From assembly GCF_036884655.1 (NCBI RefSeq), contig NC_088344.1, positions 33,852,501 to 33,916,500 on the forward strand: a stretch of 64,000 nt of DNA. The letters are read 5' to 3'. Shown in pieces: positions 1-64,000 of the stretch. Every line of letters begins with the position of its first letter. The first letter of the stretch is position 1. The position numbers were made by a program, and so were the translations under genes. The DNA comes from Musa acuminata AAA Group. Its lineage: Eukaryota > Streptophyta > Magnoliopsida > Zingiberales > Musaceae. The notes beneath the pieces are model-generated. The model was not told where the DNA came from. It saw nothing but the letters and a program-made list of their open reading frames with translations, and ran no database searches.

Positions 1-186
1 ATCTCCTTAATCCTCTCTTGTACTTTTACGAAAGCTTTCAAGTTCATATTATATCCGAAACAGATTGAATCGAAACTATTTTAGTTAGAATCAGTTTTAA
101 TCGAAATGAATATTTTTCTGAAATCGAAAAAGTTTTCCGCTGCACTAATTCACCCCCCCCTCTTAGTGCCGCTCTTGATCCTAACA
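1..186 (+). mobile_element. 3' end of a Copia-type LTR (truncated by window edge)
   Basis: The segment ends with a pyrimidine-rich stretch containing a run of C, then CTCTTAGTGCCGCTC and a terminal CA at 186. This is the usual 3' end of large plant Copia LTRs of the SIRE type. The motif CTTTTACGA near 25 also recurs in the LTR at 60498-62150, so the two may be related. No primer-binding site follows, so it is a fragment or solo LTR. Family assignment is an inference. Confidence 0.45.
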
Positions 187-782
187 ATACCGAGCTAACC
201 ATAAGTTTCATCTATTAGAACTTTTTCTGATTTAATAAATTATTATCTCTGTAATAATTCACTCAACTCATCGATTATGAACATACTAGGCCACTGTTAT
301 AGTACCTAGACGATACAAAGAGATTTAATCCATTGGACATGTCTACCATCAGTTACCGTGTATCTATCGTCCCTTATCCATCTAACATCCTAGAGACCAT
401 ATACCGGGCATAGCATTGTTAGGCCCATATGAAATATATCTGAGTTTCACCTTAATCGGATTCTCCCGGAAAACTCCTCTCAATCTAAATCTCATGCTTA
501 TCAAATTCATCATGGTCCAATCGACCTTGACCAAGGATTTGTCTGAGTAAGAGTACATGAGATATTTATGATTTGTGTATATAGACGAATTGATCTTATT
601 ATCATGATCTCATCATGATTCAATTTTCCATTGTACAAATCCAAAGATATCACAATATATTTATCATTCAATATAAAGTGAGAAAATATAATAATAATAA
701 TAATAATAATAATAAAGATTATATAACGTGTCATACTTGTCATCACTCATGTGATTGGCTTGCAAGACACTTGTAACTAGCA
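187..782 (-). mobile_element. Partial, decayed LTR of Copia family A, inverted
   Basis: The reverse complement matches internal and 5' parts of the family A LTR (compare 9558-11055). Shared blocks include the AGATAATAATTCACT region, the CCAATGGATTGGATT region, the CTCCGGGAGAATCC region and the terminal TGCTAGT, here ACTAGCA at 776-782. A middle stretch is deleted and a (TAA)n microsatellite has grown at 687-715. No left end or target duplication could be identified. Confidence 0.75.
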
Positions 783-1058
783 AATATCTTTATTAATGAC
801 AACCTTAAGCCGCCTCAAAAGTCATCGACCTAATTTTTTTTTTTTTTTTAATTAGGTTAAAGTTCAATCCTCATTGTGGACATCAACCATGTGTAGGGAC
901 CCTTGTAATAAAATGCTTTCTTCTTGCACATTTATTATGCTTGGCTAAGTATCGTAGGTTTTTTTTGGTCAAACGGACCCTTGTAATAAAATGCTTTCTT
1001 CTTGCACATTTATTATGCTTGGCTAAGTATCGTAGGATTTTTTGGTCAAACTGTGGTC
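783..1058. repeat. Spacer with a two-copy 78-bp tandem duplication (897-1051)
   Basis: The stretch beginning GGACCCTTGTAATAAAATGC occurs at 897 and again at 975, so the period is 78 bp with few differences. A poly-T run precedes it. No coding potential was seen. It is probably the continuation of the decayed gypsy element into which neighbouring LTRs inserted. Confidence 0.7.
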
Positions 1059-1063
1059 ATCCT

Positions 1064-1175
1064 TGCTAGTTATATGTGTCGTGCAAGCCAATCACGTGAG
1101 TGATGACACGTGTGATATGACATGCACTCTTTTTTCATATTATTATTATGATATTTTCTCACTTTATATTGCTTG

Positions 1176-1210
<35 letters not shown>

Positions 1211-2758
1211 ATGATGTCAATGGATCTGTGCAATAAGAATCGGATCATGATGAGATCACGATAATGAGACTGATTCACTTATAAACATAGACCCTAAATA
1301 ATCCCGGTCATAGGTCACTTGAGAGGAACATCGAGATAATCGGATAGACTAGTGTGTGGACACCCATCAAGATGATAAAGGTGGCTGGTCTCATTGCTGC
1401 TCGTGTGGGGATACTAGGGATACAACGTAGGTGCTCAATGGAGAATGAGCTCATTAATTAATCCGCCCAAGGAATGTTAGATGGTTGATAATACTTCATT
1501 GTTAGACATCGATTCTGTTGTCCTAGAGGTGTATATGGTCCTTAGACTTGAGATACCAAGGATGTCCTGTATGAGTACTCTATTATTTGATATCGAACTT
1601 ATATACCTAGATGTTCTAGATCCAACACAATTGATTATCAAGAGTGAAAGCCAAAATTACGATGGCTATTGAGTATCAACAGAGGATCATCATGAGAGGA
1701 ATATCCCATGTATTCTTGCTTAGACAAATCCTTGGCCAAGATCATTCGGATTGAGAGTGAATGAGTTCTCCAAGAGAATTTGATTAGAGCGAGACTCGAG
1801 TAGAAAATTTATGGGCTTGATAGTACCATGCCCAGTATACGATCGCAGGGATATTAGATGGATGAGGGACTATAGATACATTGTAACTAACGATAAATAG
1901 GTCTAAAAGATTGGATTCCCCTATATCGTATAGGGATTGCGATGTAGTGGCTTGGTACGTCCACAGTCGATGACTTGAGTGAACTATTATGGAGATAATA
2001 ATTCACTGAGCTAGAAGGAGTTCCGACATGTATGACTCATGGCCAACTCGATATTGGGCATAGAGGGTTAAACATATATGGTATGTATTGCGGTAAGTAA
2101 AGGTTTGAATATGAAATATCCATTAGAGCTCATATCTTATTAGATATCCAATAAGTCATTTAATTATTGGATTCTATAGATGAGATCAAATAAGAGTTAA
2201 TGAGAGATTATTGGGTAGAGACCCATTAATATAAGAGACTTAGGTAGTTATATGGAGATCCAGTACCCTAATGGAGATTCATTATGATTAAGTTGATATA
2301 GAGCCTTTATAAATATGAGGGAACCAAAGGGCCATAGGTTAGACCATTTTTAGTTGTCACCTCTTATTCTCCTCTGCCGCTCTCCTCCTCAACCTATAGT
2401 CCCTATTTGGGGTGTGTAGACAACAAGAAGAGTTGCCCCTTCTTGATTGTAGAGTGCACATAGCGAGAAGGATTATGTAGCGATTTGAGAAGCGTCTTTA
2501 TAGCCCCTGCCATGTGGATCATTACTAGAGAGGAGGACAATTAACCTCCTTTATCCTCTTCTACAGATCTACACGAATTCAATGATATATGATATCCCTA
2601 GGTAACCCAATCTTATTATACATGTAGTTTTTCGATTTCGCGAGTTCTTGCACATCAATCTTTGCACGACGATAAGAGACTAATCTTTCTATGGAAATCT
2701 GAGATTTTATTTTTTGTTCTTCCGCTGTGCATATGATATCACCCCAGATTTCCCAACA
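1064..2758 (+). mobile_element. Solo LTR of Copia family A, duplication ATCCT
   Basis: It starts TGCTAG and ends CCCAACA, matching the ends of the family A LTRs at 9558-11055 and 62151-63647. It is flanked by a perfect 5-bp target duplication, ATCCT at 1059-1063 and 2759-2763, so the pair of ends is the original insertion reduced to one LTR. It holds a (TA)n tract at about 1177-1207 and a TATA-like TTTATAAATA near 2307. It has diverged from the young copies by many substitutions and indels. Confidence 0.92.
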
Positions 2759-2763
2759 ATCCT

Positions 2764-2885
2764 AACATAAGAGCCTCATGAGGGGTAGAACTTCTTCGGA
2801 TTAGCAATGTGTCAGGTTCTTATAGTGTCTTGCCTTCAGTGGTTTCGAGTCTATAAGTCTTATCTTGAACTACCTCTATTACTTG
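2764..2885 (-). pseudogene. Ty3-gypsy pol C-terminus relic, left part
   Basis: On the minus strand, reading across the Copia insertion from about 11180 down to 11061 and then from 2890, the frame gives motifs such as YNRRVRP, RDMVL and WEGPYQVIEVV, then DKTYRLETTEG. This is the conserved C-terminal integrase region of plant Ty3-gypsy elements (GPYxVxEVxxxGxYxL). In-frame stops show decay. It was split by the family A element, whose target duplication is GTAAG. Confidence 0.85.
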
Positions 2886-2890
2886 GTAAG

Positions 2891-3809
2891 TGCTAGTCAT
2901 AAGTGCCCAGCAAGCCAATCACGTGAGTGATGGCACGTGTGACTTGATACAGAATCTTTTTGCTTATTATATTTTGGCGTATATCACTTTATAACTATTG
3001 CATAAATGCATATGTATTGTGATGTCCTTGGATTTGTGCAATGGGAATCGGATCGTGATGAGATCACGATAATGAGATCGATTCACCTTTAAACACATAT
3101 CCTAAATAATCCCGGTCATAGGTTACTCGAGAGGGACATCGTGATAACCGGATAGACTGGTGTGCTGTATACCCGTCCATATAATGGATGCAGCTGGTCT
3201 CATAGCTGCTCGTGTAGGGACACTAGGGATACAGTACAGGTGCTCATTGGAGAATGAGTTCACTGATTGATCCGCTTACGGAATGCTGGATGGTTGATGA
3301 TGCCTTATTGTCAGACAACGATTCCGTAGTCCTAGTGGTGTATCTGGTTCTTAGACTTGAGACACCAAGGATGTCCTGTATGAGTGCTCCACTCTTTGAT
3401 ACCAGACTTATAGGTTTGGATGTTCCCAGATCTAGTACAGCTGGTCATTGGGAGTGAGAGCCGACCTAGCATTAGGGCAGGGTGAGAGGGCTCGAGTAGG
3501 AAAGGGCTATCCGTGGATGGAGTCAGAGAACTCATCACGGCGTGGAGCCACCATTGAGTTAAACCTCACATGCACTATGCTAGGGTTCGATCTGGGATAT
3601 GTCGGGCCTTGACGAGGACGTCAAGCTAATTGAGTTGGGGATAGTGTAATATCCCATTAGTCCCACATCGGAAATGGGGAATGTGTATGATTAGTTTATA
3701 AGGGCCTGATGAGTGTACTACGTCACCTCCCGCTTAAGCATTTTGGTCCGCCGTTGAGGACCAAAATGGAGTTATTGGCCAGTTAACTCATCAGACCCGG
3801 GTCGAAACA
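2891..3809 (+). repeat. Hybrid 5' LTR of the full-length Copia element
   Basis: Positions 2891 to about 3457 match the 3' LTR almost base for base. From about 3458 the sequence is unrelated until the primer-binding site. It is 919 bp against 1498 bp for the 3' LTR. The replacement removes the TATAAATAGG promoter box seen in the 3' LTR at 10691 and supplies another AT-rich box, TTTATAAGGG, near 3697. The unlike 5' and 3' ends would be expected to hinder strand transfer in reverse transcription. Confidence 0.9.
3645..3809 (+). mobile_element. TRIM-like short LTR embedded in the hybrid 5' LTR
   Basis: A 165-bp unit with TG...CA ends: TGTAATATCCC at 3645 and GGGTCGAAACA ending 3809. It is preceded by a purine-rich GAGTTGGGGATAG that looks like a polypurine tract, and followed directly by a primer-binding site. 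It contains TCCCACATCGGAA, frequent in plant LTRs, and an 11-bp perfect hairpin at 3739-3768. The region 3458-3644 would be the 3' internal end of the same short element. The TRIM label is an inference from size and structure. Confidence 0.6.
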
Positions 3810-3810
3810 G

Positions 3811-3828
3811 TGGTATCAGAGCCAGGTT
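3811..3828 (+). promoter_or_regulatory. Primer-binding site, initiator tRNA-Met
   Basis: TGGTATCAGAGCCAGGTT begins one base after the LTR end and is the complement of the 3' end of plant initiator tRNA-Met, the usual Copia minus-strand primer. The same sequence follows the LTR at 63649. Confidence 0.95.
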
Positions 3829-3899
3829 GTTCGTGCGAATGATTGGTTTTGAACTGCGTGTGTTGTGTTTAGGAAGAATATTGACGTCAAAATAGCGAG

Positions 3900-4378
3900 G
3901 AAGGGCAGCAATAGTTGCTGCCCTCGATCTGCATGCCTGCAGCCACCTGCAGCGGCAGCCGCAGCCGCAGCCAGGCAGCACAGCGCCGGCGCATGCGCAA
4001 GCGCTGTGCCTGCAGCAGCCGGCCGGCGGCCTGCTTGCAGCAGGCTTGCTGCCGGCGGGGCTGGCAACCCACGGGCAGAGGCGCCGCAGGGCAGCGGCGC
4101 CTACCGCCGAAAGGAAGCGGCGCCTGCCGCCGCAGGGCAGCGACGCGCGACGCCTGCCGCCGCTGCTCCCGCGGGCGAAACCCCCCCCACAGGGGCGGCC
4201 GCCCGGCGGGACAGCACCGCCTGCGGAGGCAGCGGCGCCCGAAGAGGGCGCCCACCCGCAGCGGCATCGCCGCCAGCGGGCGTGCCGCCTGCAGGCGAGG
4301 GCAGTGCCCTCGCCCCGCCGCACAGGCCGCCGCCGGCAGGGTGGCGGCGGCGGCAGCAGCGAAAAGGGGAAAGGGTAT
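3900..4378. other. Extremely GC-rich block in the Copia leader
   Basis: About 480 bp rich in GCAGCC, GGCGCC and GCCGCC words, in strong contrast to the AT-rich surroundings. Long frames are open on both strands, which is expected of GC-rich repeats, and I do not regard them as genes. The same block begins at about 63750 in the second young copy, so it is a family feature, not a local insertion. Confidence 0.8.
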
Positions 4379-4786
4379 TAGGGTTTTCTGCGCAAAAGAT
4401 AGTTTTGCCCCTCGGAATTTGAGAAATTCCAGTTTCTGTCTTTTGTCCAAATTACGAAAATACCCTTAGGAATTGAGAAATTCCCTATATATCCCTGATT
4501 TCAGAAAATATTAATTAATTAAAAGGTTTAGTTGATTATTATTTTTATTATTATCTACTAGTCCTACATGATGATGATTATTTATACATGTGATGTATGA
4601 TGAGTGGACGGATGATCATGGACCGTGTGATGTGTGTACTTGTGATTATTATTATTGAGGTCTGCGAACCTCCATTATATTTCTCGTTTATTGTCGGGCC
4701 TGCGTGCCTATGATTAAGTTGTAATCACATGAGGAGGCGCAGCGGGAGCGTGGAAGCCATAGCGGGACCCACGAGACGGACGATCG

Positions 4787-4861
4787 TGATGCATGGAGAT
4801 GCATCAAGATGTCGACGGAACCGACGAGGACGAGATGGACGATCACAAGGCATGGAGATGC
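4787..4861 (+). other. Two leader stem-loops with GGAG loops
   Basis: TGATGCAT (4787-4794), loop GGAG, ATGCATCA (4799-4806) form a perfect 8-bp stem. A second, weaker one, GCAT-GGAG-ATGC, lies at 4850-4861. Both follow a repeated GGACGATC and sit in the untranslated leader ahead of gag. Confidence 0.55.
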
Positions 4862-5151
4862 ACCGTTGCACACATAGATCTTGATGTGAGTGATTAGGCC
4901 TACTGGCTCGGGCCTAATCATATTAGGTTGTGGTCCATGATCATCTGGTGTGATTGCTTATACACATACTAGATATGTATATATATTTGCATGCGATGTA
5001 GATATATATTAAATATGTATATGTGTGACATGTCATATTAGGAGACCAAATCATAGAAACATCTCTCGATAATATTAAGTCGGTAAACGTGAGGCAATTA
5101 GATTGACCCACGTGGCCTTCCATCGTTATGAGTAGGAACCGAATCCCGGTG

Positions 5152-5464
5152 TAGGTTGAGTTGGTCGAGTCCCTCGAGACTCACCTATATCGCGATTCAC
5201 TATCTTGCTTACGACATAGAGATGTCACCGGTGACCTGAGGGCATGATATGCTTGGTCGAGTCCCTCGAGGGTATATCATCAAATCAGACTCATCTTGTA
5301 ACGAAGGTGTTGACTTAACCGAGCATCATGGTTGGTCGAGTCCCTCGAGGCCATGGTGATTCGGAGGCCGAACAGGACGGGAATCACAAGGAGTTGTGAT
5401 CGGCAAGAGTTGTCTACCTTTTAGGCTTAGTGTGATTGGTCGAGTCCCTCGAGGTTACACTAAG
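5152..5464 (+). other. Array of four stem-loops with an identical core in the Copia leader
   Basis: The 18-nt core TTGGTCGAGTCCCTCGAG occurs at 5161-5178, 5253-5270, 5332-5349 and 5436-5453. Within it TCGAG pairs with CTCGA around a TCC loop. Outside the core each copy has a different but self-complementary stem. The stems are 5152-5161 with 5179-5187 (one bulge), 5244-5252 with 5271-5280, 5324-5331 with 5351-5358 (8 bp, one G-U), and 5426-5435 with 5455-5464 (10 bp, one G-U). The array lies between the primer-binding site and the gag start at 5650, where packaging or dimerisation signals of retroelements usually sit. The function is unknown. Confidence 0.85.
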
Positions 5465-5491
5465 ACGCTGATTGGATCCTGATCCCCACTA

Positions 5492-5538
5492 GAAGTCTGC
5501 CGGAGACTTCCGTTTCACGTGCTGAGGGTGTCGCGTGA
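5492..5538 (+). other. Further leader stem-loops just before gag
   Basis: GAAGTCT (5492-5498) pairs with AGACTTC (5504-5510) around a 5-nt loop. TCACG at about 5515 can pair with CGTGA ending near 5538. They continue the run of hairpins upstream and end about 110 nt before the gag start. Confidence 0.5.
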
Positions 5539-5649
5539 CTCGTTAGTAAAATAGTGGGAGCATATTAAGATAGAAGTCCATATCTTGATAGTTTATTTCT
5601 TGCAAAATTTGCATGTTATTCATTTTTGCTACATCTTTATTTTCAGAAA

Positions 5650-8600
5650 ATGTCGTTTTCAAATCCCTTACGTGGCATACTTGATGTCAACCGCCTCACT
5701 GGTCCAAATTATACGGATTGGCTCCGTAACTTGAGAATTGTTCTCACAGCGGAGAAAATCGTGTACGTCCTTGATACAGTGATGCCTACGCCCGAAGAAG
5801 GGGCAAGCGAGGATGAGATCGCTCGCTACGTGAAGTACATTGATGACTCCACTCTTGCTCAGTGCTATATGTTGGGCTCTATGACTCCAGAGTTACAGAG
5901 ACAACATGAAAAGATGGATGCCAGATCCATTCTCCTACATGTCCGCAAATTGTTTGAGGAACAGGGAAGGACTCAACGATATGAGATATCCAAGAGCCTT
6001 TTCTGCACTAGGATGACTAAGGGGACACCGGTTCAGAACCATGTCCTAAAGATGATTGAGTGGATAGAGAAACTCACAGGTCTAGGAATGGTCCTAGAGG
6101 ATAACTTGTGTGTGGATATTGTGCTTCAGTCCCTACCAGATTCCTTTTCACAGTTCATAATGAATTTTAATATGAACAAGCTTGAGGTGACTCTCCCAGA
6201 GCTCCTCAATATGTTGAGGGAGGCAGAGAGTACTATTAAGAAAGAGAAGCCAGTTCTCTACACTAGTGAGACCAGAAAGAAAAGGAAAGCTGAAAGGTCC
6301 CTTAAGAAGGGAAAGGGCAAGGGCAAACAAGGTAAAGCAAAGGTTGCTAAGAAAGACCCAACAAAGGACAAAGGCCAGTGCTTCCACTGTGGTAAAGATG
6401 GGCACTGGAAGAGAAACTGCAAAGAGTACCTTGCAGAAAGGGCAAAACAAAAGCTTGATGAAGCTTCAGGTACATTCATGATCAGTCTCCATTTGTCAGA
6501 CTCTTATGATAACACATGGGTATTAGATACCGGTAGTGCTTATCATATATGTAATTCGTTGCAGGTTCTAGCAAGGCCTAGGAGACTAGAGAGAGGCGAG
6601 ATGGACCTCAAGATGGGTAATGGAGCAAAAGTTGCTGTATTAGCTGTTAGCGAGGTCGCCCTACATCTGCCTAGTGGAGCTTTTATTGCATTAGATGCAT
6701 GTTATTTTGTTCCTTCTATTATCAAAAACATTATCTCCATTTCATGTTTAACAGTTAGTGGATATAAATTTGTTTTTGAGAACAATGGTTGTTCGATATT
6801 ATTAGATGATAAGATCATCACGAAAGGAACATTGCATAATGGTTTATTTATGTTAGACACTACTCCACATATCATGAATGTAAATGTGTCTAAGAGGAAA
6901 CGAGATGAGTTGAACAGTGCATACCTGTGGCATTGTAGACTAGGTCACATCCATGAAAGAAGGATTCAAAAGTTGCTAAATGATGGATATCTAGATCCAT
7001 TCGACTATGTGTCATATGCAACTTGTGAGCCTTGCATTCGTGGAAAACTGACCAACTCTCCATTTAGTGGAACTGGAGAGAGAGCCACTGAGTTGTTGGA
7101 ACTCATACATAGTGATGTATGTGGACCCATGTCAACTCATGCCATTGGAGGTTACTCCTACTTCATTACATTTACTGATGATTTCTCAAGGTATGGATAT
7201 GTGTACTTAATGAAGTACAAGTCCGAGGCCTTTGAGAAATTCAGAGAGTATAAGAATGAGGTGGAGAATCAGACTGGAAAGAGTATCAAAACTCTTCGAT
7301 CAGATCGAGGAGGTGAGTACTTAAGTACAGAGTTTACTCACTTCCTCAAGGACCATGGGATATTATCCCAATGGACACCTCCTTATACACCTCAGCTCAA
7401 TGGTGTCTCTGAAAGGAGAAATCGTACATTATTAGATATGGTACGGTCCATGATGAGTTTCGCTGACCTACCCATCTCATTCTGGGGATATGCCCTAGAA
7501 ACCGCAGCTTACCTTCTGAACAGAGTTCCAACTAAGTCGGTGGTGTCTACACCATATGAGATATGGAAAGGGAAGAAGCCTGATCTTAAAGTAGTTAAGA
7601 TTTGGGGCTGCTCTGCCCATGTTAAAAGACACAACCCCGATAAGTTAGAATCAAGGACAAGGCGATGTAAATTTGTGGGATACCCCAAGGAAACTTGTGG
7701 GTATTACTTCTATCATCTCGAGGACCAAAAGGTCTTTGTAGCTAAGAGAGCAGTGTTCCTTGAGAAGGAACACATTCTTGACGGAGACAGTGGGAGAATG
7801 ATAGAATTGAGCGAGGTTGGAGAACCAAGCTCAAGCACCACTCTACAGCCCGAGTCTGTTCAGGTATCTAATACACAAGTTTCAACTTTACGCAGGTCTG
7901 ATAGAGTATCCCATCCTCCTGAGAGATATGTGGGACATATTAGAGCAGAGGATGTAGAGGATATTGATCCTCAGACCTACGAGGAGGCTATTATGAGTAT
8001 AGACTCCGGGAAGTGGAAAGAAGCCATGAATTCTGAGATGGATTCTATGTACTCCAATAAGGTTTGGAACCTAGTTGATGCACCCGAAGGTATTGTACCC
8101 ATCGGTTGCAAGTGGATCTTTAAGAAAAAGATCGGAGTAGATGGAAAGGTAGAGACCTATAAAGCAAGGCTAGTGGCTAAGGGGTATCGTCAAAGGCAAG
8201 GTGTTGACTACGACGAAACTTTCTCACCCGTAGCAATGCTAAAATCCATCAGAATTCTATTGGCTATTGCAGCACACTATGATTATGAGATCTGGCAGAT
8301 GGATGTGAAAACCGCATTCCTCAACGGGAACCTGGAGGAGGAGGTGTATATGATGCAACCTGAGGGATTCGTGTCCAAGAACTGCCCAGATAAGGTGTGT
8401 AGGTTGCTTAGATCCATTTATGGACTAAAGCAAGCTTCCCGAAGTTGGAACATAAGATTTGATGAGGCAATCAGATCTTATGACTTCGTTAAGAACGAAG
8501 ATGAGCCTTGTGTATACAGAAAGGTAAGTGGGAGCGCTATTAGCTTTTTGGTATTATATGTGGATGACATCCTCATCATTGGGAATGACATAGGAATGCT

Positions 8601-9543
8601 ATCCACAATAAAGGCTTGGTTATCTAGACACTTCTCCATGAAGGACTTAGGAGAAGCATCTTATATCTTGGGGATTAGAATCTATAGAGATAGATCCAAA
8701 AGGATGCTTGGCTTGTCCCAGTCCAGGTACATAGAAACTATTGTCAAAAGGTTTGGCATGGAAAATTCCAAAAGAGGTCTCATACCGATGAGACATGGGA
8801 TATCGCTTTCTACGAGTATGTCCCCAAAGACTCCAGAAGAAAGGGCGAACATGGATATGATACCTTATGCCTCAGCAATAGGGTCTATCATGTATGCCAT
8901 GCTATGTACTAGGCCTGATATAGCGCATGCTCTGAGTGTCACGAGCAGGTATCAGGCGGATCCAGGCTTGGAGCACTGGAAAGCAGTAAAGTGTATCCTT
9001 AAGTACTTGAGAAGGACTAAGGATCTTTTACTAGTATATGGAGGTAATAGCCTTAAGGTTGAAGGCTACACTGACTCAAGTTTTCAGTCTGATGTCGATA
9101 ATAGCAAGTCGAATTCAGGGTATGTGTACACCTTGAATGGAGGAGCAGTATGCTGGAAGAGTTCCAAGCAAGATACCACTGCTGACTCGACCACAGAGGC
9201 GGAGTACATTGCTGCATCAGATGCAGCAAAGGAGGGAGTCTGGTTGAAGAAGTTCATCACAGATTTGGGAGTCGTGCCAGATAGTGAGGAGCCGATTTCC
9301 CTATATTGCGACAACAACGGGGCAATTGCTCAAGCGAAGGAACCTAGGTCTCATCAGAAATCTAAGCATGTTCTGAGGAGGTTCCACCTTATTAGAGAGA
9401 TCGTGACCCGAGGAGATGTAGCAATGGAAAGAGTTCCATCCGAAGATAACATTGCAGATCCACTAACAAAGCCATTGTCTCAGATTGTCTTTGAGCATCA
9501 CAGGGGTCTGATGGGGATCAGACACATAGGTGATTGGCTTTAG
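5650..9543 (+). CDS. Copia gag-pol polyprotein, intact
   Basis: A single frame of 1297 residues. I chose the ATG at 5650 (MSFSNPLRG); an upstream TTG is open in frame but unlikely. The gag part carries a CX2CX4HX4C zinc knuckle at about residues 244-257. The protease has an Asp-Thr-Gly motif at 293-295 ([12 protein letters not shown]). The integrase follows with its Zn-binding HHCC segment near 425-470 and a DDE core ([26 protein letters not shown]) between about 487 and 590. Reverse transcriptase has KARLVAKG and YVDD at 970-973. RNase H has the DSS and TEAEYIAAS segments near 1135-1190. The integrase-before-RT order places it in Ty1-copia. No stop or frameshift is visible, so the protein could be functional even though the hybrid 5' LTR may block mobilisation. 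Confidence 0.97.
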
Positions 9544-9545
9544 GT

Positions 9546-9557
9546 CAAGTGGGAGAT
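9546..9557 (+). promoter_or_regulatory. Polypurine tract
   Basis: CAAGTGGGAGAT lies directly before the 3' LTR start (TG at 9558) and just after the gag-pol stop. It is the expected primer for plus-strand synthesis. Confidence 0.85.
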
Positions 9558-11055
9558 TGCTAGTCATAAGTGCCCAGCAAGCCAATCACGTGAGTGATGG
9601 CACGTGTGACTTGATACAGAATCTTTTTGCTTATTATATTTTGGCGTATATCACTTTATAACTATTGCATAAATGCATATGTATTGTGATGTCCTTGGAT
9701 TTGTGCAATGGGAATCGGATCGTGATGAGATCACGATAATGAGATCGATTCACCTTTAAACACATATCCTAAATAATCCCGGTCATAGGTTACTCGAGAG
9801 GGACATCGTGATAACCGGATAGACTGGTGTGCTGTATACCCGTCCATATGATGGATGCAGCTGGTCTCATAGCTGCTCGTGTAGGGACACTAGGGATACA
9901 GTACAGGTGCTCATTGGAGAATGAGTTCACTGATTGATCCGCTTACGGAATGCTGGATGGTTGATGATGCCTTATTGTCAGACAACGATTCCGTAGTCCT
10001 AGTGGTGTATCTGGTTCTTAGACTTGAGACACCAAGGATGTCCTGTATGAGTGCTCCACTCTTTGATACCAGACTTATAGGTTTGGCTGTTCCCAGATCT
10101 AGTACAGCTGGTCATTGGGAGTGGTAGTCGACCTTACGAGGGCTATTGAGTGTCGATAGAGGATCATCCACTCTCGGTATCATGAGAGGAATATCCCATG
10201 TGTTCTTGCTCAGACAAATCCCTGGCCAGGGTCATTCGGGTTGAGAGAGAAAGAGTTCTCCGGGAGAATCCGATTAGAGCGAGACTCGAGTAGAAACCGT
10301 ATGGGTCTGACAGCACCATGCTCGATATACGGTCTCTGGGATATTAGATGGATGAGGGACTAAAGGTACATGGTAACTGAGGACAGACAGGTCCAATGGA
10401 TTGGATTCCCCTGTATCGTCTGGGGACTACGGCGTAGTGGCCTAGTACTTCCGTAGTCGATGAGTCGAGTGAATTATTACAGAGATAATAATTCACTTAG
10501 TTAGAAAGAGTTCTGACAGGTATGACTCACGGCCAGCTCGATATTGGGCCTAGAGGGTCACACACATATGGTAGGCATTGCGATGAGTAGAGGTTCGGAT
10601 ATGAGATATCCGACGGAGCCCTTGTCTTATTGGATGCAGATCCAATACCCACTAGGGAAAGGACCCATTAGGGTTTTGACACGGGATCTCTATAAATAGG
10701 AGGGATTCACAGCCTCATAGGCTAGAGTCTTTGCTTGCCCTTCCTATTCTCCTCTCCCTCTCCACCTTAGAGTAGGCCTGGAGTTTTGAGGAGCGTCGTC
10801 GCAACCCTGCTATGTGGATCACCGCTAGAGAGGAGGACGCTTGACCTCCTTCACCCTCTCCTAAGGATCTGCAAGGAAACAGGGATATACGATCTCCCTA
10901 GGTAACACAATCTCTATACGCAGTTTTGTGTTTTTGCGGATTTTGCGCACCAATCTTCGCACGACGATGAACATCTTTTTGGGAATCGGGGATTTTTTTG
11001 TTTTCTTGTTCTTCCGCTGCGCATATGATGTCGCCCCCCCTATGATTTCCCAACA
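9558..11055 (+). repeat. 3' LTR of the full-length Copia element
   Basis: 1498 bp, TGCTAGTC...CCCAACA. It is nearly identical to the LTR at 62151-63647, with scattered single differences. It contains CTCTATAAATAGG at 10689-10700, a good TATA box for the element promoter, about 365 bp before the LTR end. Transcripts would then start near 10720. The GTAAG duplication follows directly. Confidence 0.96.
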
Positions 11056-11060
11056 GTAAG

Positions 11061-12063
11061 GACCCTCCCAACTTGGTGCTACTTACCCTCTAGTGCTAGT
11101 TGGGTCACTAACTTCGATTTTTTGGAGGACCATGTCTCTGACTCCTGCTTATTGTGGCCTAACCCGACGGTTATAGAGCTTGACTATTGCTTTCTTATAT
11201 TGTTAAAGCACGAGTGGAGATAATCCTCACGTTGGTTAGAGATCATGAATTCTGTAGCCGCATACTAGTTTGCCCTTTGGAGCATTTCGAGGATGGTTGC
11301 TGGTAGCTTTTCAATTAGTGACAAAAAAAAAGGGAGGGTCGTAAACCCATCATGAAGGCTTGTATCACCAAGGATGAGCATCTTGAACCTCTTGGATTTT
11401 GTGGGCAAATCGGAAGACGAAATGAGAGATAGGCTCGTTCTCCTTTTGTCTTAGCCCAAGTAGAATGGCCACCGATGGTTTCTGGAACATATTAGACAAG
11501 AAGTGAAGCTCAAATTCCTTCATGAGTTATGGGAAAGAGGAGGCCGAGAGTAGCTTAAGGTGACTAAACCACTCACGGGTTGTCCCTTATAACGTTGTCG
11601 AGAATGCTTGGCACATCAAGGCATCCGACATCTCATATAGTGACATTTGAGCCTTGAAGGCTGTAATATGCTTTACCGAGTCAGAGCTACCATCAAATGC
11701 CTCCAACATCGAGAGTTGAAAGTTGGTAGGGAGAGGCTCTTCTTAGATAATTTAGGCAAAGGGGGAATGACCTATGGTCAAGTTATCGGCCTCTCCCTTA
11801 GAGTGTTGGAACTCTCATTTGACCTCGTTTAGGTGTTGGTTGACCTGGCCAAGTTGGGCCTTGAGCGAGTTTTTGATTGAGTTGGTGGATTGGGTATCCG
11901 ATTTAAGTTAAATGGATTTATGGTGAGGAGGTGCATTGTGCTCTACTATGGGAGGCAATCCCGCTCCCAATGGCACCTCCCTCTAATGAGGGGGTTAAAG
12001 TGGACCTATTGCTAGTCCGTCGGAGGTTGGTGAGGGAAGGTTGAATGAGTGGTTATGATTGGG
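11061..12063 (-). pseudogene. Ty3-gypsy relic: pol C-terminus (right part) and gag
   Basis: On the minus strand from about 11730 down to 11340 the translation carries gag motifs LSMLEAFDGSSD, AFKAQMSLYEMSDALMCQAF, EWFSHLKLLSASSF, KEFELHFLSN and SVAILLGLRQ. This is the Retrotrans_gag domain of plant gypsy elements, with several in-frame stops. From about 11250 to 11061 the pol C-terminus begins (QYKKAIVKLYNRRVRP), continuing at 2890 after the Copia insertion. Only about 100 bp separate gag and the pol tail, so protease, RT and most of integrase are deleted. Confidence 0.87.
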
Positions 12064-12068
12064 CCAAT

Positions 12069-12136
12069 TCCTAGTCATAGGTGCCTTATAAGCCAATCAC
12101 GTGAGTGATGATGTGTATGACATGACATGCATGTGA

Positions 12137-12227
<91 letters not shown>

Positions 12228-13554
12228 GATATCAATGGATTTATGGAATGAGAATTAAATTGTGATGAGATCATGATAATAAGATCGATTCGTCTTTAAA
12301 CATAAACCTTAAATAATCCTGGTCATAGGTTACTCGAGAGAGACATTAAGATAACCGGACAGACTAATGTACCGTATATCCATCCATATGATAGAGGCGG
12401 TTGGTCTCATAGTTGCTCATGTGGGAACAATAGGGATATAATGTAGGTGCTCATTAGAGAATGAGTTCATTAATTAATTCGCTTATGAATTTTGATACTA
12501 GACTTAGAAATCTGGAAGTTTCAAATCCAATACAACTAGTTATCGGGAGTGGTAGCTAATCTTATAAGGGCTATTGAGTATCGATAGATGATCATTCACT
12601 CTCAGTGTCATGAGAAGAATATCTCATATGTTCTTGCTCAAACAAATCTCTGGCCAGAGTTATTCAAATTGAGAGAGAAAGAGTTTTCCAAAAGAATTCA
12701 ATTAGAGTGAGACTTGAGTAGAAATCGCATGGGCATTATAGCACCATGCCCGGCATATGGTTTCTAGGATATTAAATGGATGAGGGACTATAGGTATACA
12801 GTAACTGAGGATAGACATATCCAATGGATTGGATTCCCCTGTATCATTTGGGGACTACAATATAGTGACCTAGTACATTTGCAATCAATGATTCGAGTGA
12901 ATTATTATAGAGATAATAACTTACTAATCCAGAAGGAGTTATGACAGGTATGACTTATGGCCAGCTCGATATTGACATGTATGACTTACAACCAGCTCGA
13001 TATGCAACGAGTAGAGGTTTAGATATGAGATATTCGTTGGAGCTCCTATCTTATTAGATATCTAATAAGTCCTTGAATTATTGGATCCTATAGATAAGAT
13101 CAAATAAGAGCCAATGAGAAATTATTGGGCAGAGATCTACTAATCTAAGAGGCTTTGGTAGTTTGATGGAGATCTAATACCCAATATGACTGGATCCATT
13201 AGGGTCAAGTTGATAGGGGGACCTCTATAAATAAGAGAGAACCAAATGACCATTGGCTAGGCCCATATGGAAATTTAGGCAGCGATTTAAGAAGTATTTT
13301 CATAGCCCCTACCGTGTGGATCATCGCTAAAGAGGAGGATAGTTGACTTCCTTTATCCTCTCCTATAGATTTATAGGATATTAGGGTTATATGATCTCCC
13401 TAGGTAAAACACATCTCTCTTATACACGTAGTTTTTTATTTTATGATTTTTGCATATCAATCTTTGCACGATGATGAAACATTTTCGTGAAAATTTTTAA
13501 AAAAAAATTTTGTTCTTCTATTGTGTATGTGATGTCATCCTAGATTTTCCTACA
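12069..13554 (+). mobile_element. Solo LTR of Copia family A, duplication CCAAT
   Basis: It matches the family A LTR from its start (TCCTAGTCATAGGTGCC, the terminal TG mutated to TC) to TTCCTACA at 13554. It has a perfect target duplication, CCAAT at 12064-12068 and 13555-13559. A long (TA)n tract occupies about 12138-12225. It sits inside the gypsy relic. Confidence 0.92.
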
Positions 13555-13559
13555 CCAAT

Positions 13560-15206
13560 TGCTGGGCTAATTACGATAGAAGAGGGATAATATTTTGTAT
13601 TATTCCGGCCAATGTTGTATTTGGTGAGTGAGGTTGAGAAAGGCATCGACAGGGACAAGGATGTGCCCCGTGCTTGATCCCGAAGGAGATGGACCAAGGT
13701 TATTGAGTAGACGTTGATGGCATCCTGATGCCTATGCCGAGGTGGAAGCATCCGCCTACAGAAAAGGAGGTGGCTATCATTCCTATCTAAAGGCGTTAAT
13801 TGCAAGTGGTGGCGCTTCCTCACTAGGGCATTCAAGGTCGATGGGTGGGTGTTCTTGCAATATTTAAGCCCTCATTCTAGCACCAAAATATTTTTATTTA
13901 AGTGTAATTGATCAGGAGGTCAACATGGCTTGATTTAGTCTTGAAAGCACAAACCCAACCTAGAAGCCCAAACTGATAGCTAGGGTAAAATTCGAGAATA
14001 AGACTAGGGTAGCAATATACTCTTAAGACTTTACTAGCTTGCGGTGACCGACTTGTGATTCTTAGAGGTGTGATTTGTCTACTAAAAGAAGTTTGGAGTC
14101 ATTCCAAGGTACACATTAGCCTAGTCAAGGGATGCTTCGCATCATCTCAAGGTATTCCTTAGATGCACGAGACTCCTACACAATTGGTCAGTGTTAGGAG
14201 ACTTCCCAACTCGACCCCTCCAATGATTAAGTCAGTCAAGAAAGTAGAGAGGTTTAGAAGGGCTCAAGAGAGTATTTTATGGTCTTTATTTTTCTTCCTC
14301 TCTTGACTGGTTTTGGGGTTCAACTTTGATACCTGATTTGTTGGCAAAGGGTGGCTGGCTACTTATTCTCCTCTTTTCAGCTTCTTGTGTTGTCTAAGAG
14401 TTAATTTATATCAAAGGTTAATAAATACAACAACATCAAAGAAGAGTGTCCAAGGGTTTACCATTTCTTAAGGTAGGGGCATGTTCAAAATGGATAGGGG
14501 ATGGGGATCAACATCAGGTGCCCGAAGAGTTGGGTCATGCCGTCAAGAATTAATGCTCCCTGCGATTAATTATGCAACCCCTTTCAAAATCATGGCTAAG
14601 GGCAACGAATCGTTGGAGACTAATGATCGGGGTGGGGGGAAGCTAAGAGGTATGATGGTGCGATAAAGGCGAAACTAAGAGATTGGGCCTGATTGTCATA
14701 TTCCAATGACTATTTTGTGTGACTTCCCATGTGAGGGGACAACGTGAGCCCTTATGTTGATCCTAAGTGGTAGCCCAACACTAGATGAATCATAAGTGCT
14801 ATGCTTGTATCATTATTTTTCCTATCATCTATTGAGATATGCCTATATATATCTAATTTGTGTAAGGTCTTAAGTTGTATAGGTATACAAAAATAAAGTC
14901 AAGAAATAATTAAATAGAAATATTAAAATTATTAAATCAATCAGGGGTGATAAATAGAACTAATCATTATTCTAGTTCTTTTACTATGCTCCTAGGATAG
15001 CAAGGTATTTATGCTCAATATCTTACCAAATATATCTTACCAAATATATCATAACATAATAAGATTATTGAAAGGTGAAATCATATTATTATGGAAACTT
15101 TGATAAATGTTTATGTACTTGAATCGATGTGAGGAGAAGATGATTATGTATATTTTGAATAAGATTCATAGTAAGTTAATTACATCAACTTTTTTTAAGT
15201 TATAGA
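13560..15206 (-). mobile_element. Continuation of the gypsy relic toward its 5' end; no gene
   Basis: The sequence resumes directly from 12063 after the solo LTR (GGGCCAATTgctgggc). The minus strand up to about 13850 is open in places and would be gag N-terminal sequence. Near 14310-14345 the minus strand reads GCCAACA followed by AGGTATCAAAGTTGAACC, which resembles an LTR end and primer-binding site, so 14341 onward may be the 5' LTR. From about 14800 it is AT-rich, with nothing else recognisable. Confidence 0.45.
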
Positions 15207-15211
15207 CCACC

Positions 15212-16822
15212 TGTTGGGAAATCTTAGGGGAGACATCACATGCGTAGCTGAAGAACAGAAAACAAAATTCACAATTCCCAAAGATATGTTCATTGTCGTG
15301 CGAAGATTGGTGCACAAAAATCTACGAAATAGAAAATCACGTGTGAGATAGATTGTGTTACCTAGGGAGAGAGTATATCCCTGAATCCCTATAGATCTCT
15401 AGGAGATGGTGAAGGAGGTCAAGCACACTCCCCTCTAGCGGTGATCCGCACAACAGGGCTGTGATGACGCTCCTCAAAACTTCATGCCTGCTCTGAGGTA
15501 GAGAGGGGGAGGAGAATAGGAGAGGAAGCAAAAAACTTAGTCTATATAAACTATTGAAACCCTTATATTTATAGAGGTCCCCTGTCAACTTAACTCTAAT
15601 GAATCCTCCCCTATTGGGTATTGGATCTCCATCCAACTATCCAAGCCTCTTAGATTAGTGGATCTCTATCTAATAATCTCTCATGAGCTCTTATTAGATC
15701 TCATCCATAGGATCCAATAATTCAAGGGCTTATTGGATATCCAATAAGATAGGGGCTCCGACGAATATCTCATATTCGAACCTCTACTCATCGCAATGCC
15801 TATCATATGTGTGTGACCCTTTAGGCCCAACATCGAGCTGGTCATGAATCATATCTATCAGAACTCCTTCTAGCTCAATGAATTATTATTTCTAAAATAA
15901 TTTACTCGACTCATCGATTGTAGATATACTAGGCCACTACGCCGTAGTCCCTAGATGATACAGGAGAATCCAATTCATCGAACATGTCTGTCCTCAATTA
16001 CCGTGTACCTATGGCCCCTCATCCATCTAATATCCCAAAGACCGTATACTGGGTATGGTGTTGTCAGACTCATATAGTTTCTACTTGAGTCTCGCTCTAA
16101 TCAGATTCTCCCGGAGAACTCTTTCTCTCTCAATCCGAATGACCTTGGTCAAGGATTTATTTGAGCAAGAACACATAAGGCATTCCTCTCGTGACACCGA
16201 GAGTGGATAATGATCCTCTATCGACACTCAATAACTCTCGTAAGGTTGACTACTACTCCCGATGACCGGTTGTGCTAGATTTAGGACATCCAAACCTATA
16301 AGTTCGGTACCAAAGAGTGGAGCACTCATACAAGATATCCTTGGTGTCTCAAGTATAAGGACCAGATACACCAATGGGACTACGAAATCGCTGTCGACAA
16401 TAAGGCATCATCAACCATTCAAGATTCTGTAAGTGAATCAATCAGTGAACTCATTCCCCAATGAGCACATGTATTGTATCCCTAGTGTCCCCACACAAGC
16501 AACTATGAGACTAGTTACATCCATCATATAGACGGGCATATAACACACCAGTCTGTCCGGTTATCTCGATATCCCTCTCGAGTAACCTATGATCGGAATT
16601 ATTTATGATATATGTTTAAAGGCGAATCGGTCTCATTATCGTGATCTCGTCATGATTCGATTCCCATTACACATATTCAAAGACATCACAATATATATAT
16701 GCATATATATAACAAGCAATATAAAGTGATAAATACCAAAATATAATAAGCAAAAAGACTGTGTGTCAAGTCATACGTGTCATCACTCACGTGATTGGTT
16801 TGTAGAGCACCTATGACTAGCA
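15212..16822 (-). mobile_element. Solo LTR of Copia family A, inverted
   Basis: The reverse complement runs from TGCTAGTCATAGGTGC (16822 downward) to GATTTCCCAACA (15212), the same ends as the young LTRs. The flanks are CCACC (15207-15211) and CCACT (16823-16827), a target duplication with one mismatch. No internal sequence is attached. Numerous substitutions show it is older than the 9558 and 62151 copies. Confidence 0.9.
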
Positions 16823-16827
16823 CCACT

Positions 16828-17349
16828 AACTTCAGATATCTTTATATTTAGAATTGTTCTGTAAAGATAATTATCTTTAATTCATAATAGGACAGATTTC
16901 TAAATATTTTATTGGTTATCTAAAAAAAATTAAAAAGGTATAGATTTTATTGCTCTAATCATAATAGGACAATAATTAAATTTGATAATATGATATTCTT
17001 AAAAAATAATAAATTAATGGGAGTGAAAATATCAAAATTTAATCTTGATATTAAGGATATACTGGTTGATACTTTTTTATTATTTTTTATTTGAAAAATT
17101 ATTATTTTATCAAATAACTAAATAATTTGATAAAGACGAATAACAAAATAATATGAACTCACACATAATATTGATATTGCTGTTGATGAACTTGTAGAAT
17201 AAATCATAATTGATACTTTTGAAAATATCTCAAAAGAAAAGGAGACTTTTTATTTTTTTTTATCAATTATACAATTCACAAGAATCAGATATAGAAATTA
17301 AAATAATCTCTTATTGTTTTCACAAGTTTAAGTAAAGGAATGGTATATG
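16828..17349. other. AT-rich spacer, nothing recognised
   Basis: Strongly AT-rich sequence with short poly-A and poly-T runs. I see no frame, RNA or clear repeat here. It may be the more decayed upstream part of the Copia relic that follows. Confidence 0.5.
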
Positions 17350-18100
17350 AGAACTTGTAATAAAATAAGAGTTAAAATCAATAAGCTAGAATGGTATATG
17401 AGAACTTGTCAAATTACCCAATAACTATAAAAGAGTCTGTTATATAAATATGACTCAAAATGTAATATCAAATGATATAATGATCAGACTTGTGGTCAAA
17501 TGTTTTACTCATCAAGAATACATCGATCATACTGAGATATTTTTTTTTATTTTTTAAATAAATTTATTAAGAATCATCATGATATTAGTGGTTCATTATG
17601 ATTTTAAGTTATATCATATAGATACGAAAATAAGTTTTTTGAATAGGGATATGGATTTATATGGGTTAACCTAAATGATTTATAGATAAAATAAAAAAAT
17701 ATATAAATTTTGATATGCAAATTTAAGAAGTCCATTTATGACTTTAAACAAGCTTATAAACAATAGTATATAAAATTTCTTAATATCATTACTTCATTCA
17801 TATTTAAAAAAAATACTATTGATCGATATTTATATTTAAAGATAAGTGAAAATAAGTTTATTATATTGGTCTTATATATAGATAATATTTTGTTTATCGA
17901 TAGTGATCTTGTTTTATTACATTAAACTAAGAAATTTCTCACCATGAATTTTAAGATTATTGATATGAATAAGGTATATTATATTATTAACATTAATATA
18001 TTTATGGATAGATCTCAATGATTATTATGACTGTCTCATAAAGAATATATTGAGTAAATCTTGAAGAGATTTAATATATGGTTTTATTTAGTAAATGACC
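17350..18100 (+). pseudogene. Heavily decayed Copia reverse-transcriptase relic
   Basis: Pieces in shifting frames spell out the Copia RT. Near 17490 is RLVVKCFTHQEYIDHTEIF (family consensus RLVAKGFTQxEGIDYxETF). Near 17570 is RIIMILVVHYDFKLYHIDTKISFLN. Near 17850 is FIILVLYIDNILFIDSD, where YIDN stands in the place of YVDD. Then come FKIIDM and SHKEYIE. Stops and frameshifts are frequent, and most changes replace C or G by T or A. It is a different, much older copy than family A. Confidence 0.8.
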
Positions 18101-18154
18101 AAGGCATGCTTATTAATAAGTGTTGTCACCGAACTATCTTTGACATTAAAGTTT

Positions 18155-19580
18155 ATAAACTATATACATATAGTGTGTCACCGAACTCAAAAGTTATTAG
18201 ATACATATTAATAAGTCAATATTTTATTATTATTGGTGTGAACATGAAGGCTTACGAGGAATTATCCACTTTGGGTAAGCCCACACAGTTTTGCCTTTTC
18301 GAAATGAGCCCAAAAAAGAGTCTATAAGAGCAAGATGCTAGAGGCTTATAAGCTCTTAGTTTTTCTACTCCTCAACCAATATGAGACTAAATAATATCCT
18401 ATTAATGCCTCCCATTATGGGAGTCGATGACTCATGGCTTTTCTTTTAACGCTATATTGATAAGTTAATATTTTGTCATCATTGGTGTGAGCACGAAGAC
18501 TCGCGAGGAATTATCCTTATTAGTGCCCCCCAATAAAAGAGTTAGAGGTTCAGGCCCTCCTTCTCGTACTATGATAAATCAACATTTTATCCTTATTGGT
18601 ACGAGCACGAAGGCTCATAAGGAATTATTTGCTTTGGCTAGGCCTGCATGGTTTTACCATTTCGGGGTAAACCTCAAAAGACATCTCTGAGGGTAAGGGA
18701 TATGCTAGAGGCTTATAAGCCCGTAGTTGTCTCATTCCTCAATCATTGTAGGACTAAATATTCTTATCAGTGCCCCCCCCACCTCCAGCTCTTCTTCTAG
18801 CGTCATTATGATAATTCAATATTTTATCATCATTGATGCAACCGTGAATGCTTACAAGGATTTGTCTGCTTTAAGTGAGGTCGCACGATTTTTTCCTTTC
18901 GAGGTGTGTCCCAAAAGGTGTCTCTGAGAGTAAAAGTGATCCTAGAGGCACCTTTTGGGGCTTATCCCGTAAGGGCAAAATCGTGCAGGCTCACCTAAAG
19001 TGGATAATTTCTCGTGAGCCTTCATTCTCACACAATTAATGATAAAATATTAACGTATCATAATGGCGTTAGAAGAATGATCATGAGCCCTTTGGCTCCC
19101 CTATTAGAAGGGCATTGATAAGTACATTTAGTCTCACATTGGTTGAAGAGTAGAGAAACCAAGAGCTTATAAGCCTATAGCATCACTCTTTCTCTCAAAT
19201 ATGTCTTTTGGGATTCACCCCGAAAGGACAAAGTCATGCGGGGGCTCACCCAAAATAGAGAATTCCTCGCGAGCCTTTGTGCTCGCACCAATAACGATAA
19301 AATATTAACTTATCAAAATAGGAAGGGCTATGAGGCCTTGGCTCTCCTACTAAGGGGATTAATTAAGATATTGAGTTTCATATTAATTGAGGAATAAGGG
19401 AACCAATCGCTTATAAACCTCTAATATCACCCTTACTTTTAGAGGCTCCTTCATAGGCTTACCCAAAGCAAATGATTCATCACGAGCCTTCATGCTTACA
19501 TTAATTATGATAAATATTGACTTATCAACATGTATCTCTCAACTTTTGAGTTTGGTGATAGCTCTATATGTATATAGTTT
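18155..19580. repeat. Large imperfect inverted repeat built of direct sub-repeats
   Basis: The left arm (18155 to about 18930) holds related units around 18231, 18480, 18594 and 18832, each with TTGGTGTGAGCACGAAGGCT-like sequence followed by a GAGGAATTAT-like box. The right arm (about 18945-19580) carries the reverse complement of the same units near 19003, 19262 and 19470. Its outer end (TATATGTATATAGTTT at 19565-19580) mirrors the left outer end (ACTATATACATATAG near 18160). The centre near 18935 is itself a hairpin (CCCAAAAGGTG / CACCTTTTGGGG). No coding capacity is convincing. It resembles a foldback element. Confidence 0.75.
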
Positions 19581-20280
19581 CATACTCTAGAAGGGTGGTG
19601 TAATATATAACAATATTTTCAATCTTGATCACTATGCAAATACTAGCAAATTTAGTGTTAAAGATAACCATTTAGTAAGTCTTCAACATGATAGAATGGA
19701 TCCTAGATAAAACCAGATTAAGTATAACCCTTAAATCAGTAAAAGTTTAAACATACTTCGACGATCGGACAAAGATGACGAAACATAACCAAGAGATCGT
19801 TTGCAAAGACAATAACCTCCTATTCAACATACTAACCAAAGAGACTATCGAAACATCTAGCATCCATAACGATTAAATATTATAATTTTACTTAAATTTA
19901 TATCAAAATTTTTATTAGTCATTACAAATTTACACTTCTTAAGTCATTATGGATACATATCGATTTTTAAAATTTAAAATAAAATTATAAATTTCTTATA
20001 TTATAAATTATTTTTAAAAAAATAAAAATTATAAGTTCAAATTGAAATCGAAACTGGCCGAACCGTAACTACATCTTGCCGGTTCGATTTCAATTTCAAG
20101 TTTTGCCAAATCAAAACTGTTGAGGTGAGGAATCTCTCTTTCTCTCGTCATCGCAATTGACTGGCAATATGTGACCGTACCGTTTTGCAGATAAAAGAAG
20201 TACAAGGGTGTTTCTGTAAAAATATATTGGTTCGATCTCGACCAACCCGTCCATGTTAGACCAGTCGGGCAATCCGACAC
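19581..20280. other. Intergenic, includes the PTEN2-type gene promoter region
   Basis: AT-rich to about 20030, then GC rises toward the PTEN2-type gene. A sequence resembling a dispersed GGTTCGATTT-type repeat is present near 20070-20110. No clear TATA box was found, so the transcription start is unplaced, probably near 20280-20330. Confidence 0.4.
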
Positions 20281-22533
20281 GTGAACCGGACCGCCTCCTC
20301 TTTCCTGTCCGCTTTCTATCTCGCCATAGCCTATTGACGCGGAAATCTTCCTCTCGCGCTCTGCGCTCGATTCGTCTTCAAGATCATCGTCGACCGATCG
20401 CGGGATCGATCGCCTCGCGCCGACGGATCTCGACTCTGTAGGCCCCGCCCAGCCATTGGATCCGCGTTTCTCGTCGCCATCGATCGTAATTTACCTCCTT
20501 ATTTTAATCCGCAGTTCTTTAAAAGATCTGGGCCAAGTTTTGCGCCCTAGACCATCCTAGATCTGTTTCCTCTTCCCACCAGCATATTCGATACCGCCGG
20601 TAACTTCTTTGCTGCAGCGTTCGAGTTTGGTTCTTTTGATCTATGTTTGCGGGGGCAATTCAATTTCTTGATCTATATCATGTTTTAATCGCCTTTTCTT
20701 AACCTTGTTGTGGACTTGGAGACTTTTGAGGCGAGTATGGAGTAAAATGATTCGATCTTGGTAGTTATTGGGTGTATCACGGGAAATAGAAAAGAATTCG
20801 ATTTCGTAAGGTTTCTAAGGTTTAAATCGTGGACATGTGTAGGATGCTTGGTTATGTTCACCATATTTTAGTCGCTTCTTCCGAATCTTACGGTGAATTT
20901 GGAGACTTTTGATGAGAGTATGAGGTAGAAAACATCCGATCATGACAATTTAACAGGGTAAATCACCAGAAATAGAAAAGAATTTGAATTCGCTAAGGTT
21001 TCTAGGGTTTAGCCTGAACGTGTTCAGGATAGTTGCTAGTGGCCACCATGTTTTAGTCGCTTTTTCTGAATCTTATTGCGGACTTGCAGAAAAGATTCTG
21101 AATCCTAGAGCAGAAAATATTCGATCTTGACAATTTAATAGGGTAAATCCTGGGTAGCGAAAAGGAATTTGCTTTTGTTAAAGTTTCTAGGGTTTAATTG
21201 CAAACATGCTCACATAGTTTGTTTCACTCTTAGGGTATTTGAAGTTGTTCTGCAGTGTCAAAGGAGAGAGAAAGATATATAAACAAACCTAGTTGATGGT
21301 GAAGTGGATGGTAAAAATGTGTAAAAAAGAAGGAAAAAGAATTTTAGTCACTTTTTTTTTCTTTTGAAAATGTTGATATGATAGAAGTTAACCGTACATA
21401 AAAGTTGTGAATCTTCACTTATCCAACCCCTGACCCTCCTATAATCCCACTATGAACGGGATGAGAGATATCTGACCTGAATGCAAGGGTGCCTTTAAAG
21501 GTGAGGGAGTGAATTATTAAATAGGTCCATTCTGGAAAGCAAAGGTTCATCTAAGTCTTGATGACTTCTGAATAAATGTGGTTGATCAGGCAAAAATTTG
21601 GTAGAATTGATGATCAGATTTTGCAAAAATCATATAGCCATGAATATGCTGTACGCAGAGCAACCAATCAAATGACACCTTTCTTAGGTTAATACATGTA
21701 ATTATAGCCTCTTAAAAAATGTTCAAATATTAGATTATTAATATAATCATGGGTATCATGATTATCCAACCTCTCAATAATGAAAAAGATAGAAAACATG
21801 CATGCCAATTTAGAATCCATATATACATTTTCTGCTTGTTCAATATATCTACATATAATAAACAATTCAAATTATTGCCTTAATTTCAATATTTTGACAC
21901 TTTCAAATAAATACAAGAAATTTCTACCTGTAATTCATACAAGAAATTTCTACCTGTAATTCATACAAGAAATTTCTATGCTCACTGGTCATTGTGGTTA
22001 GGGATAAACTAGGTCAATTATGTTCATGACAACACTTTTTTACTTTGTAGGTCATTAAGCTAGTTTATAAAGAATACCATGGAAGCAAATCTAGACTACA
22101 ATCAAGAGCTAAATTTATGGAAGTGTAGAAGTTGCTGCAATGGTAAACTATATACTAAAAATTTTGAAGTGGGCATAATAGAATAATAGACCTCTCTATG
22201 TGCCTCCACTAGTTGGGCTGTCTTGGTGTTCTGAATTCTATGGTTTCAATGTTTACTTTAGCAGAATTGATAAGGGTGCAAATACTAAGATTTTAACCAA
22301 TATATGTATATTGCTTTATTTGGCATAGTATATTGATCCATCTGCATTTTGGCCTGCTGTCCAGCCATACAAAGTCATCTTCTTTATGTAGCACTGCACG
22401 CAAAATTTTCATTTGCTTTGTTATCCTATCTTTCTTATTCAGTATTACTATCTTGCAGATACGCAGAATGTAATTTGGTGTTTTATATATTGACAAACAT
22501 TTGTGTAAAAGTCAGAGATTCTTTGAGTACACA

Positions 22534-25500
22534 ATGGAGTCGCAGCAACTTGGTGAGCAGTCATTTCCACCACCTGTTACATCCCCCGGCAATCAAAGTT
22601 CTGCTTCTCCTAGACAAGATGCTTCTGTCGAAACGCAATCCATGTTCTCCACTTCTGGTATATCCTCATGGGCCAGAAATCTTAAATTTCCACAGTCATC
22701 TGGCCAAGAGGATCTGCAGTCTGGAAATGCAGGAAAGTCAACATTTTCACGTATCACTAGTGGATTTGGGTTTCGTTTGTCACCAAAATCTTCTCAGTCT
22801 GAAGAGGATGTCGCTGAGGGTTCCTCAACAACCACACAACCTGGAGTTCTGGGTTCTTTGACAAAAGGTTTCGTTGATACATCCAGAAGTGCAGTAAAGG
22901 CTGTCCAAGTAAAGGCTCGGCACATAGTTTCTCAAAATAAAAGAAGATATCAGGTAATGGTCTCACAAATATGATGTTCGCTAGATCTCTGTCACCCATA
23001 CAGACTTGTGAGATAGTCAGTTTCCTGCTTGGATTTTCTTTGTGCAGTTTTTTGCTTTATTGGTTTCCTTATGTGCCTTTTACAGACTAGTTTGGATGCA
23101 AATGCTTATGAATCTACTGTCTAATAAATAATTCAATGATTCTAATAACAATTTGTCAACATCATAAAAAACCAAAAGGTTTTGTAAATTGTAATACACA
23201 TTTAAAATATTGAAATAATAGATATGTTTCTGAAAATGCAATGGTAGTTAATACTTGTAACTAACAATCAGAAGTTTTAACATTATTTTTGTAAATTATT
23301 AGCTTGATCTTGATCTTGCCATAATCGGGGAGTGGATTCAATTTTCTTTACACAAATACTCTGGGCAGAATAAATCATGGGAGTAAATTATAAATAAAAT
23401 TCATATTTTACCTATTCATCACAACTAGGAATTATTTTTATAAATTGAAAGACATTGCTTCTGCTAAAAGTAAAAAAACGTAAAAATTAACAAGAAAATA
23501 TTCAAGAAATATTAAGGTAAGATGACATGATTAGCATTTAAAACTTTTGAATTTTATACTAAGTGCAATTATATCTCATAATTTTATCATGTACATTTTA
23601 TAACTATCCTATTTTTTGTTAATACATATCTAACAAAAAATTTTCAAAGTTAGCCACAAAATAAGCTTAATTAATGATCTTTCATTATCCTACCTCCGGA
23701 TTAGAGAGCGTTTGACAGCTGTCTGTCTTCATAAAAAATGGAAATGTTAATCAAAGGAAACATTAGAAATTCTCCAATTACATATTGTGTGCCCATTCAT
23801 ATAAAGCCAGTGGTTGGACATCACAACACATACAAAAGGTCAAACTCACGTTGTTGGATGGCTCATATTTCAGAATTGGGAATTGGAATTACTTAGTCTT
23901 GCATATGTTCTTCAGTGTTTTTTAATGCCAATCAAGGTTTCCATCATAATTATGCTTGGCTTGCATATGTTCTTCTGCTTCTGCATTCTGTGTGTTACCA
24001 TGTTTCCTGTCCACCATTGGGAACCACCAGAAGCTTTGCTTCTTTACTTGTACTTTTGACACAACCTTTCTAATCTTATCCATATTGGGGGTATCTTGTA
24101 CATTAACTTTTCTCTTTTCTTTTTATATTTCATAACTGTTAATGTAATATAGATGATGGCAGGTCGGTGCCAAGTTTCACTGCTGTTTTTTAAATACTCA
24201 GTTTATGCTTTTCTCTTATTTTCGTTTTGTATGATCTTAGTGAACCTTAAATTTTGTTATTTCATTCTGAGATTCCATTGCATCATTAATGTCATTTGCT
24301 CTTGGTTACATGATTTGTAATTTCTGAACAATGGTCAACTGTCAACCTTCTCTCATTGTTGCTTCTGCTAATATGAACCAACTTTCTTTAAAAGAAAAAG
24401 GAAAACTGCTGATTCCTTGTATATGTGCATCACCCCCTTTTTCTTTATTTATTCCAGGAAGGTGGATTTGATTTGGATATGACATACATTACTGAGAATA
24501 TTATTGCCATGGGTTTCCCGGCAGGTGACATGAGCTCAGGTTTTTTTGGATATGTTGAGGTACTTTAGAAATTGACTTATTACTGTTACTGAACAATTCT
24601 TGTTAAGTAAATAAAATTTATTTATTTTGCAGGGATTTTATCGCAACCATATGGAAGAAGTGATCAAGTTCTTTGAAACTCACCATAAGGTACCATGTTA
24701 TTAAACTTTCCCAAGGTGAGAAATGATGTGTGTTCTAATTGTGAACATTGTACATAATATTTTGCTTATTATTATGCTACAAGTATCCACTGAGTAAAAA
24801 AGAAATTTTTGATTGAGTGATTATGATGGTACAAGGATGCAAGCCTAAGTTTGACAATAGCTAATAAACCATAGTGAACAGAATAATTTTGAAAAGGTGT
24901 GAGGTATGCATTCAATTTGGAGAATTTAGTGAAAAGTTCTAGGACCAAGGTGACGAGCATTCTTCTTTGCACTTTTTTGTCCATTCTTCTTTCTTACGCT
25001 TATTATTGCTTTGGATCAATGATTGAATTTTCTGTCGGCATGGGGAGTTCATCATTGAGCCTTGTTGTGCTGGTGCCAGTATTCTATGCTAAGAATGAGT
25101 CAACTTTTGGCCTATATCGACGAACACAAGGGGCATGTTGGTCATATCATGCCAGGTCATATTGAGCCAGCAACATAAAAACTCTCTGTCATGACAAAAC
25201 TTGAAATCATACTTTGGTTGATCATGATATGTTACTGCTTTTAGATTATTTGAGAACTATGGCTTTCCTGAGAAAATGATATTAAAGTTTCAGTGTATAG
25301 GACATGAAAATTCTTCAGGTTACATATTAATTCTGATAACTTGTACTGTCTTATATGTAGGCATCTACAGCAGTGTCAGCTTTTTGCTGAGTTAGTTTTA
25401 GTTATTAATTTTTTTTTTGAGTTGTGATGGACTGTTGGTGTTTCTTCTAACACCTTAAGGACTGATTTATCTACCACTGCTGACCAAACTGCCTTTATGA

Positions 25501-28500
25501 GTATTCATGTTGTCTTTGAGGAGGGGAAGTAAATGTGGTTGGTAATGTTAACCGTTTATATGGAACAGTTTCCTGATTACTAGGATGCCATTCAGATGTC
25601 CATCTCAAAACAACTTTTGTGCCTTTCTCTTTATAATTTTTTTCATTAACTTTTGTCAAGCTTATGTTTCAACAAGGATTTACTGTTTGGTTTACATTTT
25701 CTTGAATGAAAGTTCACTCTAGCACTTGAATTTGTATGAATAATATGCAATCTCTTGCATTAAATTTTCTTGCGTAGTTTTTTAATTGAAAATTTTTTTG
25801 TAGGGTAAGTATAAAGTATACAATTTATGTTCAGAGAGGCTTTATGATGCATCTCTATTTGAGGGAAAGGTACATTCATGTATATCAATTAAGATTGCAA
25901 TATCCTCACTCCATTGCATGTGACACTTATGCTTCTTGACTTTGCTGAATGCTTATGTAAATTCTTTGCTAGTTTATGTAGTTTCTAGTTTCTACAACTT
26001 ATGTTTACATGCTAACTTAATGGTTTCTGTCCATTTTATAAACATGAGTATAATTTTTCAAAATAAACTTAATATTATATTAAATTGTACTTTGTTTGTG
26101 GCGGTGCTTGCTCCATACACTGCTACAGTTCAAGTTTCTTCTTTGAAAAAGGGAAATAAATAGTTACTTCACTTTTGTTGTCTTTCAAAGAGCTTCTAAT
26201 TATATATTCAATATCTTTTCGTGATAACTTTTTTTTTTTCACTTGTTCAATCTCATCCTCGTCAAATCGAACATATCAGCTTCACCTTTACTCTGTTGAT
26301 CCTGTTGCCCGTTTTTTAGTCCTTCTAATTCTACCTCACAAGCCCAACCATCTTAAAAGTTTCATGCATCATATCCTGATTTCAATCTCCATTCAGTCAA
26401 AGTGTTTTATCTGATTCATTGATTAATCAGATTTCTAGCACGACAGTCTCACACAAAATATTAATTATTGTCTTCATTGTAAAAGTTTTATTCATCCTGC
26501 TGAACAATTAAGAGTTGCACTAGACCTGGGGCAATTGTCTGATTCACTCATGCTCTTTACCATTGTCACTTAACAATAAAAGTTAGGACTTAGGAACACA
26601 TATATCTGATGCAATTATAAAGGCAATCGTTATTGCCTTTTTTATATGAAGGGCAAGGAATTGCCATCTCGATCTGGTTGACTGTTGGACTAGTTTGGTT
26701 CAGTTATGAGCAGTAGACCATCCACTACCACAGATATAGTAAGAAAAGGAAAATCAAGAAGGTAATAAAGAAAAACATGATAAATATCTGGAGAGAAGAC
26801 AAGCAGACCTTTTTCTCCTTGCTCGAGGTCACTCATCTTCCTTCTTTTCACCTTCTTCTCTTCTCATGTTTTTTTTTTCTGTCATTGCCTCCCTGCAGGA
26901 GAGAGAGGATTATGCAGATGAGTTGTGACTTTATAGAGATCATGATTTAGATTGATCCTCTAATCAATTGCATTTTTTTGGGTTATCTTAGACCAACTGG
27001 CTTTCAACCTAATCATTCTGATTTGAAGTTAAGAATCATTAAAATTGGACTGGTCCATGTCTGGTTTTGTATTGAAAATGGTTGAAGACCAACCTTGATG
27101 CAAACTGGCTTGATATTGATTTATGACTGCTGTACTGGCCAGTTCGGTTTAAGAGTACAACCCATAATGAATAGTGCTGATCAACCAATTTCTTGGTGTC
27201 TTGCATATCTGAAGTATTTGTCACATCTCAGGTGGCTTGCTTCCCTTTTGATGATCATAACTGCCCTCCAATTCAACTTATTACATCATTCTGTCAAAGT
27301 GCGTACTCATGGTTGAAGGAGGACATTGAAAATGTGGTTGTTGTTCATTGTAAAGCTGGTATGGCAAGGACAGGGTTGATGATTTCTAGCCTTCTTCTGT
27401 ATCTAAAGGTAAGAATAAGTTGCAAAATTTGTAGGCAATATGATTTGTTACCTCTCTCATCTATTGTTTGCTATTTTCTTTGATATAAGTTAATGCTGTT
27501 TTATGCAGTTCTTTCCTACCGCTGAAGAGTCCATGGAATATTACAACCAGAAAAGATGTATAGATGGAAAAGGACTTGTTCTCCCAAGTCAGATTGTTAG
27601 TCTATTCCTTGCTATAACATACCTGTAAAAATACAAGAAAAATCATTTTTTAAGATCCTGACATTTGTTTGCACTTCTGTTAAATTCAGAGGTACGTCAA
27701 ATATTTCGAGCGTATCTTGACATACTTCAATGGTGAAAATCAGCCGAGCCGCAGGTAACACCTTTTTCTTGTTATCATTTCTATGAGCATGTCAATTTTT
27801 GTAGTTCCACTAATGTCACAGTTTCCCGCTTTCCAGGTGCATGCTTAAAGGGTTTCGTCTTCATAGGTGTCCTTATTGGATCCGGCCTTCAATTACTGTT
27901 TCTAATCATAATGGTATTGGCTGTTTCGGTATCTCATCTTACTGCATGAATTGCATCCATTTTGGGCACCTTTAAATATTGGGTCAAAATGGGTTCTAGG
28001 TAGGATCTTTATATGCAACCTTACCCATGGAAGTAAAGAGATTTTTCCTGTGATACTTTCAATTTGATTACTATAAATCATTATTCAATAGAGCTTTGAA
28101 AATTATATTCTCTCACACCTTATCTAAAGCTCTCTTATATTTTAAGAAAGTATCAATTTTGTATCTATCATCATTAATATTAGCATATTTGACATGCATG
28201 TGTACCAATATTTGCTCCTGCACTTGCTGATTGAGATATTGTATGTATAAGGGAATCAGCTTACTTGTGTAACTTAATGGTTGGTGCATATTTTAATTAC
28301 TCTATGTCTCTACATTTCCTTCTTTTTGGAATTGGTACTAAATGTAGCACCTGCATCTCTTGCAAAACAGGAGTCCTCTTCTCAACAAAGAAGCATTCAA
28401 GAACCAAAGATCTAATGGTATGTTTTTATTTATGTATATGTTTCCTGAATCTAAAGTTGTTTTAAACTGTGTATTTTACTTTCAACATCTTCATGTTGGT

Positions 28501-31500
28501 TTGGGCCTGTGCCTGTTCTGGTAATATCCAATTTGGGCTCAGCAATATGAAAAATGCTGGCCTTTTGTGGGTGTGTTCATAGATGTTGCTCTATTTTTTG
28601 CTAAGTTTTCATGTTTATTTATAGTTTTTATTTCTTAAGATATTCTGCTGTTTGTACACAGCATAAGTGACAGATTGCATGCAAACGAGTAGCAAAAGTT
28701 GATCAGAAGTAGGAATTTGGTAATATATTATCTGATCATGAACTAAATATTCAGGGGAATGCACTTAATTGGATTTTTGAATACAACACAGATAATTATG
28801 TTTGAGGGGAAAGTTCATGAAGATTTTGATTGATCCATACTCCACAAAAATGTTGTCAAGCCTTGTTCAATTTGATAGTAGAGCTCATTTGGTAAAAATA
28901 TCATTTCTGATTAATGCATAGTCTTGCCAAGGTTTAAATACCGATTGTACCTATTTTTCTGTCCAATTGGTATTTTATCAAATCCGATCAAGGACCAGTA
29001 CAAGACTACATAGTTCTTCAACAGTCAATGTTTGGTTTTTACTTTTTCTGTTCTATACCAGTGCTATCAGGTGGTATACCACCAAGTATATTGGTATTGT
29101 GTTTGACAAGGTAAAATGGTATTCGACCAAGATATTAAACACTGATTCTTTGTACTTTTAGAATGTAGATATAAGATAATCGTCAATACCTGAGCATTGT
29201 TTCTGCCCTCAAATAAGCTGCCAAGTGATCCCACAGCAGTTCCTAACTTACATAATGGTGCATTGCAGAAGTACTATATCAATCATGACAAAAAACATAG
29301 TAGTGTGGAGAAACTTCAAAATTTTCAGTTTAACTCAAATATCTTAATCCCTAAGAAATGGCCTTTTATACAATATTCACTTTGTGATTAAATTTTGGAA
29401 TTTAAGTTAGATATAAACTCATTTCATTGGCACGTAAGTTTCAAGCTAACTTTTTTATAAGATTTTAGCTCATTCTCTCAAATGTTCTCTCTTCGCATCA
29501 TCATTTTTAGACTTACATCATGCACATGCATGTGTATGTGCATGTCTATTTTCAAATTCATGGCTACTTATCTACATATATGTGGTTCGGTTGTAGTATC
29601 TAATATATAATCGGTTATCTAAACTTGTTACGTAGCTAACTAGTGTCAGTATATTTGTTGACACTTTTATATTTGATTAAATTATGAGTATATAAAGTAA
29701 ATCTTCATGTTTTCATCTTCATTTTTTTAGAAATTTTCTGAAAGCAAAATTGTTAAACTTCGTTAAATTTGTATCCTTTAATGTTAGTAAAAGATTTTGT
29801 TATCCTTTAATTTATGTGAATAATCATGTAATGTGGATTTTCAATTTATGAATATAAATGCTAATTTGCACATGTACACTCACGAGCATTCTGTACATGG
29901 AAATATAAGCATGTTTTAGGAATGCTATAACTTTAACTTCTAATTTTTACAGTATAAAAGCACTTGGAAAGAACCTTTTTGCTTATCCTGGTTAAGCAAC
30001 TACAAGAAAAATTTTTAAAGATTTTTCTCTGATAAATTTTACTTTTTGTAAATTCATTGGTTGTTTGATCTAATTCCAAGCCTATTGCTTTGTAGTTGGA
30101 TTTACTCACCACTAAAATATTGTCTCTTTTGTTCTCTACCAGAGAACATGTGATAAAATTATGGTAATATTGTGTCTTGATTCTTATTCAAGATACAAAT
30201 ATTTTTAGGTAATATACTTTCTTGGTCTTGATCCTCTTGAATGTCTTTTATGATTAAGGATGATCTCAGCACCATTCAACCAGTTTGACCGATTCCTATC
30301 CAAGAGCCCATTGAAGATTTGAAGCCCTGTTTGCCCAAGCAAAGCTAAGTCCTAGCAGCCTCTCACTTCAATCCAGGTCCTAATAGGACTCGGATTAGGG
30401 CAGCCCTCACTCAAATAGATACAACCACCAAGCAAGGGGGGTGCGATAGCCCTACAAAGAAAGTATTAGTTGTGCCCCTCCTACCAGGAAAGTCCTTAAA
30501 CTCTAAGGAATTGGGGCACCCCTCACTCTATAAAACAAGGGGTGTGCCCCATCTAAAGAAAAAACCAAATAATTCCACCGCAAGAGCCCAACCGACCCTA
30601 GCTATTCTACCTTAGAATAGAGAAGAGAAGAGAGGAGAAGAGAGAAGGGAAGAATTCTATACGGTACACCCATCCTTTCCACCGCAGCCTTTTTCCTCGA
30701 GTTCCAGTAGCCAAAGCTCTGCATCGAAACTTCGTCCAGTTACTGCAAGAAGTCCCTAAAGTGGTTGCTGTCCAAACCTTAAGAGGAGGTTCCAGCAGCA
30801 AAAGAGAAGGAGAAGATTGAAACCGGCAGCGATAGGAAAACTGCTAAGAGCACCTAAGTGCTGTCCAAAGACAACCTGCGTTCTTATGCATCTATAAACT
30901 TCCTATCATGTTTTTATTTCATTGTTTTAAGTCTTGCAGTTAGCAATTTAGCTTTACAAGTAACAGAGATTGTTTTCTTTTGGTTTTACGGTTGGTCTTT
31001 CTATGTTAGTTCTCTCCTCCGCCAAAATTTCCATCCGAAAGGTGGTATTGAGTTGACGGATCGTCGAACCCAAATCCTATGTGGATCATTTTGTGCAGAA
31101 AATGAAACTCCAACAGCTGAATTATACCTTAGGCAGAACGAATTGATCGTCTTCTTCTCTATTCCTTATTGTTCTTTTCTCAGGGCCTTTATAAGCCTTT
31201 TTCAGCTCTTAATGAATTTGACAGTTTTATTTTGCTGAATCATCTCTTGCATGAATTTGGCAAAGTTGCATGCTTCTTATGTCTCAGAAATTGCTAATGA
31301 CTACATCCTAATGACTGATATAATTTATCAAGATTAATAAATCATTATCAATGTGAGATGTCAACAATTTAGTATTTTATATTGGTGCAGTAGATCTTTT
31401 ATACCTTGGCTTATCAGCCGTAGAAGTTTCCAACTTCTACTTACTAGTGTGCTACTTGTTTATCCTCAATTTGCAGTTATTCTCATGGTATCTATGCCTC

Positions 31501-33334
31501 ACTGATCATCATGTTTTTTAGCCCGAAGATTTCTGGTTTAGTGCACCAAAGAAGGGGATCATGGTCTTTGCTTTACCAGGCGAGCCTGGTTTGACTGAGG
31601 TGGCTGGCGATTTTAAGATTCACTTCCATGATCGACAAGGAGATTTTTACTGGTGAGGACAATTCCCCAAATTTGTCATCTTCCTGGTTCTCGTGTCGCC
31701 TTAGATTAGGTAATATGCATCATCCTAGTGGTTAGATGCATGGTTTTTTTGTGAGTTTTAATTTTACCATTCCTGTATCTTTTTAAGGTAGTATTTTAAT
31801 TCAGGACTTCTTTTCTGTTTTTCAGTTGTGACCATTTCCATGTGTGATTAGTGGCAGGCTGTATATTGTTTAGGAGTAAAATATAGTTTGTAGTGAAAAT
31901 GTATTGCATCTTCCTTTTACCCTTATAGAGATGATGATTATTGATAGTAAGCACTTGGCAGTATGTCCTGTTAAAATGCAAACTGTGCAAATGTTGAGAG
32001 TGAACAAGTTAGTCTAGGTTGTGCCAATGTTCATCTTCACTACTTGCACATAAACTATGCATTTGTGCTGTGAATACAACATATCTTATTATTAAAGCCT
32101 CTTAACATTTCAAATGACTGTAGCATTTTTAAAAAATACATTAGGATGTCAAATTTTCTCCTGGTTCTCTGTAATGTATAGTGGCAGTTGGAACCAACAC
32201 TAGAGCAGTATGAGAAAAAAATTATGGCATTCTTAAAATGGCAAGCTTGTTAATTGTATAATTAGCTTATGTATTACTTCTCTATTAACAATGAATATGC
32301 CAGTTAATTGTTTCATCATTCATGAGCCTATGTCTTGCTATTGAATTTACAATATTCATAACTTACAACTATTTACTTGTCTGATTGTCTAGCTGGTTAA
32401 ATACAACATTTACGGAGAACAGGAAGATCTTGAATACTTCTGACCTTGATGGCTTTGACAAGGTAAGATTCTGGTACTAGACAATGAAAATGATAAGTTC
32501 AATCTTTAATTAGGATGCTTTGAGACACTTTCTTGCACGACTTCATCATAAGATAAGAAACTATTTATTCTTGACTTGCAACCTAAAGGTAAAATTGGCT
32601 TTTGACCATCCTTCTCCTTTAAGTGTGAAACAAGAAAATCTTTTGCTATAATCTCTGCAGTCGGCTTGTTCTCAAAACTTTATTAAATTAAATACTTGCC
32701 CATTCATTTTTCTTATGATTATGTGATATTTGTAATGTTTTATTGTTTCTGTTTACATTCTTTTATCTCACCTTTCAAACCTTTACTGCAGAGAAAGTTG
32801 CCCTCTCCAGGATTCCAGATTGAAATCGTGCTTGTGGATTATGATGCTTCTAATTCTCCACGACAGATTGGGTCAAATGCCAACAAGGAATCTGCTCCAG
32901 ACACCACGTCTGCCACTGCAACAAAAGAAATTCGCACTCCACCTTCAAAAGTTGACAGCGACTCTAGAAGCCAAGACAAGGATGACGTCTTCTCGGACAG
33001 CGAAGCAGAAGAAACTGGTTCCTCCAAGAGGAGGCGTGACAAGGTGGCTGGTGATACTGATGGATCTACGGTTACAGCTAAAGGAGCTGAAATGAAGTCT
33101 TCAAAAGAGGAAGCCACAGCCATAGCACAAGCCATCAGACAAGTTACACTGAAAAATGAAGCAGGAGCTAAGAATGTGCCTGATTCATCTGATGTGAAAA
33201 TTGAAGGGAGCAGCAAGAGTTTGCCGGTGGAGACTCCTGAACTGGGGTCTACCACTATGAGTGAATTCAAGGCAATCGCAGCAGATGCTTCAGTCTTCTC
33301 CTTTGGTGACGATGAAGACTACGAGAGTGAATGA
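22534..33334 (+). CDS. PTEN2: PTEN2-type phosphatidylinositol phosphatase / dual-specificity phosphatase
   Basis: Twelve coding exons join to 613 residues: 22534-22953, 24458-24559, 24633-24689, 25804-25869, 27232-27408, 27509-27595, 27690-27754, 27837-27913, 28371-28417, 31522-31652, 32393-32462, 32792-33334. All introns are GT-AG and keep frame. The protein has a Ser-rich N-terminus and a phosphatase domain from about 141 with WPD-like Asp222 (FPFDDHNCPP). The P-loop HCKAGMARTG is at 254-263 (Cys255, Arg261), and the C2 domain spans about 330-455. The tail is acidic and ends GDDEDYESE. Length and motifs fit plant PTEN2 (about 611 residues in Arabidopsis), a phosphoinositide 3-phosphatase able to bind membranes. 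The ATG follows a probable acceptor at 22513, so a 5'-UTR intron of about 1.9 kb (donor near 20600) is likely. Introns 1, 4 and 9 are long. Confidence 0.95.
30230..31240. repeat. Unclassified GC-richer block inside intron 9 of the PTEN2-type gene
   Basis: The base composition changes sharply against the AT-rich intron. The block contains a TATA-like CTATAAAACA near 30520, a GA-rich run at 30615-30655 and no conserved frame. It looks like an inserted retroelement LTR or leader, but I could not find ends, target duplications or protein motifs. Not classified. Confidence 0.35.
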
Positions 33335-34388
33335 ACCCAACCAATCATTCAGCATTCATCAGGATGTACAGATAAATGTGGTCAAGGACATTGGATGAAC
33401 TTATAGAGCCAGAATGATGTACGTTCAAACACATCTGGGCTTGGCGGAAACCCTGCTAAAATTTGGTTTGTTCCTTCCCCCGACAGTTAATTTAGATATG
33501 TATTCATATTGTATTCCTACATGGATGTTGAATACTTGTTACTATTGGACCGAAAACATTGCCTGCTTCCTGCATTCATGGGGTTGATGATAGTTGTGCT
33601 GTGTCTGATGATTCTCATCTAGGAGTTGTGTTGGCTGGTTTTGTGGAACTCGGTTGCTGTCCATATTTAGCATGCCTATTGCCTCTCCATCAAGAGGACA
33701 AATTTATTGTACATACAGCCTTTCAATCTTTTAGGATGATTAATTGCATGTATCCTTCAGAAAATTGCACCATTTGGGAGATCGAGTCATGAGAAAATTA
33801 TTTGAAATATTAAGTTTAGCTTCCACCTTTCATTAACTCCGAATTGAGTATTTGAGGATTTGAGTGTCTCATGTTTGGAATTCATCCTTTTCCATTTGCA
33901 TCTAGCTAAATTGCTGTTATTGATGTTTTTGTCATAGCCACTTCCCACTTTATCTCCTCTTTAGTAGGTTTAAATGTGTGTGTATATGAGTAGGCTCGAA
34001 CCAGAACCGAACCGGGTTGGAACTCGAACCAAATCTTGATGTCATTAATTAATTAATATGCTAAATAAACAATACCATATATGCATGGAGATTGTGACTA
34101 ATTTAGTAGTTTGAGAGCTGTGTAAGGGTCTATATAAAAAATACACACAATTCTATTAATTCCACGGTGTAGAACATGGTGTACATAAACAAGTCACCGA
34201 CTTGAACTCGCAAGCTTAGGATCGAGTCCGCCTCCATTAGTATATATTTAGACCCCATCTTAACAAACAACTGTGGTCTTGCTTTACCGGCTCCATCGAT
34301 CGGCGAGGAGGAGGAGGAAGAGGAAGAGAGGGAACCCTAGCAGATGGAACCCGGAATAATCCCACCCATACTCTGATCCCCGTCCTCC
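33335..34388. other. Intergenic: 3' end of the PTEN2-type gene and promoter of the apyrase gene
   Basis: The first part is the 3'-UTR of the PTEN2-type gene. Near 34000 lies a decayed GAACCGAACCGGGTT-type dispersed repeat. The stretch just upstream of 34389 is GA/CT-rich (GGAGGAGGAGGAAGAGGAAG near 34305), a likely 5'-UTR. No TATA box is evident. Confidence 0.4.
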
Positions 34389-37300
34389 ATGGATCTCTCC
34401 TCCCTCCAATCCCGGGCTTCCTCGTCCTCCTCCGCCGGTGCCTACTTCCCCCCGCACCGGACCCAGCTCCACCCCCGCTTGTACTACGCGCCCCCTCCCC
34501 CGGCCCCCCGCACCCCACTCTGCGGCGGAGGTGACCGTCGCTGGATCCTCTCTGCCGGCCTCCTGATCCTTCCGTTCCTCTTCTACCTCTTTGCTGCCGC
34601 CGGCCGCGCTCACCTCTCGTCCCACTTCGATGCCCCTCGACCCAAGGGCTTCGGCCTCGTAATCGACGCCGGCTCATCCGGATCCCGGATCCACGTCTTC
34701 GAGTTCCTCAATGAGGGGAGGATCCCTTTTGTTGGCTTCGATGGCAAGGGGTCGGTGTCGATGCGGGTGAAGCCCGGGTTGGTTGCGTTCGCTGCGGCGC
34801 CGGAGGAGGCTGGTGGGTCGATTCTGAAGCTTCTGGAGTTTGCCAAGGGGAGGGTACCGACGGCGGAGTGGAGGACGACGAAGGTGCAGCTGATCGAGAA
34901 CGGAGGGTTGGGGAGCTGTCCGTTGCGCGTGAGGACGGCGATCTTGGAATCTTGCAGGCAGGTGCTGAGGTCGTCTGGGTTCATGTTTAGGGATGATTGG
35001 GTTTCCACCATCACTGGTTCGTCTGTTCGCTTTTGCTTCTCCTTTCATGTTCACTCAGTTGACTTTATCCATGGAACGGCATCAAATTGTTTTATAGATT
35101 CCAATTGTATTAGCAATTTGTTATCCGTTATAACTATGGCGTGACAGTCACACAAGAATACACTCTTTTCTTCAACTTTTCACAATGTTCCAACTAGAAC
35201 AAGGAGGGCAGCCTACACAGATGAACTATGCTCTTTATTCTTATATAGCGACTGTTAAACTATAGATGTCATTTCTTTCTGTATACATCTAGTCTTAGAA
35301 TATTGTGAATCAGCAGGACAATTGTTACTATTGATCATAGAATTTTGTATGTGCTTTAGCATTTTGGTAGTTATATAACCCTTATGGCGCACAATCGGTA
35401 ATCTTTGCCATTGTAGCACATCCATGGATCACCGATCAGCGTATCTGGGGCATGATGATTTGACATTATTTTTAACTTCCCGATACTGTTTTCAACTTTT
35501 TTTAGAATTCATGAGTAACTCAGAATGTTTCATTCTAATTGTTGGTTTGCACATGTTGTATAACTTTTTTGGGGGGGGGCTTTGCTGTACTATACACGTC
35601 AGGCTTTGATTCAACTTATAGAATTCGTAAGTAACTCATTAGGTTTAACTCAGTAGGATGTGCTCCTATCCACAGTCTGCTACTTGTCTCTTGTAGATTT
35701 GATTCAACTTGAAGCATTTTACAAGCAATGCTGGTTCACAGACCTTTAATTAAAAGATAAAACTTTGAATTTGTACTGCAGGCCAACAAAAAGGTATCTA
35801 TGCTTGGATAGCTGCCAACTATGTCCTTGGGACATTAGGAGGGAATCATCAGGAAACTATGGGGATAATTGAACTTGGTGGGGCTTCTGCTCAGGTTATC
35901 ATGTTTATACAATTTAATCCTGTGAAGTATTTTCCTTCTTATACTTGTCATTTTGTTGATTTAAAAAATGATATATTTTTCATATGTTTTGCTATGCATT
36001 CTTTCTCAGTTGGCCAAAATCTTATGTTAATGATGCAAGTATTTATATGTTCTCATCACATGACCATCCAACGGTTGCACACAAATATGCATGGAGATGT
36101 AATTTTTTAGTATCAGAATAAAGGGATAGAGGAGGGATGTGGAGATTATTTCCTACTTTCGGATGGGAGACACAATAAAGCGTCTCAAAGTAATTGTTTA
36201 TTTTATCCTTCGTAACTAAGGAATCTTCTCGTATAATAAATCACACCCATCAACAGGCCTAGCTACACATTGAACCTCTCCAATCACCTAAAAATGATGA
36301 AATCTTACTTATGGACATGAGGTATGTGGCTTCTTTAATTTTCTTGGGATGAGATGATCTCTCTTATAGACATCAGGAATCACTCCATCTCACAATATAT
36401 TGTTCCACCTATTGATGGAATGTTGTCCTACCTACCATATAGGAAATATGTCTCTCTTGTGGATATGGGGAACTGTCTAATGAACCATTGATATTCTTGG
36501 CAACACACTAATTCCTTATGGAAATCACCTTACTAGCTTTAGTCTACCTTTTCTTCAGGATTACAGAACATCCATCCAAATATGTTAAAAAGGTTTTTTT
36601 TCCTCCACAAATATTATAAAATAAATGGTCCCATAATGTGATATATTGTCAATTTCATATACACCATGCCACAGGGAACTATCATATTGAAATCATGCTT
36701 TAATAAAATTCTACGGTAGCCAAAAAATCTGAATCTACATTTCCAGCAAATAAACATAATAGTATATTATTACGTCATGTAATAAATTGATGCCAAAAGA
36801 ATTTTCAATTGAAGGATCTGTAATATGCTAGATATTTCAACAAATTGGTTAAAAATTGAAAGTTATTGTCAAATTATAGTTCAGTACCTTATTGTTACAA
36901 TCAAGTGCACAAAACTTTACAGACTTATACATGGGGTTTTATAGAACAGTCCCTGGTTTTCAAAATCAATCCCTAGATTTTATGAACGGATCCCTGATAA
37001 AAATTACATATACATCATGAACTTTACAGCTAACCTGATTTAGAAATGAACCTAAATCAAATATGTTTGGGCTTGGCCCACTTAACTTAGACCCATGTAA
37101 ATTGCCCAATCAGTCAGACGTAACCCAAATACATGTTCCATATCACTTATGGCTTGAGCCCTAGTGTATATCTTGGTTCATGGCCAGTGACTCGGCCAAT
37201 CATCCAGCTGCCCACTGACCGTGACACACCTACTATGACTAACCAATGGTGCAGCAGCCATGGCCCCCATTGCAACCTGTCACAATCCCCATTCCACCAC

Positions 37301-40300
37301 CGGCTGCCACTGTAATAACCAATCGGCTGGTGACCTGCTGTTACAAATTGGTGATAACCTAGGGGTGAGCTGACAGCTAAAGTAAGCTTTTAATGATCAA
37401 CAATTTGATCATCCCATGTCAACCTGTCACAGCAGCCAGCCTCATCTGGCAGTCAGCTGATGCTGCTCTAATGATTGCTCATTGACAGTGATCCACCTAT
37501 AGCCACCAGCTAGTGGTGTGTCTGGTTGCAGCCTTTGTTGTACCCGGTTGTTCCTGGCTATGGGTGGCTGCCAGTCTATGGCAACCATTGACTGTTGGCT
37601 TCTGCTGTCAACCACCACCAGCTGTTGCTGCTATAACCTCACTAGCATTGTCTGGTGATCCCTAATTCTTTGACTTTCCATCCTTATCTACATTATCCAA
37701 CTATCTACCTCTAAATTCAAGGCTGATCAACCCATCTCTTCTCTACCCTCACCTATTTAAGTTTTATTGCATGATATATTATATGTCAACAACCATGGCT
37801 ACCAACAGTGAGGATGAATATGAAGCTCTATCTTGAGGCAGATAGAGAACATGAATATACAGGAAGAGGAGAAGGAGGTTTCTTGGCTGGGACAACTTGT
37901 ACCTTGAATGTTTTCCTCTTTGGTGATGGTTACATCCGACGATGATTTTCTCCAGCAACCAGTATGTATATGTCATTTCGCGTTGCCTTCTTGCTCATCC
38001 TTTGACATCTCCAAGTTTGACGGTTATGGGGAGAAAAAGAAATTTTGGATGGGAGAAATTGAAGAGATGAGGAATATAATAAGACAGAATTCAAATGTGG
38101 TACTTTTTCTTTAGGCACAATTATGCACATTTGAGGAATTGAATCCTGACAACCCATGAGGGGGATGGATATCACATCTATTGGGCCAGCCAATGGTTGA
38201 CTAGTCGGTTACTTGGTCAGCCATGGGGTTAATTATGGTTTGGTATATTAATGACTAAGATTCATAATATTATCTTCAGTAGATTTGGCATGTGAGTTAT
38301 CAATTTATGGATCCTCATAATATTTCAATCTTTGGCGGTTTGGCCCACTTCTTGTTTATGTCAAAATAGATGATGCATTTGAGAATATTACTGGCTGTAA
38401 CTTCTTTTAGGTTCTGACATATACAATAAAATGCTCTCTTAAAACTCATGTTTTCTTACTAAAGTCATTCTCACGTGCAGATTACATTTGTTCCAGAAGA
38501 GCCACCTCCCTTGGAATACTCTCGGATGCTTAAACTGCCTGGTGTTACTTATAACCTTTACTGCAAAAGTATTCACCAAGCTGGTCAGGTAACACATGAT
38601 GGTAACTCATGGATTTATTTTCCAAGTCAAATTGTGATTTGACTGTCTGGTTTATGTTTCATTGTGATTTATTTATCCACAGTGATTAATGTTCATTTTT
38701 GTTGTTAAGTTAAAAAAATCCCTTACAAATATCAAATTTGAGGATTTAGATAATTTATTCTAGGAATTTTATAAACTCGATGTGTGGAACTTTGTTATGC
38801 AAATTGAAATATAGTTTTCTAGTTGAATGAGCTGATGTTTTTAATACCTACGTTTTACTCAAGTCAAAATCTTAATGACCATGTATTTCTTGGTTTGGTA
38901 GTATGCTGATACATTAAAAATTAGTATGATGCTTTCTTGTGGGACTTCAGAAATATGATACAATGTTTCTGAAGTGAAGAAATGACGAAGCTCATATGTG
39001 AGGATGCTGAGTCTGGGGTGACACTTTGAAAGGTTTACAAGGACAGGCCTCAAAATGAGTACTTGTGTGGAACTTCAGAAATATGATACAATAAAGAACT
39101 AAGACAATATCTTGATTTTAGTCAAAGAGTGAAAAGTTGAACTGTTCAAGAAGAATTTAAGTTTCATCTTTTTCTGGATACTTGAACGTTCGATTTGTCT
39201 GTGTTTTTGTTAATTTGTGCCGTTGAAATGAGTATTGCTTTCTGCAAAGTGTGTCATTTTTTGTTTGAATACTGCTCCATTAGCGAACTAATCTAAATGC
39301 AACCATTAAGTACATTGTTTCGTAAGCCAACTAAGCTTTTAGGTTTTTGGGCAGATTTTTCTTATACTCAAACTTAGCTTCTATTGATCATTCAATTGTT
39401 AGGTTGATAGCTATTATAATATTTTGTCAAATCTTCCATGGAAATCTCTTTTTTTAAGTATGTTCTGTGGTGGCCTTATATTTTTGGGAAAAGGATGATG
39501 ATAATGATTAATCTAATGGATTTTATTGATTATCAGATCAATCCTAGCAATCAAATTTAGTATTTAACATCTTTTATTTGTTGTATTATTATGATCATAC
39601 CATTAACTTTATATTTGTATGCTGCAAGTGTTTTTTTTGTAGTACCTTTATATTCTTTTAAGGCAAATCTCTTGTATTTCTGAAAGTAAGTACCTTTTTC
39701 TTGTCTTTTTTTAATCAGTACCTTTTTTTGGTTAAAAATTCAAGCTGGAAATGCCATTTATATGTTAACTTGTTCATAGTAATATCATGATGAGTAATTC
39801 AGCAAATATGGCAGGGCCCTTGTCTGATTAAATAGTGAAGTTTTCTTGTGCTTTCTTTTATTTATGTCATAATGTTGGAACTAAAGGCCTGTTATTGTTG
39901 ACTATGCGCAGGATTTAGCATGGGAATCATTGACAGAATTACGTAACTCCAGCATTGTGGCAACAGGTGAGCTTCCTAAGATAGTATCATCATCGACCTA
40001 GCCTTAGCTGTGAAAACTGGGGACTTGAGAGCAAGGTTCACATGTGTGGACAAAGGAATGGAGGGTGTTTGCTACTTATATGGAACTATTTAAGTCATGA
40101 ATTTTTTTCTTAATAGTATATGCAAAATGTCTACCTGAATTTAAAAGAACCATAGAACATAGGTAACATTTGATTCAATAGTTAATCTGATGATATTGAG
40201 GACACTTGCAAAACAATAGACAAAGGTCTTTCTGTCATTATACAAGTTGGAGACAAAAAAGTCGATAGATCTTAAATTATTATATTCATCTACCAGAAAT

Positions 40301-43300
40301 CAAATGGTCCTATTACAGAAGCTAATAATGAGCCATTAAGTAAAGCTGTCTATGATCCCTGCTTCTTCAACAAGTAAAGTACGATTATGTTTCAACCATT
40401 GTTGTTATGATTATCAATAAAATTATGTAGTTGAAGCTCCAAATGGCAGAGGCAGAATGCCATGGTGAAGATCCTAAGTACAATCTGTCTTTTGGGGTTT
40501 GTAAGTGGATTTTAGCTTGGAACAGTTTTCAGTACTTAAATCCTCATCCTTGGCCACTAATTCTTATAAAAATTCTTCTCTGATGTTAGTTTTATTTTGC
40601 CAAATTATCTAAATTATTTCTCTTAGCTCAACTCTTATATTCTAGATAATTAAATTTTGAGTATTAAATTTTATGTACTTCATTTATCAGTCAATATTCA
40701 GTTGTAGACATTTCCTACCACCACCCTCCTTTCTTGAACCATCAAATTCTCTTGAACATTATTGTTATCCTTATTTGGCTTTACACAAAATTCTCATGTA
40801 TTTCAGCTTTTTCTTTATTTTTGGGGCTCTTTACAACTAATTTCTTGTGTTAGAAAATAGCTAGTGTGCATTCTCAAGTTGCACTGACATTCTATTACCA
40901 AAGGCCATCAGAAAAGCACCCAAAGTCTCGTTCTTAAGGGCATTTTTGGTTGGACACCAGAAATATGGGAGGAACCAAAAATCACTAGCAAGAGCATCTG
41001 CAATGCTGATCTAGCTGTTATTGCTCAGTTTTTCATAAAGATTTGAAAATTTTGAACAAAAACTAGACACCTATGATTTATCTGCAACTCAAGCTTTGCA
41101 TGTCAGTCTGTTTTCTTTGTAGAGGGCACAAAGAATTATATGATTATATTGAAGCCTTCTTTATTCTGCAGCTTCAGGCAGTATTGAGGGACCTATCAGG
41201 TCTTCATGCATTCCTAAAGGGTACAATCGAAGTTCTATTGCAACATCAAATGCACTTCAAAAGAACATCTCACATGATGTAGAGGGTAATTTTGCTACAT
41301 GTAGATCGAAGGCCTATATGTTCCTGCAACAAGGTAGATTACTGATGTGCAATTGTGTATTTTATATATTATTCGGTTATTTTTTCTGAAGTTTTCTTCT
41401 CTTTTTTTGGCGATTTCTCTTGTCATGCTTATTATTACATCTTTCCACTGCTGGTCCCTGGTCATGTAAAAGGGAGGTTTGCATTAGACAACTAATAGCC
41501 AACACAAATTTATTTTGGATCATATGAACACAGAAAGTTAGGGGTACTAGAAATAGTTAAAACAAATAATATTTAGATTTGTGAACAATTAGGGGTACTA
41601 TTTGATTGAGGATCACATAGTGGAAACAGATTTACAGCTGCACTGCTTAACAAGGTGAGTCTATGAGAAACAATGGTGTGTAGGAGTAGCAGAGGAGCCG
41701 AAAATTACTTTATTAGAAACAGTAGAAAGATATTTGATAGCTTTTAGTTTGACCAATGATATTGTCCTCAGTAGAGCTTGAGGGCAAGAAATCATTTATG
41801 TAATTGTACCCTTATGGTTGGGACCTTTTGTTTTATTTTTGTTTTAGTTCTTCTGTTGTGATTTTAAGGCTACATTGTGCTTCTGTACTCAACAGAGGTG
41901 TGATCTATAAACATTATATTCCTATTTTCACATGTAATAGTGGCCTAATCTATTGTTACACAACTTGGGATCCGGACATTAAATCAATTTGTCTATAGCA
42001 TTGCAGAAATTATCAATTATGATTTGGATCTTTTTTCTCAGATCACCCTAGTACAATCGAGTCAAGATAGTGCTGCTATGTCATTAGAGGAAATACATTG
42101 CAACAGAATAGTTTGTTGTGCTGATTAAGAACCTTAAAATTACTGTGTCCATCATCTAGTAGTTTATACCATTATCTTCCTTATTTGGAAAAGTGGGTCA
42201 ATAAAATGCCTTAGGTACTGTCCTTAGGTGCTTAACCTGAGCCACAACAGGGCTGTCCTTAGGTTCTTAAACTGAGCCCCAGCATCCCTCAAAGGTCCTT
42301 GGTTTTGAAGCAGGGATGTTTGTGGAAGTAAAATCAGGTGTTTTAGTGGTTCAGTTGCTTGACATATTGGTTTCATTGGATTTTCTTTACATAATTTTAA
42401 GTCACTATATGTTCCATTCCATTTTTGCCTGAATCCAATTTGTTGATGCTCTAGTAAGAGAAGGATAGAGAAAATGGAAATTTAAGGAAATTAGAGTACA
42501 CTGGCTGCAGGATGGAATGGCCAAGGATAAATCTCCATCATCTAATGCAGATGGAATAGGAGAAATAGGAGCAGTAGCATCTAGAACCACCAGCAAATTC
42601 TATGGCTGGATACTGTTGACCCCTAGGGCTCCACTAACCCCCCCCCCACCTTGTGCCTAAATTGCTGGCAAGCTCCAAGTTACCTTTCTCCTTTTGTTTT
42701 GTAAAACCTTGGCAAAAACTGCAAGAATTTTGCATTGTTGATGTGGAGTATTGAATGGTTACTATACAGCTAGATCCAAAGTTGTGGAATATAATCCTGA
42801 AGTGGTTCTTATCTGTGTTTATCAAAAATTGAACACTTGGATGCTTCATTTCTCACAAATCTTATGACCATGAAATTTTTATCATCTTTTTGAATCTTTG
42901 ACTGAAAGATCTTTTTCACCATTCTAGGTGAAATTTTACAAAGATTTAAGGCTGATATGCAAGGACAACAACTTGCTTTTGAGAAATTTTTCTACATTTC
43001 AGAGGTATGTAGCTGATGCTTTTCAAATTACTTAATGCTTTCTAATCGAATTTAAACCTTTTAGTTTTTATTTTTATAATTATGTAATCAAACTTGCATA
43101 TTAATATGTAGTGTTTTCTAATTATTTGCCTTCTTTAGTTGTTTGGGATGACACCAAAGGCATCTTTATCAGATGTAGAAGCTGCTGGACGTCACTATTG
43201 CGAGGATCATTGGGTTAGTCTAAAAGAGGAACACTTTGGCATTGATGAGATGGACCTGAAAAAATATTGCTTTTCATCTGCTTTTATGGTGTCGCTACTA

Positions 43301-44741
43301 CATGATGGTCTTGGAATTCCTATGGAGGAAAAGCGGTAAACTTCTTTGTCTCATTTTGGTTCAAATGATGTTGTCTTATCACGTAAAAGAAGCTTCAAAA
43401 CAATCTAATCATGATCACAGTGATACTGATAAGTACATGCTGAGATGGAATATGCATTCACGTGATTTGTTAGTTCCAGCAACATTCTTGGTTTTAGAAG
43501 CCATTCGATGTTCATTGATGAGTAAATATTACACCACTTCCATGCTATCATATTTAGTGTTTGTAACTGGAAGTTATAGGAGCATGCATTTGCCTATACT
43601 ATGGAGTCTTTAGGAGAAATACCATTTAATATATCCTCTATTATAATCGTGCGTGTGTGATCATACATTAACATAAAATTTGCTCGAAGTGTAGCTCCTT
43701 CTGTGAGTAAATGCATTGGTAGATTTATGGATATCTTAAGACAAACATCTCTAGTACTTGCCCCATACAATAGTTATCTGCTTTTATATATGGTCTTTCA
43801 TGTAATTCTCTTTGTGGCTATGCTGTGAAGGTAGTTGCATGTTGGTTCACTTGACATGGAAAACAAAGAGAAATGATTTTCGAAATAGTGATTTCAAACT
43901 TTGAAGTTACACGGATACCATAAACATGTGCTTCTTTCTAAAGTTCATTGTTTTAACTGGCCTTTCTATATATTTATGTTCCTCAAATCTTTATCATAAA
44001 TGGTGGTCATGTTACTTTTAGTTACCTACATTAGATGGTTTATACACCATAGATATCACTCCAGTGTGAAGGCAATGTGATGGATTTGACAAAATTAGCT
44101 TAGTGCTACCGTATCAAATAGATTTCATGTTTTTGGCAATGCTTTTCATAACAAGTTGGTGTTTGATAAAATGTCGCACTGGAGGAGTTGGTCAACATCA
44201 AATCGATTGCTGGCTACAAGTTTGTTGAGTCATCCATGAAGTCTTTTTAAGATATGGTGTTGCTCTATAACTATCCCAATCTTGGTTAAAACAGTTCATT
44301 TAACAGCAAACTGTTTGTGGTCACCCAAGAAAACTTCCCTCTACTCAAATCCAAATTACTGGATGCAGGATAGGGTTTGCTGTTCCCACCGGAAGCAGTC
44401 CTCTCGATTGGACACTGGGTGCATTCATTCTGCAAACGGTGGTGGAAACCGAGTCTGGTGCAGAAACCATCACAAACATTGCTGGGAGTGATACATTAAC
44501 ATTCATTTCATTGTTTGCAATTCTTCTATTAGTAACTCTTTCTGTGCTTTATGTATGGAATTGGCGAAGACCAAGGTTGAAGACAATTTATGACCTGGAA
44601 AAGGGACATTACATAGTTACTCGGATGCCTGTATGATTTTTTGCTCTCCATTTCTTGGGAGTACCTGTACACGTAGTATTCACTTTGTAGCAAATTACAA
44701 TTATTCTTTCACAGACAAATGACAGAAGAAATGAAGCGTAG
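34389..44741 (+). CDS. GDA1/CD39 family apyrase (nucleoside phosphatase), altered active site
   Basis: Exons: 34389-35016, 35782-35894, 38481-38588, 39912-39966, 41172-41333, 42928-43004, 43139-43335 and 44369 to 44636, or 44369-44630 plus 44715-44741. The protein is 535 or 542 residues. It has a transmembrane segment at about 53-72, apyrase region 1 VIDAGSSGSRIHVF (91-104), region 4 IIELGGASAQ (238-247), the conserved YCFSSAFMVSLLHDGLGIP stretch and a C-terminal membrane span (LTFISLFAILLLVTLSVLYVW). It is closest in recall to Arabidopsis APY3-6, enzymes that hydrolyse nucleoside tri- and diphosphates at the Golgi or cell surface. Region 2, normally ATAG, reads ENGG (170-173), and the Glu expected a few residues later is Thr183, so activity is doubtful. 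The second intron is 2.6 kb. Confidence 0.9.
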
Positions 44742-45323
44742 CCGAGATTTGGAACCTTATTTTTCTGGCTGGTGTCCAGCTTCACTTAGTTGTGGGATCC
44801 CATGTCCTGCTTGTTCGTCTTGGGCAGCTCAAACCTTTTGCTCAAAGGAACAGGTGACACCTTCAGCAAAAGCAGGTACTGCCTACGTGATCTTTATGGG
44901 CTATATCAGCTTGTATTATGTTTTATAAGTTGGTGCATTTGATTGGTTTTGTTTGTAGTTGTACCCATCAGATGTATATAATATATATACTGCATGACAG
45001 GCTGCATCCGGCACGAGAAGGGGTCAAGTTGAGATCAACCCGAACCGCTAATTCTGCCGGTGATATGAATGCGTGGAAGTTGCCATCCAAGAGGTGACAG
45101 CCACGTTGTGGAGATCCGTAGCTTTCCTTATTGAATGGGGTGGTCACGAGACCTCATGCTTATCACATTGCAAATTAGCGAGAAGACCAGAAGCGACGCT
45201 ATCGTATCACATATCCAATTCCGTGACGCTTGGGATCCCGACACCTACTCACACCCGATGCCGGGCTCCGAAGCCACCACGGACCCCCTTCCCAAATCCT
45301 CCCACGTATACTCTCTGTCTCTC

Positions 45324-45364
<41 letters not shown>

Positions 45365-45980
45365 AAGATATTATGATTGCTATCTTCCAATAATGTTGTG
45401 AGAAAGCTATTATCGTGGTGTCGGTCACTCATCAATCAATTGACACATATTAGGTCTGATCCATTTTCAAAACATAAATAACGTTTAATTCGATCGATTT
45501 GATTCAGACTCGTCTGATTTAAAGCCATATCGAAATAATTGTGTATACATAAGCAACCATATGGTGGTTGTGGCAGTGTCTCTCGTGTCTCTCTCTGTAG
45601 AATGTCGATTGGTGTCATGACCCTAAAGAGTCTGCATGAGTTATTGTGATGATGAAATAAGTTTACCACGACAAGAACACCTATGGTGGTCAAACCAAGA
45701 TTGCTGTTAATAGAAAAGAAAACCGCCCCCTTCAGGTAGATGATCAGTATCATGGAAAGGGGACCTCAATTAATTTCCATGCATTAATTGGGAGGTTCTC
45801 TCTCAACCCACAACTGGAAAGATGAAGAAGATAATTTGCTGATTCATGTGACAATGGAAGCACACAATTGAAATGAAAGAAAGGGAAAAACCCAGCTGAC
45901 TTTGTTCAAGGCAAAAAGACAAAAAAAGCAGCACAAGTAAATGAGTCAGAGAGGTAGATAGGATATGTAAATGATGGCTG
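44742..45980. other. Intergenic between apyrase and MYB, with a (CT)n microsatellite
   Basis: It contains the probable apyrase 3'-UTR (to about 45000) and a (CT)n tract at 45311-45361. The rest is the MYB upstream region. The short frames here are created by the CT repeat and have no family resemblance. Confidence 0.5.
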
Positions 45981-46000
45981 ATCCTCCTCCACAAGTCATC

Positions 46001-46009
46001 CTATATAAA
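46001..46009 (+). promoter_or_regulatory. TATA box of the MYB gene
   Basis: CTATATAAA lies 44 bp before the MYB start codon at 46053, giving a predicted transcription start near 46035 and a very short leader. Confidence 0.7.
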
Positions 46010-46052
46010 CACTCACATGTTCCTTTGCACACAGAAGAAGACAAGGAGAAGG

Positions 46053-47096
46053 ATGGGCAGGTCTCAATGCTGTGATAAGGTTGGCATCAAGAGAGGTCCA
46101 TGGACGCAGGAAGAAGACACCATACTGGTATCCTACATACAGAAGCATGGTCCTGGGAATTGGAGATCGGTGCCTGCTAACACCGGTGAAAAGTGCCCCT
46201 CTGTATCTTTGGTTTTCTTCCTTCGGCTGCCAAATGCTATGTTTGATGGACTCCATTTCTGCTCTTGAATTCTAGGTTTGATGAGATGCAGTAAGAGCTG
46301 CAGATTAAGATGGACCAACTACCTCAGACCAGGAATCAAGCGTGGCAACTTCACTAAGAGCGAAGAGGGATTGATCGTTCATCTCCAATCTTTGTTAGGC
46401 AACAAGTAGATCTACATCAATCATCTCCATCGATCATGGTGACATAGTTTGCAGCTCCGGGTTGATCCTTGTGATGACTCTTACTGCAGGTGGGCAGCCA
46501 TAGCTTCTTACCTTCCTCAGAGAACAGATAATGACATCAAGAACTACTGGAACACCCACCTGAAGAAGAAGATCGAGAAGCATCAAGTCGCAACCACTGG
46601 CTGCACCACTTCATCTGATTCAAACAACGGATGCCCTGAGATCATGATATCAAGATGCCACAACAACAATGCAAGTGGGAATTCTTATCACTCTAATCTC
46701 CCTTCATCCGATCTAAGCTCCTCATCATATGCTTCGAGCACACACAACATCTCGAGGCTTCTCCAAGGATGGACGAGGTGCTCTCCAAAGGCTAAACCTA
46801 CTGCTCCAGATCAAGATCTAACGTGCCATGGGATCCAAATGAAGGTTGATCAGGAGAGCTGTCATCCTCTCTTCAACGAAGAGCTTAAACAGTTGCTCCC
46901 TGCTTGGGAGGAACCATCAGCAGAAGCCTCATTTTATGGGTCTCAGTCTACCCCAGCTTGTGCTGACGGAAAGAAAAGATTCGACACTCAAAACCCTCCC
47001 TTGGCAGCGCTGGAGAATTGGCTTCTTGATGAAGCTGCAAGGCAGGTAGATCTCTCAGTGGGGTATATTGATTCCATCAGCCATGCCTTCATCTGA
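46053..47096 (+). CDS. R2R3-MYB transcription factor, subgroup 1 (MYB60/MYB30-like)
   Basis: Three exons (46053-46185, 46276-46405, 46490-47096) encode 289 residues with two short introns (90 and 84 bp) at the classic R2R3-MYB positions. The R2 repeat spans about 14-61 and R3 about 67-112, ending in the canonical [27 protein letters not shown]. The C-terminal part has ISRLLQGW (175-182) and [11 protein letters not shown], which resemble subgroup 1 proteins such as AtMYB60, MYB30, MYB94 and MYB96. Those nuclear factors act in stomatal opening, hypersensitive response and cuticular wax synthesis. Which role applies here cannot be told from sequence. The second donor AACAA|GTAGAT is acceptable and gives Lys where relatives have Arg. 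Confidence 0.93.
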
Positions 47097-48990
47097 CAAT
47101 CCACTGGTCATGCAACTGATACAAAATACATTAATGAGGGTCAAAAAGTGTTTTCTACTTGGTGTATGTGCTAAGCTAATGTGCAGCTTTGGTTCTTGCC
47201 TCAAATGTAACATAGTGAATGAATTTTCTGTATGATCTCAGATATAATATGAAGACTGAACTCAGATGCATCAACATGTGTCATTTTCTCAATGCACTGC
47301 AGTGGTTCCCATTCATTGAGCAAACTTGATATGATTGAGCCTAAAAAAAGGAAAGAAGAAAGAAACTGGTGTTGAGAAATTTAAGATGACAGCTTGAATC
47401 ACAGCAACCCTGACAGAGCACTCTGCATGTGAGGCCACCATCTTCATTCCTTGCTGGAACCCTTTTTAAACTGGTGATTTCTTTTGCTTAAGCCAACAAA
47501 TAAAAAGCTCCTGTTGTTTCATCTTGATTTTTCTCAGAACACTTCAATCAGCTAAAACTGATTGAAGATGACATAAAACATTCTAAAACAAAATCTTACT
47601 GGTTGCACATACCATACTCATACTTCTGTGTCAGCCATCTTTGATTAAGCATGTGCAATTGAATTCCATGAAAGAGACACTACCAGTTCACACAGATCAT
47701 AACAGTACTACCAAATTGAGTGGTGAATGAAAGAAGAAAATTGAACATTGATGTCTTGGATGTTGATATTTCTTGAGACTGTTTCTGAGTCATCAAATCC
47801 TTGTCAAGGCACAATGTCTAATATGTATGATCTCACATGTATGAGAGCCAATGCAGATATGACACATTCAAGTGCTAGAAGCTACTGAGCTAATGGGCTT
47901 CTCAAGAACATAAAGGTTGCAGATATGACACACTGCAGACATGTATATTCAATTCCACATCCACAGATCTTTTGAGTAGTCCAGTTTGAATGTTTGATTT
48001 ACCAGCCATTTTCTAGTTCTGCACCATTCTCCATATTTATAACATGAACTGGAGACCTAGATAACACATCAAGACTGCAGCAGAATATTTTGCTTTCATG
48101 ATCCTCTAGATGTGACCTGTAATTTCTCTTGCAACTGTATGATAGTTGCAAGCTTCTCAATCAGCATGTTGCCTTTCCATTTAGCCACAGAAACAATGAC
48201 CTCTTCCAGTAAAGGTGACACCAAATGTTAATGGTAGCACAATCATTGAGCTAAATCCCAGCCACAGCTTATTTTATGCATGCATTCCATTGAGTTGGTA
48301 ACAGTTGCCCATATCAACAAGAGTTTCAATACATCCAGACCTCTACCAATGGTTGGCAAATTACATCAGCCTTCTAGTACAAGGCCTTGTACTGCATTCA
48401 AACAAGTGAAAGCAATTAACAAGAACCAAGTTTTAACACCATCGGGGTAAGAAAGAATGGTGTTAGCAGTTCTATTGAGAACAAGAGTTAAAGCTTGCAA
48501 TGGGGTAAAAGATGTAAAGTAACTAGTTGCAGCTCCACCAAAATGACCAGTTTTGGCCTGTCCTCCTGATCAAAACTGAAGGAAGAACAAGCTAAACATC
48601 TGTTTCATGAAACATAAAAGGGGGTGAAATTACAAGAAGCAGGAGGCAGAGAAGAACTGCAGCATTTACTGGGTCACCATGACTAGTATCTATATGTTCT
48701 ATTGATTACGTTGGAGCCATTGACTACCATTAAATTTCTGGTGTGCAGCCAAGTAAACAAAACCAGATCAGGAACACCAAAAGAAAGAAGAATCTCAAAC
48801 CATATAGTTCCACTAAAACATCAAACTCACACTGGTTCAAGACTAATATATGACCAGCCTACTACAGACACTCACGTAAACAACCCTAGAATGCCCACCA
48901 GTAGCTCTACTCACAAAATGTGACCTGCTCATATACTAACTGATACAGCCACAGAAACCAGTAGATCAAGAAACAAGCAGGTGATAGATC
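47097..48990. other. Intergenic, no gene seen
   Basis: Holds the MYB 3'-UTR and about 1.8 kb of moderately AT-rich DNA. A short repeated phrase, GCAGATATGACACA, occurs near 47851 and 47919. No frame has a recognisable motif, and no RNA gene was seen. Confidence 0.5.
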
Positions 48991-48993
48991 AAT

Positions 48994-49559
48994 TTAAGGG
49001 CACTTTGGACCACCCCTCTTGGTCTTCCAGTTGTTGTAGCAAGAGCAGACCTGCTTGTTCCCGTAGAAACCTGGAGGGACACACAGGCATTTTCTGCAGC
49101 ACTTCTGGCAGAAGAACATGCATGGCTTGTGGTACTGCGTCCGGGAGCACCGCCTTGTGCACTCACCAGGGCACTCTGTAGATGGAAAGGTTCACCAAAG
49201 ACTAGAGGAAATGGAAATCGATCAACATGTAAACAAAAGCTTACGGTAGCTTTTAAGGCTCCCAGATCCATATTGTCTCTGCATCACATCCAAAGCAATC
49301 CCAAGTTAAAGCTAATTGAACCCAACAAGATGATCTAAGTGTCGTGTGCAGAGAGCCTAACCTTTTGGGCGTTCAGAAACAGATCATCATCCTGCACCTC
49401 CTCAAGGACAATCTGCACGAAAGGTTGAGTGGTGAATACAAGTGTGTTGCATTGCCTAGATGCATGGCATCATGCTGCATCAGCTAGCCTTACCTCGCAT
49501 GAGACCAAAGAGACTAAGATAAGAAGCAAAAGCATCATCAACGGAAGCAACTTGGCCAT
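48994..49559 (-). CDS. GASA/snakin cysteine-rich secreted peptide
   Basis: Four exons on the minus strand (49494-49559, 49362-49412, 49245-49278, 48994-49175) join to 110 residues. Exon 1 is a hydrophobic signal peptide (MAKLLPLMMLLLLILVSLVS). Exon 2 and exon 3 give a short variable linker ending YGSGSLKSY. The last exon is the GASA domain with all 12 cysteines (52, 56, 60, 69, 73, 76, 77, 80, 82, 94, 96, 109) and the signature KPCMFFCQKCCRKCLCVPPGFYGN and the terminal KCP. Family members are secreted, often gibberellin-responsive, and act in growth or as antimicrobial snakins. Size and exon structure are typical. No single frame covers it, so it is easily missed by frame-based calling. Confidence 0.95.
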
Positions 49560-49635
49560 TGGAGAGCAGAGCATGGAGGCAGGAGGAGATGCGCTAGGTG
49601 AATATTGTAAGGAGAGCAAGAGGAGCTCCCAATGC

Positions 49636-49645
49636 ATCCATATAA
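49636..49645 (-). promoter_or_regulatory. Possible TATA box of the GASA gene
   Basis: The minus strand reads CTTATATGGA about 80 bp before the GASA start codon, a reasonable TATA position with a leader of about 50 nt. Confidence 0.45.
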
Positions 49646-51355
49646 GAAGGGCTCCCCCCTCTTTACCTTCTTTTTGGGCTCGGAAAGGTGGTCAAATGGT
49701 GCGGCAAAAAGAGGCGAAAAAGGTCAGGGAAGGCATGTGCGCTCTGAGACGCAGCACACTGCACGAGATGCCGGATGTCCGTCTTCTGGCGCGCTTCGGG
49801 GAGGAGAGGAGGTGTTTAATGCGTTTGACCACTTGGCATGTTTCAACTGGACGCAGGTCAATCTTGGGAGGATCTTGTTCCACCTTTGATGTCTCTTTAT
49901 GCTGAGAACGCCATGGAAATGAAAGGACCAGTGCTCGAGTGCACTTGGGACTACCTTAGAGCTGCAGGAAGACGAGAAGATTGGAGCAGCAGGATGAACT
50001 GGGTCGGCACGGCATGGGATTCTGGGGAGGAGGATATGTAATGCAGCGCATGAACAGTGAAAAGCCCTTTTACTGTCTCCCTCTCTTCTCTCCATTTGTT
50101 ATTGTGATCTGATGAAGTTTTTGCTGTACTGTTTTATACTATTGAATAATTTAAAAAAAAATTAAATTTTCACTTTTTCTCCCCAAGATTTTTTTTATAA
50201 AATATTTGTATTCTTTTAAATACTCCTGACTTTTATCCCATCGATCATTATTTTTTTTTTATGGTTTCATGCTCTCATTGTTTACGTCCTCATCCGAATT
50301 GTCTACGTCTCTCGTATATTGTTAATGTCAAAACGATCGAGATAGATAATCTCATAAGAATGTGATCGAGGTACGAGTCGATATGATATGATGCTCATGT
50401 TCGTAGTAAGCGAAGATCCCGTAATTATATTTACGATTAGAATTTATAATAGAATTAAAAAAAAAAGGGTAAGATATTATCATTTTATCTTAAAGACGAA
50501 TAAAAATGAGGACAAATATGATAAAAGTAAAAATAAACAAAGAACGGAGATGATAAGATAAGGGTACGACAAATGAATAGCAAAGATGACAATGACACAC
50601 AACCCATGGGTAATCTCATGTTTCAGAAAAGAAAAAACACTAAGCTAAGAAAAAATAAAAAACTTATTTTATTTTTTGAATTTGACCTATATTATTTTAC
50701 TGTTTTAATTTGATTAGAAAAGTTATTAGGATCACTGCCACTTCTGAAATGGGCGCAAGCATTTGTTGTATGAACATATGGCAATATTTTCATATATTTT
50801 TTTTCTAAAATAAATAACTTAAGACGGCTTAATTCAAATCTCAATTCGATTACCTTATATAAATCTTTTCCCACCTTTGATATTTATTTCAAATAATATC
50901 TCTACTTGTATCAGATTATATTTATTTGACTGTATTATCTCTAATTAATTAATCTTGGCTTAACATTCTTAATATTTCGATTCTTATATTTTTAAAAATA
51001 AAATTATATTGGGATCCCTATACTTACGAAAATAAAATATTAATAATCCTATATAAAATTTAAAAAATAAATTTATAAGATTAAAAAATATTTTATTAAA
51101 ACAACGGATTAAATGTTTCAGTACATAAATCTCAATATAATTTTTAAAAATATAAAGATTAAAATACTAAAAATAACTACTTATAAGAGTTAATTTATAA
51201 TTAATCCATTAATAGATTATCTCTCATTTTCGTATCTATCGAGGCTTCATCTAATCTCAGCTATTATATATTTACCTTAAATATTGTCATCAACTGATCA
51301 ACTACTCGTTCATTTATATTTTAGATTATTCTTGGAAATTTGCTTCCATTACATA
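49646..51355. other. Intergenic upstream of GASA; no gene recognised
   Basis: A GC-richer part (to about 50050) carries overlapping short frames on both strands without family motifs, then AT-rich DNA with poly-A/T runs. It is the divergent upstream region of the GASA and GT47 genes. Confidence 0.45.
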
Positions 51356-51363
51356 GATGGAAG

Positions 51364-51365
51364 AC

Positions 51366-51463
<98 letters not shown>

Positions 51464-51539
51464 ACATATATATTTATATATATATGTATGTATATATATA
51501 TATATATATATATACATACATATATATATATATATATAT

Positions 51540-51581
<42 letters not shown>
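51364..51581. repeat. (TA)n microsatellite with interspersed TATG/CATA
   Basis: About 215 bp of nearly pure alternating TA, broken by a few TGTATG and CATACA words. All frames translate as Tyr-Ile repeats and are not genes. Confidence 0.95.
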
Positions 51582-51582
<1 letters not shown>

Positions 51583-52571
51583 GTTTAGAGATTTTTAGCA
51601 TATTTTATTTATTTAATTTTTTCATTAAAATCAATTGATTTGATACGAATATGAATACATAATGCATCAAATGATTTTTTATTTTTTCTTGTTTAGATTT
51701 TATTTTTATTTTTTTAATTTATTCAATCCGTTGAATTGAGAGATGATATATAACAATTTATATCTTTCTATTTAACATAAGAAACTTTGAACTTGTTCTA
51801 TCCCATCTCCTCATAAATAAATAAATAAATAAAAAGAATCGATAATATATATATATATATATATTGTCGCAAAGTAGTGTTGTTTATGTTCTCTCTTCCT
51901 CTGTTACGAAACGTCGAATGGCCGTGTGGTGGAGACGGAAGAGCCCGCATCCACAGAGAGGTCCGAAATCTCCGCCAATCGAGCGAGAGGGAACCATCCG
52001 AGTTGCTCACCGTACGAAGAGCAGCTTCAAGAATCGATTTTGATGGTGATGCCTTCCTTTCCGTCCTCACATTCACCGTCGACATGAGACACAAGTCTTT
52101 TCCCCTTTCTTTGAACCAAGTTCCCACTTTTTCTGTTGATTTGGATATGGGTTGCTGTTTTTAGGGTTCTTTGGTTCAAATTCGATCATCAAAATGGCGC
52201 CTTTATGCTCGTCTTGATTGGGCGCTGAAACGGGGCGGTTTGGTTCTGGGTAGGGGTTTTGGGGGCTGCCTTTTGGTTTGGAACATGATTGATTGATGAT
52301 GTTTTCTTGTAGATTTTGTTCCCAACATTTTCCCGAATTCATTTGGTTTACGCGCATGTTTCTTTGTTTACGGAGTGGAACTGTCAACATTTTGGGAATT
52401 TACTAGTGGTAGCTGCGCTCTAACCAGCTTTTCCTTGATCTTTAGTCCCGGAATTCCATTAGTTTGATTCTGTTTCTTGATTGGTTTTGGCCGCTGTTCT
52501 TCGTCCTTGTGTGGATAAAAGCCGGATGGTGCTAAATTAGGTATTTTTCCTGTGAGGTAAATAAGTACTTA
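51582..52571. promoter_or_regulatory. Upstream region and probable 5'-UTR of the GT47 gene
   Basis: AT-rich to about 51870, including a short (TA)n tract at 51846-51864. Then comes a GC-richer zone resembling an untranslated first exon, and a possible 5'-UTR intron before the ATG at 52572. Exact start and splice sites are not fixed by sequence alone. Confidence 0.35.
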
Positions 52572-54052
52572 ATGGCCAGCAAAAGCATGCAACCATATTG
52601 GCCTGTATGCCGGAAACCCTTCTTGTTCTGTCTCTCCCTCGCCACTATCCTGGTTCTGCCCTATCTCCTCTTCTGGGGTTACGCTGGCAAGCCCCTCGTC
52701 AACCATGTTTTGCCGAAAGAGAAGATCTTTTCCATGATCGAGAGCCAGAGCACCCCTGCAAGGGACCATGAGGACGAGCCCCCGTTGTCCACGGACTCGA
52801 CTTTCTTGGATCAGAATGGACCAGCCGATGAAGAGCTTGAGCGATGTGACCCGAGCAAGGCGGTCTTGAAGGTTTTCATGTATGATTTGCCTCCTGAGTT
52901 TCACTTTGGTCTCATGAGCTGGAATGACGATGGCAATAGTGTGTGGCCGGACATACGGACCAAGATCCCAGACTATCCTGGTGGGTTGAATCTTCAGCAC
53001 AGCATTGAGTACTGGCTGACGCTGGATCTTTTATCTTCAAAATTCTCCGATCGGAGTGGCCCTTGCAGTGCTGTCAGGATTGAGGATTCTCGTGAAGCTG
53101 ATGTTGTGTTTGTGCCTTTCTTTTCGTCTTTGAGCTACAATCGGCATTCGAAGATAATTCCACCTCAAACAGTCAGCACAAACAAGTTGTTGCAGAAGAA
53201 GTTGGTGCAGTTTTTAACAGCTCAAAAGGAGTGGAAAAGGTCAGGGGGGCGAGATCACATCATAATGGCACACCATCCAAACAGCATGTTAGATGCTCGG
53301 ACAAAGTTGTGGCCATGCATGTTCATTCTTGCAGATTTTGGGCGCTACTTTCCCCATGTAGCCAATGTGGAGAAAGACGTAATTGCTCCCTACAAGCATT
53401 TGATCACGACCTTTGTGAACGACTCGTCTGGCTTTGATGATCGCCCTACTTTATTGTATTTTCAAGGAGCTATCTACAGGAAAGATGTAAGTGCTTTGCT
53501 GTTGACATTACTCTATTGTAATTTCTTTCCTAGCATATCATTTGTTTCTTGAAGTTTATCAGAAGCGTGCCTACTACTAGTAGTTGATGCATCATTTCAA
53601 CTGGCATATCTTATGATTTGCCATTGGACTAATCCATAACAAAAGGTTTGTAGATGCTAAGTTTGGTCAAGTGTCTCCTTTGGGTTTTGAGCTAGTGTGA
53701 GAAGTGGTCTACGGTGCAGCACATCAAAGGTGTTGTTAACTAGAAAACAATTCTGAATTCCTTTTTTCTAAGTCAGAGTCAGTTTACTTGCCTGAATCCA
53801 GATGAACAGCATAGAGGACAAGAGCAATGATCTTCTTACATGTGCAGAACAATAGAGGGGATGAAAAGATAATATATTTCCTATAATATGTTTGCCATAC
53901 ATAAACAATCCAGCGAGAAGAATATTCTAAAATTTATCATCGATGATTTTATCTAGAGCAACTATGTGAGCTAAATGAGCATGGAATGTCCATAGCAAAC
54001 AAACCATATATCGACACGTTTAATTCAAATGAACAAAATATTTGCTGAGAGC

Positions 54053-54116
<64 letters not shown>

Positions 54117-57087
54117 CTGCATCTGCAATTACAAAAGCTGTGGTGTGGGGATCAAACATAAAGAATGTCTTCTCAAAAAAGATGTAGTCAAATGCCTTGT
54201 AGATCCTTGTTTGTGCTGTGTAGCTCATCATCAAATTCCATCTAAAAACTTTACTTATGATCATTAAATTCGGCTGATTTTCCGCTCATCCAGGACATAG
54301 TTATTCCCATGATTCCACTTGTTGATTCGTTGAATTAGCCACATTATTTAGGATTAAGTTGAAATGTCATGTCTTTCCTAACTAGTAAAGCATCACATTA
54401 GTCTGTGTTGAAATCAGCTTTCTTGTTGGTGTAATGCATTATATTATAAAGATTAACTTTCTTTAAATTGATCAGTAAGTTAATACAAAACCAGTTGTTG
54501 TATATTTACTCCATCAAACTAATGTAGGCTCAAAATTCTTGCTAGTTTTCGGTTTGATCTTTTCTCTAACATTGATTCATTGTTCCTAATGGATCATAGA
54601 GAAGAACGTAGTTGGAAGCCTACAATCCTAAAGGCTAGCAAGAAGGGAGTTGAAAGTCGGTATGATTGTATGAGACTAAAGGATAAAAAATGACAGATAA
54701 ATTTCTTTTAACCAGGTATCCTGCATTTGGTCTTCATTTATAGGCCAAAATTTGTTGAAATTAATAATTTTTTGTTAGTCCATCAAAGTAAGGTTTGGAT
54801 TAGGTAGCCAAGTCCTAGGTGTCCTCATCTGGCAGCACCTTTGACAACAATATCTGTTGTCATGAGTTACACCACTGAGCCTGAAGTTATTGTACCTAAT
54901 CTACCTTCAAGCTAAGACTGAAATCCTTACCTCAAAATGCCTGGAAAAAAAACCTTTTAGAAATACACCGTACTAAAATGAAGGGTAAATTACTAGGGCC
55001 CAACTAAGCACCAAGTTGGCCTCTTTAACAATACCGGAAGCATACCTGTGCAAAATTGGATTTCCTCATGCGTGTATCTAGTGCAATGATCATGTTTTTG
55101 AGATGACCTGAGGAATATAAGCTATGTTCCTACTTTTAGCGATGGGCAACTTTATGGTAGTCTGGAGTAGTTTGGTAAAGCCTATCATATTGCATGAATG
55201 ATCTTTAGCAGCTGTAGACTTTCTCAAGTCACCTAGGAAATGTATTACCTACTGTTGGATTCTTCATTCTGGTTTTGGTCAACACCTATATAAACTGCAC
55301 CCGTTTTATGTTCAAGGATAAACATAATTGCTCATGATCCCAGAAAAGTTGGTGGCATCTTAAAAAATGTATTTAGTTGCTTACTGGCACACCAAGGTAT
55401 CAAGATGACCTAATGGACATGTATATCTACATTTTTGGAAATTGTCACCATGCTTATCGGTAGCATAATTTAATAAGCCCAAATAGTTGCTCACAAGGGT
55501 GCTTGATCTTTTTCGGTGTTTGTAGATCCTAATAAATCTATAACTATCATGAATTGTAGAATTAGAGCAAGGGTTACATAAGAAAAATCTTAAACAGAAT
55601 GAGGGAAAAGAGTTGCATTTGAAAAGCAATTCATTCTTGTTCCCATAGCTCATCTCTTGAAGACTATATTAGATGATAGGTTGGCTATATATTTTGGAAC
55701 ATAAAAAGTTGATTTTGAAAGTTTGAATGATTGTCGTTACCCTTTATGTACATTAGGCTATTATAAACAGAATTGATTCTGCAACAATTCCTAGGAATAA
55801 TCTTGCATGAGGACTCTAAATTGAATTGCTTTGTAGGTTTTAGGTCATTGTGAACAGTGTGTGTAACTCTGTGAAGCTACATGCAGCATTGGGTTTAATG
55901 AGGAAATACAATTCAGTTTACTGGCCAAGCTTCTAGGTTGAACCAATGGTCACCATAGTTGTCTCCTCTCGCATGATTATTTTGTTATGACAAAGCTAAG
56001 TAGACAGTTAAAATGGTTGTTGTCCATATATAAGAAGTATAGCTAGAGGCAGATCTTACTTTTGATCGATTTCACTCTATAATTAGTCCATCACCTTGAC
56101 TTGTGGTACATACTTTGGCTTAAACTTGGGCATTTTTTTTCTTGTTTCCAATTATTAGGCTTTGCATTGCCAAATAACACCACAGGGTTCATTTCCAATA
56201 ATATCTCAAGTACATGCCTGTAATTTTAGTTTGTGAGTGATGACTTGAGAAAATTGTGCTTTAACTCATTCCTGATCTATTTCGTTGCTTTTAAGTATAT
56301 AGTTTTTAAACATTGATGATACTGAATTGATATTTTGAGAATGTATTTCACTTTAGCATTCTCCACATGTTGTTCTAATTACCTCTAAATCATTTCGAAC
56401 CAAAAATTTTACAAACATCTTGAGTGTACTCTTAAGAAGTAGAACTGTAAGATTGTGAAAACAGTATATCATTCGACCTGATTGCTTCTTTTGGTGTAGT
56501 TCACAAGATAAGCTAATAATTTCTTTTGATGACTCGGTGTTCAGGGAGGATCAATTCGGCAAGAGCTATTTTATCTTCTGAGAGATGAGAAAGATGTGCA
56601 TTTTTCATTCGGAAGCATTGGTGGGAATGGAATCAGTGAAGCCACTCGTGGGATGCATGCATCAAAATTCTGTCTAAATATTGCCGGTGACACCCCATCT
56701 TCTAATCGACTCTTTGATGCCATAGCTAGCCACTGCATCCCGGTCATCATCAGCGATGACATCGAGCTCCCATATGAAGATATCCTTGACTATTCCAAGT
56801 TTTGCGTCTTTGTGCGTACATCTGATGCTGTTAAGAAAGGCTTTCTGATTAAATTGATCAGAGGTATAAGCCGAGAGGACTGGACCCAGATGTGGCAAAG
56901 GTTGAAGGAGGTCGAAGGCTACTATGAATTCCAGTACCCATCCAAGAAAGATGATGCAGTACAAATGATTTGGCAGGCAGTGGCCAGAAAGGTGCCAGCA
57001 ATTCGACTCAAAGTACACAGATCAAGGCGATTCTCTCGGTTCGATGTATCAAATAGGACAAGTACCCCATTTAAAGTCTTCATATAG
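52572..57087 (+). CDS. GT47 exostosin-family glycosyltransferase (ARAD-like)
   Basis: Two exons (52572-53486 and 56545-57087) separated by a 3.06-kb GT-AG intron encode 485 residues. It is a type II membrane protein with a short cytosolic tail and a signal anchor at about 16-37, so it should act in the Golgi lumen. The exostosin domain runs from VFMYDLPPEFHFGL (about 101) through ADVVFVPFFSSLS, GRDHIIMAHHPN, DFGRYFPH and YFQGAIYRKDGG. It continues to SKFCLNIAGDTPSSNRLFDAI, then CIPVIISDDIELPYEDILDY, ending near 400. These match plant GT47 enzymes annotated as arabinosyltransferase ARAD1-like, which build pectic arabinan. The true sugar substrate cannot be read from the sequence. The intron holds a (GA)n microsatellite. 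Confidence 0.92.
54046..54115. repeat. (GA)n microsatellite in the GT47 intron
   Basis: About 70 bp of GA dinucleotides with a single GAAAGA interruption, inside the large intron of the GT47 gene. Confidence 0.95.
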
Positions 57088-57827
57088 TTCATCCACCTCA
57101 CAGTTGCCCTTGGCATCAAACATCTTCCACCTTGCCCAATGGATATCTCAGCAATTTATTTCCTCCTTGGACTTTGTAAAGTGGCATGCGGCTGGGAGGG
57201 CATGTTGTATTCTACATATGGATTCCGAGAACAAGTCTTGTGTTAGGACTGAAATCAGTAGGGAATTAGTTGTGGTATTATCCATATTTGCTTTACTTAT
57301 TGGGAGAGACACTCTGTTGGTCTCTACCCTAATCCAAAGTTCATTCTTGAAGAATATGATATTGTTGTCATCTCCTCTGTGTTTATGTATGTGCTTTTGT
57401 GTTGAAAGATCTCTAGATGTCAACTGGCAAGATTTCTAATGTCTTTTGACTACAATATGATCAATCTAACTGAAGCTTTGTGAAGTAACTAAGAACACAG
57501 AAATAGTGAGGTTAAACAGGATGAACTATTAGAATAACTTCTTGTAGAATCATCAGATAAAACAGGAAGATGGCAAGAGCCCAAAATACAAAATGTGTCT
57601 GCAAAGATATAATATTTGAGCAGAAAAAACTCATCATGAACATAAAATAATTAACCAAAAAGATTAAATTGTCATAGTCTGAGTAGTAAAGAACCAATTT
57701 CGAATAAGATTTTTGACCTATTTAGTTATTATCTAAAAAAAATATTAGGATCAAAATTCTTTCAGCTTCAGAGCAAATCATAAAAGAGAAGTGCCAAAAT
57801 AGCCTAAGCTGCAATCTCTGCCGACCG
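57088..57827. other. Convergent intergenic region between GT47 and pyruvate kinase
   Basis: 740 bp carrying the two facing 3'-UTRs. It is AT-rich and no other gene is seen. Confidence 0.6.
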
Positions 57828-59468
57828 TCATTTGATGGTTAAAAGCTTGAAGACCGAAGCAGATCCCATGCGGTGCAGTGCGACGACAGCATCGCCCTGT
57901 TCGCAGAGGCCCGCAGCTTTCGCGTGCTGCATGGCGAACTCGAGCGCTTCTTCGATGGTCTCTGGGTGCGTGGCTTTCGTCATTCCGCCGCTCAACACCG
58001 GAATCAGCCCTCTGACTACCAAGCCGTGCCTCGCCGGAGCCTCGTCGCTGCAGAACCAGTCGAATGAGTCCGTCGTTATCTCCGGAACCACAATCGATAA
58101 GATCGGCACTGGTGGTCTGTACTTCGCCACCAGCTTCCCGGTGGTTCCTCCCCTGGTGAGACCGATGATGAGAACCGCCCTCGCCGAGCGAGCTGTTAGG
58201 ACTGCGGACGAGGCGAGACTCTCCAAGGGGCTCGTGGGAGCAGGCGCCGCCGCCATGAGTTGCTCGAAGACAGCACCGCAGTCGAGGTAGGACTCTGCTT
58301 CGAGGCATATCTTTGCCATCGTCTCCACGGCTAAGTCAGGGTGAACGCCCGCTGCCGTCTCTCCGCTGAGCATGACGCAGTCGGTGCCGTCGAGAACCGC
58401 GTTGGCCACGTCGGTCGACTCCGCCCGCGTGGGACGAGGGGACTCGATCATGGACTCCAGCATCTGAGTCGCCGTCACCACCGGCTTCCCTTGCACGTTG
58501 CACTTGTAGATCATCAACTTCTGCGCGTAGACGATCTTCTCGATCGGGATCTCCATCCCCAGATCACCTCGAGCAACCATGAAGGCGTCGGACTTGGCGA
58601 GAATGTCGTCGAAGTTAGCCACGCCTTCCTGGTTCTCGACCTTGGACATTAGCACGATGGACTTCGCATGGTCGCCGAGCAGCTTCCTGGCTTCGATAAC
58701 GTCGGATCCTTTCCTCACAAAAGACAGAGCGATGATGTCGATCTTATTGGGGACGCCCCATCGCAACATGTCTTCCTTGTCCTTCTCGGTAAGCGTAGGA
58801 AGATCTACGACGACGCCTGGAAGATTGACGTTCTTCCTCTCTCCAAGAAGAGCGGAGTTCTCGCAGCGACAGCGCACCAGGCCTGAACTGCTGTCGGAGG
58901 ACAGCACGGTGAGCGTGATCGTCCCATCAGCGCAGAGTATAACGCCATCTGGTTTCAGGTCTTCAGCCAACTTGTTGTAGCTCATGGAGATCATGTTCTC
59001 GTCGCCTCGGATGCCGTAATCGGTAGAGATGATCAACTCTTGTCCCTTCTTCAGCTGGATGGGCTTGCCATCCCTCAGAAAACCAGTTCGGATCTCAGGA
59101 CCCTGCATTGACCAAAGATCGACGGCCTCTTCAAACAACAACAACAACAATAAAAAACGAAGTGATGGTAAATGAGCACGGACCTTGGTGTCGAGCATGA
59201 TGGCGCAGGGGATGCCGGTGATCTCCATGGCGGCCCTCAGGTTGTGCAGCGTCTCCTGGTGGTACTCGTGGGAGCCGTGGGAGAAGTTGAAGCGGGCCAC
59301 TTTCATGCCCGCTCTCAGGAGCCGCTCGATCATCTCCACGGACCTCGAATCCGGCCCCAGCGTGCGCACGATCTTCGTCTTCGGCCGCCGCCATCCCGCA
59401 CTCCCACACGAAGGCGAGATCAAGATTGGAGAGCGCAAAGTCCTAGACCGCAACCCAACGCAACTCAA
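57828..59468 (-). CDS. Pyruvate kinase, cytosolic type; start codon uncertain
   Basis: Two exons on the minus strand (59184 to about 59394 or further, and 57828-59102) with an 81-bp GT-AG intron. The enzyme makes pyruvate and ATP from phosphoenolpyruvate and ADP in glycolysis. Conserved segments are PKTKIVRTLGP, GMKVARFNFSHG, LDTKGPEIRTGF (across the splice), CADGTITL, SKVENQEGV, MVARGDLGMEIP, GKPVVTATQMLESMI, RAESTDVANAVLDGTDCVMLSGETAAG and the C-terminal TRGGTTGKLVAKYRP. About 494 residues follow the conserved N-terminus, as in cytosolic isoforms, with no clear transit peptide. No in-frame ATG precedes PKTKIV; the frame reaches back to a TTG at 59468. An out-of-frame ATG sits at 59392-59394, one base off, which suggests a 1-bp insertion, an unseen upstream exon, or a sequence error. 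Confidence 0.88.
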   Translation of the reverse strand: MSCVGLRSRTLRSPILISPSCGSAGWRRPKTKIVRTLGPDSRSVEMIERLLRAGMKVARFNFSHGSHEYHQETLHNLRAAMEITGIPCAIMLDTKVRAHLPSLRFLLLLLLFEEAVDLWSMQGPEIRTGFLRDGKPIQLKKGQELIISTDYGIRGDENMISMSYNKLAEDLKPDGVILCADGTITLTVLSSDSSSGLVRCRCENSALLGERKNVNLPGVVVDLPTLTEKDKEDMLRWGVPNKIDIIALSFVRKGSDVIEARKLLGDHAKSIVLMSKVENQEGVANFDDILAKSDAFMVARGDLGMEIPIEKIVYAQKLMIYKCNVQGKPVVTATQMLESMIESPRPTRAESTDVANAVLDGTDCVMLSGETAAGVHPDLAVETMAKICLEAESYLDCGAVFEQLMAAAPAPTSPLESLASSAVLTARSARAVLIIGLTRGGTTGKLVAKYRPPVPILSIVVPEITTDSFDWFCSDEAPARHGLVVRGLIPVLSGGMTKATHPETIEEALEFAMQHAKAAGLCEQGDAVVALHRMGSASVFKLLTIK

Positions 59469-59469
59469 A

Positions 59470-60497
59470 GGGACGGAGGAAGTTAAGGAGGAGGAGACCG
59501 AGAGAACGAAAAGACGACGACTGTGGTCCTCTCTCTCTCTCTCTATCTCTCTTTCTCTCCTGGTTGAGGACGGGATCCGTCACGATTGGGTTGCACCATA
59601 GGACGCAAAGACAACAGAGATGGAGATAGGCTAACAGTAGGCCCCACATCAGAACTCTTGTAGAAGCCAATGACGAAGCAGAACATGCATAAACCAAGAG
59701 ACTTTGACTCCGAGTTCTCAAGACTTACTTACCTACCCATCTTGTTATCATATTTATTTATAGGCATAAAATAATAGCTTAAATCAAGAAAATTTTATCA
59801 TATTTTTTATTTTAATTAATTAAAATTTTATTTTATCGAACTTATATAAAAGATAAAACTTTTAAAATTATCTTAAAATATAATTTTAAACTTTAGCAAT
59901 TCTTTTTAAATTGCTCTTTGTAATCTTTGTAAAAGTTCTATATTCTTTGTAGAATATCATATCATATTCTTTGTAAAAAAATATCTATATAAAAAAAACA
60001 CCTAAGTGGATAAGCTTCCTCTTGATATCTTATTCTTTGTAAAAATGAACTCACTATCATAATAAGTGGATAGTCTTTTGATTCTTCTTTCAAAAACCCC
60101 TTAACTTGAATTCTTATATTTAAAAAAAAAATATTTTTTTTTTCAAAAAGAAAATCCAAATAAATATTATAAAATCATCCATAAATAACAGCATAATGAG
60201 AACCTAAATAACTTGAAGTTTATGTAAAACCTATTAGATCTATTATAAACAAGCTTTAAGGGAATTTTATAAATAAAATTAATTTATTAAAAGATTGCTT
60301 GTGTGTACCATATTGATAATTTTCATAAACTTCATTACTACTTAAGATAATAAGATAAAAAAGACCCTTAACATGATTTTTCTATATCATGATATTTTAT
60401 TTAAAAAATTATATATCTAAGTCTAGCATATCAATTGATACATCATCATTTGTACTTATCTAATCAACATATGAGTTAGACATTGAAATAATATATA
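59470..60497. other. Pyruvate kinase upstream region and AT-rich spacer
   Basis: 59470-59740 contains a GA/CT-rich stretch (59530-59562) and a likely 5'-UTR and promoter for the pyruvate kinase gene. 59740-60497 is very AT-rich, with repeated ATTCTTTGTA phrases near 59914, 59940, 59964 and 60032. No gene seen. Confidence 0.5.
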
Positions 60498-61009
60498 TGT
60501 TGAATCTCGGATTTTGATGATGAAGTCAATTGACAATTGTTTGTCTAATCAGTGTATTGAGATAAGTGTGCAGGATTAACTACGATGAAAGTAAGACATG
60601 CAGTAGGAGTTGCGCCGGAGTCATGACAATGATCACGTTGGGAGTTCGAGAGCTCGACGGAAGTTCGGACAGTCGTCGGAGGTTCTGCGGGAACAAATCC
60701 GAGAAGTCCAGAAGCTTGCCAAAGGAGCTCGTCGGAACTTGCCAAGTGGATCGTCGCAGTCCAGGAGTTTGCCGGAAGTCCGCAGGAGCATCACCGAGGG
60801 TTCATCGGATGATCGACGGAAGTTCGCCGGAAGAAGCGAGTGACGCACCGAAGCAAGCTGCAGAATATGTCTTAGGAAATAATCGTAGTTAGCACTTTGA
60901 TTAAGTTAGAAATGGGAGGTGATCCCATTAGCTTAATCCTGGGGCAATTGGGCCCCTGAAGAACTCAAATTGGGTCGAATGGTTCAACCCATTCGGACCC
61001 AGGTTGCTG

Positions 61010-61363
61010 TGGGAGGTGTAACCGCCCAGGCAGGGAGGTAGCACCGCCCAGGCTATGTCTCCCAGCGAGACTGGGCGGTGCAACCGCCCCAGCCAAGAGG
61101 TGCAACCGCCCAGGGCTCAGTCTCCGAGCGAGACTGGGCGGTGCAACCTCCTCTGTTAGGAGGTAGCACCGCTAGAGCTCAAGTTTCGAGCTCTGCCAGG
61201 CGGTGCAACCTCTCCAGTCAAGCGGTGCAACCGCCTGAGCTCGGTCTTCGAGCTCTGGCAGAGAGGTGCAACCGCCCCTAACAGAAGTGGCACCGCCTAG
61301 AGGCTCAGTCTTCGAGCTCTGCCAGGTGGTGCAACCTCTCCAGTCAGGAGGTGCAACCGCCTG
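61010..61363 (+). repeat. 63-bp tandem array with palindromic GGCGGTGCAACCGCC boxes
   Basis: Pairs of GGTGCAACCGCC-like boxes recur with starts near 61014, 61074, 61137, 61199, 61262 and 61325, a period of 62-63 bp. Many boxes are palindromes (GGCGGT/ACCGCC), and the spacers form small stems such as GTCTCCGAGCGAGAC. Confidence 0.8.
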
Positions 61364-61890
61364 ATCCCGGAATTCTGGGATTTGATCGTTTTGAGCTCCA
61401 AATTTGAACTGGGTTGGGGCCTATAAATACCCCACCCATTCAGCACTGAAAAGATACATAACCACACCGAATTCTTGATCTTTTATGTGATTCTAAGAGC
61501 TAAAATTTGTGTAAAGTCCAAAAGTTCTCCTCTTTCTGTTCTTCAAGTCTTGAGTTGTAAAGAGAGGAGAGAAATGTTCTGTAAGGGTTGTCTCCTGAGC
61601 CCGTCAAAAGGAGTGAAACTGTAAAAGGGCAGTTGGCCTTCGCCTATTGAAGGAAGGCCTCTAGTTGACGTCGGTGACCTCGTCGGTGGAGGAAGCCAAA
61701 AGTGGAGTAGGTCAAGACTGACCGAACCACTCTAAATCTCTGGTTTGCTTTTATTTTAAGCACTTTATCATTACTACAAACCTCCTACATAGCTACTGCT
61801 CTCTGCGCTTTTACGAACAAGTTTCTAAGTTCTGATATTTCTGAATCTGCATTCAGACGTAAATCGGTGTTTTCGTACGATCTTTACTTT

Positions 61891-62112
61891 GCAGTTTACA
61901 TTTACGTTTTGATTCTATTTATAACTGCAAACTGTCTTCTGCGCTTTTACGAACGAGTTCCTCTGCAGTTTACGTTTACGTTTTGATTCTATTTATAACT
62001 GCAAACTGTTTTCTGCGCTTTTACAAACGAGTTCCTCTGCAGTTTACGTTTACATTTTGATTCCATTTATAACTGCAAACTGACTTCTGCACTTTTACGA
62101 ACGAGTGTCTAA
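61891..62112 (+). repeat. 74-bp tandem array, three copies
   Basis: GCAGTTTACGTTTACGTTTT-like starts lie at 61891, 61965 and 62039, a period of exactly 74 bp, with a few substitutions between copies. Confidence 0.9.
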
Positions 62113-62150
62113 GTTCAGATCTTTCCGAATCTACGTTTTGACGTAAAACT

Positions 62151-64000
62151 TGCTAGTCATAGGTGCCCAACAAGCCAATCACGTGAGTGATGGCACGTGT
62201 GACTTGATAAAGAATCTTTTTGCTTATTATATTTTGGCGTATATCACTTTATAACTATTGCATAAATGCATATATATATTGTGATATCCTTGGATTTGTG
62301 CAATGGGAATCGGATCGTGATGAGATCACGATAATGAGATCGATTCACCTTTAAACACATATCCTAAATAATCCCGGTCATAGGTTACTCGAGAGGGACA
62401 TCGTGATAACCGGATAGACTGGTGTGCTGTATACCCGTCCATATGATGGATGCAGCTGGTCTCATAGCTGCTCGTGTAGGGACACTAGGGATACAGTACA
62501 GGTGCTCATTGGAGAATGAGTTCCCTGATTGATCCGCTTACGGAATGCTGGATGGTTGATGATGCCTTATTGTCAGACAACGATTCCGTAGTCCTAGTGG
62601 TGTATCTGGTTCTTAGACTTGAGACACCAAGGATGTCCTGTATGAGTGCTCCACTCTTTGATACCAGACTTATAGGTTTGGCTGTTCCCAGATCTAGTAC
62701 AGCTGGTCATTGGGAGTGGTAGTCGACCTTACGAGGGCTATTGAGTGTCGATAGAGGATCATCCACTCTCGGTATCATGAGAGGAATATCCCATGTGTTC
62801 TTGCTCAGACAAATCCCTGGCCAGGGTCATTCGGGTTGAGAGAGAAAGAGTTCTCCGGGAGAATCCGATTAGAGCGAGACTCAAGTAGAAACCGTATGGG
62901 TCTGACAGCACCATGCTCGATATACGGTCTCTGGGATATTAGATGGATGAGGGACTATAGGTACATGGTAACTGAGGACAGACAGGTCCAATGGATTGGA
63001 TTCCCCTGTATCGTCTGGGGACTACGGCGTAGTGGCCTAGTACTTCCGTAGTCGATGAGTCGAGTGAATTATTACAGAGATAATAATTCACTTAGTTAGA
63101 AGGAGTTCTGACAGGTATGACTCACGGCCAGCTCGATATTGGGCCTAGAGGGTCACACACATATGGTAGGCATTGCGATGAGTAGAGGTTCGGATATGAG
63201 ATATCCGACGGAGCCCTTGTCTTATTGGATGCAGATCCAATACCCACTAGGGAAAGGACCCATTAGGGTTTTGACACGGGATCTCTATAAATAGGAGGGA
63301 TTCACAGCCTCATAGGCTAGAGTCTTTGCTTGCCCTTCCTATTCTCCTCTCCCTCTCCACCTCAGAGTAGGCCTGGAGTTTTGAGGAGCGTCGTCGCAAC
63401 CCTGCTGTGTGGATCACCGCTAGAGAGGAGGACGCTTGACCTCCTTCACCCTCTCCTAAGGATCTGCAAGGAAAAAGGGATATACGATCTCCCTAGGTAA
63501 CACAATCTCTATACGCAGTTTTGTGTTTTGCGGATTTTTACGCACCAATCTTCGCACGACGACGAACATCTTTTTAGGAATCGGGGATTTTGTTTTTCTT
63601 GTTCTTCCGCTGCGCATATGATGTCGCCCCCCAATGATTTCCCAACAGTGGTATCAGAGCCAGGTTGTTCGTGCGAATGATTGGTTTTTGAACTGCGTGT
63701 GTTGTGTTTAGGAAGAATATTGACGTCAAAATCATTGACGCAAAAGCGAGAAAGGGCAGCAACAGTTGCTGCCCTCGATCTGCGTGCGTGAAGCGCAGCC
63801 GAAGGCGGGCAGCGCAGGGGCTGCGTCTGCAGCAGCCGGTCGGCGGCCTGTTTGCAGCAGGCTTGCTGCCGGCGGGGCTGGCAACCCACGGGCAGAGGCG
63901 CCGCAGGGCAGCGGCGCCTGCCGCCGAAAGGAAGCGGCGCCTGCCGCCGCAGGGCAGCGACGCGCGACGCCTGCCGCCGCTGCTCCCGCGGGCGAAACCC
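62151..64000 (+). mobile_element. Second young Copia family A element, 5' end only
   Basis: A complete, normal LTR at 62151-63647 (1497 bp, TGCTAGTC...CCCAACA) is followed by the initiator tRNA-Met primer-binding site at 63649 and the start of the leader, including the GC-rich block from about 63750. The sequence is nearly identical to the 3' LTR at 9558-11055. The body continues beyond the window, so the target duplication (left flank AAACT at 62146-62150) cannot be confirmed. Confidence 0.93.
63284..63297 (+). promoter_or_regulatory. TATA box of the family A LTR
   Basis: TCTATAAATAGGAG about 350 bp before the LTR end, conserved in the LTR at 10691. It marks the probable promoter of the retroelement transcript and is missing from the hybrid 5' LTR at 2891-3809. 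Confidence 0.65.

Follow-up and report, generated by a model that had tools for sequence, protein, structure and literature searches.

A Copia Element with a Predicted Leader Structure

The analysed stretch of banana DNA, 64,000 nucleotides long and called the window here, contains a retrotransposon that spans 2891-11055, both LTRs included, with a GTAAG duplication at both outer ends (Table 1). With integrase ahead of reverse transcriptase, a single frame and a copia-type gag, it is a Ty1/copia LTR retrotransposon, and Pfam places Retrotran_gag_2 at 29-199, rve at 484-581 and RVT_2 at 803-1047 of the gag-pol frame. A preliminary description of this DNA considered the element intact, and its TG...CA LTRs, 5-bp target duplication, tRNA primer site and gag-pol frame, as a Ty1/copia LTR element has them, agree with that view except in one respect: by comparison with the 3' LTR, the 5' LTR is evidently chimeric after 3467 and not a normal full-length repeat, as the segment 3468-3809, which reaches up to the primer site, has no match to the 3' LTR. 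By eye, this segment terminates as a second LTR-like end adjoining the primer site. The primer-binding site, TGGTATCAGAGC, is presumably of the initiator-tRNA-Met type, and its pattern occurs within the window at 3811 and 63649 only. A second copy of the element (L058) starts at 62150; its array falls immediately outside the window end. Three further stretches (1063-2758, 12068-13540 and 15206-16822) resemble the LTRs in diverged form and are probably solo LTRs.

The Gag protein carries its CCHC knuckle at residue 244, preceded by a stretch of 48 residues (196-243) that holds 20 lysines and arginines. Two near-copies of gag exist in the protein collection, at 96 and 97% identity, while among named proteins the nearest come from Ensete ventricosum, at 76-78%. 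Among 18 aligned copies, five (L060, L062, L066, L068 and L070) have ATA in place of the gag ATG (5650-5652), perhaps forming a subfamily without its own gag start, and the text of PMC3735527 describes the BARE2 subfamily without a gag start. The leader includes a GC-rich segment (3880-4360, up to 83% GC per 100 nt) and, near 4171-4410, strong predicted structure on both strands; the GC-rich part also has long upstream frames.

Table 1. Positions of the element's parts and of the leader hairpins in the window
Feature	Position	Strand	Remarks
5' LTR, 5' part	2891..3467	+	99.1% identity with 3' LTR
Primer-binding site	3811..3822	+	TGGTATCAGAGC
Untranslated leader	3823..5649	+	about 1.8 kb, numerous upstream ATGs
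Hairpin 1	5149..5190	+	core 5161-5178; single bulged T in 5' arm
Hairpin 2	5245..5279	+	core 5253-5270
Hairpin 3	5324..5358	+	core 5332-5349
Hairpin 4	5426..5464	+	core 5436-5453
Acceptor-like tract	5622..5646	+	predicted; pyrimidine-rich, ending CAG, 3 nt before gag ATG
gag-pol	5650..9543	+	single frame: gag, one CCHC knuckle, integrase, reverse transcriptase
3' LTR	9558..11055	+	about 1.5 kb, TG...CA, then GTAAG target duplication

Four Hairpins Share One Core

The last third of the leader holds exactly four copies of an 18-nt core, TTGGTCGAGTCCCTCGAG, with start-to-start distances of 92, 79 and 104. Allowing up to 3 mismatches, the window contains no further match, and 100 shuffles gave 0. 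The claim that four identical cores lie within the leader is thereby borne out, as is the proposed self-fold of TCGAG with CTCGA around a TCC loop: all four local folds display a common tip, composed of a bulged GG, five pairs UCGAG/CUCGA and a UCC loop, which sits atop a lower stem. Local-fold z-scores are -3.68, -1.71, -3.17 and -3.41 for hairpins 1-4, so that hairpin 2 by itself is unremarkable. Predicted folding of the region 5130-5649 surpasses that of all 100 shuffles (z -5.70), which provides, as a prediction, the structured RNA in the leader near gag that is typical of psi-type signals. Five 120-nt windows across 5131-5490 yield z-scores of -1.4 to -3.5 on the sense strand versus -0.8 to 0.2 on the antisense strand; taken whole, 5130-5480 gives -3.75 versus -2.69.

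No Rfam family, the iron-responsive element included, matches the window at the gathering score, and three sub-threshold matches over 3800-5700 all fall outside the array. A tRNA likeness of the array was rejected, as the window is without any tRNA found, and a coding role of the core was dismissed as well, since the frames are short and the core is identical at synonymous sites too.

The tip itself bears on two other readings of the array. Self-complementary parts of the core could pair between two genomic RNAs and link them as a dimer, in keeping with the palindromic CTCGAG and with the text of PMC516450, where retroviral RNAs are linked by GACG loops and palindromes. In the predicted fold, however, the palindrome is itself base-paired and only three bases, those of the loop, stay unpaired, while four copies might equally pair inside one molecule, which leaves dimer linkage improbable. 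The hairpins might alternatively control translation, as a ribosome barrier or landing structure in the 1.8-kb leader. This is unlikely, in that a barrier would require stability and not four invariant 18-nt tips; the leader's numerous upstream ATGs do fit it, as does the union of structure, shunt and packaging in pararetroviral leaders described in the text of PMC5902531.

Lower Stems Matched within Each Hairpin

In each hairpin the core is surrounded by nine consecutive base pairs of standard type, giving 36 of 36 cells when the one bulged T in hairpin 1 is skipped, with two or three pair types at each of the nine positions. When the 5' and 3' arms are combined, own partners reach energies of -11.4, -8.6, -11.0 and -12.1 (hairpins 1-4), arms with the partners of other hairpins are never better than -6.0, and the true assignment is the best among 24. 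The earlier proposal of distinct self-pairing stems around an invariant core is upheld by these results. Own-arm energies are matched or beaten at 0.4 to 2.1% of 20,000 window positions; within the leader, which is partly very GC-rich, the same energies are not rare, occurring at 5 to 15% of positions.

Allowing G-U and one bulge, the stems are 13, 10, 12 and 10 pairs long in hairpins 1-4, lengths attained at 0.2 to 1.1% of positions across the window and at 0.06 to 1.4% of those in the leader. Under Watson-Crick pairing only they shrink to 8, 7, 5 and 9, and hairpin 3 becomes ordinary, its run of 5 being equalled at 7% of window positions. The striking feature is the four hairpins in combination, not each singly. 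Four matched stems are more than a transcription-factor site repeated at the DNA level would need, and stems this short suit a silencing hairpin feeding small RNAs poorly; although a maize study relates local structure, both in genes and in transposable elements, to small RNAs (PMC10760457), the two explanations together are very improbable.

Outside the core, the flanks of the four copies offer no clear homology, and the lower stems are unrelated to one another in sequence. Across 12 comparisons of flanks, the top two local scores were equalled by 22 and 33 of 500 shuffles, and the rest by at least 148. This agrees with the claim that the arrangement is unlike a simple tandem duplication. The 36 cells include 6 G-U and 0 A-C pairs, an excess that points, as modest evidence, to an RNA of the sense strand; three of the six G-U pairs occupy the position adjoining the core.

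These pair types also bear on a mutational origin, in which the self-complementary core would seed strand switching by reverse transcriptase and one flank would be copied into the other in the absence of selection. Such a process predicts perfect complements that then decay equally to G-U and A-C, whereas six and none are seen, an argument weakened by the one shared position that accounts for three of the six. Strand switching also leaves the four identical cores and the slow core change described below unexplained. In its favour, the stems within the family have no excess of pairing-keeping variants; altogether its probability is judged low.

The Array Recurs Across Family Copies

Over the 1.53-Gb assembly, in which the window occupies C18:33852501-33916500, the exact core has 22,503 matches, compared with 2 for the reversed pattern used as a control. 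The first 100 listed places, all in C1, form 35 groups, of which 15, 6, 8 and 6 have four, three, two and one exact cores, respectively, the count for the final, incomplete group being a lower bound. Every multi-core group among these places fits the 92/79/104 grid. Since copies found via the core are biased upward in core conservation, the rate test drew on copies selected by gag instead. Among the 22 copies fetched through gag similarity, at a tolerance of 3 mismatches in one batch and 4 in the other, 20 retain all four cores, one (L105) has three owing to a deletion in hairpin 2, and one (L112) shows no match. In the sampled copies, hairpin number, order and spacing thus look like family features, in agreement with the expectation that the array is regular.

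Individual copies vary in several ways. The core is preceded by T in 61 genomic matches, each with a hairpin-2-like flank on at least one side by eye. A shared G-to-T change at 5154 breaks a pair of hairpin 1 in 5 of the 21 copies covering that site, and two of these five are 98% identical to the window. Copy L069 is rearranged, with pieces of the hairpin 3-4 region present more than once.

A sister family with a diverged array was sought with three gag proteins (one Ensete, one Curcuma and one other), each scoring 148-150 places among 16,000-19,000 candidates, and none was reached among the matches listed. Leaders from the first query were family A in 14 of 15 cases, with one lacking a match, and those from the second in 7 of 7; some places from the third are known family A copies, and its remaining places are assumed to be family A too. 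In IMG/VR, 32 stretches contain one core 16-mer each and none contains two; among GTDB contigs, 17 contain one core 18-mer each and, again, none contains two. By a rough estimate these hits are taken as chance. Searches of viral contigs with pieces of gag and reverse transcriptase found no relatives.

A Slowly Changing Core and Uninformative Covariation

Covariation was assessed in an alignment of 31 copies plus the window, comprising 29 distinct rows with a mean column identity of 96%; L063, L066, L067, L069, L071 and L112 were left out before the counts, and L113-L119 are absent from this alignment. The hope that genomic copies would display covarying pairs was not realised: 0 of 65 pairs are altered on both sides, the score equals that of its shuffles, and pairing is kept by 16 of 33 unique outer-stem variants versus 47% expected (p 0.51). 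For unique inner-stem variants the figure is 7 of 18 versus 45% expected (p 0.76). Covariation is uninformative here because the family copies are too alike. The unique variants themselves number 18 in the inner stems versus 29.7 expected, and 33 in the outer stems versus 39.3.

Of two outcomes named beforehand as counting against selected structure, neither is clear-cut. Outer-stem complementarity is not generally lost, as 98.2% of 1,879 cells remain paired across the sampled copies, a value that falls to 37-48% when partners are slid by 1-3 columns, a drop expected of any structure derived from one alignment row. Free mutation of the stems is partly seen: in the gag-selected copies, outer stems differ in 31 of 1638 non-CpG cells, about the background rate, while the core changes more slowly at non-CpG sites. 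Counted per cell, 68 of 114 changed cells remain paired versus 53% expected (p 0.09); this leans toward stem selection while scoring related copies repeatedly, and the unique-variant count does not lean. The within-family copies neither support nor refute stem selection, and most differences among them are taken as decay after insertion.

The slower change of the core was measured in the 21 copies selected by gag, where 7 of 1169 non-CpG cells of the core differ versus 132 of 7432 outside the hairpins, about three times slower than the surrounding leader (Fisher p 0.0016, a test that, like the cell counts, overstates independence among related copies). Core CpG sites, at 9 of 334 versus 41 of 924, are not significantly slower (p 0.19). 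Additionally, the 22,503 genomic cores amount to 5,626 for each of the four sites, presuming an even spread, versus 4,475 and 4,091 for two control leader 18-mers, which were matched for CpG number and picked after the conservation counts in the 21 copies had been seen. One of the two is the best-conserved control, counted in 17 of 21 copies, against 18, 15, 19 and 17 for the cores. Because cross-copy covariation gave nothing, the support for a selected structure is the four paralogous stems together with the slow core.

Splice-Like Sites around the Array

The acceptor-like tract before gag could place the array in a candidate intron, and hence on genomic RNA only; this is an idea drawn from the sequence. 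Among 18 aligned copies, two have CAA for CAG and one is without the tract. By a home-made score, the top donor-like site of the leader is 5272 (5269-5277), in the 3' arm of hairpin 2, and the next is 5356, likewise in a 3' arm, that of hairpin 3; if the hairpins form as modelled, they could mask both. By the same score, the leader has no compelling splice donor.

On this point turns the possibility of a nuclear export or host-protein element, in which the repeated tip would recruit a host protein that binds RNA and exports or stabilises its unspliced form. Its anatomy would be the same as that of a recognition array, RNA export elements of mouse IAP and musD are described in the text of PMC12786077, and the acceptor-like site lies 3 nt upstream of the gag ATG. 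The best donor, 5272, is unremarkable, however, as sites scoring equally well recur roughly every 0.7 kb in the window, and a pattern search (requiring AG ahead of AAAATG, two non-T positions and a near-exact gag start, so that some could be missed) found no genomic copies with an alternative junction before the gag ATG. An export element is accordingly rather doubtful.

Likeness to Known RNA Signals

Several known RNAs resemble parts of the array. Transferrin-receptor mRNA in animals bears multiple iron-responsive elements, which present a fixed bulge and loop on variable stems and are read by protein, but they have another loop and bulge and stand in the 3' UTR of a host gene. The GACG-loop packaging and dimer signals of gammaretroviruses, as described in the text of PMC516450, share with the array the leader position and repeated hairpins with the same exposed motif; theirs is a tetraloop, whereas the banana hairpins share 18 nt including bulge and upper stem, known by prediction. 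BARE1 and BARE2 of barley are likewise plant Copia elements with a single frame, and PMC3735527 mentions that BARE2 has conserved signals for dimerisation and packaging. The main text of that source, however, does not contain the term 'stem-loop' and describes no repeated hairpin array, and it places BARE splicing inside the gag region and not upstream of gag.

A functional RNA structure in plant Copia RNA is also exemplified by the ENE motif of Evade (Copia93) in Arabidopsis, which acts together with the poly(A) tail to stabilise the RNA (PMC12501189) and involves no leader array. In the structured leader of CaMV, the packaging signal includes a coat-protein-binding site, though the text of PMC5902531 describes a single exposed site, carried by one large stem. 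In the titles and abstract openings examined in the open literature, no comparable array in the leader of a plant Copia element was found, with subscription literature mostly outside this scope. What appears to be new here is the array variant, whereas packaging-type or recognition hairpins in retroelement leaders are of an already known kind.

A Putative Recognition Array on Genomic RNA

Protein-binding hairpins often combine a constant bulge, upper stem and loop with lower stems that can be exchanged. The same tip on four different matching stems suggests a repeated protein docking site, perhaps for the element's own coat protein, and it is probable that together the four hairpins act as a multivalent recognition array within its genomic RNA. 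The tip, with its GG bulge, 5-bp upper stem and UCC loop, would be the part that is read, while the lower stems would be exchangeable and merely present it.

Packaging is the best guess for the function because the nearest candidate reader is Gag, with its CCHC knuckle and lysine- and arginine-rich stretch. The reader may accordingly be the element's own Gag, with its lysine-rich stretch and single knuckle, and the four sites would help to pick genomic RNA for packaging. That Gag reads the array and that four sites help select genomic RNA is a tentative step, held with somewhat less than even confidence, and the whole explanation, joining array, Gag as reader and packaging, also falls a little short of an even chance. 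More speculative is a tetravalent hairpin code for Gag in this plant Copia family of thousands of copies, with each site on its own lower stem, that might mark genomic RNA for packaging.

How plant retrotransposons select their own RNA for packaging seems to be little known; a 2025 review treats this choice in terms of RNA pools and granules, and the words 'stem-loop', 'hairpin' and 'secondary structure' do not occur in its main text (PMC12786077). If the proposed reading is true, the banana element would provide a packaging signal of a plant retrotransposon that could be recognised from its sequence alone, in an array built like a natural series of coat-protein operators. Paralogous hairpins within one RNA are informative where family copies are too alike for covariation, and if Gag is the partner, this compact repeated RNA motif would make the RNA choice of plant retrotransposons directly testable.
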